Assembly: GCA_017303935.1 (NCBI GenBank)
Contig: JAFLBD010000002.1
Coordinates: 372,001 to 436,000 of the forward strand
Reading direction: 5' to 3'
Source of the DNA: Armatimonadota bacterium
GTDB lineage: Bacteria > Armatimonadota > Fimbriimonadia > Fimbriimonadales > Fimbriimonadaceae
Length of the DNA stretch: 64,000 nt
The position numbers and the translations under genes were made by a program. Of the stretch, positions 1-64,000 are shown in pieces; position 1 is the stretch's first letter; the number at the start of each line of letters is the position of its first letter. The notes beneath the pieces are model-generated. The model had not been told where the DNA came from. It worked only from the letters and a program-made list of their open reading frames with translations, and made no database searches.

Positions 1-830
1 AAATCGACCTTGATTCGGCCGAGGAGCTTTGCCCACTCCCAGGCTTGGACGATCACGGTATTGCCAACAAGCGTTGGGTACGGGCCGATCGGTGCCGGCA
101 GGCCAGGAATCTGTGCATTACCAAGGTAAGAGTGCGAATGTCCGCCAACGATCATGTCGAGATCGGGGATTCGGGCGGCGATTGCTTTGTCCTCGTCATA
201 GCCCATGTGGCTGAGCAAAATGAACTTGTTTATGCCTTGAATCTTGTACTTATTGATCTCGGTTTGAATGCTGGAATCCAGCGGCTTCATCTTGATTTGA
301 TCGCCCGGTGAGCTGATTGAAAGCAAGTCGGGAGTCATCACCCCGATGAGAGCGATACGCTCGCCACTGACATTCAGAATCGTCGATGGGCGGACGAAAT
401 TTCGCACATTGGGTTCGTTCGTGAAATCAAGATTGCAGCAAACCACGGGGAACTGGACCGTTCGGAGGAAAGGCGCAAGGCCAACAGGACCATCGTCAAA
501 TTCATGGTTGCCCAATGTCATTGCATCGTAGCCGCAGATATTCATGAGTAAGGCATCTGCTGCCCCTCGGTAGACGTTGTAGTAAAGCGTGCCTTGGAAG
601 GAATCGCCAGCGTTCAGGACAACAACGTTCTTGTCCAGCGTTCGGTATCGCTTGAGGAGCGTCGCGACCCGCGCATAGCCTCCGTACGGCTTCTTCGAGA
701 TCATCGCCGGTTCAACTCGGCTATGGATATCGTTCGTGTGCAGCACCGTCAGCGAAAATGCGGGCTCGGCGGCCTGCGAAATCGGTGCCAACAGCACCAT
801 GCCAAATGCTAGAAAACTTGCTAGCTTCAT
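1..830 (-). CDS. Secreted 5'-nucleotidase / metallophosphatase (UshA family), 3' end cut by window edge
   Basis: The reverse strand is open from an ATG at 830 to the left edge (276 codons, no stop), so the gene is truncated at its C-terminus. The N-terminus is a signal peptide (MKLASFLAFGMVLLAP, cleavage after ISQA). The metal-binding motifs of calcineurin-like 5'-nucleotidases follow in order: HTNDIHSR, NAGDSF, GNHEFDDG, LSHMGYDED and GGHSHS. This family hydrolyses nucleotides or related phosphoesters in the periplasm with a dinuclear metal centre. The substrate-binding C-terminal domain lies outside the window, so UshA, 2',3'-cyclic phosphodiesterase or a related enzyme cannot be distinguished. 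It is divergent from pilT, with a 122-bp gap. Confidence 0.88.
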   Translation of the reverse strand, partial: MKLASFLAFGMVLLAPISQAAEPAFSLTVLHTNDIHSRVEPAMISKKPYGGYARVATLLKRYRTLDKNVVVLNAGDSFQGTLYYNVYRGAADALLMNICGYDAMTLGNHEFDDGPVGLAPFLRTVQFPVVCCNLDFTNEPNVRNFVRPSTILNVSGERIALIGVMTPDLLSISSPGDQIKMKPLDSSIQTEINKYKIQGINKFILLSHMGYDEDKAIAARIPDLDMIVGGHSHSYLGNAQIPGLPAPIGPYPTLVGNTVIVQAWEWAKLLGRIKVD

Positions 831-916
831 GGCCCAAGTATAGCCTTGCGTCACAGGGGTTGATGTTAAAAGTAATTCCCGTTGAACATTCGCGCTCGCA
901 ATCTGCGTCGTACAAT

Positions 917-925
917 TGCTATCAT
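917..925 (+). promoter_or_regulatory. Putative extended -10 promoter for pilT
   Basis: TGC followed by TATCAT matches an extended -10 element, about 27 bases before the pilT ATG at 953. No convincing -35 hexamer sits 17-18 bases upstream. The same TGC spacer occurs before the -10 of pilM, rplU, cheW and rpsR in this window, which raises its credibility. Confidence 0.42.
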
Positions 926-952
926 TAAAGTTTCCAACGAGTAGCCGATCAA

Positions 953-2197
953 ATGCAGAATCAGAACACTCCTCCGCCACAAGCGCCGCCTGGAATGGTG
1001 CCGCCACCGCCGGGTCAAGTCCCCCAGCCACCGATGCAGCAACAAGCCGCTGCTCCTCCACTTGAGGGTGCCGGCAAGCCGCGTCCGATCGACGATCTCC
1101 ACATTGATGCACTGCTTGAGATCGTGGTAGATCGCAACTGCTCCGACCTTCACATTTGCACCGCCAGCGAGCCTGTGATCCGTGAAGATGGTGCTTTGAA
1201 GCGACTGAACTTCGAAAAGTTTGATGCCGCGCAAACCCAGCGGATGATGTACGAAATCATCTCGGATGATCAGATTCAGCGATTCGAATCGACATTGGAG
1301 CTCGACTTCTCGTACGCACTTCCTCGAGGACGAGCACGATTCCGTGTGAACCTTTACCGAGACAAGGGCGCGGTTGCTGCTGCGTTCCGTTTGATTTCGA
1401 GCCGAATTCCAACAGTTCGCGAATTGAACCTCCCGCCGCTGCTTGATCAGCTCACCGAGCGACCTCGTGGCTTGATTCTGGTTACAGGTCCGACCGGTTC
1501 CGGTAAGTCGACTTCGCTCGCTGCGATGATCAACCACATCAACGCGAACTCGGCCGTTCACATCATCACGATTGAAGACCCGATCGAATACCTCCACTCG
1601 CACAAGCAGTCGCTGATCAACCAGCGTGAAGTTGGGCAAGATACCAAGAGCTTCAACAACGCTCTGCGTGCAGCGCTACGTGAAGACCCAGACGTCTTGC
1701 TCGTCGGTGAAATGCGTGACGTGGAAACGATCAGCTTGGCGATCACCGCAGCTGAAACGGGCCACTTGGTTTTCGCAACTCTCCACACCAACAACGCTGC
1801 GGAATCGATTGACCGTATCGTTGACGTTTTCCCTCCAGGACAGCAGGAACAAATCCGAGTTCAGCTTGCCAACAACTTGGTTGCGATTGTTTCGCAGCAG
1901 CTGTTGCCGCGAGCCAGTGGGCCGGGCCGTGTGCCAGTCAACGAAATCATGTTGGCCACCCCTGCGATCCGAAACCTTATCCGTGAAGGTAAAACTCACC
2001 AAATTCCTTCGACGATTCAGACCAGCGGAAACTTGGGCATGTTCACCATGGACCAATGCTTGCGCGATCTGTACATGAAGGGTGTCATCACTCTGGACGA
2101 AGCGATGAGCCGATGCCAGAACCAAGACGAACTGAAGAAGATGATTTCCACCACTGGGGCTGGTGTCCCTGGCGGAACACCTCCTCCACGACGCTAA
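953..2197 (+). CDS. pilT: Type IV pilus retraction ATPase PilT
   Basis: A 414-aa hexameric secretion ATPase that powers pilus depolymerisation at the inner-membrane base. Visible motifs are Walker A GPTGSGKST (179-187), an Asp box around IEDP (207-210), Walker B in DPDVLLVGEMRD (245-256), a His box in TLHTNNAAES (276-285), and the PilT-specific AIRNLIREG (338-346) followed by TMDQCLRDLY. The last two favour PilT over PilB/GspE, and the large N-terminal domain of PilB is absent. An unusual Pro/Gln-rich tail fills the first 45 residues and is probably disordered. pilC follows after 24 bp. A separate extension ATPase is not seen in the window. Confidence 0.93.
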   Translation: MQNQNTPPPQAPPGMVPPPPGQVPQPPMQQQAAAPPLEGAGKPRPIDDLHIDALLEIVVDRNCSDLHICTASEPVIREDGALKRLNFEKFDAAQTQRMMYEIISDDQIQRFESTLELDFSYALPRGRARFRVNLYRDKGAVAAAFRLISSRIPTVRELNLPPLLDQLTERPRGLILVTGPTGSGKSTSLAAMINHINANSAVHIITIEDPIEYLHSHKQSLINQREVGQDTKSFNNALRAALREDPDVLLVGEMRDVETISLAITAAETGHLVFATLHTNNAAESIDRIVDVFPPGQQEQIRVQLANNLVAIVSQQLLPRASGPGRVPVNEIMLATPAIRNLIREGKTHQIPSTIQTSGNLGMFTMDQCLRDLYMKGVITLDEAMSRCQNQDELKKMISTTGAGVPGGTPPPRR

Positions 2198-2221
2198 TAT
2201 TGCCGACAAGAATATAAAGCC

Positions 2222-3448
2222 ATGCCCATTTACAGCTACGCGTTCAAAGATGGTTCTGGAGGAATCCAGAAAGGCACCATGGAAGCCGAGAGCGAGGAAG
2301 TCCTACGTCGCCGTTTTGGCGAACAAGGTTTCGAAGTAATCGAAGTCCAGGTCATCAAGGCCAAGGCGCCCAAGCAGAAGAACCTCGGAAAGGTCAAGCG
2401 CGCTGATCTCGCGATTTTCTGTCGACAGTTCAGTACGATGGTTGACGCCGGTGTTTCGCTGGTGCGCTGCCTTGACGTTTTGGCTCGCCAAACTCAAAAC
2501 CCCAAGCTGAAGAAAATGCTGGCGGATATCGGCGACCGAATCGAATCGGGCGAATCGCTCAGCCGGGCGATGCAACGCCACCCGCGGACCTTTGATAGTC
2601 TGTTTATCGGTCTTGTCAAAGCCGGTGAAGTCGGTGGTGTGCTTGAAGAAGCTCTGCAACGACTCTCTCACTTCTTGGAGAAAGACGTCGAACTTCGCCG
2701 AAAGATCAAATCGGCGATGACCTATCCGATCTTGGTTTTGACCGCTGCAATCGGTATCGTGGGCTTCTTGGTCAGCTGGGTCGTCCCTCAGTTTGCTCAG
2801 CTGTTTAAAGACATCGGCCTCAAGGACGATGAATTCCCAGCAATGACCAAATTCCTCATTGACCTTTCGGCGACGTTTGTTCAACGATGGTGGATGTATC
2901 TGGGCGGCGTAATTCTCATCTTGATCACCTACAAACTGGTGGCGTCCACTCGATTTGGGCGGCGATTGATTGACCGTGTGAAGCTTAAAGTGCCGGTGTT
3001 TGGCAAGCTGCACCACATGATTTGTATGGCTCGGTTTAGCCGAACGATGGGCACGTTGCTCACTTCGGGCGTTCCGATTCTGCAAGCGATGGAAACGGTT
3101 GCGGGAACGGTGGGTAACACCATCATGTCCGACGCCGTTTTAGAAGCACGAGCTCGAATTCGAGAAGGTGACCGAATCGGCGACCCGCTCGAAGAGTCCC
3201 GATTGTTCCCACCGATGGTCATTCACATGATCGGCGTTGGTGAAGAATCCGGTTCGCTCGACTTCATGCTGCAAAAGATCGCAGACTTCTACGAAGATGA
3301 AGTTGAAGCGCGTGTGGCTTCGCTCACAGCGGCGCTGGAGCCGATCATGATTCTCATCCTTGGTTTCATCGTCGGATTCATCGTTATTGCGATGTTCCTT
3401 CCTCTGATTAAGGTGATTGAAGGTCTGTCCAGCGGCAACAACGAATAA
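2222..3448 (+). CDS. pilC: Type IV pilus inner-membrane platform protein PilC
   Basis: A 408-aa GspF/PilC-family protein with two tandem T2SF domains (about 62-190 and 269-395). Three predicted membrane segments lie near 167-188, 223-240 and 372-395. Conserved family signatures include FCRQFSTMVDAG in repeat 1, MARFSRTMGTLLTSGVP in repeat 2, and the glycine-bearing GEESGSLDFML. It forms the platform that couples the cytoplasmic ATPases to pilin polymerisation. It is co-transcribed with pilT and followed by a strong intrinsic terminator, so pilT-pilC forms its own unit. Confidence 0.95.
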   Translation: MPIYSYAFKDGSGGIQKGTMEAESEEVLRRRFGEQGFEVIEVQVIKAKAPKQKNLGKVKRADLAIFCRQFSTMVDAGVSLVRCLDVLARQTQNPKLKKMLADIGDRIESGESLSRAMQRHPRTFDSLFIGLVKAGEVGGVLEEALQRLSHFLEKDVELRRKIKSAMTYPILVLTAAIGIVGFLVSWVVPQFAQLFKDIGLKDDEFPAMTKFLIDLSATFVQRWWMYLGGVILILITYKLVASTRFGRRLIDRVKLKVPVFGKLHHMICMARFSRTMGTLLTSGVPILQAMETVAGTVGNTIMSDAVLEARARIREGDRIGDPLEESRLFPPMVIHMIGVGEESGSLDFMLQKIADFYEDEVEARVASLTAALEPIMILILGFIVGFIVIAMFLPLIKVIEGLSSGNNE

Positions 3449-3469
3449 TCGCGGTTACCATCGCCAAGC

Positions 3470-3508
3470 AACTTGCCCCGATTTTTGCGTCGGGGCAAGT
3501 TCATTTTT
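3470..3508 (+). terminator. Rho-independent terminator after pilT-pilC
   Basis: A perfect 12-bp inverted repeat (3470-3481 with 3490-3501; AACTTGCCCCGA and its complement) with an 8-nt loop is followed by a T-rich stretch. It lies 22 bp after the pilC stop codon. Confidence 0.85.
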
Positions 3509-3573
3509 GACACAAGGAACCCGATAATTTTAGGGGGAGCCACAACCGGTATTCTCTCTCGCAACACGTCACC

Positions 3574-4605
3574 ATGCAAGGACTTTTTCCGATTTGGACC
3601 GTCGCCTTTGCGCTCATGATGGGAGCGTCCATCGGGAGCTTTCTCAATGTGGTGATTTACCGGATGCCATTAGGGCTAAAGCTTGGCGAGCCCAAACACA
3701 GTTTCTGCCCGAATTGTAATCACCAATTGCACGTGCCCGATTTGGTGCCTTTGTTCAGCTGGCTATTCTTAGGCGGGAAGTGTCGTCACTGCCGAGTACC
3801 GATCCCGCCACGATACTTTATCGTTGAGCTTATCACCGGTTCACTTTGGGCCATTATTTGGTATCAAAACTTGATCGTCGGTTGGAATCTCCTTCAGGCG
3901 GTTGCCCTGTTCCTGATGGTGAGCACCCTCGTTGCGGCGACCTTCATCGACCTTCGCTGGTTCATCATTCCTGACCAGCTCAACGCGTTCTTGTTGGCGG
4001 TTGGGCTCGTTGTAAACGGAATTCAAATTGGGATGGGATTGCCGGGAGCCTGGTTGTGGGGCATGCCCGCATCTATCGCCGGCGCGCTGGTCGGAACGTT
4101 CTCGATTTGGTTTGTGACTCTTGTGGGGCGACTCTTGTTCGGCAAAGACGCGATGGGGCACGGGGATATCAAGCTCATGCGTGGGATTGGGGCAATTCTG
4201 CTTCCGGTTGGAGTCGGACTAACTTTTGCCATCGCCGTCGTCCTCGGTGCGGTGCTCGGAATCGTGCAAGTTTTGATCTCTCGCAAGCTCAAGAGTGGGC
4301 AAGAAGAAGCGGAAACCGAAGACAACGAGCCGTATATTCCAGAGTCGATCGCATCAATTTTCAAATGCGGACTCGGTTACTTTTTGGCGTTTGATTGCAT
4401 CGGCCTTGCGATTCCAAAGTTCTATGAATCCTGGTTTGGCGAAAACCCGTACAGCAATGAAGATTTTGATCCTAGCTGGACTCCCGAACCCACAGCGATT
4501 CCCTTTGGGCCATACCTGGCTGTCGGAGCGATCCTTGCCGCACTCGCCAACGCGCCCCTAATGCAGATTGTTAATCGGTATTGGGCATATCTGAACGGTT
4601 CGTGA
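3574..4605 (+). CDS. pilD: Prepilin peptidase / N-methyltransferase (PilD, A24 family)
   Basis: A 343-aa polytopic membrane aspartyl protease that cleaves and N-methylates prepilins. It has the two zinc-binding CxxC pairs of the methyltransferase domain (C45/C48 and C70/C73). The A24 catalytic aspartates are D126 or D134 in FIDLRWFIIPD and D198 in GHGDIK. The usual FGPYLAVGA motif is near 311. It is longer than the usual 250-290 aa because about 70 residues, partly acidic and containing one hydrophobic stretch, separate the penultimate and final membrane helices (about 240-308). Its own clients, the four prepilin-like proteins, are encoded immediately downstream. Confidence 0.93.
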   Translation: MQGLFPIWTVAFALMMGASIGSFLNVVIYRMPLGLKLGEPKHSFCPNCNHQLHVPDLVPLFSWLFLGGKCRHCRVPIPPRYFIVELITGSLWAIIWYQNLIVGWNLLQAVALFLMVSTLVAATFIDLRWFIIPDQLNAFLLAVGLVVNGIQIGMGLPGAWLWGMPASIAGALVGTFSIWFVTLVGRLLFGKDAMGHGDIKLMRGIGAILLPVGVGLTFAIAVVLGAVLGIVQVLISRKLKSGQEEAETEDNEPYIPESIASIFKCGLGYFLAFDCIGLAIPKFYESWFGENPYSNEDFDPSWTPEPTAIPFGPYLAVGAILAALANAPLMQIVNRYWAYLNGS

Positions 4606-4711
4606 ATTGCGAAGTTACGGCGAACTTGAAAAATTGGTTCCAAGATTCAAGAACATTTGGAACAGCATCAAGGTCCATATAGTCTAGAATTACCAGACGG
4701 CAGAGAAAATC

Positions 4712-5593
4712 ATGCATCGAAGGCACGGCTTTACCCTTATTGAGTTGCTCGCAGTGATCGCAATCATTGCGTTGCTCTCCGCGATTATCTTCCCAGTGTT
4801 TGCTCGTGCCCGAGACAACGCTAACCGGAGCAGTGATTTGTCGAGCCTAAACTCGATCCGATCCGCATTGCAACTTTACAAAGTGGACAATGGCGGATAT
4901 CCACCTGCACTGTTGGGTTATGTGAACCCTTACGAAGCAGGTGCTGTTGGCGCCGGCGTAGTGCCTGCCGACCGAATCACCGGATTCTTGTATCCCAAGC
5001 GAGTCGGCGGAATCAACAGCTTCAAGTCCGTCGTGAGCCGCTACGCATTGGATGCCACAACTAAGGCCGTTTGGCCACAGCAAGATGCAAGAGCCGTCGG
5101 TTCTGCGCCACAAGTTGACCTCAATGGAGACGGTGCAGTGAATGGTGCCGATGACATCGCAGGTGCACGACAAGCTTACGGTCCAACGACTCAAGTGCTG
5201 CAGGATCCTTCGCAGGCTGCCAGCGCGACCAACCAAGCTCTGAATTTCTATCAACTCAGCGGCTACGATGTGGCGCAATTGCCAAAGGGCATCGGCGCGG
5301 CGAGTGAGCGATGGGAAGTTCGCTACCGGCTATTCTGGTCAAATTATTCGATCGGCCAAGGTGCAGGATATGGGCAAGGAAATGCTCTGGATGATCCAAG
5401 GCAACTGGGTTACTCTGATCCAGACGACAAGTCCGTTATCACCTGGAACAGCTATTACCGAGATTGGGAGCCACAAGGTGTGAACAAGGTGCCACAGCGC
5501 AGCAAGCGCGATATGGTGCTGTTCCTTGGCGGTGCTGCTCGAATGTTTGATTCAAGGCAAGTGTACGACCAAGGCTGGCGCGTACTTCCTTAA
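4712..5593 (+). CDS. Prepilin-like protein, FimU/GspG-type, with EF-hand-like loop
   Basis: 293 aa. A class III prepilin leader (MHRRHG, cut before FTLIELL) carries the conserved Glu at mature position 5. The hydrophobic helix continues into PVFARAR, a motif frequent in Armatimonadota pseudopilins. The globular part contains DLNGDGAVNGADD (about 136-148), a dockerin/EF-hand-like calcium-binding loop. Being first of the minor-pilin-type block, it matches the FimU/GspH position. It is larger than the typical 140-170 aa. It could instead be a major pseudopilin, since no other obvious pilin subunit is present in the window. Confidence 0.82.
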   Translation: MHRRHGFTLIELLAVIAIIALLSAIIFPVFARARDNANRSSDLSSLNSIRSALQLYKVDNGGYPPALLGYVNPYEAGAVGAGVVPADRITGFLYPKRVGGINSFKSVVSRYALDATTKAVWPQQDARAVGSAPQVDLNGDGAVNGADDIAGARQAYGPTTQVLQDPSQAASATNQALNFYQLSGYDVAQLPKGIGAASERWEVRYRLFWSNYSIGQGAGYGQGNALDDPRQLGYSDPDDKSVITWNSYYRDWEPQGVNKVPQRSKRDMVLFLGGAARMFDSRQVYDQGWRVLP

Positions 5594-5649
5594 CCTGGAG
5601 CAGGTTTCAATCCTTTTCGCTTGCAATGAATTTATTATTGGGAAATTGT

Positions 5650-7680
5650 ATGACCCGGACCGCGCATCGTAAAACTCAAAGAGGATCTTCGCTTTTAGAA
5701 ATCCTCGTGGTGATCGTGATTTTCACAGTGGGCATTTTGGCCGCTGTGCAGGTCTATCCTGGGGGGCTCAATGTTCTGCGCGCGAACCGAAGTAATTCGG
5801 TCGCCAACGCGCTCAATCGCGCCGAAATGGAGCGATTGAAGAACGAAGTCGAGCAGATGCCGGTCGCTGTGTTGCCGCTGACCTATGCTTTCCGTGGCAC
5901 TTACCGCGAACTTGAACTTGATCTCCAAAAACGGCCGACCGATTTGATGCCGACTGGCGCCACTGGACTTTCGACCAACGGAATCATTACCGACGCTGAC
6001 GGAGGAATCGGCAAATGGCAGCTTTTTTCAGGTGCGAATGTCGCCCGGTACGTGGTCGGCGAGGGGCGCAGAATCCCTGGCCCGCGATTTGTTCAAACCG
6101 CAACCGGTACCGAATTTGGTGGCGTGATGAACCTGCAGTTCGCTCCGGTGTTCATCGAAACAGGCTTTGAGTATTCCGATCCGTCCTCTGCAGACGCGGT
6201 GTTCTTTAACAAACCTCACGTCGTGTACGGCAACGATCTGATTCGGCGAATCGTGGACACCGCTCCAGTCGGATCGCGGATGCGACAAGACTACACGGTC
6301 TTTGTTGACGACGAGGGGCTAGAAATGACTGTGCCACAGGGTCCATATCGTTCCGATTTGGCCGTTGGCAGCGCCTCCCGTTTCTACCGAGTTTCGGCGC
6401 GAGTGCAGTACACGACTCCGGCTGGTACCGCGACGCAAGACCTTGTTCGCGTGCTGGGCGTTACGATGGCCGCGAATGGCGTGCCGCGAATCAACTATCC
6501 AGTAGGACTCGCTGCGCTGTTTGCTGTGGCAACTCCTGGATACACCTTCGAGCGCGTCGAGCCAGACACTCTCCAAGTAGCAAGAATTTTTGAAGATGTG
6601 TCGACCGGTAATTTCTTGACTGAAGCACAAATTTCGGCTCGTCCAGAAATTCTGGATGACGCTGTGTATCAGTACAAGCGGCTCAATGACCGACTCGGCG
6701 TATTGCTGTTCCACCCGAAGGGTGCGAGCTATACAGAACGCCGAAATCGAGGTCGATTCCCGCTCGTTGCGAAGGTGGACTACAACGTTCATGACTGGAG
6801 AAATCTCCGCGAAGATTTCCGAATTCCGCGACCTGTGCCTTATCAACACAAGCTGCTGATGGAATCGCTGAAGGTACTCGGCAACCTCGACAACGACGGT
6901 ACGCCGAACACCACTGGCATTGGCTTCCAGGTTAGGGTGAATGGTGGCGGACCACTCGAATACGTTGACTTCTTGCTGCTCGACCGGGAGACCGGCGCGG
7001 TGTACACGAAGTCGTCCTACCGAGTCGACAAATCCCGTGGCATCGTTTACTTCAATGACCTCGACAACAACCCAGCGAACGGTTTGACATGCGACGTGAT
7101 TTACTCGGGAATGACGACCGCAACACGGATTCCTGATGTCTCGGGTCGATCGGTGCGTGCAATCTTCCAAGCAAATGGCGATTTCGCTGTTCAACTGGTC
7201 AAGGCGACCACGGATTACCGACCTACTTTCTCGCAGACACTTGGCTTTGGTCAGTGCTATGTTGGCGGGACGGATGTCTCTGCGCCAAGTTCGTTGCCGA
7301 CCCGTCTCTACTTCCCGCTGTCTGATGCTGGAAAGAAGGTCATTGTCGGCGAAGCTTGGTACACCGATGCTGGTGGAAATCGTAAATCTCTGACCGAACA
7401 GGAGTTCATTATTCGGGCTCCATCGGGCGTAGATTGGGGCGCACTTGCCTATGTGGACTTGCAGGAAAAGGATGCGAGCGCGGCCGGTTTCGACTTTAGC
7501 TTTGGTTACGCTCTGCGATCAGTACGAGGTGCAAGCGTTACGATTAGGACCACTTGGAACCCTTCTACATTTGCGCTGTCTAACGATCCAGTAGCGAATT
7601 TGTCGAAGCTAAACGCCTTCTACACTCAAACTCGCCGAACGAGCACCGAGACGTTCCTGATGAAGGGAGCTCAAGAATAA
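5650..7680 (+). CDS. Giant PilV/GspI-like minor pilin
   Basis: About 676 aa from the ATG at 5650. An upstream in-frame ATG at 5626 would add eight hydrophobic residues and fits a prepilin leader less well. The N-terminus has a type IV leader ending in QRG before SSLLEILVVIVIFTVGILA, with Glu at +5, typical of PilV/GspI. The remaining 600-plus residues match no fold I recognise. They are rich in beta-strand patterns and include NLDNDGTPN, a DxDxDG-like acidic loop. PilV is normally about 180 aa. It lies 56 bp after the FimU-like gene and 2 bp before the PilW-like gene, so it is clearly in the same operon. Confidence 0.8.
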   Translation: MTRTAHRKTQRGSSLLEILVVIVIFTVGILAAVQVYPGGLNVLRANRSNSVANALNRAEMERLKNEVEQMPVAVLPLTYAFRGTYRELELDLQKRPTDLMPTGATGLSTNGIITDADGGIGKWQLFSGANVARYVVGEGRRIPGPRFVQTATGTEFGGVMNLQFAPVFIETGFEYSDPSSADAVFFNKPHVVYGNDLIRRIVDTAPVGSRMRQDYTVFVDDEGLEMTVPQGPYRSDLAVGSASRFYRVSARVQYTTPAGTATQDLVRVLGVTMAANGVPRINYPVGLAALFAVATPGYTFERVEPDTLQVARIFEDVSTGNFLTEAQISARPEILDDAVYQYKRLNDRLGVLLFHPKGASYTERRNRGRFPLVAKVDYNVHDWRNLREDFRIPRPVPYQHKLLMESLKVLGNLDNDGTPNTTGIGFQVRVNGGGPLEYVDFLLLDRETGAVYTKSSYRVDKSRGIVYFNDLDNNPANGLTCDVIYSGMTTATRIPDVSGRSVRAIFQANGDFAVQLVKATTDYRPTFSQTLGFGQCYVGGTDVSAPSSLPTRLYFPLSDAGKKVIVGEAWYTDAGGNRKSLTEQEFIIRAPSGVDWGALAYVDLQEKDASAAGFDFSFGYALRSVRGASVTIRTTWNPSTFALSNDPVANLSKLNAFYTQTRRTSTETFLMKGAQE

Positions 7681-7682
7681 CA

Positions 7683-9989
7683 ATGAAGCGACGCGCTTTT
7701 ACTCTGTTAGAACTGTTGACAGTGATTGCCATCACGGCGGTGCTGCTGACGATTATCACGATTCCGCTCATACAGAGCTTCAATATCGTGCGCGCCGCTC
7801 AAGGCTTTGCTGATGCGCAAGATCGTGGTCGAACATTGATCGACCGAATCGTCGCAGAAGTCAGCAATGCAGCCTACGTTCGCGACAACTCTGGCATCAA
7901 GGGGAACGTTCGAATCGAAGTTCCAACGATCGTGACTGCAGACGCGGCAAATAACACCTACGTCCGGGTTTATCTGGAAAATGCCAAGCTCGATATCGTT
8001 TATCCGGCTCAAGGCGACCCAACTCCGGCACCTGGTGGTGGCCTTATTGACCCTGACACAGGCAAGGTGGACCCAACTCTTCGCGCTCCGAAGGGTGATA
8101 TCAACCTTCCAACCGCAACTGGCTTCAAGCTGGTTCGGTACTTCATTGGGCTGAAGAATCCGCTAGGTGGTACCGCGGCAAATCCTGTCGCTGGCCGATA
8201 TGTCAATCCTTACGAAGGGGTTCTGATGTCCCGTGCGGCTCAGCCTGACAACCTGTTTTTGCTCTACCGGGCAGAAGTGAACCTTCGCGAATACGACAAC
8301 GCTCAATCGGCATGGGTCATCAACCGCGAACTTTTTGACCTGGACAATGACGGTACGGCGACTCCAGCCGAGCTCAACACCGCTCTGGATGATCCTGAGT
8401 TCTTCATGCTGCGCAACGAAGATCCTCTCGCTGCCCGAGTCGCGAAGGCTAGAAGAATCAATGCCTGGCTCCGCCGCTCACGAGTTCTCACTGAATTCAG
8501 CCGCTACGACATGATCATGGCGCCTTACGATCCCCGCACTCGCCAGGTCGAGCGCTATACCGATCCTCTAGACGGAATCCTGAAGCCGCGAATCATCTCC
8601 TTGGTTCAGTTCACGCCGAACCGGGTGGATAACGAGCCGATGTCCGGCGCAACTGCCGTTCGCAGTGGAGAAGAAACCGAGAATGCCGGCAAAGTTGGAC
8701 CAGATTCCTATGCCACAGATTTTGGTAACTGGGGCTCCTCATTCGTGCGGCTTCGGCCAAGCGGTTACCGCGATGTCAACGGCATTTTGGTTTCGCCATG
8801 GGTGGTTCACGAGCCTTGGATTTCGACCAATCCTTACCTGATCGGTCGCGAACGCGTCGTCGGTGGAATAGTGCAAGGGACGAGCATCTACAACTACACG
8901 GCAGGCAACGAGCTGACTGCTGGAACGGAATTGTTTGATATCACCGAGTATCTGAACTCGAGAGACTTTGACCGCGTTCAACCGCTCCCAAGTGGTGCTG
9001 GCAATCTCTACTACTATCCGTTCTCTTGGGCAATTCGTCAAGCAGGCAACCGAACCGGAAATGCGCTTGTCAATACGCCAAACTTGCGAAACGACTTCAT
9101 TCCTTTCGTGCCGGATCCAAAGCAAGGCAAAATCGTGGCTAGCTTCAATATCACTGAAGTTGGAAATGGCTCCGTGTTGCCTCCGGCAGGGTCGGACAAT
9201 CGGCCTCAGCAAGCATGCGGCGATCCGCTTGAGCCGGGCCGAGATACCACGCTTCCTGCGACCGCGCCAACAACTCGCTACACCGATCCGATGAGCGATC
9301 CCGCCAACACGGCTTCGCAGATCAACCAGCGATTCAACATTCTTTGGAACGACTGGGCAAGCCTCGCTCCAACGCTTGAAAAGAGCCTGTACTGCAAGCG
9401 ATTCGTTGACTTGCGAGTGGTGCCAAATCTGGACGGCGAGCCAAGCCCGCTCGACCCTCGAACCGGTTACCTGCGCGCTTGCATCGTGCCAGGAAGTGAA
9501 GTAGTTATTGGCCCCGATCAAGTTGATGGCCCGAACTACGGCCAGCCGATTCGGTACACACGCGTTTCGACCTCGGATAACGTTGGCCCGAACCAGTACT
9601 TCATCAACTACGTGAATCAGCCTGAACCAAACTGGGGCGCGCTGGGATTCACAGTTCCTGGCAACATCTTCGATCCGACGTTCTACCAAGATTCAGGTGC
9701 AACTCAAGCTAGATTCGTTTCGCAGGTTTTGCAGCCGCGATACCGAGCTGGATACCTCGAGCTTAATTCTAGGCCGGGAGAACCGTTGCCAGTTGGAAAC
9801 ATTTCGGTGACTTATCGCTTCCAATTTACAGAGCCTAATGATGTGATTGAAGTGGACTACGATAGCCGGCAATTGATGAATGTGTTGCTGACCATCCGAA
9901 ACTTCCCACAATCGAGTCCAACCATGGCCCCAACTCAGCAAAACATCACGCTGAAGGGACAGGCCAACGTACGAAACATGCTGCGATAA
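7683..9989 (+). CDS. Giant PilW/GspJ-like minor pilin with EF-hand loop
   Basis: 768 aa. The leader MKRRA precedes FTLLELLTVIAITAVLL with Glu at +5. The cleavage site has Ala rather than Gly at -1, which some prepilin peptidases accept. The segment after the helix (AQGFADAQDRGRTLIDRIV) resembles PilW/GspJ. A canonical 12-residue EF-hand loop, DLDNDGTATPAE, lies near 220. PilW and GspJ are normally 200-350 aa. The rest is of unknown fold with many Pro/Tyr/Asn-rich stretches. It starts 2 bp after the PilV-like gene and ends 19 bp before the chosen start of the PilX-like gene. Confidence 0.8.
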   Translation: MKRRAFTLLELLTVIAITAVLLTIITIPLIQSFNIVRAAQGFADAQDRGRTLIDRIVAEVSNAAYVRDNSGIKGNVRIEVPTIVTADAANNTYVRVYLENAKLDIVYPAQGDPTPAPGGGLIDPDTGKVDPTLRAPKGDINLPTATGFKLVRYFIGLKNPLGGTAANPVAGRYVNPYEGVLMSRAAQPDNLFLLYRAEVNLREYDNAQSAWVINRELFDLDNDGTATPAELNTALDDPEFFMLRNEDPLAARVAKARRINAWLRRSRVLTEFSRYDMIMAPYDPRTRQVERYTDPLDGILKPRIISLVQFTPNRVDNEPMSGATAVRSGEETENAGKVGPDSYATDFGNWGSSFVRLRPSGYRDVNGILVSPWVVHEPWISTNPYLIGRERVVGGIVQGTSIYNYTAGNELTAGTELFDITEYLNSRDFDRVQPLPSGAGNLYYYPFSWAIRQAGNRTGNALVNTPNLRNDFIPFVPDPKQGKIVASFNITEVGNGSVLPPAGSDNRPQQACGDPLEPGRDTTLPATAPTTRYTDPMSDPANTASQINQRFNILWNDWASLAPTLEKSLYCKRFVDLRVVPNLDGEPSPLDPRTGYLRACIVPGSEVVIGPDQVDGPNYGQPIRYTRVSTSDNVGPNQYFINYVNQPEPNWGALGFTVPGNIFDPTFYQDSGATQARFVSQVLQPRYRAGYLELNSRPGEPLPVGNISVTYRFQFTEPNDVIEVDYDSRQLMNVLLTIRNFPQSSPTMAPTQQNITLKGQANVRNMLR

Positions 9990-10008
9990 AGAGATGCAGG
10001 ACAATTTG

Positions 10009-13000
10009 ATGAGACGACGTAATCGAAGCGAACAGGGTCAAACCCTGATCATTGCCCTGCTAATTCTCGGCATCCTATTGGTGCTCGGAGTTGTGTTTGC
10101 GGGCATTATCAACCGAAGCATTGTCCAAACTGGAAACGCATTCCGGCGTTCGCAGGCAACTGACTTGGCAGACGCTGGTGTGCGTCTTGCACATTATCAA
10201 TTGCAGTATTCGACCCTGGGAGCAGACTGGAGACCCGAAGTTTCGCCGCTGACAATTGACGCGCTCGGCTTCACTCGCGATCCTGATGCCTATTGGTTGA
10301 GGCCCGCTCCGACCGGCGCAAGTTTTCTGACTGACGTCAATGGTGTCACGGTTGCAGACCGAGGTGGACCCGATGGCCTTGGTCCTTATTCGAGGGTCAG
10401 CTTCGATAAAGGTCGAGCGTTGATTCGCGTTCGCTATGTCGCCGGGCAACTCAACGGATATTCGCGACTTACAGATTTGCGCCAACCTGGCCGAGCACGA
10501 AACTATATCGTGATCGAGTCCATCGGCCGTCCTGGCAAATTGGTGCCTAACGACCCAACGGTGCTGACTCGAAACGCAGTCAAGGTCGATCTATTCGCCA
10601 ACCTCCAAGATTTCAATCAGTCGATCGCCAACCAAAAGCGGCAGAGCACTGTAGGTGCAGATACCCGCCGATTGGTCGCCTACGCGAGCATTGGCATCAT
10701 CGAGCACGGCTGGTACATCACCGACAAGTTCAAGGGCACCCGTCCCGCCGAAATCGGTGCGTTGACGAATGTTGATCCCACAAACCCGGCAAATCCGGTC
10801 ACTGGTTCTGATACTAGCAATTTTGGTGTGACCTATGAAGGTCAAACTGTTCGTGTTCCTTCGATCTTTGGTGGGCAGCTGGTGAACTCTGCCGGCGCCA
10901 ATATCGGAAATGGAACCGGATCGATTTTTTCAAACGCTAGCCTGGTGATTCATGGCGACGTGCGCACGACGCTCGACCCTTCGATCGGTGATGTTTTCGC
11001 GACCGCCGGGACGATCAGTGTGGCGAACTCGGCTGCGCGATTGCAGATCACGAGGATCGACGGCACGGGCCCAACGGTGATCAACCTCGCTGGTCAAGGA
11101 CTCACGAGTACTTCGACATTGTTTGGAACTCAGCGCGGCGTTCTTCGCGATGGAGTCCAAAATGTGGACGGTGCAGGCTATGCGCGCTCGGTCAGCCGCA
11201 AAGAAGCTCCTTCATTCCTCGTGAATGATCCAGCGACCGGTCAAAACCGATACGCGACCCTCACTCGGTTGAGTGGGCGGCAGATCGTTGGTGGACCTCT
11301 CGCGGGCCGCAACACCGGACAATGGGGCCATGGCCGCGGAATCTACGTCGACAGCCGAGAGCGCGCGAACTTCGCAACCGAAAGCGATCGTGAAGCAGGC
11401 GATGCTGCCAAGTCTTTGGTCAACGACTGGTTGACCCCTAACAATCCGAATTCTGTGGCATGGAAGGGGCCGTTCTACATTCCTGTAGCGACTTACTTGG
11501 CCCTTACTCCAGACGGATTTACGATTACTCGGGACACCCGAAGCAGTAGCCGATTCTGGAGAAGAGCGGACGGTACCCCAACCGGAGACCTGAGCTGCCG
11601 ATACCGAATTCTGTATCCGCCAAGATTTCCTGCGAAGTACATCGTCAATAGCATCGAGCACCCAGATTTGATCGATCAGCCCTACAACTCGATCCCTGTT
11701 GTCGACGTTGTCAACCGCGGTTGGGAATTCAATGGAATGCTCGAGTTTGAAGGCGATGTGCGCGTTCGTGGCGTGATTCCAACCTTGGATCAGCTCACGG
11801 TTCACTCCCAGGGATCGATTTACATCGAAGGAAGTATCACCAAAGGGATTATCGACCCGACTACTGGGACTAAGCTGAATCGCCCAAGTCCGGCAACCCT
11901 GATGCTTGCTGCGAAGGATTTTGTCGCGGTCAACACCACGATGTTCTTCGGTCCATCGCCAGGTCAAACGGTCAATGCAAAGCGCATCACCGACCCGTTG
12001 CCAACGGCATCGAATCCAGTCGAACTCGGGATCACCGGTTCATCAAGCCTCGCTTTCCGCGCGCAGTTCCTCCGGAATCCTGTGAACGCTGCAACCGGCT
12101 TGGCTGATCCAAACCCGCTCAACTGGGCACCATACGCCAGCAGCTATCAGAACCTGCGAAACAATCAGCCGATCACCACTTCGCTCTTGCTTTCACAAGG
12201 TGCCGATAACACCGGGCCGAGCTTTATCGGACTCGCGACGACACCATTGCCGTTCTCGCCGGTCGCTTCTGATCCGTACAAACAGCGCTACTTGTTTGAT
12301 CGTAATGTTGCGACAGACTTCAACGTTGGTGTGGGATCGTTGTTTACGACTACAGTGGGCCGAGTGCCAATCTATGGTCTGACCAACACGGCGCAAACTG
12401 CATTCCCTCGCCAGGAGACGGTGAGCTTGCCGCTCGTCGATGGCTCATGGACCGAGACGGGAAGCCGGTTGACCGGTGCTAGCGCCTGGGGAACTTCGAT
12501 GCTGGCGCTCAACGATGAGTCCGAATTCGAGATTCAATACGAGAACATTGCGGCTTACTCCCCGCAAAACTACGTTCTTTCGCGCATCGGAATGCAACCG
12601 TTTGACGTGCGCATTGAAGCTGCAGTGTTTGCTGAAGAAGGATCCTTCTTTGTGATCCCTGGCCCTGCGTTTAACGTGAATGTTGACGATACTCGGTCAG
12701 CTTTCGAAGCAGACTTGACTCGGCTTGGAACACTCGGCGCCGCTCAACAAGAGCGATACCGACGAACCGGATCTCGCCCAGAGACACCGTTCTTTGGCGA
12801 GCCGCTCAACGTCCGCGTGACTCTGGTGGGTGCCATTAGCGAGAACATGCCTGTGCCAATCGCACAGCGCGCCGCTTGGCAGCGAAATTGGGGCTGGATG
12901 CCGCGAAACATTGGTTGCGCCGGTGATCCAACTGGCACCGGTTTGGCAAGCTTGGTCATGCTTCCGCGCCAGCACGTTCCGAATGGCTGGACCGTGGATA

Positions 13001-13203
13001 CTTCGAATGCCGTCCCGAACGCGACGACTGATCCGCGGTACGTTCCAAACCTTATCACGATTTATGACCCAGTGCTTGCGCTCGGCTCCGCCGACGGCAA
13101 CAATCCTGTCCGAACGACCCCTGACGGAAGGTGGGCGTTGCCGCCGATGCCGAGGTTGCCGGTCAGCCCAACATTAGCCTACTTTGGTGAGGTTAACCCA
13201 TGA
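10009..13203 (+). CDS. Giant PilX/GspK-like minor pilin
   Basis: About 1064 aa from the ATG at 10009, which has an AGGA element seven bases upstream. An ATG at 9994 is the alternative. The N-terminus has one hydrophobic helix (QTLIIALLILGILLVLGVVF), then a PilX-like stretch where an Ala-Asp-Ala-Gly pattern replaces the usual Ala-Glu-Ala. There is no Glu at +5 in the helix, as also in PilX. PilX is about 170-200 aa and GspK about 320 aa, so this is three to five times larger. The large C-terminal region is unrecognised. Its stop codon overlaps the next start (ATGA at 13200), which points to translational coupling. Confidence 0.75.
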   Translation: MRRRNRSEQGQTLIIALLILGILLVLGVVFAGIINRSIVQTGNAFRRSQATDLADAGVRLAHYQLQYSTLGADWRPEVSPLTIDALGFTRDPDAYWLRPAPTGASFLTDVNGVTVADRGGPDGLGPYSRVSFDKGRALIRVRYVAGQLNGYSRLTDLRQPGRARNYIVIESIGRPGKLVPNDPTVLTRNAVKVDLFANLQDFNQSIANQKRQSTVGADTRRLVAYASIGIIEHGWYITDKFKGTRPAEIGALTNVDPTNPANPVTGSDTSNFGVTYEGQTVRVPSIFGGQLVNSAGANIGNGTGSIFSNASLVIHGDVRTTLDPSIGDVFATAGTISVANSAARLQITRIDGTGPTVINLAGQGLTSTSTLFGTQRGVLRDGVQNVDGAGYARSVSRKEAPSFLVNDPATGQNRYATLTRLSGRQIVGGPLAGRNTGQWGHGRGIYVDSRERANFATESDREAGDAAKSLVNDWLTPNNPNSVAWKGPFYIPVATYLALTPDGFTITRDTRSSSRFWRRADGTPTGDLSCRYRILYPPRFPAKYIVNSIEHPDLIDQPYNSIPVVDVVNRGWEFNGMLEFEGDVRVRGVIPTLDQLTVHSQGSIYIEGSITKGIIDPTTGTKLNRPSPATLMLAAKDFVAVNTTMFFGPSPGQTVNAKRITDPLPTASNPVELGITGSSSLAFRAQFLRNPVNAATGLADPNPLNWAPYASSYQNLRNNQPITTSLLLSQGADNTGPSFIGLATTPLPFSPVASDPYKQRYLFDRNVATDFNVGVGSLFTTTVGRVPIYGLTNTAQTAFPRQETVSLPLVDGSWTETGSRLTGASAWGTSMLALNDESEFEIQYENIAAYSPQNYVLSRIGMQPFDVRIEAAVFAEEGSFFVIPGPAFNVNVDDTRSAFEADLTRLGTLGAAQQERYRRTGSRPETPFFGEPLNVRVTLVGAISENMPVPIAQRAAWQRNWGWMPRNIGCAGDPTGTGLASLVMLPRQHVPNGWTVDTSNAVPNATTDPRYVPNLITIYDPVLALGSADGNNPVRTTPDGRWALPPMPRLPVSPTLAYFGEVNP

Positions 13204-16200
13204 AACTGAGTTCTGTTCTTTCATCAATGTTAGTGTTCGGCCTGTCAGCGAGTGCGCTGGCAGGACCGGTCACGTATGCGGGTAGGCGCCAATCGATCAA
13301 CGCCGCTGTGTTGCTGGTGGGGAGCCAGACCTTCGGGGGCGAGCCGATCAATATCGCTCCGCACGTATGGGGGCAGCTCGAAAAGGATCGAGGTATCAAG
13401 CCGCCATCCTGGACATTCGTGAATCCTCGGGCTCTCACGACACTCACGGCAGATGCTCAAACCCGGTGGAACACGTTCGGCGTCACCGACTTGCCCAACC
13501 TTGGCGGACGATTGACCAAGGACGATTCCGCATATTGGGAGCTGAATCTGGCCAGCACCAGCGATTTCCAGATCGGAACCTACGACATTCTGCTCTTGCC
13601 GGTCGCCGGCAACATCTCGCTCAATCCAGCCGAACGCGAAAAGCTTCGAAAGTTTGTTGATAAGGGTGGAATTCTGTGGGTGGACGTCAACGAAACGATT
13701 GGCACAAACATCTTCTCGGTGCTCAATCCGTTGCCGATTCCGCTTCGTTGGACAGCAGGTGGTGGAACACTTTTGGTCAACCCATCGCATCCATTGATGA
13801 GCTCGCCAAATACGGTGGGCTACGATGAAGTCGCAGCACTCCAACGCGGTTTTTCAGGTTCATTTTCTGCGCTTGGTGCAGTCGCGAATCCGCTCATCCA
13901 ATCCTGGATGGAGAATGATTCGTATAAGATCGACCCGGTTGTAGGCGAAAACTCGGATTCGATCACGGTTGGACTCGGAAAGATCGGTGACGGCTACATG
14001 CTCGTGACCACGCGAGGCGTTTCTACCGTTCTTAACCAAGGCAAATTGCCAAACGGAACCATCGATCCGGCAGGTAACCGCACATTCAAGTCTTTGCCGC
14101 CGATCCAGACCACTGCATACCGCGGCGCGGCGAAGATCCTGGTCAATGCGATTTCGCTGAGATCGGAATACACCACCGAATCCAGCGGCGGACGACGCAC
14201 CAGCGCTATAGGTAGCGACCTGTCGGCACCGCTTTTGCGAAGGTTCCAGGTCAACACCACGCCGAATACTGGCACGACTCCAGCGATTTCTGATGGCGTG
14301 ATCTACGTTTCTTCCGGTTCGCGATTGATCGCTATGGAAACCGATCCGAATCTCGACCGAGATGGTGACGGAAATCCTGACGATGGAATCGTCGATCCTG
14401 ATGGCGCACAGTACGACATCATCTGGAGCCAAGATCTTGGCACCACCGTCGCTTCTAGCCCGACGATTGCAACTTTGCCACGAACCTCTGGCGATGCTAC
14501 GCCGGTTGTCATGGTGCAAACCAATCCAGGCGGAAACGGATTACTACGGATTTACCGAACTGCCGACGGTGTCAACGTCGCGGATATTCAAGCCCCGTCC
14601 GGTACCAATGCTCCTTCGGCTTCTTTGCCAGGCGGCGCAAAGCCACCGGCCTCTCCAACCGTTCACGAAGGGCTCGTCTATGTGGCCGATATCCCGACGA
14701 TCAATGCAAGCTTGGGCCGAGTTTGGGTTGCCGATCTAGCAACATTGGCGCCGGTGACTGGACCCACAGGTCTACGGTGGCGGATTGAAGCTGCTCCACG
14801 TATGGGCGCTGTTGACGGTAGCCCGACCGTGGGTTACATTCCGATCCAAGATAACTCGGGCGGAACGGACCGTGTGCTCTATGTGCCAACGGCACCGGAT
14901 GCAAACCGATCCGCAGGATTTGTGAGCCTTTGGCTAGGCGCACGTGGCGAAGCACCGACCGCAATCAGTATTTCTGGCGCAGACATGACGGTGACTACGC
15001 GTGCTGCACTGCAGAATCTGCCGGTCTATGTCCCAGGCCCAACCGGAAATCCGAGCCAAGGCGTAAAGATTTCTGTCGTCGACCCAACCACGGGGCAGCC
15101 GTATTCTGATGTTCAAACGGACAACATTTTCACCGGTTCGCTCATTGCAAATGTGGTGGGTCAAAACGGCGTGCTCCGGTTGACATTGACCGGATTTGGA
15201 CAGTCGCTGATCTGGACTGGTCCGAATCAGAATGCAGCTTTGCGAATTGACTACTCGGTGGACTGGGGAACCGGTGCCGGTGGCGGCGCGCCCGATAACT
15301 TTGTTCGCGGCGATATCCAGTTCCCAGACGAACTCGGGAATCCGAAGCGAATCCTAGGCGGATTGGCTCTCGCTCCAAACGGCAACCTTTTTGCGGTCGT
15401 CGCCCCAATGGATCCTGCGGCAAATGGCGGCAGCCTGTTCTGCTTGCGTGAAGAAGGCCGTGGCGATTTCAAAGTGCTGTACCGCTGGGAGGCATTCGAT
15501 CAAATTCAGCTGACATCGAGCGGCGCAGGTGGTGTAACAACCTACTCGTACGACGCAGCAGTGATCGACTACGACGGCTTGCTGGATTTGATTCCGTTCC
15601 TCCGCGCACGGATGACCAACCTCAAATTTATTACTGGTCCTGTGCTGAGTGGGAACCGCGTTTATGCAGCGCTCAACTCAACCAAGGCCATTGGGTTCAT
15701 TCCGGTCGGCAACCCACCAGATCGGTACACCGCGACGGTAATGGCGTTCGAAGCGAACCCTCAGCCAGCAGAAATTTTGGTCGAGAACTTGCTCGGTCAA
15801 CCCATCTTCTTGCAGGCAGATCCAGGCCGTTCGACGAACAAGGTCCAACCGAACGTGACTGGCTACATGCAACCCCAGCAGTATCAATATGAGCAAGTTG
15901 GGAGCTTTGGTAAGTACACCTTTAACACTCTTTCGGGTGTGACCCGAGGCCGCATTCGCGACTGCCTGATCTCCAACATGCCAATCGCCGCACGGCGAGG
16001 TGGCTCTGGCGACATCACCATCATGCCGGACTCCGGAATCATTGACGGTGCATTTACGCCGGGTAACGCCGATGGTCGATGGAATCCTCATCGGTACCAA
16101 ATCGTGATCAATGGTATGGAAGCTCGCGGGCAGTTGTTCGCCTCGGGCGATACGCTCTATGTGGGCGGCGGCAGCTACCTTCCTGGAATCTTGAACAGCC

Positions 16201-17987
16201 CGGCCTTCCCGGTTTTCGTGAAGCAATCGTTCATGTATGCGATCGATACCAAGATTGCGCCGAACGATCTGAAGTCACCTGCCGCGAAGCAGCCGTTCCA
16301 ACTCGGTCCACTTCGCCCATGGGAAAAGTACCACTCCATTCTTGAGCGCGGAACTGGCGGACCGATGGACGTTGAGCCAAGCAAGTATGTGCTCTGGCCA
16401 AGCGCTTTCGGAATTCGAACCTTCAACGACCTTCAAGTACGCGTGAATCAAGCTGCCCTCTCTGGCAACTATGTCGAAGGCATGGCGGGCGGAAATGGCA
16501 TCTTCACCGTTTGGGAAGCCGGTCAAATGACCGCTTATTCTCGCTCGGACTTGCTGGTGGCAGACGAAGGTCGAATCATTCGAGTTGACCCTAGCGGCTT
16601 CCCATATTGGATGACCGACAGCACCTACCAAGCAGGCGAAGAAGGCAGTATCAGTGCCGTCAGCGATACCGTTTTGCTCTCCAAGCCAAGCCGGGCATAC
16701 ACCGTGGGTGGAAACGCCTATCTGGTTGCCGATCCGGGCAACAGCCGAATCGTGCGGATCGACAACACCGGTCGCGAACTGAGGACGATTACTGGATTCA
16801 GGATCGATCCGATCTTCCGCCCGCAAGGCGTGTTGCCAAACGTGACGACCAAGCTGAGTTCGCCACGAGACGTGAAGACTTTCACCACGTTCCAACCGAA
16901 CTCGGGCGTGTTTAGCCCTGCTTTGCAGCGCCAGATGGCTGGCACTGCGGAGTATTGGGTGCACTACATCGTCGCCGATACAGGCAATCAACGCGTTGTT
17001 GAACTGATCGACCGATACGAATACGACTCTGCGCGAGGCGTGATTGGTCGACTGGTCCGCTATGACGACCCGATGGCGGATGCCGATCCAGTGATCATTA
17101 GCGGCATTCCTCGGCGACTGGTGCCAGCGATTGGAATTCTGAAGTGGCAAATCCGCTCAGAGCTGACGAAGAAGAACTACTCGTACAACAGCATCGACAG
17201 CGTGTACTTGACGCCAACCGGCGGTGGTGCTAAGTCTGCCGTGTACGCGTTTGGTTTTGGAAACGTGACTCCGAGCCCAACGAGTTTTGCGCTCAATCCA
17301 GTTGGGCAGAACCGATTCGACAACCCAGTTGGCGCCGGCGGAATCGTGGTCTACGATGAATTCTCTGGCCGAACTGACCTGATCACGGATTTCTACATTC
17401 CGGCGATCGGACCAAACGTTTTCTGGAATGACACCGCAATCGATTTCAACTCGGCACCAGTGCCAGCAGATACGGTCGGTCGAAAGATCAGTGGGCTTCG
17501 GTCTGCCAGCATCAGCTTCACGGCTGGTCAATTGGCAGTGATGTTCACCGACAATACCGGCGTGTATGAAGTCGTCAAAGTGGGTAACCAGTGGGTCGTC
17601 CGGTGGATGATGTTGAAGGACAACTTCATTGTCATGCGCCGTTCTATGGACCCAGGCGATGGCCTTGTTAAGCCTACAACGAAGAACCCAATGGGATTCT
17701 TGCCGACGTACGCACGAAGGCTGAATTCGGGTCAAGTGATCATCACGAACGGCTACATCGGTTCCCACCGAATTGCAACGCTGCCTTACGTCGGCGGATT
17801 CGGGATCAGTCCCAACGATCCATACAACGGTGAAGTGGTGGTTTTGGAAGGCGATTTGACCGGAACGCGCGCGTTCGATTGGAACAAGCCGAACTTTGGG
17901 TTCGACTCATATACAGTGGACTATGAATTGCCGCCTGTGGCTGGAACCCGAGGAATAGTGGGTCCCGCCTTTGCGGAGAAGAAGTAA
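13200..17987 (+). CDS. Large secreted beta-propeller protein, PilY1-like position
   Basis: 1595 aa with a signal peptide (MKLSSVLSSMLVFGLSASALA). A GGTGAGG-type ribosome site lies seven bases before the ATG. The N-terminal 200 residues resemble a glutamine-amidotransferase-like/DUF4159-type domain (YDILLLP, then LNPAEREKLRKFVDKGGILW). The middle contains propeller-like repeats and an acidic loop DRDGDGNPDDG (about 386-396). NHL-type repeats occur later (YLVADPGNSRIVRIDNTG; YIVADTGNQRVVELID). Its place directly after the PilX-like gene matches PilY1, a calcium-binding propeller adhesin at the pilus tip. PilY1 homology itself is not demonstrated; this is a positional and architectural inference. 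Confidence 0.72.
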   Translation: MKLSSVLSSMLVFGLSASALAGPVTYAGRRQSINAAVLLVGSQTFGGEPINIAPHVWGQLEKDRGIKPPSWTFVNPRALTTLTADAQTRWNTFGVTDLPNLGGRLTKDDSAYWELNLASTSDFQIGTYDILLLPVAGNISLNPAEREKLRKFVDKGGILWVDVNETIGTNIFSVLNPLPIPLRWTAGGGTLLVNPSHPLMSSPNTVGYDEVAALQRGFSGSFSALGAVANPLIQSWMENDSYKIDPVVGENSDSITVGLGKIGDGYMLVTTRGVSTVLNQGKLPNGTIDPAGNRTFKSLPPIQTTAYRGAAKILVNAISLRSEYTTESSGGRRTSAIGSDLSAPLLRRFQVNTTPNTGTTPAISDGVIYVSSGSRLIAMETDPNLDRDGDGNPDDGIVDPDGAQYDIIWSQDLGTTVASSPTIATLPRTSGDATPVVMVQTNPGGNGLLRIYRTADGVNVADIQAPSGTNAPSASLPGGAKPPASPTVHEGLVYVADIPTINASLGRVWVADLATLAPVTGPTGLRWRIEAAPRMGAVDGSPTVGYIPIQDNSGGTDRVLYVPTAPDANRSAGFVSLWLGARGEAPTAISISGADMTVTTRAALQNLPVYVPGPTGNPSQGVKISVVDPTTGQPYSDVQTDNIFTGSLIANVVGQNGVLRLTLTGFGQSLIWTGPNQNAALRIDYSVDWGTGAGGGAPDNFVRGDIQFPDELGNPKRILGGLALAPNGNLFAVVAPMDPAANGGSLFCLREEGRGDFKVLYRWEAFDQIQLTSSGAGGVTTYSYDAAVIDYDGLLDLIPFLRARMTNLKFITGPVLSGNRVYAALNSTKAIGFIPVGNPPDRYTATVMAFEANPQPAEILVENLLGQPIFLQADPGRSTNKVQPNVTGYMQPQQYQYEQVGSFGKYTFNTLSGVTRGRIRDCLISNMPIAARRGGSGDITIMPDSGIIDGAFTPGNADGRWNPHRYQIVINGMEARGQLFASGDTLYVGGGSYLPGILNSPAFPVFVKQSFMYAIDTKIAPNDLKSPAAKQPFQLGPLRPWEKYHSILERGTGGPMDVEPSKYVLWPSAFGIRTFNDLQVRVNQAALSGNYVEGMAGGNGIFTVWEAGQMTAYSRSDLLVADEGRIIRVDPSGFPYWMTDSTYQAGEEGSISAVSDTVLLSKPSRAYTVGGNAYLVADPGNSRIVRIDNTGRELRTITGFRIDPIFRPQGVLPNVTTKLSSPRDVKTFTTFQPNSGVFSPALQRQMAGTAEYWVHYIVADTGNQRVVELIDRYEYDSARGVIGRLVRYDDPMADADPVIISGIPRRLVPAIGILKWQIRSELTKKNYSYNSIDSVYLTPTGGGAKSAVYAFGFGNVTPSPTSFALNPVGQNRFDNPVGAGGIVVYDEFSGRTDLITDFYIPAIGPNVFWNDTAIDFNSAPVPADTVGRKISGLRSASISFTAGQLAVMFTDNTGVYEVVKVGNQWVVRWMMLKDNFIVMRRSMDPGDGLVKPTTKNPMGFLPTYARRLNSGQVIITNGYIGSHRIATLPYVGGFGISPNDPYNGEVVVLEGDLTGTRAFDWNKPNFGFDSYTVDYELPPVAGTRGIVGPAFAEKK

Positions 17988-18014
17988 GAGATTAACCATT
18001 TGGTTGGATTACGC

Positions 18015-21000
18015 ATGAATCAATGGCGAAAGCTAGCAGTTGGCCTACTTGTTGGGGCCTCGATCGGCAGCAGTACTCTGCCCGCATCGGCGCAACGGTA
18101 TCCGTTCTTCCAAGGAGGAGCGGAGCACTGGGGTTCGCACGATTCGGATAAGCGTGTGTACTCGCCCGGGAGGGCTGCGCTCCGCTGGTGGGATCCTCTC
18201 TTCAGCCTCAGCACAACGATCGACAACTGGGAAACGACGGGTGTCACTGCGCTTCCTGGTGCATCGTGGACCGCCCCTGGACTGGTCAAGGCGTTCAACT
18301 TTTTTGATTCCAGCCCAGTTGCGACTCCAGGAGATGCCTACGTAATCGCGACTCCAGTTCCGTCACTCAGCTTCGCGCAACCTTGGTTGCCAGCATCCGG
18401 CACTGCGCCAACTTTCTCGTGGACATTCACCGGGCTCACCGCGGGTGAGGACTACGCGGTCTCGGTCAACATTCCTGTCGGGCCCTCGGGCAATGACATC
18501 AATGACCCCGCCGCGCAAGTATTCCAGTGCGAGCAGTCGGTGTATCGGATCGAAGGTGTTGTAAACACCGACAATCCTGGTCAACCGATCTATGAGATCG
18601 TTAGCCCGCTGTTGAACAATGGCTGGGTTCAATTGGGCGCAAACCTCACAGATCCTAACCGACTCTTCAAGGTTGCTCCGGCTTCGACCCAGATTCGAGT
18701 CACTTTGATCGCCACGATTCCGCGCTCTTCGGACGGTCAGCTCGTGGATACGAGAACCAACATCGCCGTCTATGCGGACGCTGCTCGAATCAGTCGACCG
18801 ACCGGTCAACAGGGCCAAACGGTCGCTCAGCCGGTTGTGAGTCAGAACGCTGCTGGACCTTTCCCTTGGAGAACGATCGGAACTCGAAACGAGCCGATCG
18901 CCGCACAGGATGGCTCGGTCATCAAGAGCTATGCGCAAGGGATCGTTACGAGCTTCGCTTTTGACGGTGCAACCGTTGATGCAGCGAATCCAGACGGCCG
19001 CCGAAACATGGTTTGGAGCTGGCCCGTTCAGCGACAGTTCGACTTTAGCGACACTGAAACCACTCGATACACTACCGATCGACTCGATTGGATTTTTGGA
19101 ACGGGTTCTTTCGCCGCCGATCCAAAGCGGACCGATCAATTCATCTACGTCGATAACCTCAATGCGAGCGTTGGAATCGGCGCGGGTTGGGTGGCGCAAA
19201 ACACTCCTGCCGGGTTCAAAGGATACGACTATCTCCAGAAAGTCGGACTATTCCCATCGGGCGCGGTTTATGCCCCGTATCTGCCCGAAGGCGACTATTT
19301 CATCGAAGTTTGGGTGCCAAGCGTTGGAGGGCTTTCTAGCGGAGTTCAAATTGAAATCCGACAGAACGGAGTCCCTGTTTCCACAGTTTCGGCAAACATG
19401 CGAGACAATGGCGGCCGATGGGTTCGCCTGAGCAACAGCTTCACCAACAAGTGGACTTCGACGGCATTAGCGCCACTCTCGATTTCGTTTACTGGCGCTG
19501 CGTCTCCAGCAGATGGTGCTGTGGTCGCCGACCAAGTGCGCTTTATCCGAACTGCTGATCTCTCGATCCGATCGACTCCGGTTTATACGCGAGCGATGGT
19601 GGACGATGGTTCTGGGCCGGCGATGCGAGATGTCGTGATCGTCGCGCTGGAGAACGGCAAGATCTACTGCCTCGACGCGATGGGAACTCTAGATGGCGGC
19701 GGAAATCCGACCGGAACAACCCGAGTTTATTGGACCTATCCGAGCGACAATGCTGCAGACCCGAATCAAGCCGATGGTCTTGACGGCGTCGATGGCGTTG
19801 CCGAAATGCCTGTTGGATTCAACACCAGCAGCGCGGTTTTTGCAAACGTTCCAATTCCGTCTTCGCCAGGAAACACCAAGCCAATGCTGTTCATTGGCTC
19901 CCAAAACGGCCGAGTCTATGCGATCGACGTCACCGGTCGAGGCGATGGAACAACCACCCGGCTTTGGACCTATCCGAACGACTATCCGTCACCTTCGGTG
20001 CAAACTGCACTTGGGCCGATTGAAGGTTCGCTCGCGTACACCGAAACCGCTGCCGGTAACTACGTCTTGGTACCGACTTCGCAAGGGCGACTGTATTGTC
20101 TCGATGCTTACGGCGATCAAGTTCAGCGCATCACAACCGTGCCGATGGCCTATCCGTCACTCACCAACGTCGAAGTTGGCTCGATGACGATGGCTCCGGT
20201 GATCGGATACTCGGGCGCGACCACAGACAAGGTGGCCTACATCGGAACGAATCAGAACGGATTCGCGGCTCAGCCGACGCTATACGCACTCCGCGTTTTG
20301 GACGGAAATGCTGACGGCGAAATGGATGTGCTTTGGTCACGAACCAACGGCAACACAGGGGTTTTTGGTAACTTCCGAAACGCTAGCCCGGTCTTTATCG
20401 AATCCGCAGATTTGAATCCAAATGCGAGCGGACCAGCGATGCCAAACACGTTGGTTGCGGGAAGCGATAGCTTCGAAATCGCCGCGTTTGATGCTGACAA
20501 TGGCAACGTGCTCTGGTCGACATCAGAATTTGGCGGCTCTCTCGCCGGCAGTCTTGGATTCACATATCAATCTGGATTCACCAACGGCGGTGCGTTGCTC
20601 GCGCCTCCTGGTGAGCCGATGATTTCCGTGCCGCTTTTGGACGGACGCTACACTTTGATCTACGCCAACAGTGGTCGCGTCAACGTGAATGGTGATCGTC
20701 TAGCTTGGGAAGCCCAAACGGCAGGCGGTTCGCCGACGCCGATGTCTTTCGGAGGCGATAACGCGCCATCGTTCAACTATGCCTACGGCGCAGATGCTGC
20801 GGGGTACCTGTACGCGTTCAGCTACGATCCTTCGTTGCCAACTAACGGACAGGCAATCACGCCAGGACAGGCTCCAATTCCTAATCCTAGCGAGCCGAAC
20901 AACCCTCGGAATCAGATCATCCGCGATATCGCTCGAAACGGTTTGGCCAGTTTGGTGCTGCCGGCGGACTTCCTCGATCTGCAGCAGAAAATCGCGGCTG

Positions 21001-24000
21001 GCACGATCACCTACGCCGATGTCACTGCAGCGGCCAACAAGGTTACGCGAAACACGTTTGAATACGGCGAAGCGCTGTACTGGGTGGTCTATGACATTCC
21101 TTACTTCGACGAGTTCGCGCCACCGTTCCAGTACAACGTGTCTCACACGTTCGATACTCCTGGTGCATCTTCAAGTCTTCAATCGTTCTCGGTGAACCGA
21201 TTGACCGGCGCACCTGCTGGCAAAGGCGGTGTCGCCCTCATCCGGTATGCCTTGTTGCCAGTCGGTCAAAGCGCGCTCACTCCTGGAGCGGGAACCGTCA
21301 CAATCGCGATTCGGCCGTTTGACACTCCGTCAGCAAACGCTACGTTGCCAAACGCCAACATGACTCCAGGCCGGGGTATTCGCATCGCGAACCCACTTGC
21401 AGTCTCGTTGGTGGACTTGTTGAATCCTCCTGCTGCTCAGCATGTGGGTAAGACACTGGTCCCAAGCGATAGCGATAACTTGGTCAACGGCACACCTGCG
21501 ACAAAGAACATTGTCCAGCCATTCCGACCTGACCTAAACTCCGCAGCAGACTTCGTGGCGCACGGTCAGACGGCAAATGCTCGAATGTTCGTGTACGACC
21601 GATCGCTGATGACTCTTTTGTTTGGTCAGCAACGCGGTATCAGCAGCATCCGAATGCAGCTCAGCAACATGAGCTTCCGCGGAAGCAAGCTGTATGCACT
21701 GGATCCGGCCATCTACCCAGGATTGGAAGATGACCCCGGAACTCCTGGCAACAACGTCAGCCTCGACTATCCAGACATCCGGCGAGACCGAATGTCGGTG
21801 GTCAAGAGCGAGTTTGGCGCGGTTGAAAATCCGTTGTTCCAACCGGTCACGCTGACCGCGCCGGACATCACGTCGCCGAACCTCACCACTTACAATTCGG
21901 ACCCCGTGCAGTACAACCAATTCCTGAATAGAGAATTGGTCGCCACGACGTTTGATTTCGAATGCAATGTCCCGCGCTTCCAGCCGCCAGCCACCAATGG
22001 CTATCTCGGCAAGCAGTTCGTCTACATTGATAGTGGGGCAGTGGGTAGGCAGATCAGCCAAGGCACACCGATCGAAGCGTTCCGCTCGTTCGACCTGTCA
22101 ACGGCGATCGCGGTGGATCAGCGACCTCTGGTTTCGACAACGACGGTTGATCTTGGATCGGTCCCAGGTGGCACAGGCTTCTTGCCAGACGCTCCGTGGA
22201 ACGCACCGTTCCTGGACTTCAAGGATGCACGAATTCACAACGCGACGCGATATCCGTTCTTCCAACGGTTCTCGGTGCAGAATTCGGGCAACGTGAACTT
22301 GCTGAACATGCGAATCGCAAAGAGCGTGTTCAACACCGACACGAATTCGAACCAGCCAGTGACGTTGTTCACAAATGATCAACACCCATTGGCCTACCTC
22401 GATGGTCGATTGCATGTCCACACGGACATCGATCCTGGTCAGGCTGCGTTCATCTACGCGGGCCGGCCGATCATGGGCTCGAATGTGATCATTCAAAAGC
22501 CTCGTCCAGACGACGGTGAACCGACACGATTGCGCATGAATCCTCGCGTGAGGACAAACGCCAACCTCGGTGTTACTGACGGCAACATGATGGCTCCGGG
22601 TGACTTCGCTTCATCCGACCTGTACGACGAATCGCTGCTCGATCCAAAGATTGCGGTCAGCGCCCCAATCGGTACACCAGTCGGCAACTATCTGCGAAAG
22701 CTGTATGCGTTCGAAGACGAAGTGAATACAGCAACGGCTTATCCTGTCTTGGAACGGCTGGCAACGCTTGCCTACGAACCGTATTCTGAGGCAAGCCTCG
22801 AACTTCGATTCCGTGTGCGAGAAACTCGTCTCACTACGGGCCGAACGATCAAGACTTCGCCGATGGTGGATACCATGCCGGTTGATCCTGCAGGACGATT
22901 CACCTGGTCGAACCAGCAACCCGCTGGAGCACGATTGAGCGATGGCACCTTGGTGGTGGCGTTCAGCTCCGATCGATTGTTGGCTGGAAATCCGGACATC
23001 AACGCCGGAGTCAAGACCGAAGCAGACAACTTCCGCACACCGCAGTTCCGAATTTACTTCGCGACCTTGCGGGGTGGTTCCGCGTTGCCTGTTTCGAGTG
23101 TCTCGCCGATTGCAGACCTTGACCAGTTCAATCCGGCAGTGAACGCCGGTAATGCCGCAACGGACCGCTGGTTCGCGTGGCCAGCCGGGGCATTCCCGAC
23201 AACAGCGACGACCATTCCAACCTTGTTTGGTATTCCTGCAGGTGAAGTGGTCGCGAATTCGGCACAGTTTGGCAATCCGGTATTCCCAGCAAGCGGATAC
23301 TTCAATCCGTTGAGCGCGTTCACGAACAATGGCAAAACTGCCAATCCGTTCATGTACATGGCGTTTACGGGAGAAGTCGGACGCCTCATCGATGGTCAGC
23401 GACGGTCGGTCGAGTCTCGGCTCTTCTTGACTCAGTTGACTTCTTCGAATGGTGGCGGATTGTCCTCCACGACTCCAGTGCCATTGCAGATCGGAACAGA
23501 CCTCATCGGCAGCAGCGCGAAGATTGGTAAGCCAACGGTGGTGCAGGTCGGCGACTCAGCAGCCGTTTACTTCCCGATGACGACCGGTGGCACAAGCCAA
23601 ATCTTCTACGGTTACTTCGACAACGGTGCATGGCAGAACCTCTCGTTCGGCAGGCAGCAAGGCCAAGGTCTTGTAGGCCGGCTCAACACAGGTGACGCAT
23701 TCGAAAGCGTCAGCTCGCCATCGGCACTGCTGCGAAACAACTATGGGCCAAACGTCGTCGGTCAAGGCGGTCAAGCACGATTCGTGATCGATCTCGTGTT
23801 CACTGGGCGACTGCGCGGACGAAATCAAGCCGAGGTTTACATGGCTCGAATTCCAGCCAATGCAGCCGGGCGTCCGCAAGGCTCAGATGGCTCGCTGTGG
23901 ACAACTGGCCCAACCGGTGCTCCTCGATTCGAAAGGCTGACGTACGAACCGTCCAGCGGCCTCTACTGGGCGAATGGCGCGGTCTGGTCGCAGTCGTTCG

Positions 24001-24890
24001 ATCAAACGAATGGCATCGACATTCAACGAGCTGTTGTTGTCGCAGGAAACGTGACTTACGAGTCGATTCTTGTACCTGGCACTCTGAAGCAAGCCGAAGG
24101 CTCCTCGATTGGTTCGTACCAAACGACCCTAGGTGGCCGAGTGTACATCGACACGGCTTCGGGCAACGTACGGTTCTCGGGCGCAGTCATTCCGAGCAGT
24201 ACAGTTTTGTACGTTCGCTATGCACCGCGGTTCCTCCGTGTAAGCCAAGCCACCGACATGAATCATCGCGACGCCACGATCCTGTTTGATGACCGTGCTA
24301 CCGGTGACAACACCTACTGGTTCGATCAGAACGGTGCGCCGATCACGTCGGGCTATGAACTCAGCAACCGAATCCTCGTGTCTTATGCCAAGACCGCGTC
24401 GAAGGACTCTCAAGTCACTCGGCCATTCTTGAAGACCTACCGATTCGGAGTTCAATTGCCTTATTCGATCGCAACAACGCCGGACGGTGACCTCACTGGG
24501 CCGATCACAATCACGTTCGCTGACGGATCGCGAGTGGCCTATCAACTTGACCCTGCCAACGGACGGATTTACTTCGGTCCAACGCAGGAAGGCAAGCAAG
24601 TCACGATCACATACCGTGCACTGGACAAGGATGGCAACCCGCTCGGAGTCATTTCGCGAACAGTGACTGTGCAGATGGTCGTTGAAACGAGCGAGCGCAC
24701 GATTCCGATCGAGCAGGTCGCGAATGAGTCCTCAGTGGTGTTCGCGCTGGACATGCTCGGATCGAATTCGATCAACGTCCTCGACCGGCCAGGAATGCTC
24801 TGGACCTTCTGGACCAGCACGCGCGATGGAGGAACCGATGTGTTCTTCGAAACCATCGCTCCGCGGTTCACACCGGTTCTTCTGCAGTAA
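18015..24890 (+). CDS. Very large secreted protein with golvesin-like and PQQ-type propeller repeats
   Basis: About 2291 aa from the ATG at 18015, whose product starts with a clean signal peptide (MNQWRKLAVGLLVG to LPASAQ). A TTG at 18000 is a weaker alternative. Two golvesin/carbohydrate-binding-like modules are suggested, near 100-245 (ending YADAARISR) and 370-510 (GGRWVRLSNSF, then VVADQVRFIR). Next come PQQ-type propeller blades (KIYCLDAMG, RVYAIDVTG, RLYCLDAYG, DADNGNVLWS). The remaining 1400 residues are unassigned, with a calcium-loop-like DGNADGEMD near 766. It is the last gene before a strong terminator, so it belongs to the pilin block. A cell-surface or pilus-tip role is inferred from the context. 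Confidence 0.75.
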   Translation: MNQWRKLAVGLLVGASIGSSTLPASAQRYPFFQGGAEHWGSHDSDKRVYSPGRAALRWWDPLFSLSTTIDNWETTGVTALPGASWTAPGLVKAFNFFDSSPVATPGDAYVIATPVPSLSFAQPWLPASGTAPTFSWTFTGLTAGEDYAVSVNIPVGPSGNDINDPAAQVFQCEQSVYRIEGVVNTDNPGQPIYEIVSPLLNNGWVQLGANLTDPNRLFKVAPASTQIRVTLIATIPRSSDGQLVDTRTNIAVYADAARISRPTGQQGQTVAQPVVSQNAAGPFPWRTIGTRNEPIAAQDGSVIKSYAQGIVTSFAFDGATVDAANPDGRRNMVWSWPVQRQFDFSDTETTRYTTDRLDWIFGTGSFAADPKRTDQFIYVDNLNASVGIGAGWVAQNTPAGFKGYDYLQKVGLFPSGAVYAPYLPEGDYFIEVWVPSVGGLSSGVQIEIRQNGVPVSTVSANMRDNGGRWVRLSNSFTNKWTSTALAPLSISFTGAASPADGAVVADQVRFIRTADLSIRSTPVYTRAMVDDGSGPAMRDVVIVALENGKIYCLDAMGTLDGGGNPTGTTRVYWTYPSDNAADPNQADGLDGVDGVAEMPVGFNTSSAVFANVPIPSSPGNTKPMLFIGSQNGRVYAIDVTGRGDGTTTRLWTYPNDYPSPSVQTALGPIEGSLAYTETAAGNYVLVPTSQGRLYCLDAYGDQVQRITTVPMAYPSLTNVEVGSMTMAPVIGYSGATTDKVAYIGTNQNGFAAQPTLYALRVLDGNADGEMDVLWSRTNGNTGVFGNFRNASPVFIESADLNPNASGPAMPNTLVAGSDSFEIAAFDADNGNVLWSTSEFGGSLAGSLGFTYQSGFTNGGALLAPPGEPMISVPLLDGRYTLIYANSGRVNVNGDRLAWEAQTAGGSPTPMSFGGDNAPSFNYAYGADAAGYLYAFSYDPSLPTNGQAITPGQAPIPNPSEPNNPRNQIIRDIARNGLASLVLPADFLDLQQKIAAGTITYADVTAAANKVTRNTFEYGEALYWVVYDIPYFDEFAPPFQYNVSHTFDTPGASSSLQSFSVNRLTGAPAGKGGVALIRYALLPVGQSALTPGAGTVTIAIRPFDTPSANATLPNANMTPGRGIRIANPLAVSLVDLLNPPAAQHVGKTLVPSDSDNLVNGTPATKNIVQPFRPDLNSAADFVAHGQTANARMFVYDRSLMTLLFGQQRGISSIRMQLSNMSFRGSKLYALDPAIYPGLEDDPGTPGNNVSLDYPDIRRDRMSVVKSEFGAVENPLFQPVTLTAPDITSPNLTTYNSDPVQYNQFLNRELVATTFDFECNVPRFQPPATNGYLGKQFVYIDSGAVGRQISQGTPIEAFRSFDLSTAIAVDQRPLVSTTTVDLGSVPGGTGFLPDAPWNAPFLDFKDARIHNATRYPFFQRFSVQNSGNVNLLNMRIAKSVFNTDTNSNQPVTLFTNDQHPLAYLDGRLHVHTDIDPGQAAFIYAGRPIMGSNVIIQKPRPDDGEPTRLRMNPRVRTNANLGVTDGNMMAPGDFASSDLYDESLLDPKIAVSAPIGTPVGNYLRKLYAFEDEVNTATAYPVLERLATLAYEPYSEASLELRFRVRETRLTTGRTIKTSPMVDTMPVDPAGRFTWSNQQPAGARLSDGTLVVAFSSDRLLAGNPDINAGVKTEADNFRTPQFRIYFATLRGGSALPVSSVSPIADLDQFNPAVNAGNAATDRWFAWPAGAFPTTATTIPTLFGIPAGEVVANSAQFGNPVFPASGYFNPLSAFTNNGKTANPFMYMAFTGEVGRLIDGQRRSVESRLFLTQLTSSNGGGLSSTTPVPLQIGTDLIGSSAKIGKPTVVQVGDSAAVYFPMTTGGTSQIFYGYFDNGAWQNLSFGRQQGQGLVGRLNTGDAFESVSSPSALLRNNYGPNVVGQGGQARFVIDLVFTGRLRGRNQAEVYMARIPANAAGRPQGSDGSLWTTGPTGAPRFERLTYEPSSGLYWANGAVWSQSFDQTNGIDIQRAVVVAGNVTYESILVPGTLKQAEGSSIGSYQTTLGGRVYIDTASGNVRFSGAVIPSSTVLYVRYAPRFLRVSQATDMNHRDATILFDDRATGDNTYWFDQNGAPITSGYELSNRILVSYAKTASKDSQVTRPFLKTYRFGVQLPYSIATTPDGDLTGPITITFADGSRVAYQLDPANGRIYFGPTQEGKQVTITYRALDKDGNPLGVISRTVTVQMVVETSERTIPIEQVANESSVVFALDMLGSNSINVLDRPGMLWTFWTSTRDGGTDVFFETIAPRFTPVLLQ

Positions 24891-24905
24891 CTGTTAACGA
24901 TCGTC

Positions 24906-24939
24906 AAAAAAACCAGGACAATTTTGTCCTGGTTTTTTT
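24906..24939 (+). terminator. Rho-independent terminator ending the minor-pilin block
   Basis: An 8-bp GC-rich stem (CCAGGACA, 24913-24920, with 24925-24932) is flanked by A7 and T7 runs, which extend the stem and make it able to act in both directions. It sits 15 bp after the stop of the last giant gene. Confidence 0.9.
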
Positions 24940-25024
24940 GCTTAGGAACCACTTTCTGGTGAACTCTCGAACCTAACAAGACCGTCCTGTATTTCGATCC
25001 TTGCAAAAAGGGAGTGCAGGGTCG

Positions 25025-25054
25025 TTGACGAGAGTATTCTGGCGGTGCTAAGAT
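25025..25054 (+). promoter_or_regulatory. Sigma-70-type promoter of the pilMNOPQ operon
   Basis: TTGACG (25025-25030) and TAAGAT (25049-25054) are separated by 18 bases. A TGC directly precedes the -10, making it an extended -10 promoter. It lies in the 200-bp gap between the upstream terminator and pilM, giving a leader of about 30 nt. Confidence 0.72.
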
Positions 25055-25089
25055 AGGCCCGCTGGGTCGCGCCAGCGCGGATCGCAGGA

Positions 25090-26505
25090 ATGGCGAAAAA
25101 GAAACTAAGTAGTGTTGTCGGAATCGATATCGGAAGCCAGTTCATCAAGGTTGCCGAAATTCGAAGCACGGGCCGAGATGTGTCCGTGACCGCACTGGGT
25201 ATGGCCCCCACTCCGGAAGGAATGGTGGACCACAACGGCGTCTATGACACCGAAGCAATTGGCGCGGTGATCAAAGAGCTTTGTGCGAGTAGCGGCGTGA
25301 GTCAGGGCTTTGGCGTTTTTTCGCTGGCCGGGCAAGCTGCCATCCTCGTTCGAACGCTTGAGGTTCCGAGAATGAACCCAGCCGAGCTCAAGCAGCACAT
25401 GGAGTGGGAAATCAGCCGAAACCAACCGTTTGCTGAATTGACCGTTCAAAGCGATTACAAAGAATTTCCTGTCGAAGATCAGGCCGCCCAGAACATGGAC
25501 GTCGTGATGGCGATTGGCGCCCAGTCTGCGGTCGAGACCCTGATGGGAATCGCCAAGAAGTGCGGCAAGGTTGCACACGCCCTCGATGTTGAGCCTCTCG
25601 CTATTGCCCGCGTGCTCTCCACATGCTATGGAGTAGACCTCGCGAACAACACGGTTTGCGTGGTTGAGGTTGGCGCGAAATCGACGAGCATCAACATGTA
25701 CCGCGACGGCAAATTGCTGTTGCCTCGGCAAGTTCCAGTTGGTGGCGATGCCCTTACCCAAGCAATTGCTGGTGCAAAGGGGATTTCCAACGAAGATGCT
25801 GAAGCGCTAAAGGTTTCTAAGGGAGAAATCCCGTCCACTGCCGGTGCAGCGAGTTTTGGTGGTGCAATGGATCCGTTCGCCGGAGACAACACCCAAGCCT
25901 TTGCCCAATTTAATCCTTTCGCAGACGAATTTGCGGCTCCAATGCCAACTGCAGAGCCTTCGGATGCTCCTGGTGGATCAGCCTATGGTTACAATCCTTT
26001 TGGAGAGCCCGGTGCAGACGCTCCTGCTCCTGCCGATCCTTATGCGATGCCAGCTGATCAAGCAGCCCCTGCTGATCCGTACGCTATGCCGACGGAATAT
26101 GCTCCGTTTGATGCAGAACCACCTGCAGCGGCGGCAGCTGATGCTCCGCCCGCTCCTCCAGCGGATCCTGTATCCTCTGCGCCTGCGCTTTCGGATGATT
26201 CGATGGAGTTGTACAACGCCATGGCTCGGGAAGTAGATGAATTTTTGGCCGAAGTTCGCCGATCCATTGATTACTACCGAAGCAAAGGTGGTGACGTTAA
26301 CCGAATACTTTTGGGTGGCGGTGGTGCCAAACTAAAAGGGCTAGGTCCATTCATTGAGCGAGTTCTCGGAATTCCGGTCGAAATGATCGATCCGCTTCGA
26401 GGCCTGCCGCTGAATGGTAAGCGACTCGACATGGGCATGATCGATGCGCATCGTCCTGACTTTTTGATTGCGGTAGGAAACGCAATGCACGTAATTTTTG
26501 ACTAA
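25090..26505 (+). CDS. pilM: Type IV pilus assembly actin-like ATPase PilM with long disordered insertion
   Basis: 471 aa. The N-terminal actin-fold phosphate loop is GIDIGSQFIKVAE (11-23). A second nucleotide-binding segment is VVEVGAKSTSINM (191-203), and the adenosine motif is LLGGGGAKLKGL (407-418). PilM polymerises in the cytoplasm and binds the PilN N-terminal tail. Ordinary PilM is about 350 aa. Here roughly 120 residues (about 248-368) rich in Ala, Pro, Asp and aromatic NPF or DPYAMP units interrupt the fold between its last two subdomain elements. AGGA directly precedes the ATG. It is first gene of the alignment-complex operon. Confidence 0.93.
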   Translation: MAKKKLSSVVGIDIGSQFIKVAEIRSTGRDVSVTALGMAPTPEGMVDHNGVYDTEAIGAVIKELCASSGVSQGFGVFSLAGQAAILVRTLEVPRMNPAELKQHMEWEISRNQPFAELTVQSDYKEFPVEDQAAQNMDVVMAIGAQSAVETLMGIAKKCGKVAHALDVEPLAIARVLSTCYGVDLANNTVCVVEVGAKSTSINMYRDGKLLLPRQVPVGGDALTQAIAGAKGISNEDAEALKVSKGEIPSTAGAASFGGAMDPFAGDNTQAFAQFNPFADEFAAPMPTAEPSDAPGGSAYGYNPFGEPGADAPAPADPYAMPADQAAPADPYAMPTEYAPFDAEPPAAAAADAPPAPPADPVSSAPALSDDSMELYNAMAREVDEFLAEVRRSIDYYRSKGGDVNRILLGGGGAKLKGLGPFIERVLGIPVEMIDPLRGLPLNGKRLDMGMIDAHRPDFLIAVGNAMHVIFD

Positions 26506-26515
26506 GGCTGGTTGA

Positions 26516-27481
26516 ATGAAGCTAAATCTCGTACCCGCAACAGTAAGAAAGGGCGCAGCAATGCGCACGATGATGTTCATCTCGGCGCTCATTGTGCTGC
26601 TGAGTGGACTCGCAACCGCCTTTCTGATCGTCACGTCTACCACGCGGCGACAACAAGCCTTTGAGGCTGCAGAAGCCGCAAGGCCGCAAGCTAACCAGGC
26701 TGTCGCGACCGCAAAGCAAACTGCCGCTGTTTTGGCAAGCTCGCAAGGGGTTGCCACGAACTTGGACCTGTACTCCGCCGCCGTGGAGCACAACACCAAG
26801 TACACGCGGTTCTACAAAAAGTTTTTGCCTTACATCCCAGCTTTCATGCGAGTGACTTCGATGTCGCTGGATCCGATCGCCGAGAATTCTTGCCGGCTGA
26901 ATGTGACTGGTGTCATTCGATCTGCTCAGCAATATGCTGACTTGTCGCTTGCAATGCTTCGGATTCCGGGCGCGAAGGCGATCAGTCGATCAGGTTTTGT
27001 TTATCAGTGGGATAACGTTCCAGCCATCACTGCTGAAGATCAGAAGGCTCTAAGAGTTCGCGCAGGCGAGCCGGTGCTTCCTGAAGATCCAGTGGAGCGA
27101 TTGAATGCTCTGGTTTCGAATGCAGCCGCTGAAACCACAGGCTTCCAAGATATTTCTAACTTCGGTTCTGCGACTGAATTTCAACGCGGCGCAATGACCG
27201 ACTGGTCGTTGATCAACATTGGCGTGGTGCTGAGCCAAGAAGCAGGCGAAGTCCTTCCTCCAGGTTGGTCATTCGACTTCTTGACGCCAAATCCATCGGA
27301 TACCCTGGCTCAAGCTTCGCAGTTTAATTCGGCTGGCATCAATGCTGGCGGAGCCGCTCAAGGCACTGCTCCAGGGGCCACGCCTGGTATCACTCCTCCT
27401 GCTGGTGCAGGAGCGAAAGGTGCCGGCGGAGCGCTGAACCCTGGCAATCGACCTGGCGCAGCAGCAGCGGAGGATCTCTAA
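26516..27481 (+). CDS. pilN: Type IV pilus alignment protein PilN
   Basis: 321 aa. It begins MKLNLVP, equivalent to the INLLP motif that inserts into PilM. One membrane helix follows (about 17-43, MFISALIVLLSGLATAFLIV), then a coiled-coil Ala/Gln-rich stretch and a ferredoxin-like periplasmic domain. The C-terminal 45 residues are Gly/Ala/Pro-rich and contain GAGGALNPG. Ordinary PilN is about 180-220 aa, so the tail and a mid-domain expansion are unusual. It starts 10 bp after pilM and ends 6 bp before pilO. Confidence 0.87.
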   Translation: MKLNLVPATVRKGAAMRTMMFISALIVLLSGLATAFLIVTSTTRRQQAFEAAEAARPQANQAVATAKQTAAVLASSQGVATNLDLYSAAVEHNTKYTRFYKKFLPYIPAFMRVTSMSLDPIAENSCRLNVTGVIRSAQQYADLSLAMLRIPGAKAISRSGFVYQWDNVPAITAEDQKALRVRAGEPVLPEDPVERLNALVSNAAAETTGFQDISNFGSATEFQRGAMTDWSLINIGVVLSQEAGEVLPPGWSFDFLTPNPSDTLAQASQFNSAGINAGGAAQGTAPGATPGITPPAGAGAKGAGGALNPGNRPGAAAAEDL

Positions 27482-27487
27482 GAGACC

Positions 27488-28306
27488 ATGAAAGACCTTA
27501 AATTGACTCCTTGGACAGTCCTTTCGATTGCGCTCTCGATTAGTGCAGTGATGCTCTGCGTTGGATACTTCCAATACTGGGCGCCAAGAACCGAAACGGC
27601 AGCAAACTTTGATCGGTTACGCGAAGAGCTTGAGGCGGAAGGCCAAAAGCTGCCTCGCGAGAAGAAAAAGCTCGAAGAAGCAAAGACAATGGTCCAAGAT
27701 GCAGCCGGCGAATGGAACGACATTGTTCAACGAAAGACGCCTCCAGCATCTCTCGCAGAGGGCGGCATCAATTTGACTCGAAATCGCTGGCAGCTGGTAG
27801 TTGACGCTCCTGAATTCCGAAATCGAATCCAGGCTGACCTCAACCGACAACTTCGCTACGGTGGCGTTCAGGTGATGAGCGGTGTGACGGTTCCAGTATT
27901 CCCAGACAATCCGCTGACAATCGTCGAAGAAGGCTTTGGCTACCCGCGGTACGGTTTCCCTGTTCGCATTTTTGACTTTGGTACTGTCGTCGTCGAAGGC
28001 ACGATGGACCAAATCACTCGGAATGTGGAAGGATGGAATCAACTTCCGAAGTACATCGCTGTTGTCGATGGATTGAGGCTGGAAGGTACTGCTCCGAAGT
28101 ACCGAGCATCGTATAGTCTGTCGATCGCCATGTATCTTCGAGCGGAGAAGGTTTCGCCACCAGTACCAGAGGTTCCTAGCGATGGAAACAACCAAGGTGC
28201 GCCAGGCGGTCTCGGAACACCAGGTGGTGCCGGCGGTGCCCTAAACCCAGGCGGTGCGGCTGGTGGAGCAAGACAGCGACCCGGAGTGAGCTCGCGAGGC
28301 GTCTAA
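27488..28306 (+). CDS. pilO: Type IV pilus alignment protein PilO
   Basis: 272 aa. It has a short cytoplasmic tail, one membrane helix (about 10-32, TVLSIALSISAVMLCVGYF), a charged coiled coil (LREELEAEGQKLPREKKKLEE) and a ferredoxin-like C-terminal domain. PilO pairs with PilN in the periplasm. The last 45 residues are Gly/Ala/Pro-rich with GAGGALNPG, the same motif as in the PilN tail. Assignment rests on size, topology and position between pilN and the pilP-like gene more than on strong sequence signatures. Confidence 0.85.
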   Translation: MKDLKLTPWTVLSIALSISAVMLCVGYFQYWAPRTETAANFDRLREELEAEGQKLPREKKKLEEAKTMVQDAAGEWNDIVQRKTPPASLAEGGINLTRNRWQLVVDAPEFRNRIQADLNRQLRYGGVQVMSGVTVPVFPDNPLTIVEEGFGYPRYGFPVRIFDFGTVVVEGTMDQITRNVEGWNQLPKYIAVVDGLRLEGTAPKYRASYSLSIAMYLRAEKVSPPVPEVPSDGNNQGAPGGLGTPGGAGGALNPGGAAGGARQRPGVSSRGV

Positions 28307-28310
28307 TTTG

Positions 28311-29042
28311 ATGGTCAAGATGAAAAGTTTCAAATTGATTCCGTATATGGCACTGGCAGCCGCCGCATTGATGGTGGTTGGGTGCGCTGGCGATGATTCT
28401 GCCCAGTTCGCGTCAACGGCGCCGGCTGCGGCTGCAGGTCCAACCCCTGATCGGCTGAATGCGGATGCAGGCGTTCCTGTGGTCACGACCCTGGACCCGA
28501 CTTTCGAGCAAGCCAAGGCAGAAGCTAAAGCCAAGTTCGTTGGTCGACGATCCAATCCTTGGGCATTGCTCGGCGCAGAAGCGATTTTTGACCGAGAGCA
28601 AACTCGAGAGCGAATCGTGGCTGACACCGGAGGATCGTTCGGGGCAGTCTACGAATTGCCTGATGATACGCCGGTGGAAGAGACGATCGTCATTGAGCCG
28701 CAGCCCTATCGACGCCTTAGCGGCATTATGCTGGGCAACGGCGTGGCAGCTTTGATCGAAATGGAAGATGGTCGGGTCTACGAAATCTGGCCAGGCGTGC
28801 AAATTCCAGGAACGGAATGGGTCGTTATTTCCATCGATGCCGAGCGTGCTGTGTTGCGGCGCGCCGGAAGCCGGTTGCCAAAAGAAGTCATTGTTCCACT
28901 CGGTCCACGACTTAGCACTGGATTTGGCGTCGGCGGTGGCAATAATAATGGTGGGGGCGCACGAGGCGGCGACTCTGCTGGACGTGAAGGCGAAGGTGGA
29001 GCTAGGTCGGAAGACGGTAGCTCGGGCACGATGGGCCTATAA
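28311..29042 (+). CDS. pilP: PilP-like pilus assembly lipoprotein
   Basis: About 243 aa from the ATG at 28311; a TTG one codon upstream is also possible. A lipobox (LMVVGC, Cys25) predicts a lipoprotein. The central region after SNPWALLG resembles the PilP beta-sandwich (YRRLSGIMLGNGVAALIEM, then DGRVYEIWPGVQIPG), which bridges PilNO to the secretin. The C-terminal 50 residues are Gly/Asn/Glu-rich. It starts 4 bp after pilO. The fold is recognised by pattern and position, so the symbol is probable rather than proven. Confidence 0.78.
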   Translation: MVKMKSFKLIPYMALAAAALMVVGCAGDDSAQFASTAPAAAAGPTPDRLNADAGVPVVTTLDPTFEQAKAEAKAKFVGRRSNPWALLGAEAIFDREQTRERIVADTGGSFGAVYELPDDTPVEETIVIEPQPYRRLSGIMLGNGVAALIEMEDGRVYEIWPGVQIPGTEWVVISIDAERAVLRRAGSRLPKEVIVPLGPRLSTGFGVGGGNNNGGGARGGDSAGREGEGGARSEDGSSGTMGL

Positions 29043-29104
29043 CTTTCTAGACAAAATTTAGAAATCGAGAGAACCAGGATGGTAAGGTAAACCTTCTATC
29101 CATT

Positions 29105-29112
29105 AAGAGGAG
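29105..29112 (+). promoter_or_regulatory. Ribosome binding site deciding a GTG start
   Basis: AAGAGGAG lies eight bases before the GTG at 29121 and fixes this non-ATG start. It is one of the few strong Shine-Dalgarno sites in the window. Confidence 0.75.
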
Positions 29113-29120
29113 ATACAAAC

Positions 29121-29789
29121 GTGAAAACACGACAAGCATGGATTATGTTGGCGGCAATTGGCGCAGTGATGTTTACAGCACTGCCGACGATTAGCTTGGC
29201 CCAGAACGACCCGCGAAATACAGTCATTTCGAGCTATCAGGTTGATGAAGCCGATATCCGAGATGCACTCAAGCTTTTGTTCCGACAGGTCGGCGGCAAC
29301 TATTCGGTGGCCAACGATGTGCAAGGACAGGTGACGATCAGCGTCCAGAACCAACCATTTGAGACCGTTCTGCGCGCAGTGCTGAACCAAGTCGATGCAA
29401 CGTTCCGGTACGAAGGCGGCATCTACCAAATCATCAAGAAGGTAGAAGTTCCACCGATCACCACTCCAAACATCGACAATGGCAACGTGGGTGGCCCTCG
29501 AGTTGCACCTCGTCCAACAAAGATTTATTTGAAGCACGCAGATCCATATTTGATTATGCTTCTGCTGGCTCAAAACGAAACCACTGCAGACACCAGCCTT
29601 CGACCAGAATACAGCTCGAGCTTCGGCGTGGGCGGATTCGGTAACGGATTCGGTGGCGGCAACAACAACAGCGGAGGCGGCAATAGCGGCTTCGGCGGTG
29701 GTAGCGGATTCGGTGGCGGCGGCTTCGGCGGCGGCGGCGGTGGAAGCCGTGGCGGCGGTCCAGGCGCAGGCTCCGGTGGACTTCGCTAA
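29121..29789 (+). CDS. Secretin N-domain-only protein (STN/N0 plus N1 start, no secretin barrel)
   Basis: 222 aa with a signal peptide (MKTRQAWIMLAAIGAV to ISLAQ). Residues 35-110 form an STN/N0 domain (VDEADIRDALKLLFRQVGG, then VTISVQNQPFETVLRAVL). KIYLKHADPYLIMLLLA looks like the start of an N1 domain. The protein then ends in about 60 Gly/Phe/Asn-rich residues and has no secretin barrel. The next gene encodes a complete secretin with its own STN domain, so this looks like a duplicated periplasmic collar module. It might bind PilP or the secretin N-domains. It could also be a relic, but a good ribosome site and signal peptide argue it is expressed. Confidence 0.8.
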   Translation: MKTRQAWIMLAAIGAVMFTALPTISLAQNDPRNTVISSYQVDEADIRDALKLLFRQVGGNYSVANDVQGQVTISVQNQPFETVLRAVLNQVDATFRYEGGIYQIIKKVEVPPITTPNIDNGNVGGPRVAPRPTKIYLKHADPYLIMLLLAQNETTADTSLRPEYSSSFGVGGFGNGFGGGNNNSGGGNSGFGGGSGFGGGGFGGGGGGSRGGGPGAGSGGLR

Positions 29790-29827
29790 GATTTAGGTAA
29801 TTTTGGGAGAGAGGAATCAAGAGAGAT

Positions 29828-31450
29828 ATGACTAGTTGGATTCGACGTTCTGTGCGCCTAAGCGCGTTTACAGCGGTGGTTGGACTTTCGCTTCTGGCAA
29901 CAGGTGCGAGCGCTCAAGCCACTTTGGACCTGGATCTTAAAGACGCTCAACTCGTGAGCGCCATTCAGGTTCTTGCAAATCGTAGCGGCGTGGAGTTTGT
30001 CGTCGTGGACAATCCTGCCAATTTCGCTCCGGTCACTTTGACCTTGCGCGGAAAATCGGCGGATGAAGCACTGCGATTGATCGTGCAATCAGCTGGCGGC
30101 TATGTCGAAAAGAACGAAGGTGGCGTGTACATCATTCGTTTCGGTAAGCCTGAAGCTACCCCTGCACCTCAAAACAATCGCCCGAAGGAGCCGCTTGAAA
30201 AGCGAGTCATTCGGTTGCGACACGCAGATCCTAGCTACGTTTACTCTCGACTCACCGGAACGTGGGTAGAAGATCCTCAACAAGGCTTCCGTCAACTCCA
30301 AACGTTCATCAATTCGAACACCAACCAACGGCCTGCATACGACAGCACTCGAACTGTTGCAGTCGGTCAAAACGTTCAGGTTTTCGATAACCAAGGTCTT
30401 GCCGAGCGCGCTGGCCGAGAATCCATGCCAATTGACTCCTCTAACGGCATCATGATTCCTGGCGAATCAGCCAACCAGCTTGGTGCACCAGGCGGCGGTA
30501 ACAACGGTGGTTTTGGCAACGGTGGTGGTCAACCTGGCGGCGGAAACGGCTTTGGTGGCGGTAACGGCCAACAAGGCGGCGGTGTTGCACTCAACCCAGG
30601 CGAAGGCTTGGTTCCAGATGGCATCACCTACCTTTCCTACGATCCAACCGATAACTCGATTGTTGTCGTTGGAACCGACAGCGCGATTGCTGACTTGCGA
30701 CGTGCGATTGACCTCTTCGACAAGGCTCCAAAGCAAGTCGAAGTGAAGGTGGAGTTCATCACGACTTCCCAATCGGTTGATAAGTCGTTCGGTATCGACT
30801 GGACTTTCTCGCGAGGTTCCGTTTTTGCAGGTAACGCTCCTGGCGCATTTGCACAAACCGGCGACCCAATCTTCGTGAACTACTCGACTGGAAACCTGGT
30901 CACCCGACTTCGAACTCGATTGCTCGATGGCGAAGGCAAGGTGGTGAACGCTCCGCTCATCCGAACGTTCAACAACCAACCAGCCGTTATCCAATCGCAG
31001 CAAACAACCCGAATCTTCTTGCCGCAACGAACAGTGACTCAGGGCGTGGTCGTCACCGACTACACCCCACAAGATCTGAACATTACGAGCAACCTGGCAG
31101 TGCGACCTCGAATCAGCGAGGATGGATACATCACGATGACTCTCTCGCCAACCATCAGCGACTTCGGCCAGCTCCGAACCAGCCCAGATGGACGACAGGT
31201 GATTCCAGACACTCTTTCGCAGTCGATCTTTGTTTCGACTCGCGTTAAGAGCGGCGAAACCATCCTGCTGGGTGGATTCAACCGAAAGTCGAATCAGGTT
31301 CAAAACAACCGATTCCCGGTTCTTAGCGACCTGCCGATCATCGGACAGTTCTTCCGATCTTCGAGCACTGTGCGCGGCGACAGCGAACTGCTGATCTTCG
31401 TCACCGCTCGAATCATCGAAGATCCAGATGATTCCGCAACAGGACCGTAA
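29828..31450 (+). CDS. pilQ: Type IV pilus secretin PilQ
   Basis: 540 aa. A signal peptide (to GASAQ, residue 30) is followed by an STN/N0 domain (about 31-110), an N1-like domain (VIRLRHADPSYVYSRL, about 125-200) and a Gly-rich linker (about 218-258). The C-terminal secretin barrel begins near VEVKVEFITTSQ. It includes NAPLIRTFNNQPAVIQ, VKSGETILLGGF and the closing FPVLSDLPIIGQFFR, the standard secretin signature. It forms the outer-membrane pore for the pilus. The linker contains ALNPG, shared with the PilN and PilO tails. AMIN domains found in proteobacterial PilQ are absent. Confidence 0.94.
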   Translation: MTSWIRRSVRLSAFTAVVGLSLLATGASAQATLDLDLKDAQLVSAIQVLANRSGVEFVVVDNPANFAPVTLTLRGKSADEALRLIVQSAGGYVEKNEGGVYIIRFGKPEATPAPQNNRPKEPLEKRVIRLRHADPSYVYSRLTGTWVEDPQQGFRQLQTFINSNTNQRPAYDSTRTVAVGQNVQVFDNQGLAERAGRESMPIDSSNGIMIPGESANQLGAPGGGNNGGFGNGGGQPGGGNGFGGGNGQQGGGVALNPGEGLVPDGITYLSYDPTDNSIVVVGTDSAIADLRRAIDLFDKAPKQVEVKVEFITTSQSVDKSFGIDWTFSRGSVFAGNAPGAFAQTGDPIFVNYSTGNLVTRLRTRLLDGEGKVVNAPLIRTFNNQPAVIQSQQTTRIFLPQRTVTQGVVVTDYTPQDLNITSNLAVRPRISEDGYITMTLSPTISDFGQLRTSPDGRQVIPDTLSQSIFVSTRVKSGETILLGGFNRKSNQVQNNRFPVLSDLPIIGQFFRSSSTVRGDSELLIFVTARIIEDPDDSATGP

Positions 31451-31477
31451 ACAAGTCCTCGCTGAAACCAGCCAAAA

Positions 31478-31510
31478 TGTGACCGAGCTTAATACTCGGT
31501 CACATTTTTT
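31478..31510 (+). terminator. Rho-independent terminator of the pilMNOPQ operon, abutting aroK
   Basis: A perfect 10-bp stem (TGTGACCGAG, 31478-31487, with 31495-31504), a 7-nt loop and six T residues. The T-run ends one base before the aroK ATG at 31511, so the terminator occupies the whole region where an aroK ribosome site would be. Confidence 0.88.
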
Positions 31511-32023
31511 ATGAACGGCTATTGGATCCTGTTGGGCATGATGGGAGCGGGCAAATCCACCGTGGGGAGGAAGCTGGCCGATCTCGCACAGGTACCGTTC
31601 GAAGATGCCGATGCCCTGCTGGAGCGGCGATTCGGTCGCCCCATTCATCAGGTGTTCTCGATTTATGGTGAAGAAACTTTTCGAGGCCACGAAACCAGCA
31701 TTCTCAAAAGCCTCGATCCAAAGCCAGGCGTCCTAGCCACCGGAGGCGGGATCGTCACTCGGCCAGAAAACTGGGATGAACTCCATCGTCTTGGCAAAAC
31801 TATCTATCTCAACGTACCTGCGGAGGCGCTGATGATGCGCCTGGAAAAGAGCAAGCGCCGCCGGCCATTGCTGGAAACCGAGAACTGGCAAGGGCGGTTC
31901 ACCGAGCTTTTCGATGCGAGGCTGCCGCTATACATGAAGGCCGATATCGTTTTTGACGTGCAGATCGAAGACCTCGAAGCCTGCGCAGCGCGACTTTACG
32001 AACAATTGAAGGTGGCCCAATGA
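31511..32023 (+). CDS. aroK: Shikimate kinase
   Basis: 170 aa, normal length. It phosphorylates shikimate at the 3-hydroxyl in the chorismate pathway. Walker A is GMMGAGKST (9-17), followed by the shikimate-site residues DADALLERR and the conserved GGG motif in LATGGGIV, and RRPLL in the lid. The start gives the expected distance to Walker A, yet it sits directly behind a terminator T-run with no ribosome site. The gene may rely on read-through from pilQ or on a leaderless transcript. It overlaps aroB by four bases (ATGA). Confidence 0.95.
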   Translation: MNGYWILLGMMGAGKSTVGRKLADLAQVPFEDADALLERRFGRPIHQVFSIYGEETFRGHETSILKSLDPKPGVLATGGGIVTRPENWDELHRLGKTIYLNVPAEALMMRLEKSKRRRPLLETENWQGRFTELFDARLPLYMKADIVFDVQIEDLEACAARLYEQLKVAQ

Positions 32024-33048
32024 TCATCAAGCATAGCACAGGCACCTACCCAATCGAGTTCGCGACTATCGACAAAATGCTCGAGTCATTATCGCTGGAC
32101 GACCGAGTAGTGATCGACGAAAACGTCGCACGCTTGTATCCCGATGTCGCTTCACAGTTTGAGCATGCGTTTATTTTTCCATCTGGCGAAACCCACAAAA
32201 CACTTGAGCAAGTCCAGCAAATCATCACGTGGCTAGCCAGTAAGGGAACTCGTCGGGGGCATCGATTGATCGCCCTTGGAGGTGGTGTGGTCGGTGACGC
32301 TGCTGGATTCGCCGCCGCGATCTACATGCGCGGAATTCCGTTCGTTCAGATTCCCACGACGCTGTTGGCAATGGTGGATAGCAGTGTCGGTGGAAAAGTT
32401 GGGGTTGATCTTCCTGAAGGCAAAAACTTGGTGGGAGCCTTCAAGCCTCCGACGAGAGTCGTTGTGTGTACGGAGTTTACGCAAACCCTACCAGCACCCG
32501 ATTTCGCGAGCGGCACGGCGGAAATCATCAAGATGGGATTTATCGCTGCGCCGGATTTGTTGAGAAGACTAGAAGAAAAGCCGCTCACGCCGACCTGCGA
32601 TGAACTTGGCGATGTGATCGAAACCAGCATCGCGCAGAAGGCAATCATCGTCGAGGAAGATGAGTTTGAGCTCACTGGTCAACGGGCAACTTTGAACTTT
32701 GGGCATACGGTTGGGCATGCGATCGAAAGCGCAATGGATTACATCGACATTCGCCACGGCGAAGCAATTTCGATCGGGATGGTCATCGAAACTCGGATTT
32801 CAGAAAGGCTCAACCTTGTTCCTGAAGGATACGCAAGCACGGTGGCGAAACTATTGCAACAACATGCCCTACCAACGGCAATTCCACCCAAAATTGACCC
32901 CGATGCTTTGGTCGATTTGATGAGAATCGACAAAAAGGCCGTGTCCGATGGAATTTCGATGAGTCTATTAACAGGTGTGGGAACGTGTAAACTCATGCAT
33001 GATTTGCCGATTGGGGTGATTCGTGAAGTGCTGAATGAAGGTCACTGA
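32020..33048 (+). CDS. aroB: 3-dehydroquinate synthase
   Basis: 342 aa, cytoplasmic. It converts DAHP to 3-dehydroquinate using NAD and a divalent metal. It has the NAD-binding GGGVVGDAAGF, the substrate motif IPTTLLAMVDSSVGGK, the conserved KNLVGAF, and metal-ligand regions NFGHTVGHAIE and RHGEAISIGM. It is coupled to aroK through ATGA and overlaps the next small gene by 14 bp. The aroK-aroB pairing is common in bacteria. Confidence 0.96.
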   Translation: MIIKHSTGTYPIEFATIDKMLESLSLDDRVVIDENVARLYPDVASQFEHAFIFPSGETHKTLEQVQQIITWLASKGTRRGHRLIALGGGVVGDAAGFAAAIYMRGIPFVQIPTTLLAMVDSSVGGKVGVDLPEGKNLVGAFKPPTRVVVCTEFTQTLPAPDFASGTAEIIKMGFIAAPDLLRRLEEKPLTPTCDELGDVIETSIAQKAIIVEEDEFELTGQRATLNFGHTVGHAIESAMDYIDIRHGEAISIGMVIETRISERLNLVPEGYASTVAKLLQQHALPTAIPPKIDPDALVDLMRIDKKAVSDGISMSLLTGVGTCKLMHDLPIGVIREVLNEGH

Positions 33049-33250
33049 ACTCAAACTGCTGGTTTTTTGGGTACTCACGGCGTTGCTAACGGCGGGATTT
33101 TTGGGCAGCCAATGGGCCGCATTCACTGGATCGGCCGCAGATTGGGCGGTGAAGTTAGATCAGCCACAGATCAAGTTGCTTGCTTTGGCGATGCTTTTGG
33201 TCGTCATTGTGCTGGCAGCGGTTCCAGAGAACAAGGCGGTTGAAGAATGA
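33035..33250 (+). CDS. Small two-helix membrane protein, unknown function
   Basis: 71 aa with two predicted membrane helices (about 6-28 and 46-62). It overlaps aroB by 14 bp and the pseudokinase gene by 4 bp (ATGA), so it is translationally coupled to both. No family is recognised. Its place directly before a membrane-anchored pseudokinase suggests, but does not prove, a shared membrane role. Confidence 0.68.
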   Translation: MKVTELKLLVFWVLTALLTAGFLGSQWAAFTGSAADWAVKLDQPQIKLLALAMLLVVIVLAAVPENKAVEE

Positions 33251-35076
33251 CGGGCGAACTTTTGAGACTGCGCTACGAAGTTCTCGATCTAATCGACGAA
33301 GGGCCGATTTTCCAACTTTACAAGGGTCGCGACCGGGTGATGGCGTCCGAAATCAACGTACGGATCCTCAAGCCACCTTTTGCATCTGAAGTGGAATTTG
33401 TCAAAACTCTCACCGAGGTCGTGCACCAAAATTCTGGGTTGAAATCCATCGGGGTTGAGCGCGTGCTTGACGTCCTCGAAGAAGAGGGAACGACCTTCTT
33501 GGTGAGCGAAACCCACGGCGGGCAGCTACTGGCGGAGAGAATTTATCGGTTGGCGCCCTACTCCGTGCCGATCTCCCTGGCATTCGCAATCCAGTTTTGC
33601 GAGGCTCTCGTCGGTATCCACAACGCCGGAATGACCCACGGTGAGGTCTGCGCGCACAACATACAAGTTGGCCCGGATGGAAAGGCGACGCTGCTACTTC
33701 CCGCGCTGTGGACGGCGTATGGCTCCAGCCCGGACGCCGGTATCGCCGCGTTGCCACGATTAGCCCCGTATCTTGCGCCAGAAGTCTCGCAGGGCAAAAT
33801 GCCGACGCCAGCATCGGATGTTTATGCTGTCGGAGCGCTGTTGTATGAGTTGCTCGCCAAAAAGACGCCATTCTCAGCCGAGAACACGTCTGAAATGGCC
33901 CAGAAGCATGCCACACACCCTGTCCCTGGGGTTCGGTCGCTATCGCCAGGCGTTCCGGTCGCTGTAGAAGAGCTCATCAAGAAAGCACTGTCCAAAGAAC
34001 CCGGATTTCGATATTCGAACGCCAAACAGATGCTCACGGACTTGCGGTTTATCCGAGATGCACTTCGATTTGGCAAGCCGCTCAGCTGGCCTTTGCAGGC
34101 ACAAGACTCTCCGAGCGCAGCCGTCGCAGCTGTTGGTGGAACCGCGGCTGCAGTCGCGGCGGCAGGAGCCACTGTTTCTGGAGCAGCAGCTGCTCCTATG
34201 CCTAGCTCGGCGATGCCAGCGGCGGATAAGAAGGAGCCTGCCCCAGAAAAGCCCAAGAAGAAGGAGCTCAAAGAACAAACAGGCTATACCAACGATGTGC
34301 CTTGGTGGATCGCTTGGCCGGCATATGTGCTGTTCTTGGGCGTGATGATCACTTTAGGTGCTTGGCGAAGCTATCTGGTTTCGAAGCCTCAACTTCTACA
34401 GGTGCCGGACGTCATCGAGATGCCCGCTGAGGAAGCGCGCGCGATTTTTGAAAAGAAAGGAATCGTGTTTCGTGAAAGCCGCCGCGAGCCGAGCGAGAAG
34501 ATCGTCGCGGGAAAAGTCCTCAAGCTTTCACCGCCTGTTGGAGACCAAGTTCGGCTTCATGGGGTGGTCAATGCGGTGATTAGCGAGGGCAGCCGCTACG
34601 TCAAATTGCCGAATCTGGAGGGACTGACACTGAGCGATGCGCGGGACAAGTTGGATGCCTTGGGGCTCGATCTACAGGAACCACCAGACGAGCGACGGAG
34701 TCGCCGAATCGAACCTGGACATATCCTCGATTCCCGACCTGGAAAGGGGGAGAAGGTCGAGCGCGGGACCAAAATCCGGGTGACGGTGAGTTCGAAAACC
34801 GACCGGAGGTCCGGCGATGCGGTACGTACTCGTGCAACTTACAAGATTGCCATGGTGATTCCTAAGGGAACGCCTAAGGTGATGGTTCGAATTGAACTGT
34901 CGGACGCTCGAAACCAGCGGGATATCCACGAAGAAATGCACAAGGGCGGGGACAAAATCGAAATCATCACTGATGGATTCGGTGACCCGGTTTACTTCCG
35001 GGTGTATTACAACAACGAGTTGGTCGATCAATTTAAGAAGTCTGTGAGCGAGTCGCTCGGGAAAAATGAAGAGTGA
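33247..35076 (+). CDS. Membrane PASTA-domain pseudokinase (PknB/PrkC-like, catalytically degenerate)
   Basis: 609 aa. Residues 8-275 have a Hanks-type kinase fold: YLAPEV (175-180) matches the APE motif and ASDVYAVGALLYELL (189-203) matches the DVYxxG helix. Essential residues are changed. The VAIK lysine position is Arg39, HRDxKxxN reads HGEVCAHN (131-138), no DFG is present near 150, and the glycine loop is degraded. An Ala/Pro-rich linker leads to one membrane helix (352-374). Two PASTA domains (about 385-448 and 450-517) and a beta-rich C-terminal domain are presumably extracytoplasmic. PASTA domains in active relatives bind muropeptides. rpe follows directly, as in prkC loci. Probably a non-phosphorylating cell-wall sensor. 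Confidence 0.88.
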   Translation: MTGELLRLRYEVLDLIDEGPIFQLYKGRDRVMASEINVRILKPPFASEVEFVKTLTEVVHQNSGLKSIGVERVLDVLEEEGTTFLVSETHGGQLLAERIYRLAPYSVPISLAFAIQFCEALVGIHNAGMTHGEVCAHNIQVGPDGKATLLLPALWTAYGSSPDAGIAALPRLAPYLAPEVSQGKMPTPASDVYAVGALLYELLAKKTPFSAENTSEMAQKHATHPVPGVRSLSPGVPVAVEELIKKALSKEPGFRYSNAKQMLTDLRFIRDALRFGKPLSWPLQAQDSPSAAVAAVGGTAAAVAAAGATVSGAAAAPMPSSAMPAADKKEPAPEKPKKKELKEQTGYTNDVPWWIAWPAYVLFLGVMITLGAWRSYLVSKPQLLQVPDVIEMPAEEARAIFEKKGIVFRESRREPSEKIVAGKVLKLSPPVGDQVRLHGVVNAVISEGSRYVKLPNLEGLTLSDARDKLDALGLDLQEPPDERRSRRIEPGHILDSRPGKGEKVERGTKIRVTVSSKTDRRSGDAVRTRATYKIAMVIPKGTPKVMVRIELSDARNQRDIHEEMHKGGDKIEIITDGFGDPVYFRVYYNNELVDQFKKSVSESLGKNEE

Positions 35077-35717
35077 AAGTACAACTTGCACCATCAATAC
35101 TTAGCTTTTCGCCGGATGATTTCAGGTCGCCGATCAGTCAGCTGATGGCGGCAGGAGTCGACTGGATCCACCTCGATGTCATGGATGGGCAGTTTGTGCC
35201 ACCGATCACCTTTGGCGCAGATCTCGCCAATGCCATCACCAAAATCGGTCCTGTTCCTGTGGAAGCGCACTTGATGACTGAAACTCCAGAAGCGCACTTT
35301 GAGGCGTTCGCAAATGCGGGCTGCAAGCGGATCATCTTTCATGCTGAAGCGACCCATCATGCCCACCGGTTAGCGGGATCTCTGAGGAAAATGGGAATCC
35401 AGTCCGGAATCGCGATCAATCCTGGCACACCAGTACAGGCGGTCGAACCGGTTCTCGCTGAAGTCGATTTGGTGCTGATCATGACCGTCAATCCGGGCTG
35501 GGGCGGTCAGCCGTTTGTTCACGAGTGCCTTGACAAGGTCCGCTGGGTGAGGGAAGCCGCGCCGGAGGTTGAAATTCAAGTGGATGGCGGCATCGATCCA
35601 ACCACTCTGCCGCTCGCTCTGGAGGCCGGTGCGAACGTTTTTGTTGCGGGAAGCTATTTGCTCAAAACTCCGACCATCGCAGAAGCCGTCCAGAACTTAC
35701 GGACTTCATGCGGCTAA
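35073..35717 (+). CDS. rpe: Ribulose-phosphate 3-epimerase
   Basis: 214 aa TIM barrel that interconverts ribulose 5-phosphate and xylulose 5-phosphate. Motifs are LAPSILS, DWIHLDVMDGQFVPPITFG with a metal/catalytic Asp, VEAHLMTETPE, LIMTVNPGWGGQPF and VDGGIDPTT with the second catalytic Asp. The GTG start overlaps the preceding TGA (GTGA at 35073), which is the natural start given the family N-terminus. Confidence 0.96.
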   Translation: MKVQLAPSILSFSPDDFRSPISQLMAAGVDWIHLDVMDGQFVPPITFGADLANAITKIGPVPVEAHLMTETPEAHFEAFANAGCKRIIFHAEATHHAHRLAGSLRKMGIQSGIAINPGTPVQAVEPVLAEVDLVLIMTVNPGWGGQPFVHECLDKVRWVREAAPEVEIQVDGGIDPTTLPLALEAGANVFVAGSYLLKTPTIAEAVQNLRTSCG

Positions 35718-36007
35718 AGTTTTTCACAACTGCATGTCTCATCGCGGGAGTGGCGATGTTGATTTGTTGGCCTTTCGTCATCGGCGCGAGGCCCGAAGTC
35801 GGTGCTGAGCGGGAAGTCATCGCTCGGTATGGCATCCGTGCTTTGGCCTACATCGGATTGATGTGTATGACTTTTCTGTCTGCGGCATTTTGCGCGACTC
35901 TCATCATCCGGCGCAACCGAGCGCAGTATGCCGAGGAGCTGACCCAGAACTTGCGTGAGTTGGTGGAAGGCTCGCTGAGCGATCATGGCAAAACCAAGCC
36001 CGACTGA
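35708..36007 (+). CDS. Small two-helix membrane protein, unknown function
   Basis: 99 aa with two membrane helices (about 5-26 and 45-67) and a charged cytoplasmic C-terminus (RRNRAQYAEELTQNLREL). It overlaps rpe by 10 bp and ribD by 23 bp, so it is in the same operon. No family recognised. Confidence 0.62.
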   Translation: MRLKFFTTACLIAGVAMLICWPFVIGARPEVGAEREVIARYGIRALAYIGLMCMTFLSAAFCATLIIRRNRAQYAEELTQNLRELVEGSLSDHGKTKPD

Positions 36008-37016
36008 TTGGATGCTTCGCTCTTGCGAGGTTTCGAGGCGCGGTGTACCAGCCCCTAATCCGCATGTTGGGTGCGTTATCGTCCGGGAAGGGAATCTGGT
36101 CGGAGAGGGTTTTCACGCGTTTGCAGGCGGCGACCATGCCGAAGTCATGGCTCTCAAGGAAGCGGGAGAGTCGGCGCAAGGCGCAACGGCGTACGTGACT
36201 CTGGAACCGTGCAACCACTTCGGCAGCACGCCTCCTTGCAGTCATGCGCTAGTCAACGCCGGAGTTTCTAAGGTTGTCTACGCATGTGCTGATCCGAATC
36301 CTAAGGCTGCGGGTGGGGCCGAGTTTTTGCGGCAAGCAGGGGTGGAAGTTGAATCCGGCTTGTGCGAGCAAGAAGCCCAGCACGCGAACGAAGTCTGGTG
36401 GCGGAGTTTTGAACTCGGACGACCATTTGTCACGTTGCACATCGCGGTGTCGGCGGATGGATTCGTAGACGATGCATCCGGCCGTGGAGCAAGGATCACC
36501 GGTCAAGAGGCAATCCGCGATGTTCAGCAAAGTCGCGGGACACATGGCTGCGTTCTTATCGGGCGCAACACGGCTGCTGGCGACAATCCGCGACTCACCG
36601 TCCGCGAATTCGAGATTCTTCGACAGCCGCTGAGGGTGATCTTGGATTCTAGAGCGCAGCTGCAGAGGAATCTGAATGTGTTTTCGGACGGGCTCGCACC
36701 GACACTCAGGATTGTCGAACGTGGAATGGCTTCGACAGAATTTGATTTGGAATGCGACTCTCTCGCAAACCTGCTACAAGAGCTACGCCATCGGGATGTT
36801 AAGGGTGTTTACGTTGAAGGCGGTCCAGAAACATTGCGGCGGTTTGCACGGGCTGGATTCGTGGACCGATTCGACGTTTACCAATCTCCAAAACCGCTCG
36901 GGACCGGGAAGTCGTTTGATCCAAACGAAGTGATCGAACTTGCTAATCTCGTCGAATCCGAGAGGCGCGCACTCGGTGAGGATGTCCTGATTCGGTACCG
37001 ACCAGGTTCGAAATAG
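35985..37016 (+). CDS. ribD: Bifunctional riboflavin biosynthesis deaminase/reductase RibD
   Basis: 343 aa. The N-terminal deaminase domain (1-145) has the zinc motif HAE (in GGDHAEV) and LEPCNHFGSTPPC. The C-terminal reductase domain (about 150-343) starts with RPFVTLHIAVSADGF and contains GRNTAAGDNPRLTVR and YVEGGPETL. It deaminates and then reduces the pyrimidine intermediate of the flavin pathway. It is last in the aroK operon and followed by a terminator. The other rib genes are not in the window. Confidence 0.95.
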   Translation: MAKPSPTDWMLRSCEVSRRGVPAPNPHVGCVIVREGNLVGEGFHAFAGGDHAEVMALKEAGESAQGATAYVTLEPCNHFGSTPPCSHALVNAGVSKVVYACADPNPKAAGGAEFLRQAGVEVESGLCEQEAQHANEVWWRSFELGRPFVTLHIAVSADGFVDDASGRGARITGQEAIRDVQQSRGTHGCVLIGRNTAAGDNPRLTVREFEILRQPLRVILDSRAQLQRNLNVFSDGLAPTLRIVERGMASTEFDLECDSLANLLQELRHRDVKGVYVEGGPETLRRFARAGFVDRFDVYQSPKPLGTGKSFDPNEVIELANLVESERRALGEDVLIRYRPGSK

Positions 37017-37111
37017 GTCTAGTCCTAGTGCCGGGAACACCCGACTGCGATAGGCGTCTATAGGAATGTAGGAAAAATTTGTAAGACTTTCTTCTCTCCC
37101 ACAACCAAACA

Positions 37112-37152
37112 GGGCCTTGTTTCGACCCCTCCGAGACGGGCCCAATTTTTTT
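37112..37152 (+). terminator. Rho-independent terminator after ribD
   Basis: GGGCC pairs with GGCCC and an inner GTTTCG pairs with CGAGAC around a 7-nt loop. AA and seven T residues follow (37146-37152), reaching the stop codon of convergent pdxT. Confidence 0.72.
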
Positions 37153-37717
37153 ACTTCAGGCTCAAATACCAGTCGAGAAACGCCGTTCCCTGGGCGAGCT
37201 CGGGATGGAAAGAAGTGCCGACCCGATTGCCTTGTCGAACCGCGACGGTTTGGCCATCAAACGTTGCGAGCACTTCAACCGAATCGGAATGCTCAGTGAC
37301 GATTGGGGCGCGAATGAAAACTCCCATCACGGGCTCTTGCATCCCAACCATCGCGATTGGAGTTTCAAACGAGTGAACTTGCGCTCCAAACGCGTTGCGG
37401 CGGACGGTGATGTCCAGCAAACCCAACGAGTACTGATCGTACTTTTCGATCTTCGCAGCCATGAGGATCATGCCCATACAGGTGCCCCAAATCGGCTTCC
37501 CGGCATTGGCGAAATCGATCAACGCACTTCCTAATCCATACCGTCGGAGCAGGAGCCCCACCGTAGTGCTTTCTCCTCCCGGAAGGATCACGTGGGTCAC
37601 TCCGCTAAGGTCCTCGGGGCTCCGAATCTCGCAACCTTCATGGCCGCTTTCGGCGACTTTCTGGAGGTGCTTCTCAAAATCTCCTTGAACGCTCACCACC
37701 CCGACTTTGATTGCCAT
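37151..37717 (-). CDS. pdxT: Pyridoxal 5'-phosphate synthase glutaminase subunit PdxT
   Basis: 188 aa from the ATG at 37717. Longer upstream reading gives an unrelated, basic N-terminus that overlaps the arginase start and is rejected. It is a class I glutamine amidotransferase that feeds ammonia to PdxS. It has VGVVSVQGDF at the start, ILPGGESTTVGLLLRR, the catalytic Cys in GTCMGM and the His/Glu pair in SFHPEL. PdxS is not in the window. It diverges from arginase with only 37 bp between the start codons. Confidence 0.94.
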   Translation of the reverse strand: MAIKVGVVSVQGDFEKHLQKVAESGHEGCEIRSPEDLSGVTHVILPGGESTTVGLLLRRYGLGSALIDFANAGKPIWGTCMGMILMAAKIEKYDQYSLGLLDITVRRNAFGAQVHSFETPIAMVGMQEPVMGVFIRAPIVTEHSDSVEVLATFDGQTVAVRQGNRVGTSFHPELAQGTAFLDWYLSLK

Positions 37718-37725
37718 ATCGAGAA

Positions 37726-37747
37726 ATGATACTTGTCCCGGTATCAT
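37726..37747. promoter_or_regulatory. Inverted repeat in the pdxT/arginase divergent region; possible paired -10 boxes
   Basis: ATGATAC (37726-37732) and GTATCAT (37741-37747) form a perfect 7-bp inverted repeat with an 8-bp spacer, in a 37-bp divergent gap. Read outward, each half contains TATCAT ending 7-8 bases before the start codon it faces. That fits two leaderless promoters back to back, or a shared operator. Confidence 0.45.
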
Positions 37748-37754
37748 CGTGGTG

Positions 37755-38753
37755 ATGAAGGTCGAATTGATCGGCGCGCCATTTGATCGGTGCGGTAGGC
37801 ATCCAGGAAGCGCGTTGGGGCCGGACGCCATTCGGTTTGTGCTGGAGCGTGAAGTTCGCAGCGAGCAATCCGCTTGGATCAAGCAGTGGATCGGCGAAAG
37901 CCTGGTTGATCTCGGAAATGTGGAGTGGCGCACAGAGCCGGAAGTGGGTGGACTCAAAGGATTTCCTGAAGCGATGAGCTTCTATGAGGCACTCCAGAAA
38001 ATGACCTACGAGTCAATTTCTAAGGGAAATGTGCCGCTCGTTATCGGTGGCGATCATTCGCTCTCCATCGGCACTGTTTCCGGCGCGGCCAAGGCGATCT
38101 CACAAAGAGGCGGCAAATTCGGCTTACTCTGGATCGACGCTCATGCCGACTTAAACACTCCGGTCGGGTCTCCGAGCGGCAATGTCCACGGCATGCCAAT
38201 CGCTGCGCTGTTAGGGACAAAAGATACGGTTTCGGCTTCACCGATTTCGGAGCAATGGCGGGATCTGATTCAGCAATTTGCTGCTCCGACTCTTTCCGAA
38301 TCGCAAGTGGCATGGATTGGGCTGCGCGATGTTGACGCGAGCGAATCAGACCGGATCGCCAGCTATTCAGGGTGTTTTGCTTCGACAATGCAAGATATCG
38401 ATCGGCACGGCATCGGCCCGGTAATGGAGGCGTTTTGGACTTGGGCCGAACGCCAGGGAATCACCGATCTCTATATCAGTTTTGACGTGGACTCACTCGA
38501 TCCGGTGCTTGCGCCGGGAACTGGCACCGCCGTCCGTGGTGGACTGAGCTATCGTGAAGGTCACATGCTCGCCGAGTTTTTAGCGGATCGACTTCGCGAT
38601 GACGGCGTCAACCTGAGGCTCGCAGGGCTGGATGTTGTCGAAGTGAACCCGATGATGGACAGCGCCAACGCCACAGCAAAGGTTGCGATTGAGTGGGTGG
38701 CGTCATTGTTTGGCAAGAGAATTTTGAGCAAGAGGCCCGAGATTGGCTTCTGA
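37755..38753 (+). CDS. rocF: Arginase
   Basis: 332 aa from the ATG at 37755 (MKVELIGAPFD). An in-frame start 48 bases earlier is unlikely because it overlaps pdxT. Ureohydrolase metal ligands are seen in GGDHS, DAHADLNTP and SFDVDSLDP. The arginase-type GNVHGMP loop and the PGTGTAVRGGLSYREGH and VVEVNP motifs favour arginase over agmatinase. It hydrolyses arginine to ornithine and urea with two manganese ions. Its 3' end overlaps the TTG start of kdsD by 11 bp. Confidence 0.9.
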   Translation: MKVELIGAPFDRCGRHPGSALGPDAIRFVLEREVRSEQSAWIKQWIGESLVDLGNVEWRTEPEVGGLKGFPEAMSFYEALQKMTYESISKGNVPLVIGGDHSLSIGTVSGAAKAISQRGGKFGLLWIDAHADLNTPVGSPSGNVHGMPIAALLGTKDTVSASPISEQWRDLIQQFAAPTLSESQVAWIGLRDVDASESDRIASYSGCFASTMQDIDRHGIGPVMEAFWTWAERQGITDLYISFDVDSLDPVLAPGTGTAVRGGLSYREGHMLAEFLADRLRDDGVNLRLAGLDVVEVNPMMDSANATAKVAIEWVASLFGKRILSKRPEIGF

Positions 38754-39714
38754 ACTCAGCACCTTCAAGCGCGTCCTTCGGGAAGAAGCCGATGCCATTC
38801 TGGCGCTCATCGAGGCTCCAACGACTGAGTTTGAAAAAGCCGTCGAATGGATTTTTGCGAGCAGTGGCCGAGTAATCACTTGCGGCGTCGGGAAGTCGGG
38901 GCATATCGCTCGCAAAGTTGCCGGAACGCTGGCGAGCACTGGCACCCCGAGCCACTTTTTGCACGCCGCTGAAGCTGTGCACGGTGACCTGGGCATGATT
39001 ACTGATCAGGACATCGTGCTGGCGTATAGCCACAGTGGCGAGACCGACGAAATCGTGAAGCTCTTCCCGAGTTTTCAAGCGATCGGAGCGCGCACGATTC
39101 TGATCACGGGTCGCCCAAATAGCAGTGCTGGACGGTTAGCCGCGTTGGTATTGGACACGGGCGTCACACGAGAAGCATGTTCCATCAACCTCGCACCGAC
39201 GACGAGTACCACAGCAATGCTCGCACTCAGCGACGCTTTGGCTATCGAAGTGATGGACCGGCGAGGATTCAAGCAAGAAGATTTTGCAAAATTCCATCCG
39301 GCCGGCGCGCTCGGAAAGAGACTGTTGCTCGCTGTCTCGGACGTGATGCGGACGGGCGATGAAAACGCGGTTGTCATTGAGAGCGCACCGATTCTCGAAG
39401 TGCTGAAGGCAATTACGAATGCTCGCGCTGGAGCAGCGTGTGTGGTTGATGGTGATGGCAAGATGGTCGGGTTCTTGAGTGATGGCGATATACGGCGTCA
39501 CTTCTTGGGTTCCTCCGATCCGTTTGGGGCTGCCGCGAACCAGATTATGTCGACCAAGTTCAGCACGATCAGCAGCGACCTGCTCGCGATCGAAGCGCTG
39601 GAAATGTTCGAGAATCTACAGAACAAGATTGGCGAGATTCCAGTCTTGGATTCAGAGGGCAAACCGATTGGAATGCTGGTGCTCAAAGACCTGCTTCGAA
39701 GCGGAATTGTCTAA
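38743..39714 (+). CDS. kdsD: Arabinose-5-phosphate isomerase (KdsD/KpsF/GutQ family)
   Basis: 323 aa from a TTG at 38743, with AAGAGG about eight bases upstream. The N-terminal SIS domain (about 35-170) has CGVGKSGHIARKVAGTLASTG and AEAVHGDLGMI. The KpsF-type helix contains FAKFHPAGALGKRL, followed by two CBS domains (about 205-323). It makes arabinose 5-phosphate, the precursor of KDO in LPS, which fits lpxA-lpxB elsewhere in the window. Its TAA stop shares the CTAA tetranucleotide with the stop of a convergent small gene. Confidence 0.93.
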   Translation: MASELSTFKRVLREEADAILALIEAPTTEFEKAVEWIFASSGRVITCGVGKSGHIARKVAGTLASTGTPSHFLHAAEAVHGDLGMITDQDIVLAYSHSGETDEIVKLFPSFQAIGARTILITGRPNSSAGRLAALVLDTGVTREACSINLAPTTSTTAMLALSDALAIEVMDRRGFKQEDFAKFHPAGALGKRLLLAVSDVMRTGDENAVVIESAPILEVLKAITNARAGAACVVDGDGKMVGFLSDGDIRRHFLGSSDPFGAAANQIMSTKFSTISSDLLAIEALEMFENLQNKIGEIPVLDSEGKPIGMLVLKDLLRSGIV

Positions 39715-39902
39715 GACTTCCGGCGAGATTGCGGCACATTGATGCGCGTATCGACCAACTTTTGTCTAAAATCGTTGAACGTACAGATGGACCTGATACC
39801 AAACTGGTTGGCGACTTCCACAGCGCTACCCCAGCTTTGTGGATTCAGTTTGCCGTCTTTGCAACGTCTATCTTCATATCGAGGGCAATCTTTGCAGTCC
39901 AT
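39711..39902 (-). CDS. Small cysteine-containing protein, unknown function
   Basis: 63 aa. It starts MDCKDCPRYEDRRCKDGK, with cysteines at 3, 6 and 14, and one more in GIRSICTFND. This could be a metal-binding knuckle. AAGGA stands 12 bases before the ATG on the reverse strand. Its TAG stop is embedded in CTAA shared with kdsD, a pattern also seen at two other convergent pairs here. Nothing overlaps it on the other strand except a rejected N-terminal extension. No family recognised. Confidence 0.55.
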   Translation of the reverse strand: MDCKDCPRYEDRRCKDGKLNPQSWGSAVEVANQFGIRSICTFNDFRQKLVDTRINVPQSRRKS

Positions 39903-39919
39903 CGGTTGATCGGTTCCTT

Positions 39920-40972
39920 ATGCTACCCGCACTACTTTTGACGCTTTCGACTCAGACACCGGTTCAAACGCCGGCGGTTGCGATGGATTTTCGAGATGGA
40001 TTCTTCATCTTGACGGAACCGGGCGGCGAGGTCACAAAGGTCAATTCGCGAATCTGGCCCAAGGCGCACCCCACCGCATTTGAACTGAAACATCCAAACG
40101 CGACGCTCGCTTGGAGCGGCCGTGGACTGTCTGTTACGGTCGGCCCCAGCGTTCGAACCGCGCGGTTTGCAGAAATGACTGCCTCGCCGAAATTCTTGAG
40201 CCGAACGGAAATTGACGAGATCGCCAGAAAAGTCACTGCAGGAAGCGTCGTTCGGGAAGTCTCTTCGCTCGCGGGTTGGGAGCAAGTAGGCGACATGCTC
40301 TACATGTTGGTTCGCTGGGAAGACAAAGCAAAAAAGCCGTGGCTAGAAGGATTGATTCGGGTTGATCTGAGCAAGAAATCGCCTTGGTACGAGGCTCTGG
40401 CGGTGACACGAACAATCTCGGACGCCACAGGTCCAGTTGACGACCAGCTCTATCCGACCGCGAACGGCTTGTATTCGCTAGCGACCACCAGCGACTCTTG
40501 GGGAATCAACAATTTTTCGGCTGGGGCATTTAAGTTCACACCAGTCGGCCGATTTCCAAAGAGAGCTGAAATCAGCGCAGATAGCAAATTGATCCGAGTC
40601 GTCGAAAAAACCAACTACGGGATGAATCTGGTGGCCTCGGTCACAGCTCCGGCTGGAGTTCGAACGAACCTTTTCGAGACTCGTGGAGAAGTGAGCTTCC
40701 CAGGCGATGACATCACTTTGGTGGCAGTCGTGTCATCAAGTTCGACCGTGGTGCGAAACACGACTTCGGGGCTGGAACTCGAATTGCCCAAAGATGTCGG
40801 GTTGCGATCAGTGCGTGCTGGACTGCTGGTTTGGGTGCCAGCAAAGGACCCACGACAAGCCGTTTTGTACAATCGCGATTCGCTTCGGTCGATCTCTAGG
40901 TGGACGGCGCAGACTAAGCCGACGCAGGGCTCAGGGACTGGTAAGCCGACCAAACCACCTGCGAAGCCATAA
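39920..40972 (+). CDS. Secreted protein of unknown function
   Basis: 350 aa from the ATG at 39920. The start is chosen because MLPALLLTLSTQ begins a short signal-like segment and the longer reading overlaps the divergent small gene. The body is rich in beta-strand patterns with repeated aromatic-Gly and Asp-Gly turns, possibly a propeller-like fold. The tail is Pro/Thr/Lys-rich (TQGSGTGKPTKPPAKP). No conserved family is recognised. Its last 59 bp overlap the convergent oxidoreductase gene. Confidence 0.65.
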   Translation: MLPALLLTLSTQTPVQTPAVAMDFRDGFFILTEPGGEVTKVNSRIWPKAHPTAFELKHPNATLAWSGRGLSVTVGPSVRTARFAEMTASPKFLSRTEIDEIARKVTAGSVVREVSSLAGWEQVGDMLYMLVRWEDKAKKPWLEGLIRVDLSKKSPWYEALAVTRTISDATGPVDDQLYPTANGLYSLATTSDSWGINNFSAGAFKFTPVGRFPKRAEISADSKLIRVVEKTNYGMNLVASVTAPAGVRTNLFETRGEVSFPGDDITLVAVVSSSSTVVRNTTSGLELELPKDVGLRSVRAGLLVWVPAKDPRQAVLYNRDSLRSISRWTAQTKPTQGSGTGKPTKPPAKP

Positions 40973-41849
40973 GGCCATCTTCGAGCGTTACGCTTGGTGC
41001 GCGTTTTTCTTGGATCGCGCTGACGAACTCGTTCACCATAAATTGGTCGAGATCAGGCCCGTATCCTGATAGGCTCAGCGAGCTTCCATAAACGTCCATC
41101 GTCTGACCAAAAAGATCGAGTTCGATAACTCCGAGTTCACCGACGATGTTCAAAGTGACGTCACCCCAAGTCTTGTAACTCTTGGGTCTTGACCAGCTAG
41201 AATCCAAGGTCGCGAACGTCCCATCCGCATAATCGAGCGTAAGCATCGCCACTTTTTCGTTGCCCGCAGGATGCGCATTGGCGTGAACCCGATTCGGTGA
41301 CTGGCCCGTAATTCTGCGCAACAGATCGGCAACGTGAACCACGTGATCCATCATGGCGCCGCCGCCGCTCAGCTTAGCGTCGTCGTACCAGAGTCCTGGA
41401 AATCGCGCCCGGTTTGTCGCGGCAATCGCAACCAATTTGCCTATTTCGCCATTCTGAATGCGCTTCAATGCCGACTGGAATGCAGGAGAAAATGGGCACG
41501 GAAACGCCGTCATGAAAAGCACTTGGTTGGATTCGACAATCTGGCGAATTCGGTTCGATTCCTGCTCAGAAAATGGAACCGGCTTTTCGCACAAGATCGG
41601 CTTTTGCGCTTGGGCTGCCAATTCGATCATCGCGAGGTGCTCCACGGTCTTGCCGCAGATGATCACGGCATCGCTGGCAGCCACGCATTCAGAAGCGCTC
41701 GCGAATGGTGTGGAATCGAATTTTGGCGCGTAGTTCGGATCGGATTCGAAATGTCCCGACAGTTCTGCGGAAGGGTGGTTTGAAAGCGCTCTGGCGTACG
41801 AACCGGCATGAACGTGGCTGGTGCCTAACAATCCGATCTTGATGGACAT
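40914..41849 (-). CDS. Gfo/Idh/MocA-family oxidoreductase
   Basis: 311 aa from the ATG at 41849 (MSIKIGLLGTSHVHAG); a longer frame to 41900 is not supported. The N-terminal Rossmann domain carries the EKP motif in PILCEKPV. The C-terminal substrate domain includes GGGAMMDHVVHVADLL, equivalent to the GGG..D..H motif. Family members are NAD(P)-dependent dehydrogenases or reductases of sugars and related polyols; the substrate cannot be told. The 3' end overlaps the convergent unknown gene by 59 bp. Confidence 0.88.
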   Translation of the reverse strand: MSIKIGLLGTSHVHAGSYARALSNHPSAELSGHFESDPNYAPKFDSTPFASASECVAASDAVIICGKTVEHLAMIELAAQAQKPILCEKPVPFSEQESNRIRQIVESNQVLFMTAFPCPFSPAFQSALKRIQNGEIGKLVAIAATNRARFPGLWYDDAKLSGGGAMMDHVVHVADLLRRITGQSPNRVHANAHPAGNEKVAMLTLDYADGTFATLDSSWSRPKSYKTWGDVTLNIVGELGVIELDLFGQTMDVYGSSLSLSGYGPDLDQFMVNEFVSAIQEKRAPSVTLEDGLMASQVVWSAYQSLSPASA

Positions 41850-41929
41850 GATTTCATTTTGTCGCGAATGCCCGAACGGATTCTTGAGTCTCGGGAACAA
41901 TTTGGGCGAAATTTGCGCTATCTGTTTTT

Positions 41930-42217
41930 ATGACCGGCTACTTATGGACTAAGTTATTGGCGCTTCTTGCAGCAACTGGGGCGATCTTGTTCCCTCAAGT
42001 GAGAGACAATCGCACGCCCCTTGCGGAGCGACCTGTGGAACCCAGAGTTGAGCTTGCAAGTGTACAAGAGCCGAATCGGGTGCAACGCGTGACCCGGATG
42101 GTCAAGATTGTCGTCACTGATGAGAGCGTCTGCGAAGTAACGATTTTCCGAACGAGCGATGAGCTAGACAAAAACCAAGAATCGTTTTTGGTAGATGTTC
42201 CGTCACCTCGCGCTTGA
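41930..42217 (+). CDS. Small secreted or membrane-anchored hypothetical protein
   Basis: 95 aa with a single N-terminal hydrophobic segment (WTKLLALLAATGAILFP) and a charged remainder. No ribosome site is visible. It lies alone between the divergent oxidoreductase and rplU, and the probable rplU promoter overlaps its stop codon. No family recognised; it may be a spurious frame. Confidence 0.45.
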   Translation: MTGYLWTKLLALLAATGAILFPQVRDNRTPLAERPVEPRVELASVQEPNRVQRVTRMVKIVVTDESVCEVTIFRTSDELDKNQESFLVDVPSPRA

Positions 42218-42243
42218 CGCGGGCGACCAGTTGGTGCCATACT
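42214..42243 (+). promoter_or_regulatory. Putative rplU-rpmA promoter
   Basis: TTGACG (42214-42219) and CATACT (42238-42243) are 18 bases apart, with TGC directly before the -10. This is the same layout as the pilM promoter. The leader to rplU would be about 50 nt. Confidence 0.5.
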
Positions 42244-42300
42244 CTCGGATTGCCGCTCCATGCATGACGCGTGAAAACCAAAGCGGCGAGGATAGATTTC

Positions 42301-42618
42301 ATGTTTGCAATTGTCAAGACCGGTGGAAAACAGCTTAAGGCGGCCAAAGACGAGATTCTCGTAATCGAGAAGATTGACGGCGAAGCCGGCACCAAGATTG
42401 ATCTGGACGAGGTCGTAATGGTCGTTGATGGTACTTCGGTCAAGGTCGGATCTCCGTTTGTGAAGGGTGCCAAAGTCAAGGCGGAGATTGTTCGCCAAGG
42501 CAAAGCTCCTAAGATCAGCGCTTTCAACTATAAGGCGAAGAAGAACGTCCGCAAGCGATGGGGACACCGACAGCCGCAAACATTCGTCAAGGTTCTTGAC
42601 GTTATCGGAGGCAAGTAA
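42301..42618 (+). CDS. rplU: 50S ribosomal protein bL21
   Basis: 105 aa from the ATG at 42301, giving the family start [16 protein letters not shown] lies upstream at a suitable distance. Conserved features are ILVIEKI and the C-terminal RNA-binding [15 protein letters not shown]. Five bases separate it from rpmA, the standard pair in bacteria. Confidence 0.97.
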
Positions 42619-42623
42619 GCTCA

Positions 42624-42884
42624 ATGGCACATAAGAAAGGTCAAGGTTCATCTAAGAACGGTCGAGATTCGAATTCCCAGCGACTTGGCGTCAAGCGCTA
42701 CGCTGGTGAAGTCGTCAAGGCTGGCACGATTTTGATTCGACAACGCGGTACCGAATTCCACCCAGGTGAGAATGTCGGCAAGGGCAAGGATTTCACACTG
42801 TTCGCTCTCGTCGACGGACAAATCAAGGTTGAAGGTCCAAAAGATAAGCGACGAATGAGCGTTTATCCGTACCAAGCAAACTAA
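42624..42884 (+). CDS. rpmA: 50S ribosomal protein bL27
   Basis: 86 aa. It starts [20 protein letters not shown], so the N-terminal tail that reaches the peptidyl-transferase centre lacks a cleavable extension. The conserved [20 protein letters not shown] follows. The unit ends at the downstream terminator. Confidence 0.97.
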
Positions 42885-42905
42885 CTCTAGAAATTAAATT
42901 TTGGT

Positions 42906-42939
42906 AAAGGAAGCAGGTCTTTTGACCTGCTTCCTTTTT
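42906..42939 (+). terminator. Rho-independent terminator after rplU-rpmA
   Basis: A perfect 14-bp stem (42906-42919 with 42924-42937, core GGAAGCAGGTC) with a TTTT loop; the run of T continues past the stem. Confidence 0.9.
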
Positions 42940-42966
42940 GTCTCGGTAGGGCTAGTATGAAAAGTA

Positions 42967-42975
42967 TGAGATAAT
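42967..42975 (+). promoter_or_regulatory. Possible extended -10 for the efflux operon
   Basis: TGA followed by GATAAT lies 14 bases before the ATG of the AbrB-like gene, which would leave a very short leader. No clear -35. Confidence 0.33.
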
Positions 42976-42988
42976 ACACATTTGAGGT

Positions 42989-43234
42989 ATGGATATCTCT
43001 ACACTTTTCTATGGTTCAGTGACGGTTGGTGAGCGCGGACAGATCGTCATTCCAGCCGAAGCGCGTGCTGAACTTCAAATCAAACCGGGCGACAAATTGA
43101 TCGTGATGCGTGATCCTACCCACGGTTGCCTGTCCATCGGGACTCTCTCACGCATGCGGCAAGTCATCGATCAATACGAAGCTGCCTACGAGAACCTGAT
43201 CAACGCCGAACCAGTCAAGGAGGAGCTGAGTTGA
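42989..43234 (+). CDS. AbrB/SpoVT-type DNA-binding regulator
   Basis: 81 aa. The swapped-hairpin AbrB domain is clear (VTVGERGQIVIPAEARAEL, then KPGDKLIVMRD), followed by a helical tail. GAGG sits only one base before the ATG, so a GTG at 43019, directly at the domain start, is an alternative. The stop overlaps the TTG start of the TolC-like gene. Being first in an efflux operon, it is probably an autoregulator of that operon; this is inference. Confidence 0.85.
   Translation: MDISTLFYGSVTVGERGQIVIPAEARAELQIKPGDKLIVMRDPTHGCLSIGTLSRMRQVIDQYEAAYENLINAEPVKEELS
43217..43225 (+). promoter_or_regulatory. Strong ribosome binding site fixing a TTG start
   Basis: AAGGAGGAG lies five bases before the TTG at 43231 and decides that start over upstream in-frame codons. 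Confidence 0.82.
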
Positions 43235-44538
43235 AGCGTTCGCTCATCGCTTTTTTTGTGCTGGCTGCATCAGCAATCCAGGCGCAAGAAACCCTTAACA
43301 TCGACCAAGCCGTCGAGATCGCCATCCAAAACTCTAGCCAAGTCAAGATCGCTCAATCGCAATACAAGCAAGCGGTGGAGCTTTCGAACCAAGCGCGAGG
43401 ATTCCTAGGAATTCGGGTGGACGGCTCGGCATCATACGAGCGATACCTCGATCGAACGATCTCGTTCGGCGGTGGGCAGGGGCAAATTGATGCCAAGCGC
43501 GCTACCCTGAATTTGAGCTATCCGATCGACCTCGTCGGAGTGAGCAGAAAGGCATGGCAAGGCGCAAATGCGAACGAGCGCGCTGCTCTGGAAGCCGTGA
43601 ATGTCGAAAAGAACAAGGTCCGGCTTTCTGTGCGAGAAGCGTTTTACGGCGTTCTCCGCGCCGAGTGGAACCAGGAGGTCCTGAAGGAAGCCTACGATGC
43701 TGCGACAGCACGCCTTGAAGTTGCTCGAAAGAGATTCAACGCTGGCGACATTCCGAAATTTGATGTCTTGAGGCTGGAAACCGAGGTCACCCGAGCCGAA
43801 TCCAACAAGCTTTCGGCAACGACTGCGGTCACTTTGTCGAAGCAAGTGCTGAACAATGCGATGGATCGGCCCATCGACACAGAATTTGAGATTGACACGC
43901 CGTTCCGAGAGGTTCGCTCCGATTCTCTGCCAGAAGTGTTGCTGGACGAAAAGACTCTGGCAGAACTCGCGCAACAATTCCGGCCAGAACTGAAACAGCT
44001 CGTACTCCTGAAGAAGGCGCGCGAGTTCTACACCTATGCCGAGCGGAGCGGAAACTCGCCCTCCTTGAGCTTTGGCACCCGGTACACCCACACGATTGAT
44101 CCGGCGTTTGGCGTGCGTGCGAACAACGTTGTTTTCTCCGCGACTTTGAGCTATCCGCTGTGGGACAGTGGAATCACGCGGGCAAAGATTCGTTCCGCCA
44201 AAGAGGCAGAAAACCAAGTTCAACTGAGCCTCGACAAGACGAAACTCGGCATTGACTTAGAGATTCGGAGCGCAGTTGTCCGGTTGACCAACGCGACAAA
44301 CCAACTGCGATTTGCGCGAAAAACGGTAGAGCTACAAGCCGAAGCGCTCCGTCTTGCTGAGCTGCGGTTTTCCGCTGGCGAAGGAATTTTGCTCGACGTC
44401 ACGCTGGCGGATGCTGACCTCCGGTCGGCACTTGGAGCACTGATCGCAGCGCGGTCTGAGTACCTGATTGCCGTCGCCGCACTCCAAAAAGCAGTAGGAA
44501 TTGATGAGCTTCCGACGACCAAGACCACAACCAACTAA
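43231..44538 (+). CDS. TolC-like outer-membrane efflux protein
   Basis: 435 aa from the TTG at 43231 (signal peptide MKRSLIAFFVLAASAIQA). It has two OEP repeats: the first from LNIDQAVEIAIQNSSQVKIA with long amphipathic helices, the second around residues 240-430 with AKIRSAKEAENQVQLSL. This family forms trimeric periplasm-spanning channels. The adaptor gene starts three bases after its stop codon. Confidence 0.92.
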   Translation: MKRSLIAFFVLAASAIQAQETLNIDQAVEIAIQNSSQVKIAQSQYKQAVELSNQARGFLGIRVDGSASYERYLDRTISFGGGQGQIDAKRATLNLSYPIDLVGVSRKAWQGANANERAALEAVNVEKNKVRLSVREAFYGVLRAEWNQEVLKEAYDAATARLEVARKRFNAGDIPKFDVLRLETEVTRAESNKLSATTAVTLSKQVLNNAMDRPIDTEFEIDTPFREVRSDSLPEVLLDEKTLAELAQQFRPELKQLVLLKKAREFYTYAERSGNSPSLSFGTRYTHTIDPAFGVRANNVVFSATLSYPLWDSGITRAKIRSAKEAENQVQLSLDKTKLGIDLEIRSAVVRLTNATNQLRFARKTVELQAEALRLAELRFSAGEGILLDVTLADADLRSALGALIAARSEYLIAVAALQKAVGIDELPTTKTTTN

Positions 44539-44541
44539 CCC

Positions 44542-45993
44542 ATGAATCGATCTATTACCATTGCGTTTATCCTTGTTGCTTCCCTCGGTCTTTCGGGGTG
44601 CGTCAACCGAGCGGCTCAAGCCGAATCTAAAGAAACTCAGGCGATTTTGAGCGACTCAAAAATCGCTGTGCAAGTCACCAAAGTGGTCACCGGAGAGTGG
44701 TCGGACAATCTGGAAGTCACCGGTAGCTTGGTGAGCTCAGAAGACGCCACCGTCACTGCTTCGGTCGGCGGAAAGCTCACTGCAGTGTATGTGAAGGACG
44801 GCGACAGCGTTTCCGCGGGTCAAATCATCGCCATTCAAGAATCTGCCGACTATCGCTCACGGCGCGCTCAGGCTCAGGCGCAGTACGATGCCGCGCAGAG
44901 TCAGCTGCAGCAAGCCATGAACGACGCTCGAGTGGGGCCAGAGCGTTCCCTCGCCGCTGTCCGTGCCGCAAGAGCACAGCTCCAATCTGCAGAATCACAA
45001 TTGCTAAAAGCTAGAAACGGCGCACGAAACGAGGAACGACGCCAGGCGGAAGCCCAGCTCAATGCCGCAAAGACAGCCCTGAATATCGCCAAGAAGGATC
45101 TCGACCGCGGTCAAACGCTTCTAGACGAAGGCGCGATCAGTGAGCGAGAGATGGATCGATATCGACTGGCATATGCCAACGCGCAGGCTCAGTACGAGTC
45201 TGCGGTCGAGTCGTATCGAATTGCAATCAACGCTACACGCCAAGAAGACATCAAGGTCCTTGAAAACCAAGTTGAGTCCGCAAGGCAAAACTTGCAGTCA
45301 GCATTAGCGAATCAACGGCTCGATAGTCAATACAGCGAGCGGGTGAACGGTGCGCGGGCGCAACTGAGAAGTGCGCAAGAGCAGATTAACCTGGCTGATC
45401 AAGCATTGGAAGATTCGAAAGTTCGAGCACCATTCTCGGGCAAAGTATCGGGCAAGCCGCTTCAACCGGGCACCTACGCGGGACCTGGAACGCCGATTTG
45501 CCGGCTGATTGGTGGCGATGGAATGTACTTCGAAGGCGATGTCCCCGAAGTCTCTGTTTCTCAAATTCAGCAAGGGCAGCGAGTCAACATTCAGGTAGAC
45601 GCGCTGAAGGGCTCGTACTTCAATGGAACCGTCTTGGCGATCAACCCAGCAGCTCAGACTTTGGGGCGACTGTACAAGGTCCGAATTCAGATTGACGGCG
45701 TACCGCCTTCGTTGAAGGCTGGAATGTTCGCTCGGGGATCAGTACAGCTGAGCGAGAGGAACGGTGTAGTTGCCATCCCGAAATTGGCCGTCGTCAAGCG
45801 CGAAGACAAAAACGTCGTGTTTGTTGCCGAAGGCTCTAAGGCGGTGATGAAGATTGTCGATCTTGGATTGACAAAGGGCGAACGAGTTGAAGTCAAATCC
45901 GGGCTGAATGGCGGCGAAAACCTCATCATCAGCGGACAGAATTTGCTGGTTGATGGCAACCCGATCGCGTTGCCAACCGGCGGAGAAAAGTAA
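44542..45993 (+). CDS. RND efflux periplasmic adaptor lipoprotein (HlyD/AcrA family)
   Basis: 483 aa. The lipobox is LSGC (Cys20). The biotinyl-lipoyl half-motif VTASVGGKLTAVYVKDGDSV and its partner VRAPFSGKVSGK bracket a long coiled coil (about 100-290; repeated QAQAQYDAAQSQLQQ-like heptads). Beta-barrel and membrane-proximal domains follow (LKAGMFARGSVQL). The coiled coil is longer than in AcrA, which may suit a TolC partner with a different reach. It lies three bases after the TolC-like gene and three before the pump. Confidence 0.93.
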   Translation: MNRSITIAFILVASLGLSGCVNRAAQAESKETQAILSDSKIAVQVTKVVTGEWSDNLEVTGSLVSSEDATVTASVGGKLTAVYVKDGDSVSAGQIIAIQESADYRSRRAQAQAQYDAAQSQLQQAMNDARVGPERSLAAVRAARAQLQSAESQLLKARNGARNEERRQAEAQLNAAKTALNIAKKDLDRGQTLLDEGAISEREMDRYRLAYANAQAQYESAVESYRIAINATRQEDIKVLENQVESARQNLQSALANQRLDSQYSERVNGARAQLRSAQEQINLADQALEDSKVRAPFSGKVSGKPLQPGTYAGPGTPICRLIGGDGMYFEGDVPEVSVSQIQQGQRVNIQVDALKGSYFNGTVLAINPAAQTLGRLYKVRIQIDGVPPSLKAGMFARGSVQLSERNGVVAIPKLAVVKREDKNVVFVAEGSKAVMKIVDLGLTKGERVEVKSGLNGGENLIISGQNLLVDGNPIALPTGGEK

Positions 45994-45996
45994 CCC

Positions 45997-48900
45997 ATGG
46001 GTCTTACAAAAGTTGCGATTACCCGCCCGATCTTCATCTTGATGATGATGTGTCTGGCGGTTTTTGGAGGCATCTTTGCTATCTCCAAGATGCGTCAGGA
46101 AGAAAATCCTGAAGTGCAATTTGGTGTGGTGACGGTCTCGACCGTTTACCCAGGTGCGGGTCCAGACGAGGTCAGCACACTCGTGAGTCGTCGAATCGAA
46201 GACTCGATTTCGGGTGTCAATGGCCTTTTGGAGATCACCTCGACTTCGCAAGAAGCGGTGTCGGTGGTTGTGGCGAACTTTGAAGTCGGCACAAACATGG
46301 ACGTTGCCCTCAACGACGTTCGGGCTCGCGTCGACCAGATCATCGGCAACCTGCCAAAAGACGCCCTGCGTCCTTCGATTTCGAAGATCGACGGCGCGAG
46401 TGATCCGGTCATGGTCATGGCGGTGAGTTCATCTAGCCTGAATCCAGAACGGCTGCGCGACCTGACCGATGACAAGATCAAAGATCAATTTGCCCGGCTC
46501 AAAGGCGTGGGACAAGTTTCGATCTCCGGTGGTGAAGAGCGCGAGATTCAAGTTCGGATCAAGAAGGACCGATTGCTCAGCTATGGCATCGGCATCATGG
46601 ATGTGCAGCGGGCGATTTCTGCCGCTACTTTGAACCTCCCGAGCGGCCGAATCAACTCTGGCGATGAAGAAGTCTCTGTTCGAGTTTTGGGTGAATTCAA
46701 GACTCTGGATGACATCCGCAACACGGTGATCCGTGTGAACGATGGCCGTGACCCTGACGCCGGCGCTACCTTTAGGCTTGGTGATGTGGCCGAAGTGACG
46801 GACTCGGTCAAAGAACTCCGCGAGTACAGCCGCGTCGGTGGAAACCCATCCATCGTGATGACCGTTCAAAAGGCCAAGGAAGGAAACGCGGTGGAAGTGG
46901 CGGACGGTATCAAAGCCACGATTCCAAAGGTAGAAAAGGAATTTGGAGTCAAGTTCACCGTAACCGAAGACAAGTCGATCCGCGTCAAGGAATCCGTTTT
47001 TGACTTGCTGTTGACGCTCTTTATCGGCGTTTTCTTGGTCACCGCGATCGTTTACATCTTCTTGCACAACTTCCGCGGGACGATGATCGTGGGGATTGCG
47101 ATTCCGGTCTGTCTTCTTGCCGCGTTCATGGTGCTGGCCATCCTCGGCTTCACGATGAACAACATGTCGCTCCTCGCGATGTCGTTGGCAATCGGCGTTC
47201 TGGTGGACGACTCGATCGTGGTTCTCGAGAACATCTATCGACACTTGCAGATGGGTGAATCACCCGTAGAAGCTGCGATCAACGGTCGTGGCGAAATCGG
47301 TCTGGCCGCGATTGCGATCACCCTCGCAGACGTCGTTGTGTTCTTGCCGATGGGCTTCATGGGCGGCGTTGTGGGCCAGTTCTTCAAGCCACTCGGAATC
47401 GGCTTCGCCGTCGCTGTGATGCTCTCGCTCTTTGTGAGTTTCACCGTGACGCCGATGTTGGCGAGCCGATGGTACAAGGAAGGCGAAGATGCCGAAGGCC
47501 ATGAAAGCCGTTTTGCAAACTGGTTCAATGGTCGATTCCGCAAGCTCGAAAACGGCTACGCCTCGGTCTTGGAGCGTGCACTCCGAAATCGCTGGTTCGT
47601 GTTTATTTCGGGCTTTGTTTCGCTGATCGCGGTGTTCATGTTCATTGGTGGCGGCTCGGCGTCGAATATTGGTGATGCCATAAAGAACACTTTGCCAATG
47701 ATGCAGAACACCGTCACTATAGGACTCATTGCTTTTGTCGTGACCTTGCTTTTTACTAAGCATGTTCGATGGAGAATCTTGTGGGGTGCAGCCCTGTTCG
47801 CCTTGGTGTTCCCACTCGCCTCTGGTCTTGGGCACCTCTATGGTAGTTGGAAGCAGGAAGCGATGTTCAAGTTTGAATTCGCCCCGAGTACCGACCAAGG
47901 CCTTGTGACGATTACGGCAGAGATGTCCCCAAGCGCTACATTGGCTCAAACGTTGGATGTGACCAAACGCCTTGAACAAATTGCGATGAAGCATCCAGAT
48001 GTCGAAACGATCACTTCACGTGTTGGTGTTTGGACTGGGCAGTTCGGCGGTGGCGGAGGGTCAAGGGGTACCAACCTGGCCGAAATCCGCGTGAAGCTGC
48101 ATGAAAAGAAAGCCATTTTGGACAGCTTTATGTTCTGGGTGCATCACGAAAAGCCCCTGCGAACGCGCACAGATAGGTCCATCGTGGCCGACTTTATCAA
48201 GTCCATCGGCAAGGTGCCAGGTGCGAAAGTTAGAGTCTCGGCAATCAGCGGTTTTGGATTTGGTGCGCCGATTCAAATGTCGTTTGCCAGCGATGATCGC
48301 GTGCTTCTTGCGAAGACGGTCAATACGATCGTGGATCGCCTCAAGGCAGGAGAAATCAAAGGTGTGATTTCACCGGAGAGCAGCTCGAAGCCGGGTAAGC
48401 CAGAACTCCGCGCGATTCCGATCCGCGACCGAATGGCTGAATCCGGTATGACGACTGCCGACATCGCCGCTTCGATGCGAATGCTGTACGAAGGTAACGA
48501 CGATGTCAAATTCCGAGAGTTGGGGCGTGAGTATCCGATCCGTGTGATGATGGACCTCGCCGACCGAAACAACCCGGATTTGGTGGAATCAGTGCCAGTC
48601 ACCTTCTCGCGAGGAAATCCGGTGTTCTTGCCGCAAGTGGCGAATCTAGACTCCGGAACAACCGTGGACAAGGTTGAACGTCGAAACCGTCAAGAAGAAA
48701 TTCGGATCACGACGGACCTGCTCACGGGATATGCCCCAGGAACAGTTCAAGCGGAAATCGACCAATGGCTCAAGAAAGAAGCCCTGGTTCCAGCAGGCGT
48801 CAAGATCAAGCCGCTCGGCCAGGCCGACGTTCAAGCCCGCGAGATGGGATACATGATGACCACCTTCATGATCGGATTCGTCTTGGTCTACATGGTGTTG

Positions 48901-49428
48901 GCGTCGTTGTACGACAACTTGATCTACCCGTTCATTATCCAGCTCGCACAGCCACAGGCATTCGTCGGTGCCTTGCTGGCGTTGGTGCTCACAGATAAAG
49001 CGCTGAACATCGTGTCGATGATCGGTTTGATCGCTCTCGTGGGATTGGTCGGCAAGAACGCCATCTTGCTAGTGGACTACACCAACACTCTTAGGGCAAG
49101 AGGCGAGGATCGTCACACCGCGCTGGTGGAAGCGGGCCGAACCCGGTTGCGGCCAATCATGATGACGACGCTGGCGGTGATTCTGGGCATGTTGCCAGTC
49201 GCACTTGCTGTCGGTCGCGGATCAGAATTCCGCGAAACATTGGGCATCGTGATTATCGGTGGCATTACCCTTTCGACCCTGTTGACGCTGTTGGTCATTC
49301 CGGCGGCTTACACAGTGTTCGATGACCTGAGCCAGCGGTTTGCGGGTCCGGACGGAAAGGGAGCATCACCCCGGCGTCTACTCCGCAAAAAGAAGAAGGT
49401 CGTCGAAGAGCAAGAATACGTGGGCTGA
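45997..49428 (+). CDS. RND-family multidrug efflux pump with extra membrane insertion
   Basis: 1143 aa (AcrB is 1049). It starts MGLTKVAITRPIF, typical of HAE-type pumps. The proton-relay residues are present: the Asp pair in GVLVDDSIVVLENI (TM4) and Lys in LVGLVGKNAILLVDY (TM10). Both large periplasmic loops are seen, with a Gly-rich stretch after GVWTGQFG. About 70 residues are inserted after TM7 (near 548-620) and carry two further hydrophobic helices (VTIGLIAFVVTLLF and ILWGAALFALVFPLASGL). It is driven by proton motive force and assembles with the two preceding proteins; its substrate is unknown. Confidence 0.93.
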   Translation: MGLTKVAITRPIFILMMMCLAVFGGIFAISKMRQEENPEVQFGVVTVSTVYPGAGPDEVSTLVSRRIEDSISGVNGLLEITSTSQEAVSVVVANFEVGTNMDVALNDVRARVDQIIGNLPKDALRPSISKIDGASDPVMVMAVSSSSLNPERLRDLTDDKIKDQFARLKGVGQVSISGGEEREIQVRIKKDRLLSYGIGIMDVQRAISAATLNLPSGRINSGDEEVSVRVLGEFKTLDDIRNTVIRVNDGRDPDAGATFRLGDVAEVTDSVKELREYSRVGGNPSIVMTVQKAKEGNAVEVADGIKATIPKVEKEFGVKFTVTEDKSIRVKESVFDLLLTLFIGVFLVTAIVYIFLHNFRGTMIVGIAIPVCLLAAFMVLAILGFTMNNMSLLAMSLAIGVLVDDSIVVLENIYRHLQMGESPVEAAINGRGEIGLAAIAITLADVVVFLPMGFMGGVVGQFFKPLGIGFAVAVMLSLFVSFTVTPMLASRWYKEGEDAEGHESRFANWFNGRFRKLENGYASVLERALRNRWFVFISGFVSLIAVFMFIGGGSASNIGDAIKNTLPMMQNTVTIGLIAFVVTLLFTKHVRWRILWGAALFALVFPLASGLGHLYGSWKQEAMFKFEFAPSTDQGLVTITAEMSPSATLAQTLDVTKRLEQIAMKHPDVETITSRVGVWTGQFGGGGGSRGTNLAEIRVKLHEKKAILDSFMFWVHHEKPLRTRTDRSIVADFIKSIGKVPGAKVRVSAISGFGFGAPIQMSFASDDRVLLAKTVNTIVDRLKAGEIKGVISPESSSKPGKPELRAIPIRDRMAESGMTTADIAASMRMLYEGNDDVKFRELGREYPIRVMMDLADRNNPDLVESVPVTFSRGNPVFLPQVANLDSGTTVDKVERRNRQEEIRITTDLLTGYAPGTVQAEIDQWLKKEALVPAGVKIKPLGQADVQAREMGYMMTTFMIGFVLVYMVLASLYDNLIYPFIIQLAQPQAFVGALLALVLTDKALNIVSMIGLIALVGLVGKNAILLVDYTNTLRARGEDRHTALVEAGRTRLRPIMMTTLAVILGMLPVALAVGRGSEFRETLGIVIIGGITLSTLLTLLVIPAAYTVFDDLSQRFAGPDGKGASPRRLLRKKKKVVEEQEYVG

Positions 49429-49440
49429 GATTCCTGGGTA

Positions 49441-52357
<2,917 letters not shown>

Positions 52358-52600
52358 GGTGAATTTTCAGAACGAAAAGCTGAGATTCGCTTTTCGCATC
52401 TCCTGAGGTAATTGTCGGGGGATTTGACTCGCAGATGTACTGAAATAGTGCGAAATTTCGAACAATTCTTGCGATTTTTTGAATACAAAATCGTGTGGAT
52501 TTCATTTGCAAAGACAATTGCTAGGATTGTGATTTGCCACGTATTCTTTACGTGCTGTTAGCCGACGACCAAGTGGAATCTCCCATACGGTGTAGAGACC
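52358..52600. other. Divergent intergenic region between chemoreceptor and cheW
   Basis: 243 bp of AT-richer sequence. The only promoter-like element seen is TGC plus TAGGAT (52519-52527) facing cheW, an extended -10 with no clear -35. No repeat or RNA gene is visible. Confidence 0.4.
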
Positions 52601-53059
52601 ATGGGAGAAACAAAGATTGTCATTTTTAGTGTCGGGCCAGAAAGCTATGGCCTGCCGATTGAGTCCGTAGAGCGCATCATGAATGAGGTGCCTGTCACTC
52701 GGATTCCACGCACTCCAGCAATGCTCCGAGGCGTATTTGATCTTCGAGGCACGACGTTGCCTGTGCTTGATCTCAGGCTTCGATTCGACATGGAGAGTAC
52801 GAAGGATGAAAAGACCTTTGTGATTGTCCAGTCGGGCGAGCTTCGGGTTGCCCTCGTAGTGGATTCCGTGCAGGGTATCGAAGCGATCGAGTCCTCGGAA
52901 ATTGAGCCCGCGCCAGAAGGCTGGGCACTGAAAGACGATCCGTTCCTCTCTGGAATTGCCAAAACAAACCACGGGCTTGTCGCCTTGTTGGATTCGAACT
53001 TCGTCGTGCCAAAAGCGATTCGAGATCGAACCAAGAAGCTAGACAAGTCTGCTGCGTAA
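52601..53059 (+). CDS. cheW: Chemotaxis coupling protein CheW
   Basis: 152 aa CheW fold: IVIFSVGPESYGLPIESVER at the start, then RTPAMLRGVFDLRGTTLPVLDLR and VALVVDSVQGIEAI. It couples receptors to CheA. The neighbouring globin-coupled receptor is the likely client, which is an inference from divergence. Its last 21 bp overlap the convergent tmk gene. Confidence 0.95.
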   Translation: MGETKIVIFSVGPESYGLPIESVERIMNEVPVTRIPRTPAMLRGVFDLRGTTLPVLDLRLRFDMESTKDEKTFVIVQSGELRVALVVDSVQGIEAIESSEIEPAPEGWALKDDPFLSGIAKTNHGLVALLDSNFVVPKAIRDRTKKLDKSAA

Positions 53060-53635
53060 CAGCTTTAGCGCCTGCTCTTGTAGCGACTCCGGCGATAGCG
53101 ATGCATCGAGCGTGAACCATCTTTTTGGTTCGCGCTCGGCCTCATTTAAGAACCCATGCCGAACGCGCTGGCGGAATTCGAAAGACTCAAGATCGAGGCG
53201 ATCCCCCTTTTGGGCTCTCGCGGCAGAGATTTCTAGGCTGAGATCCAGCAAAAAAGTGACGTCTGGCACCAAACCATCGGTCGCAAATGAATTCCACTCG
53301 CGTAACTGCTCGATGTCGAAGCCTCGGCCATAGCCCTGGTACACCACGGTCGAATCTGCAAATCGGTCACACAAAACGATCTTGCCGGCTTGAAGCGCAG
53401 GCCGGATCAAAGTGGAAACATGCTCTGATCGGTCAGCCAGGAACAGGAAGAGCTCCGCACGTGCGCTGATATGTCCGCCATTAAGGATGAGATTTCGGAT
53501 CGATCCACCAAGCGCGCCTGCGCCCGGTTCTCGGGTGACGACCACCGAGAATCCTTCTCGCTCCAGCTGGGATTTCAGCGCCGCGATCAGGGTTGATTTT
53601 CCCGCCCCATCAATCCCCTCAAAAGTGACAAACAC
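53039..53635 (-). CDS. tmk: Thymidylate kinase
   Basis: 198 aa from a GTG at 53635. It phosphorylates dTMP to dTDP. Motifs are the P-loop FEGIDGAGKST, the DR[YF] element in CDRFADSTVVYQGYGRG, TREPGAGALGGSIRN, and PDVTFLLDLSLE. The 40-bp gap to divergent glcD has TAACCT five bases before the start, a weak -10-like match. Confidence 0.95.
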   Translation of the reverse strand: MFVTFEGIDGAGKSTLIAALKSQLEREGFSVVVTREPGAGALGGSIRNLILNGGHISARAELFLFLADRSEHVSTLIRPALQAGKIVLCDRFADSTVVYQGYGRGFDIEQLREWNSFATDGLVPDVTFLLDLSLEISAARAQKGDRLDLESFEFRQRVRHGFLNEAEREPKRWFTLDASLSPESLQEQALKLLRSRLV

Positions 53636-53664
53636 GCCTTAGGTTACCTTGGGGGTTCCTACGC

Positions 53665-53670
53665 TAAAAT
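53665..53670 (+). promoter_or_regulatory. Possible -10 box for the glcDEF operon
   Basis: TAAAAT ends six bases before the GTG of glcD (53677), a spacing expected for a leaderless transcript. No matching -35 is evident. Confidence 0.35.
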
Positions 53671-53676
53671 GTTGAG

Positions 53677-55110
53677 GTGAGGCTCCCAGAAGACCAATGG
53701 CAGAGCTCAATGCAGCGCGTACTGCGTCCCGACCAAATTCTGGGCGGAGCGGCGGTTTTGCGCGCCTACGATTGCGACGCTTACACCGTTGATCGTAACA
53801 AGCCTGCCTTTGTCGTCCTTCCCGAATCCACCGAAGAGGTTCTCAATATCGTGCGGTGGTGCTTGGAGCATGAGGTTCCTTTCACCGCGCGAGGGGCAGG
53901 CACCGGGCTAAGCGGTGGCGCAATGCCCGCTCTAGGCGGAGTCGTTGTGTCGACCAAACGGATGAACCGGATTCTCAGCATTGATCTTCCAAACCGGAGA
54001 TTGCGCGCGGAAACTGGCACGGTGAATGTCGCGATCACTGCTGCGGTTGCCAAACACGGCCTCCATTTCGCGCCCGATCCGTCTTCGCAATCGGTTTCAA
54101 CTCTTGGCGGGAACATCGCCGAGAACAGCGGCGGTCCACATACGCTGAAATACGGAGTGACTGCGCCGCACATTCTGGGATTGACGGTCGTAACCGGTGA
54201 CGGTGAATTGCTCGAACTCGGGGGTGGCGCCCGCGGCTCCGCGGGACCTGACCTTATCGCGTTGATGATCGGGGCGGAAGGGTTGATGGGGATCATCACC
54301 GAGGCTTGGGTGAAGCTGACACCGCTGCCGGAGCATGTCGAAACCGCGCTGGTGAGCTTCGGGTCTACGCGTGATGCGACCACCTCCGTGAGCCAGATCA
54401 TCGCTGGCGGAGCGGTCCCGGCGGCTCTCGAAATCATGGATCGCAACATTCTGAAGGCACTCAATGCCGCCTTCGGATTGGAGTATCCGGCCGGGACAGA
54501 AGCACTCTTGCTGGTGGAATGCGACGGGTCAAAATCGAGTGCGACCAAGGAAATCGGAATAGTTGAGTCGGTTTGCCGGAGCAATAACTGCCTTCAATTC
54601 GAAGTCGCCAAGGATGAGTCCGAGCGCAAGAAGATGTGGCTCGCTCGCAAGAAGGGCATCGGCGCGATGGGCCGACTGGCCCCGTCGATCGTCACCCACG
54701 ACGGCGTGATCCCGCCCAGCAAGCTTCCCGAAATGCTGGACTTTGTGTACGAAGTCGCAGGGGAATCTGGGGTCGGGGTGGCTAACCTATTTCACGCCGG
54801 TGATGGAAATTTGCACCCTTGCTTTTACTTCGATGATCGCGACCCGAGTCAGGTTCAAGCCGTCGTTGATGCTGGAACTAAGATCATCGCGCGATGCATC
54901 GAACTCGGCGGGTCAGTCACCGGCGAACACGGCATCGGCGTTGAGAAACTCGATTTGATGAAACTGATGTTTTCGCAGAGCGATCTCGCCGCGCAAACTC
55001 TTTGCCGAAATCTCACCAATACTGCTGGCTTGTGCAATCCCTGTAAGGTGATCCCCGATCAAAAAGGGTGTGTCGAGCATATGCGCCGGTGGCGAGGAGT
55101 GGCGACCTAA
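53677..55110 (+). CDS. glcD: Glycolate oxidase subunit GlcD (FAD-binding)
   Basis: 477 aa from a GTG; an ATG at 53710 is possible. The vanillyl-alcohol-oxidase-type FAD domain has FTARGAGTGLSGGAMP, PDPSSQSVSTLGGNIAENSG and the GVGVANLFHAGDGNLHPCFY motif. SVTGEHGIGVEKL and NPCKVIPD close the C-terminal domain. With GlcE and GlcF it oxidises glycolate to glyoxylate and passes electrons to the quinone pool. Its stop overlaps the glcE start (TAATG). Confidence 0.93.
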   Translation: MRLPEDQWQSSMQRVLRPDQILGGAAVLRAYDCDAYTVDRNKPAFVVLPESTEEVLNIVRWCLEHEVPFTARGAGTGLSGGAMPALGGVVVSTKRMNRILSIDLPNRRLRAETGTVNVAITAAVAKHGLHFAPDPSSQSVSTLGGNIAENSGGPHTLKYGVTAPHILGLTVVTGDGELLELGGGARGSAGPDLIALMIGAEGLMGIITEAWVKLTPLPEHVETALVSFGSTRDATTSVSQIIAGGAVPAALEIMDRNILKALNAAFGLEYPAGTEALLLVECDGSKSSATKEIGIVESVCRSNNCLQFEVAKDESERKKMWLARKKGIGAMGRLAPSIVTHDGVIPPSKLPEMLDFVYEVAGESGVGVANLFHAGDGNLHPCFYFDDRDPSQVQAVVDAGTKIIARCIELGGSVTGEHGIGVEKLDLMKLMFSQSDLAAQTLCRNLTNTAGLCNPCKVIPDQKGCVEHMRRWRGVAT

Positions 55111-55874
55111 TGTTTCGTCCGCAAACCGTCGAAGATTTATCGAATTGGGTGAAAGAGCAGTCTGCTGTGCACTTTGTGCCGACACGCGAGCAACCGTGCA
55201 ATTTGGATTTAGCCGGTTTGACCAGTCCAATGAGGATCGAGAAGTCGGACTTTTTCGGCTGTTTTTCGGCGGGAATCCCGTTCGAAGTGGCCGCAAAGGA
55301 ACTTGAAAAACTCGGGCTAGGATTTCCGTTCTTGCCGGTCGATCGCTCACTAACTTTGGGCGATCTGGTCAATTCGGGCATGCCCAACATCTGGTCGACC
55401 CCGCTGGGCGAATGGCCGTATTCGGTGATGGCGATCCAGTTCATGCTCGCGGACGGCAGTGTCGCAAAGTCGGGTGCAAACGTCGCGAAGAGCGTCGCCG
55501 GCTTTGACCTCCACAAATTCATCGTAGGCGCGATGGGAACAGTCGCAATTCCACTCGAGATTACGTTCCAATTGGTTCCACTGCAGGTCGTGCCCGACCG
55601 AAACGTCGCCCAGGTTCCAAATTCAACCTGGGTGCAAAGAGTGTTGCCAGCGGACTATGAATTGGCGAGCCAAAATTCACCACTTTTCACGAATCCAGAA
55701 TTTCAAACGATTTGGTTTGCAAATCGTCCTTCCCGTCGCTTCGACGGAGACTGGATTCGGCGGCTGGACGGCCGAGCGGGCGATCCATTATCAAACCCGA
55801 AGATCTTTGATCGGATCAAGCAGGTTTTTGACCCAAGCCACAAGTTAAGTCCTGGCATTTTGGAGGCGGTTTGA
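55110..55874 (+). CDS. glcE: Glycolate oxidase subunit GlcE-like (FAD-binding)
   Basis: 254 aa from the ATG at 55110, chosen because it overlaps the glcD stop; an upstream in-frame ATG at 55068 lies inside glcD. A short FAD-linked oxidase domain is seen (GFPFLPVDRSLTLGDLVNSG, then SVMAIQFMLADGSVAKSGA and VAKSVAGFDLHKF). It ends TFDPSHKLSPG-like (VFDPSHKLSPGIL), typical of GlcE. It is somewhat shorter than the E. coli protein (350 aa). Confidence 0.9.
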   Translation: MFRPQTVEDLSNWVKEQSAVHFVPTREQPCNLDLAGLTSPMRIEKSDFFGCFSAGIPFEVAAKELEKLGLGFPFLPVDRSLTLGDLVNSGMPNIWSTPLGEWPYSVMAIQFMLADGSVAKSGANVAKSVAGFDLHKFIVGAMGTVAIPLEITFQLVPLQVVPDRNVAQVPNSTWVQRVLPADYELASQNSPLFTNPEFQTIWFANRPSRRFDGDWIRRLDGRAGDPLSNPKIFDRIKQVFDPSHKLSPGILEAV

Positions 55875-57091
55875 GCGACGCGCCTAAATCCTTGAGCGAG
55901 CTGACGAGTCATTGCATCCGATGCGGATTCTGCCTCGAAAGCTGCCCAACGTTCAAAATCTCCGGCGAGGAATCGGAGAGCCCGAGGGGCCGAATCTATC
56001 TGATTCGTAGTGCTGAAGAGCAACTTCTGGACTGGAAAGCGGATGTCCGCCCGCATATGGATAAATGCCTGGGCTGCCGTGCGTGCGAAACGGCCTGCCC
56101 AAGTGGAGTGGAATATGGCGCGATCTTCGAAATCGCCAAATCGAAGCTGGTTGCCGAGGATCCGAGTTTCATTCGCAAGTTGCTCCTCAAGGTGCTCACG
56201 AATCGAAAACTTGCGGATTTTCAGTTCCGTGCTGCGGGGTTGTTGCCAGGCAGGAAACTCCCTTCATTCATGCAGCGATTTGTGAGTCATCAGCCTGCTG
56301 AAGCACGGATTCCTTCGCCACAGAAACTACCCGACTGGCCCGCACTTGATGAGTCCGCGCTACCGCCAATCCGGGGAGAAGTTGCCCTGCTGAGCGGCTG
56401 CGTGATGTCTGTGTTGTTTGATCCGGTCCACGAGGCGACGGAACGACTGCTGCGCCGGGTTGGGTTCAAAGCAGTGCGAGTAGAGAATGGGTGTTGCGGC
56501 GCGCTTTGGTCGCACTCTGGCTACCCTGAAGAAGCGCGCAAGAGTGCGTTGGAACTTGCCAAAAAGTTGCCTGAACGGACGCCAATCATCGTGAACTCGG
56601 CGGGATGCGGAAGCACGATGAAGGAATACGTCCACCTCGATCAGTCTCTGGCTGAAGTAGGGAGTAGGGTGATGGATATCAGCGAGTTTCTGGAGCAAAA
56701 TGGTCTCCTCGAATCGCTTCAGACCGCGAAAGGAATGGAGTCAAAGATCACTTACCACGACGCGTGCCATCTGGTGAATGGCCAACGAGTATCGACCCCG
56801 CCCAGAAGGCTCTTGGAAGCAATTCCAGGCATCGAATTGGTGGAATTGCCGGAAGCCGATCTTTGTTGTGGAAGTGCTGGAACATACAACGTGACTCAGC
56901 CCAAAATGGCCCGCGAACTACTCGATCGGAAGTGGTCCAATATCGAACAAACAGATTGCAAAATTGTGGTCATGGGCAATCCTGGGTGCCAAGCCTGGAT
57001 TCAGCAAGCGAGCGAGGAGCATGGCTCTGTCATCAAGGTGATGCACCTTGCCGAGGTCCTAGAATCCGCGTTTTCGGGAATGAGGCAATGA
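55871..57091 (+). CDS. glcF: Glycolate oxidase iron-sulfur subunit GlcF
   Basis: 406 aa from a TTG that overlaps the glcE stop (TTGA). Two 4Fe-4S motifs are present, CIRCGFCLESCP (15-26) and CLGCRACETACP. Two CCG domains follow, with SGCVMSVLFDP and NGCCGALWSHSG in the first, and HDACHLVNGQ and ADLCCGSAGTYN in the second. It transfers electrons from GlcDE to the membrane. It is coupled to tsaE by ATGA. Confidence 0.94.
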   Translation: MSDAPKSLSELTSHCIRCGFCLESCPTFKISGEESESPRGRIYLIRSAEEQLLDWKADVRPHMDKCLGCRACETACPSGVEYGAIFEIAKSKLVAEDPSFIRKLLLKVLTNRKLADFQFRAAGLLPGRKLPSFMQRFVSHQPAEARIPSPQKLPDWPALDESALPPIRGEVALLSGCVMSVLFDPVHEATERLLRRVGFKAVRVENGCCGALWSHSGYPEEARKSALELAKKLPERTPIIVNSAGCGSTMKEYVHLDQSLAEVGSRVMDISEFLEQNGLLESLQTAKGMESKITYHDACHLVNGQRVSTPPRRLLEAIPGIELVELPEADLCCGSAGTYNVTQPKMARELLDRKWSNIEQTDCKIVVMGNPGCQAWIQQASEEHGSVIKVMHLAEVLESAFSGMRQ

Positions 57092-57495
57092 GCGAGCGCG
57101 TTTTCGATGTCGCGAGCGAATCCGACATGTTGCAACTTGGAGCGGCGCTCGCCAAAGAGTGGCAGACGGGTGATTGCGTGCTCCTCATTGGAGACTTGGG
57201 CGCGGGAAAGACGACGCTCGTTCGAGGAGTGTTGCAGTCTTTGGGAGTTGTCGAAGGAGTCCGATCTCCGACTTTCAACTTGATGCAGATTTTTGACACT
57301 CAGCCACCGGTAATGCACGCTGATTTGTACCGACTGGATACCGCCATGGGAATCGGCATGGAAGAGTTCTTTGCAGATCACTTGTGCCTGATCGAATGGC
57401 CCGACCGCGCGGAAGGTTTGGTCGATTCAGAACAGTGCTTCGTGGTCAGAATCGACTTCGCCGGTAGTGGGCGACGAGTAACCGTCAGCCGCTAA
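57088..57495 (+). CDS. tsaE: tRNA threonylcarbamoyladenosine biosynthesis ATPase TsaE
   Basis: 135 aa from the ATG at 57088. Longer readings run inside glcF in another frame and are rejected. The P-loop is GDLGAGKTTLVRG, then the family motif VRSPTFNLMQ, MHADLYRLD and LIEWPDRAEG. It supports TsaB-TsaD in making t6A37 of tRNA. Operon placement with glcDEF is accidental in function. Its stop shares CTAA with the convergent diguanylate cyclase gene. Confidence 0.95.
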   Translation: MSERVFDVASESDMLQLGAALAKEWQTGDCVLLIGDLGAGKTTLVRGVLQSLGVVEGVRSPTFNLMQIFDTQPPVMHADLYRLDTAMGIGMEEFFADHLCLIEWPDRAEGLVDSEQCFVVRIDFAGSGRRVTVSR

Positions 57496-59444
57496 GCCGC
57501 TTCACTCACTTCGGTAATCATCGTCACGATTTCGGGATCAAACCGGGCAGGATCGCGCACGAGTGGTTCGCCTTGATCTTCTGCAAGCGTGATCAGGGCG
57601 GAAAGAACGCGGGCAAGTAACGGGATCTTTTGCGCCTTCATCTGCATTGGTCCGGTGCCGTCGAAGCGCTCGTTCATCGTCATGAGGCTTGGGAGCAACG
57701 GCCGGAATTCAGCGGCCAGTTCCAATGAGCGCATCAACTCGGGATCGTTCTCGGCCATCATGCGGCGATAACCAGGATAGACCTTGATGAGGTTCTCCAA
57801 TATCTGCTGTTGGTTCTTGCTGAGGGCAAGTTGCTCGCTCACATGCTTAGCATACGGCCGCAGATATTCCCACAGCGCATCGCTAATTTTGCGTTCATCT
57901 TCACGCAGCCAATCTTCGAGCCACGAGGTGTCTTCGAGGTCCGTGACCTTCGGCTCTTCCTTAAATTGACCCTCGTAATACACTACGCGATTTCGTCCAG
58001 CCCTCTTGGCCTTGAACAGCGCGACATCCGCAGCCTTCAGCAGAGATTGGCAATCTCTTGCCGTCTCCGGATAGCTTGCGACACCGATTGAGGCGGTCAC
58101 GTGTCTGGAGCGACCATTCGGACTCAAGTATTCGATGGACTCGATGGCACGGCGGAGGCGTTCAGCAACTTCGGTGCTGTAGTGCAGATCTAGACCTGGT
58201 AGCACCGCGCTAAATTCCTCGCCGCCATAGCGCGCGGGAAGGTCATAAGGCCGCAATGTGTCTTTGATCTTCTTGGCTACTTCCTTAAGCACGAAGTCTC
58301 CGGCATCATGGCCTTCTTCTTCGTTGAACGCACGGAAGTGGTCCACGTCGATCATCAAGACGCCGAGCTGGGTGCCCGTTCGCTCTGATTCGCTCACACG
58401 CGAGGTCATGAACTCTTGGAGCGCACGGTGATTTGCAATTCCCGTCATCGGGTCAAAGCTCGCCATACGCTCGACACTCTCGAACATCAACGCGGTGTTC
58501 AAGGCAAGCGCTAGGTGCTCGGCGAGGGTCTCGAACAGCTCCTTCGCTTCCAGGAATCCCGTGTCTTCCTCGCGGCCCACAACCTCCAAAATTCCAATCA
58601 CCTTATCGCCAATGGTGAGTGGCAAGCAACCCATCCCTTTCGGCTTGAGGTAGCAGAATTTTGCTTCCAGCTGGTTTGTGAGCAACCCTTCGCTGACGTT
58701 CGACGTCCAGAACGGTTGCCGCTTCATGGCGACAAGTTCTGCCGTGCATGAAACCTTCGATTCAGGTTCAAGCGTTTCGAGCAATCGGGCGCCTTGCCGG
58801 TTGACGCCGACGTGAGCTTTTAGGTTGAGCTTGTCTTCGTCGGTGCCTTTGCCCCAGAGCAGAACGGCGGCCAGTCCGCAAGCGCTGGCGATTTCGTGGA
58901 CCGCCAGAACGGACAACTCGTCGAGCGTCTGGTGCATGGCGAGGGCTTTGCCGATCCTTCGGAAGAGCTCTGCCGAGCGTGCATTTTGGGTTGAGCTTGC
59001 TCGGATTTTGAGTTCTTCCTGGGCATCGGTCACCAACAGGAGCACATCGCGTGTACGTCCCGCGCGCGAAGAAGCGCTGTAGAACCGATAGCCGTCAAGG
59101 AACAGGCAACCGCCTTCGCCACGTTGCGCAGCAGCTTCAACGAGGTTGGCTAAAGGAGTTTCGAGGAGGGTGGAGCCGGCAGAAAGGAGCTCAAGACGGG
59201 ACGCAAGGCCCCAAGTCCTCTTTATTCTGCCGTAACCGTCGGTCACAGCAACCCCGATCAAGTTCGGATCTAGATTGCTGAGAAGACCTGGTTCCGGAAG
59301 ATCCAATATCAGCTGCTCGCCTTCTGGAAGTGGAACCAATACTGGATATCCTTCCGCCGTCCAAGGCGAAATGCCATCCGTTGTCCTGATTCCTAATTCC
59401 GCAAAGACGGCGTGCAACCACGCGATCTTCGGATTTTCGCTCAA
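57492..59444 (-). CDS. GAF-GGDEF diguanylate cyclase with degenerate HD-GYP-like tail
   Basis: 650 aa from a TTG at 59444. Layout: an unassigned N-terminal region (1-150), a GAF domain (about 165-318), a GGDEF domain (325-490), a linker, and a C-terminal 75 residues resembling the end of an HD-GYP domain. The active site is intact (RYGGEEF, 406-412) and the RxxD product-inhibition site is present (RPYD, 398-401), so c-di-GMP synthesis with feedback is likely. In the tail, ERFDGTGP replaces the HHE-DGxGYP signature and no HD pair is seen, so phosphodiesterase activity is unlikely. No membrane segment; a cytoplasmic signal protein. Confidence 0.9.
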   Translation of the reverse strand: MSENPKIAWLHAVFAELGIRTTDGISPWTAEGYPVLVPLPEGEQLILDLPEPGLLSNLDPNLIGVAVTDGYGRIKRTWGLASRLELLSAGSTLLETPLANLVEAAAQRGEGGCLFLDGYRFYSASSRAGRTRDVLLLVTDAQEELKIRASSTQNARSAELFRRIGKALAMHQTLDELSVLAVHEIASACGLAAVLLWGKGTDEDKLNLKAHVGVNRQGARLLETLEPESKVSCTAELVAMKRQPFWTSNVSEGLLTNQLEAKFCYLKPKGMGCLPLTIGDKVIGILEVVGREEDTGFLEAKELFETLAEHLALALNTALMFESVERMASFDPMTGIANHRALQEFMTSRVSESERTGTQLGVLMIDVDHFRAFNEEEGHDAGDFVLKEVAKKIKDTLRPYDLPARYGGEEFSAVLPGLDLHYSTEVAERLRRAIESIEYLSPNGRSRHVTASIGVASYPETARDCQSLLKAADVALFKAKRAGRNRVVYYEGQFKEEPKVTDLEDTSWLEDWLREDERKISDALWEYLRPYAKHVSEQLALSKNQQQILENLIKVYPGYRRMMAENDPELMRSLELAAEFRPLLPSLMTMNERFDGTGPMQMKAQKIPLLARVLSALITLAEDQGEPLVRDPARFDPEIVTMITEVSEAA

Positions 59445-59523
59445 CCCAAGGTAAATGTCGGCTCAGTTCAGTACTTTCTGCAGGCAACTCTATCAATTCT
59501 TGCGGCAGGTATCTTTAGCTCAA

Positions 59524-61257
59524 ATGAAGTCACAGATTTTTGCTGGGATTTTTTCGATAGTCCTCCTCCTTTTAGTGGGATGTGGTGGATCGGGAAACGG
59601 CGGCGGGAGTAACACGATTTCTTACCGCACGAACTGGAACAGCACGAGTGGCAGCCAGATTGTCCAGATCACAAATCTCTCGACTTCTGCGATGAGTACC
59701 CGGCTCATCAAGTCGACGGATGTTGACGAGATCGGCGACTTTGGTGGACTTGAAAACGGACGCTATCTGGTCAAGGTCACACTTCACTCGGACATGACCG
59801 GATCGAGCCCATCCTTAGGCGAAATCACTGCAATCATTCAGCCCACTGGCACGGAAACGTTCGTTTCTGAAGTTGGTGGGGTGAACACCGATATCGTCAT
59901 CACGCCTGGTGTGAGCATCATTCCTCAGGGTACGACCCAGCAATATGCCGCTCATCTCGTTGGTGCATCTGGCAAGGCCCACTTTGCCTCACCGAGCCAA
60001 TTGACTTTCTCGGCGAATGGAAACGTGACTGTTGATGCGAGCACGAAAATCGCGCTTGCAGGTTCACCCGGCAGTGGCAACTTGGTGGTCAACTACGGCC
60101 CAGATTCGCTAACAAAAACCTTGCCGATCACCGTCACGGCGACTGGTACTACGACTAGCGAATGGACGATCTTGGTGTACATGAATGCGGCCAATGATCT
60201 CTATCCTTATTCGACCCTAAACATGAACCAGATCGAAGAGGTCGCAGGGAATCCAAATGTTCGATTCGTGGTTCAGTGGAAGCAGTCGCAGTCGAATTTC
60301 CCATCCAGCACTTTCAACGGAACTCGGCGGTATCTGGCGAAGCCTGATGTCACCAACAACATCGCCAGCCAGCTTGTCCAAAACATGGGCACTTCAGTCG
60401 ATATGGGTTTGCCCTCGACACTTGCCGACTTCATCTCCTGGGGTAAGGCCAATTACCCGGCAAATCGGTACGGATTGATCGTCTGGAATCACGGGAACGG
60501 CTGGCAACGAAGTGCGAATTCAACTCGGGCCGTCAGCTACGACGATCAGACTGGGAACGCAATTCAGATTTATCAGCTCGACAGTGCGCTCGGATCGAAC
60601 CACTTCGACTTTTTGGCGTGGGATTCTAGCTTGATGCAAATGCTCGAAGTAGCCTACGAAGTTCGATCAAATGCGGACTACGTGATCGGTAGCGAAGAGA
60701 GTCCTCCGGGCGAAGGGTATCCGTACGACGACGTCTTTAGACCGTTTAGGGACAATGCGACGGCCAGCACTCGAAACCTTTCAAAGTCGTTTGTCGATGG
60801 AATGGTTAACGATCCTCGGTACACCAGCCGAAAGATCACTCAAAGCGTGATTGAATCATCCAAATTGCCAGCACTGGCGAATTCTGTAAGTGAACTCGCC
60901 GTTACTTTGATCAACCGCCGAAACCTGATTCTTTCGACGCTGGCAGACATCCGCGCGAATGCTAAGAGCTTCAGCCAAACCGGAGTGCGAAAGTACTACG
61001 ATCTTGGCGACATTTGTACTCGGCTAAAGAATGCGCCTGGGATGCAAAGCGATGTCGCCGGTGCTGCGACTCAGGTGCTCGCCGATTTGGACGATGCGGT
61101 GGTTTGGGAAGGGCACAACGCTCAATCCCTTGGCAGCACTGGGATTGCGATTGACTACTCTACCGGCGGGCTATTTACCTCGTTGCAAACCGATTACAAT
61201 CCACTGAAGCTCGCGATCGATACATATTGGGACGAATGGCTCCGAGTTAGCCCATAA
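59524..61257 (+). CDS. Clostripain-like (C11) peptidase-fold lipoprotein lacking the catalytic cysteine
   Basis: 577 aa from the ATG at 59524 (MKSQIFAGIFSIVLLLLVGC, lipobox Cys20). An ATG at 59455 would bury the lipobox. The N-terminal 220 residues are Ser/Thr/Gly-rich with Ig-like character. The C11 domain begins at EWTILVYMNAANDLYPYS and contains the His motif WNHGNGW (His323). The nucleophile motif, normally DACLM, reads DSSLM here (Ser369), followed by EVAYEV and the conserved SEESPPGEGYPY. The peptidase is therefore probably inactive or altered. It is a surface or periplasmic lipoprotein by inference. Confidence 0.87.
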   Translation: MKSQIFAGIFSIVLLLLVGCGGSGNGGGSNTISYRTNWNSTSGSQIVQITNLSTSAMSTRLIKSTDVDEIGDFGGLENGRYLVKVTLHSDMTGSSPSLGEITAIIQPTGTETFVSEVGGVNTDIVITPGVSIIPQGTTQQYAAHLVGASGKAHFASPSQLTFSANGNVTVDASTKIALAGSPGSGNLVVNYGPDSLTKTLPITVTATGTTTSEWTILVYMNAANDLYPYSTLNMNQIEEVAGNPNVRFVVQWKQSQSNFPSSTFNGTRRYLAKPDVTNNIASQLVQNMGTSVDMGLPSTLADFISWGKANYPANRYGLIVWNHGNGWQRSANSTRAVSYDDQTGNAIQIYQLDSALGSNHFDFLAWDSSLMQMLEVAYEVRSNADYVIGSEESPPGEGYPYDDVFRPFRDNATASTRNLSKSFVDGMVNDPRYTSRKITQSVIESSKLPALANSVSELAVTLINRRNLILSTLADIRANAKSFSQTGVRKYYDLGDICTRLKNAPGMQSDVAGAATQVLADLDDAVVWEGHNAQSLGSTGIAIDYSTGGLFTSLQTDYNPLKLAIDTYWDEWLRVSP

Positions 61258-61270
61258 GTAAAAAAGATTT

Positions 61271-61312
61271 GGGCCAGCGCGGGGAGAAGGGAATGCTGCT
61301 GGCCCTATTTTT
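61271..61312 (+). terminator. Probable terminator after the C11 lipoprotein gene
   Basis: GGGCCAGC (61271-61278) pairs with GCTGGCCC (61298-61305) across a 19-nt loop, followed by TATTTTT. The large loop lowers confidence. Confidence 0.6.
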
Positions 61313-61482
61313 GGGATTGGGATGCTATTTGGTTTTTGTCGTTTAGAGTGCGACACTAACACCATTCCGCGAATTTTTCGCCTAGGATTCGGTTGAACTA
61401 CGGGGAAACATCGCCGTGTTGAAGTTTCTGGCAACTTTCGTAGCGGTAGATTCTCTTGGAATACGCAGATTTGAATTCAATG

Positions 61483-61491
61483 TGCTATAAT
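61483..61491 (+). promoter_or_regulatory. Extended -10 promoter of rpsR
   Basis: TGC followed by a consensus TATAAT, about 57 bases before the rpsR ATG. No convincing -35 at normal spacing. The perfect -10 with TGn makes this the best match in the window after the pilM promoter. Confidence 0.68.
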
Positions 61492-61547
61492 CTCGCTTCG
61501 CGCTGAACTATCGGCGCAACTCTATTTGGAGAATTTAAAGACCAGAC

Positions 61548-61973
61548 ATGAGCAATGAAACCACTCCGACGCCGACTAAAGAGAGTCCAGACGTTGCGTC
61601 GATCTCCGGTGGCGAAGACAAGGACTCACAGTTTTCAGCAGCTTCAGCTGCTTCGCAGATTTTGCGCGACAAGGAAGGAGACGTTCGACCAAAGGGCCGA
61701 CGCCGCCGAAAAGTCAGCTATCTCACCCTTCAAAAGATTGATCACGTGGACTACAAGGACGTGGCAATTCTCAAGCGATTCCTGAACGAGCGCGGCAAGA
61801 TGTTGCCAACACGCCAGACCGGAAACACCGCAAAGCAACAACGAATGGTTTCTATCGCCATCCGACGTGCGCGAGAAATGGCTCTGCTTCCGTTTGTTGT
61901 GATCGATCCACCAGCCGATCGGCCATTCAAGCCACGTACTCCACGCGGCGACCGACATTCCGACAGCAACTAA
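61548..61973 (+). CDS. rpsR: 30S ribosomal protein bS18 with long N-terminal extension
   Basis: 141 aa versus about 75 in most bacteria. The S18 core begins near residue 51 ([20 protein letters not shown]) and includes [19 protein letters not shown] and the [20 protein letters not shown] helix. The first 50 residues are acidic, Ser/Ala-rich and probably disordered. The last 20 are Pro/Arg-rich. It stands alone with its own promoter and terminator; the usual partners rpsF, ssb and rplI are absent here. Confidence 0.92.
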
Positions 61974-61997
61974 TCGGTTCATCAAATTGAAATGCAG

Positions 61998-62032
61998 AAG
62001 GTGCTAGTTTCAAATGGAACTAGCACCTTTTT
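61998..62032 (+). terminator. Rho-independent terminator after rpsR
   Basis: A perfect 12-bp stem (AAGGTGCTAGTT, 61998-62009, with 62018-62029), an 8-nt loop and a T-run. Confidence 0.88.
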
Positions 62033-62046
62033 GTTGATCCAGACAT

Positions 62047-62088
62047 AAAAAATCCCGAGCGGGAAGGAGAGGACAAACCCCGCTCGGG
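62047..62088 (-). terminator. Rho-independent terminator for the lpxA-lpxB transcript (reverse strand)
   Basis: CCCGAGCGGG (62054-62063) pairs with CCCGCTCGGG (62079-62088). Read on the reverse strand the stem is followed by A and six T residues. It lies 188 bp after the lpxB stop, leaving a long 3' untranslated region. The 15-nt loop is longer than usual. Confidence 0.72.
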
Positions 62089-62197
62089 CAATTGCGTTGC
62101 TTCGTGTCGCGTTGTTTAGGTTTCTGGCGAGAAACCTGTTTATGTTGGGTCATTTCGCCCAACCTACTTTTCTTGTTGGATGTTCTGACTCGATTCT

Positions 62198-62269
62198 TTA
62201 GGAACGTGGTTCAAATGGCATCCAGGTTATGCAACACCGGAAACGTCCTTCACGTTCCCATGGGCCCAT
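62198..62269 (-). CDS. Possible 23-aa peptide downstream of lpxB
   Basis: A reverse-strand frame starting six bases after the lpxB stop, with AGGA just before the ATG. The product starts MGPWEREGRFRCC and contains adjacent cysteines. Too short to be sure; it could be translationally coupled to lpxB or be chance. Confidence 0.25.
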   Translation of the reverse strand: MGPWEREGRFRCCITWMPFEPRS

Positions 62270-62275
62270 GAGGTC

Positions 62276-63382
62276 CTATTGATTGGCGAATTCTGCGATA
62301 AAGTTTGCACTGGAAGTGAGCGCCGCATCGGGCTTGACCAACTCTCTCAATTCGGCCATTTTTTGGGTTTGAGCCTGCCGCTCTTCGCTTCCGGGGTCCA
62401 AAAGCAGGGTCAGCCAGTTTGCCATTGCTTCTGAGCTGGCTTCATGCTGAATGAGCTCAGGGAAAGCGCGTTCTTGCAGGATCAAGTTCGGCATGCCGAT
62501 GTGGTCAAACTTCGGCCGGACGATTTTGGCCTCAAATTCCATCATTTTTGAACCCTTGTAGACGATCGCGAACGGGCAGCCACAGAGCGCGGCCTCGAGC
62601 GTGGCAGTGCCCGAGCATACAATCGCCGCCGCCGCTGTCCGCAGCACCCAATAGCGATCGCGGCTGAGAACGAGTTCCGCCGTACCGTGGTAGTGACGCT
62701 GCCACAATTTTCGGATCTCTTCGTCAGAGACTGTGGATGCAACCGGAATCAGAATTCTGTCGATCTGCGAGAGCTTCTCGCAGGCCGCGGCCATCGCGGG
62801 CAATGTGTAGTTGATCTCATGGAGTCGGCTGCCAGGCAAAAGCGCAACCGTGGACTCAGACCGAATGACTTCTTGATGCGACTGATCAACAAGCTCTAAG
62901 ATTGGGTGTCCGAAGTAATGCACTTTTGCGCCCATTTCGGCGAGGATGTCTCTCGACCACGAAAACGGCGTGATGATCGCATCTGTGATGGTGGGCAAAT
63001 CCCGGCCCTGTTTATGCCTATTCCAACTCCCAGGAGGGATGAAGTACACCACTTTCCAGCCGTATTGCTTCGCCAGCCTGCAGAGCCGGACATTGAGATA
63101 TCCGAAGTCGATCGGAACGAAGATTCCAGGGGAGCCAAACCGGAGGGCGTGTTTCGCGGCCAGCATTCCAGAGTAGATCGTCGGGACTCGCTTGAGGGAC
63201 TCGATGATGCCGATTGCGCCCCACCGGCTAGAATTCGCGACCAGCTTGATGCCGCTTTCATCCGAAAATTTGCCGCCGATTCCTTCGAAAAGTGCTGTTG
63301 GGAACTCGGAACTGAGTCGTCGAACGAGTTCGGAGGCGTACACGTCTCCGCTGGATTCACCCGCCGAAAAAAAGAATCTCAA
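62276..63382 (-). CDS. lpxB: Lipid-A-disaccharide synthase
   Basis: 368 aa. It joins UDP-diacylglucosamine and lipid X to make the lipid A disaccharide at the inner membrane. Motifs are FFFSAGESSGDVYASELVRR, FEGIGG, VYFIPPGSWNRHKQGR (in place of the common YISPQVWAWR), TPFSWSRDIL, FGHPILE, LLPGSRLHEI and CSGTATLEAALCGCPF. The start overlaps the lpxA stop by four bases. Confidence 0.94.
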   Translation of the reverse strand: MRFFFSAGESSGDVYASELVRRLSSEFPTALFEGIGGKFSDESGIKLVANSSRWGAIGIIESLKRVPTIYSGMLAAKHALRFGSPGIFVPIDFGYLNVRLCRLAKQYGWKVVYFIPPGSWNRHKQGRDLPTITDAIITPFSWSRDILAEMGAKVHYFGHPILELVDQSHQEVIRSESTVALLPGSRLHEINYTLPAMAAACEKLSQIDRILIPVASTVSDEEIRKLWQRHYHGTAELVLSRDRYWVLRTAAAAIVCSGTATLEAALCGCPFAIVYKGSKMMEFEAKIVRPKFDHIGMPNLILQERAFPELIQHEASSEAMANWLTLLLDPGSEERQAQTQKMAELRELVKPDAALTSSANFIAEFANQ

Positions 63383-64000
63383 GGTTGATCGCCGCGACCG
63401 TTCTTTCCAGAAAATCTTCGTTGCTCAAACTGCAACATGTACTCAACTTCGGGAGTCAATTCGACGTCTCGCCGGACAATTTCCATCGCGTGAGTGAGCC
63501 CGAGTTGACTCTTAAAAAGAAGCTTGACTGCCTTGTGCAAAGACCGGCGGGCATCCTGAGAGACCCCGATTCGGCGCAGGCCCACAGCGTTGATATCGGC
63601 GACGTGATTGTCGCCTTCCACGATACAAAATGGCGGGACATCGCGTGTGATTCTAGCCATGCCGGCAACCATGGAAGATCGCCCGACGCGGGTCCATTGG
63701 TGAATCCCCGCCATGCCACCGATGTTCGCCATCGGCTCGATGGTCACGTGTCCTGCGCACCCAACATTATTGGTGATCGTCACGTCGTCGGTGATATTGC
63801 AGTCATGCCCAAGATGGACAAAAGCCATCAAATAATTTCGATCTCCGACGGTAGTCTGCTTGCCAGGATATTTGGACCGATGGATCGTGACGTATTCGCG
63901 GATTACATTATCGTCGCCAATGATCACATAGCTCGGTTCTCCTTCAAATCGGCGGTCTTGCGGATCACCACCGAGAATCGCACCTTGCAGGACGCGATTA
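63379..64000 (-). CDS. lpxA: Acyl-ACP--UDP-N-acetylglucosamine O-acyltransferase LpxA, 5' end beyond window
   Basis: The reverse frame is open to the right edge, so the N-terminus is missing; 206 codons before the stop are visible. It is a left-handed beta-helix hexapeptide-repeat enzyme. The visible part starts within LQGAILGGDPQDRRF, matching the substrate loop of LpxA, then IREYVTIHRS, the catalytic His region MAFVHLGHDC, and NNVGCAGHVTIEPMANIGG. The C-terminal helical domain follows. It performs the first step of lipid A synthesis. It is coupled to lpxB by a 4-bp overlap. Confidence 0.93.
   Translation of the reverse strand, partial: NRVLQGAILGGDPQDRRFEGEPSYVIIGDDNVIREYVTIHRSKYPGKQTTVGDRNYLMAFVHLGHDCNITDDVTITNNVGCAGHVTIEPMANIGGMAGIHQWTRVGRSSMVAGMARITRDVPPFCIVEGDNHVADINAVGLRRIGVSQDARRSLHKAVKLLFKSQLGLTHAMEIVRRDVELTPEVEYMLQFEQRRFSGKNGRGDQP

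Follow-up and report, generated by a model that had tools for sequence, protein, structure and literature searches.

A clostripain-fold lipoprotein of Armatimonadota with serine at the position of the catalytic cysteine

The locus and its lipoprotein

The window, by which the whole analysed stretch of 64,000 nucleotides is meant, carries an open reading frame for a predicted lipoprotein with a C-terminal domain of the clostripain (C11) fold, the one C11 match of its genome. The gene, its active-site codons and its neighbours are listed below.

57492-59444, minus strand: GGDEF diguanylate cyclase (TIGR00254), head to head with the C11 gene
59455-61257, plus strand: open reading frame of 600 amino acids, predicted lipoprotein with C-terminal C11-fold domain
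59524-59583, plus strand: signal peptide with lipobox LLVGC, ending in the codon of the presumably lipidated Cys
59605-60138, plus strand: N-terminal all-beta region (model residues about 28-205, AlphaFold2 model)
60160-61254, plus strand: C11 (clostripain-fold) domain, residues 236-600 (PF03415, model confidence, structure match)
60490-60492, plus strand: His346 (CAC) in the WNHGNGW motif, equivalent of PmC11 His133
60526-60528, plus strand: Arg358, aligned with the autocleavage residues of PmC11 and clostripain
60622-60624, plus strand: Asp390, S1-pocket Asp (PmC11 Asp177), two residues before the nucleophile position
60628-60630, plus strand: Ser392 (AGC), in the column of the catalytic Cys (PmC11 Cys179) by sequence and alignment
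60700-60705, plus strand: Ser416-Pro417, signature coupled to Ser392; Pro417 aligns with PmC11 Thr204
61548-61973, plus strand: ribosomal protein bS18 of 141 amino acids with long extensions at its ends; TIGR00165 matches 52-117 only
62276-63999, minus strand: putative lpxB and lpxA

Active-site residues are numbered here in the 600-residue frame. To judge from the signal peptide, the ATG at 59524 is the more likely start and would give a protein of 577 amino acids. If translation begins there, the lipobox Cys, which all 20 aligned family proteins share, is encoded by TGT at 59581-59583, and the protein would be exported and lipid-anchored. The putative lpxB and lpxA genes would suggest an outer membrane in this organism, hence an outer-membrane place for the lipoprotein.

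The AlphaFold2 model of the full-length protein has a mean pLDDT of 87.4, and a separate model of the C11 domain one of 93.5. The domain is predicted to adopt the clostripain-type caspase-like fold: its model superposes on clostripain (9cip_B) with a Z score of 42.7 and an rmsd of 2.0 over 351 residues. The Pfam profile of peptidase family C11, PF03415, matches residues 241-555 (E 1.6e-46) with 160 bits for a cut-off of 25.8. In contrast, the NCBIfam equivalog for clostripain proper (TIGR02806) gives the window protein 58 bits for a cut-off of 550, and the Cys-containing relatives L069 and L015 likewise stay below it, at 60 and 73 bits.

The window protein shares with clostripain and PmC11 (MEROPS C11, clan CD; PF03415) the fold, the His-Gly motif, the S1 Asp and a basic residue at the self-cleavage position. 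Unlike them, it has Ser at the nucleophile position, the pair Ser416-Pro417, an N-terminal beta region and a lipid anchor. The catalytic His lies in its His-Gly motif (His346-Gly347), within the WNHGNGW sequence that the first-pass annotation of this DNA had described as kept, and Asp390 takes the place of the S1-pocket Asp. Arg358 is a candidate self-cleavage residue, since it aligns with those of PmC11 (Lys147) and clostripain (Arg190) (PMC4850288); the loop residues just before it, 351-355, have pLDDT values under 50 in the domain model. What is missing is the nucleophilic Cys, which in C11 belongs to a D(A/S)C motif (PMC4850289): the window protein reads W-D-S-S-L-M (D390-S391-S392-L-M), that is D-S-S.

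The same annotation had recognized a C11-fold lipoprotein with its catalytic Cys changed to Ser, and the sequence, the PF03415 match, the lipobox and the AGC codon all agree with it. It had also denied that a misalignment was involved. Indeed, alignment with the PDB sequence of 3uws chain B sets Ser392 opposite the catalytic Cys of PmC11 and runs without a gap from the Ser392 column to the S1 loop, where PmC11 Thr204 is listed among the residues of the S1 pocket (PMC4850288); misalignment is rejected by this gapless stretch together with the fold match. Another Cys acting as nucleophile in its stead is rejected as well, in line with the annotation, the only Cys of the 600-residue frame being residues 9, 43 and 521. 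A Cys directly before the Ser (D-C-S-L) is found in 15 rows, for instance L031, L032 and L058, of a 97-row family set that counts the window gene twice (Q and L001) and includes duplicate records; with 15 of 97 rows, this Cys is rejected as a general substitute nucleophile.

Distribution and conservation of the serine form

In 233 distinct C11 rows, the nucleophile column holds Ser in 158, Cys in 74 and Pro in one, with no Ala, Gly or Thr; a substitution as frequent as this is far from a chance event. All 158 Ser rows are from Armatimonadota, the phylum of the window. There, a search gave a match in 202 of 291 genomes, and C11 genes were read from 176 of these 202; the query with the window protein and the choice of loci with a Ser profile favour Ser forms in these counts. 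The sets grew in steps. The first set, of 148 rows, has 28 Cys rows that include two fragments of one protein (the Cys copy of genome G011), a later set with 69 Cys rows also contains three re-fetched loci, and all five redundant rows were removed from the 233-row set. The Pfam profile matches all 41 Ser-form domains that were scanned with it.

A C11 match is present in 76 of the 85 genomes of the window's family. Sixty-five of the 76 have the Ser form only, five have both forms (G011, G045, G046, G047, G073) and six have the Cys form only (G007, G009, G010, G013, G016, G022). The first-pass annotation had proposed that orthologues with Cys would point to a strain-specific mutation. Such orthologues do exist, in small number and in three cases at an unchanged chromosomal position. 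Being nested in Ser clades and different in the S1 loop, however, they are read here as exchanges of the nucleophile. As the Ser form is present in 70 of the 76 genomes, the survey of orthologues rejects a strain mutation or a sequencing error. Three genus mates of the window genome (G039, G040 and G041) have no C11 match at E 1e-5; two of the three are draft genomes under 90% complete, and G039 is 95% complete.

Beyond the phylum, a scan of contigs gave seven outside loci, all with Cys. The Bdellovibrio-type phylum was searched in 368 genomes, of which 139 matched. The Ser form is absent from the 32 newly read loci of that phylum, from L185, the second C11 gene of one genome, and from five plasmid loci, all of which have Cys; this reading covers the higher-scoring matches of the Bdellovibrio-type phylum and five of the 59 plasmid records of one search. 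The genome of L041 (G291), a record titled Lysobacteraceae, falls into the same phylum group as the Bdellovibrio genomes in the genome search, so that this title may be a misassignment. None of 25 pattern matches among viral carriers is a relative.

Within the Ser rows, further positions are kept. His346 is present in all 157 Ser rows with a letter at this position, and Asp390, Glu398 and Pro418 each in 158 of 158, over sequences whose pairwise domain identity goes down to 25% (120 Ser rows of the first set). Arg358 is found in 148 of 158 Ser rows, and an Arg or Lys in 27 of 74 Cys rows, so that the fold itself does not need this residue. Its surroundings are variable: at positions 352-357 the commonest residue reaches at most 67 of the 120 first-set Ser rows, and Arg358 reaches 113. 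Seven Cys proteins are placed among Ser forms by the 96-row tree; six of them also keep Arg358, the Cys copy of G011 having lost it. Asp363 is common to both forms (156 of 158 Ser rows, 74 of 74 Cys rows), and no acidic column specific to Ser rows was found in the first 148 rows.

Two positions of the S1 loop go with the nucleophile. Ser416 is present in 158 of 158 Ser rows versus 4 of 74 Cys rows, and Pro417 in 156 of 158 versus 1 of 74. Only three columns of the first 148 rows, 392, 416 and 417, combine conservation of at least 90% among the Ser rows with a share of 30% or less among the Cys rows. When the columns of the 96-row set are ranked by their difference in frequency, the one that follows is far behind, at 0.62 versus 0.95-1.0. 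Exceptions are the Ser forms L247 and L249 (f17), which have Glu417 (S-E-P) and altered motifs (SDHGAGV, DASEMSE), and L241 (f18), a Cys form with Ser416-Pro417 (S-P-P).

Exchanges between serine and cysteine

The history of the site was followed on trees. After a first FastTree tree, an IQ-TREE tree of 96 of the 148 rows was built without columns 392, 416 and 417, one short Ser row and the two fragments being dropped and similar rows thinned; its bootstrap had not fully settled. A wider 'quick' tree has 118 of the 233 rows, after thinning of similar rows and removal of the Pro row and of any row shorter than 250 residues. On the 96-row tree, Cys rows lie inside Ser clades, and eight changes between Ser and Cys are needed, at least six of them forced by starred branches. 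A single origin of Ser, as one Ser clade, is rejected on this tree (AU p 7.3e-5, with a long-branch warning).

Independent pairs on starred branches of the same tree show position 417 changing with 392 in 6 of 6 cases (p 0.031) and position 416 in 5 of 6 (p 0.06). On the 118-row quick tree, with five starred pairs, 417 is in step in four or five (p 0.06-0.13) and 416 in three or four (p 0.13-0.25). Statistical support for a coupling of the changes is thus modest, though the association in the counts is strong.

Two classes of codon encode Ser392, with AGY prevailing in some families and TCN in others, and on the 96-row tree the class changes at least seven times among Ser rows. As single-step routes from one class to the other lead through Cys or Thr, it is plausible that Cys was an intermediate or that Ser arose from Cys repeatedly.

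Particular loci illustrate these exchanges. Genome G011 carries a Ser copy next to a Cys copy as a tandem pair with 63% identity, and a Cys protein of family f21 shares 65% identity with a Ser protein of that family. The arrangement of the window, with a divergent GGDEF gene upstream, recurs at 48 of the 71 family Ser loci with room upstream (loci that include a few duplicate records of one genome), and Cys orthologues occupy the same GGDEF position in three genomes, G010, G013 and G022, the last of which also has bS18 downstream. This shared position is absent at 9 of 13 family Cys loci, two of which, L015 and L069, are among the nested ones. That the nucleophile is swapped between proteins so alike in other respects would be easier to understand if both forms work. 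A different fate is seen in G213 (L223:2662-4143), where a tandem C11 copy directly after a Ser copy has His346 replaced by Thr, Pro at position 392 and no ESPP loop. This second copy, a single example, looks like a true pseudoprotease.

A serine enzyme or a binding protein

The first-pass annotation had left the choice between a pseudoprotease that binds basic peptides and an enzyme with a serine nucleophile. The comparisons lean towards the latter, in the manner of an indication and not of a proof, and they bring elements that the annotation did not have: the phylum-wide range of the Ser form, the coupled Ser416-Pro417, the kept Arg358 and the nucleophile exchanges. We consider, with a probability of about 0.5, that the window protein is a working Ser-His enzyme, probably a self-processing peptidase specific for Arg or Lys. 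In this mechanism, the loop ending in Arg358 would hold the protein as a zymogen until self-cleavage after Arg358. Ser392, activated by His346, would then attack peptide bonds after an Arg (or Lys) bound by Asp390. Ser416 and Pro417 would reshape the wall of the pocket and so give the oxygen, a weaker nucleophile, adequate placement or activation; it may be imagined that Ser416 hydrogen-bonds into the Ser-His pair. The several exchanges of Ser and Cys within the phylum, mostly together with the S1 loop, would fit a nucleophile-tolerant active site. The likely role of the enzyme would be the breakdown or trimming of extracellular proteins without an oxidation-prone thiol.

The principal alternative, possible though on the doubtful side, is a dead clostripain fold anchored at the surface and binding Arg/Lys peptides in its acidic pocket, as a sensor, adhesin, carrier or inhibitor. 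Ser392 would then be kept because it fits and hydrogen-bonds in a binding site, and the conserved Asp390 suits binding as well as catalysis. Several precedents argue in this direction and against a serine enzyme, because the Cys-to-Ser cases found in the caspase fold are reported or presumed to be inactive. The C136S mutant of the C11 peptidase PNT1 did not support viability (PMC4850289). TbMCA4, a clan CD metacaspase in which Ser naturally takes the place of the Cys, has been termed a pseudopeptidase (PMC6657590) and is reported to be processed by an active relative, another metacaspase (PMC6657590, PMC6426788). Tyr-Ser orthocaspases are presumed dead (PMC6426788). Outside this fold, SERA5 of Plasmodium has Ser at the catalytic Cys site of a papain fold; it has been shown to be non-enzymatic, can bind peptides, and becomes active when its Ser is made Cys (PMC4671257), which indicates that binding alone can keep a Ser at the site of a Cys protease.

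These parallels hold in part. TbMCA4 resembles the window protein in its fold and in its natural Ser for Cys, but 65 of the 76 family genomes here are without a Cys C11 partner, which makes the role of a decoy for an active C11 partner unlikely as a general one. TbMCA4 is, nevertheless, reported to be processed by another metacaspase, and cleavage in trans is therefore conceivable for a conserved site as well. The pseudo-orthocaspases likewise combine a bacterial caspase fold, Ser for Cys and a retained acidic pocket; in them, however, the catalytic His is also replaced (PMC6426788), whereas His346 is kept here.

The pattern of conservation argues for the serine enzyme and against a binding protein. 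Ser is widespread and stable, the site holds only Ser, Cys and one Pro, and the invariant His346 and Asp390 accompany it. Loss of the His is seen in no Ser row with a letter there, and at least seven changes of codon class took place with no Ala, Gly or Thr left at position 392. In a variable and poorly modelled loop, 148 of the 158 Ser rows retain the Arg of the putative cleavage position. Cys rows inside Ser clades, including those at the same chromosomal position in three genomes, would require repeated switching between binding protein and protease. The sole clearly decayed copy (L223) lost His, nucleophile and ESPP loop together. Finally, TEV protease provides a precedent for a Cys protease regaining near-normal activity with Ser: the exchange cost about 10^4-fold, and evolution recovered near-wild-type activity (PMC4576821). 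The likeness consists in a Cys-to-Ser exchange of the nucleophile with compensating changes, both being tolerated; the difference is that this was laboratory evolution on a chymotrypsin fold (PA clan). Against the serine enzyme weigh the lack, in the first 148 rows, of an acidic residue specific to Ser rows, the coupling to 416/417, which is not absolute, the 9 of 13 family Cys loci away from the shared GGDEF position and the Cys copy of G011 without Arg358. The orientation of the His would be the key structural question, since in serine triads its N-epsilon almost always points towards the nucleophile (PMC9825947); the main text of that paper contains no mention of caspase, legumain, gingipain, clostripain or clan CD.

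An active serine hydrolase of other chemistry (esterase, amidase, peptide ligase or transpeptidase), its S1 loop remade for a new substrate, is unlikely. At the thresholds used, the columns coupled to Ser392 all belong to the S1 loop, which fits a change of substrate, and the clan includes legumain-type relatives that are ligases, according to the titles of their structures. Against this reading stand the S1 Asp, found in all 158 Ser rows, and Arg358, kept in 148 of them; nor does any further column separate Ser from Cys forms at these thresholds. A strain-level mutation or a functionless relaxed remnant would be a natural reading of the substitution taken alone, as it appears in the window, but Ser in 158 of 233 rows, the invariant His and Asp and a lipobox Cys in 20 of 20 proteins make it highly improbable.

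Clan CD is described as one of His-Cys or cysteine peptidases (PMC12445089, PMC4357240, PMC4850288), a 2025 review of MEROPS places it among the Cys clans (PMC12445089), and a survey of C11 retained eukaryotic sequences by their Cys motif (PMC4850289). Among the literature matches listed, where subscription journals are thinly covered, Ser forms of C11 are undescribed in titles and the opening parts of abstracts, and queries joining Armatimonadetes with clostripain, or clostripain with a serine nucleophile, gave no match. In prokaryotic metacaspases, the residue that most often replaces the catalytic Cys is reported to be Ser (PMC3501461); with such natural members in a related clan CD group, Ser forms of C11 would not be wholly unprecedented. 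A looser parallel comes from a family centred on Cys, in which one protein of the YafK fold hydrolyses beta-lactams by means of a serine, but of a serine at another position (PMC13400389). It is tempting, though somewhat short of an even bet, to regard the proteins of Armatimonadota as naturally occurring serine peptidases of the caspase fold (clan CD), the first of their kind, with repeated Ser/Cys changes that mostly accompany the Ser416-Pro417 switch.

Annotation by profile, which matched all the Ser-form domains scanned, would label these proteins cysteine peptidases. Even if the Ser forms are dead, they make up a sizeable family of pseudoproteases in which the catalytic His is invariant and a signature is coupled to the Ser, one that goes unmentioned among the literature matches listed. 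The Ser/Cys pairs at 63% and 65% identity are natural matched proteins for testing the use of serine by this fold, and they also bear on what the two residues of the S1 loop contribute.
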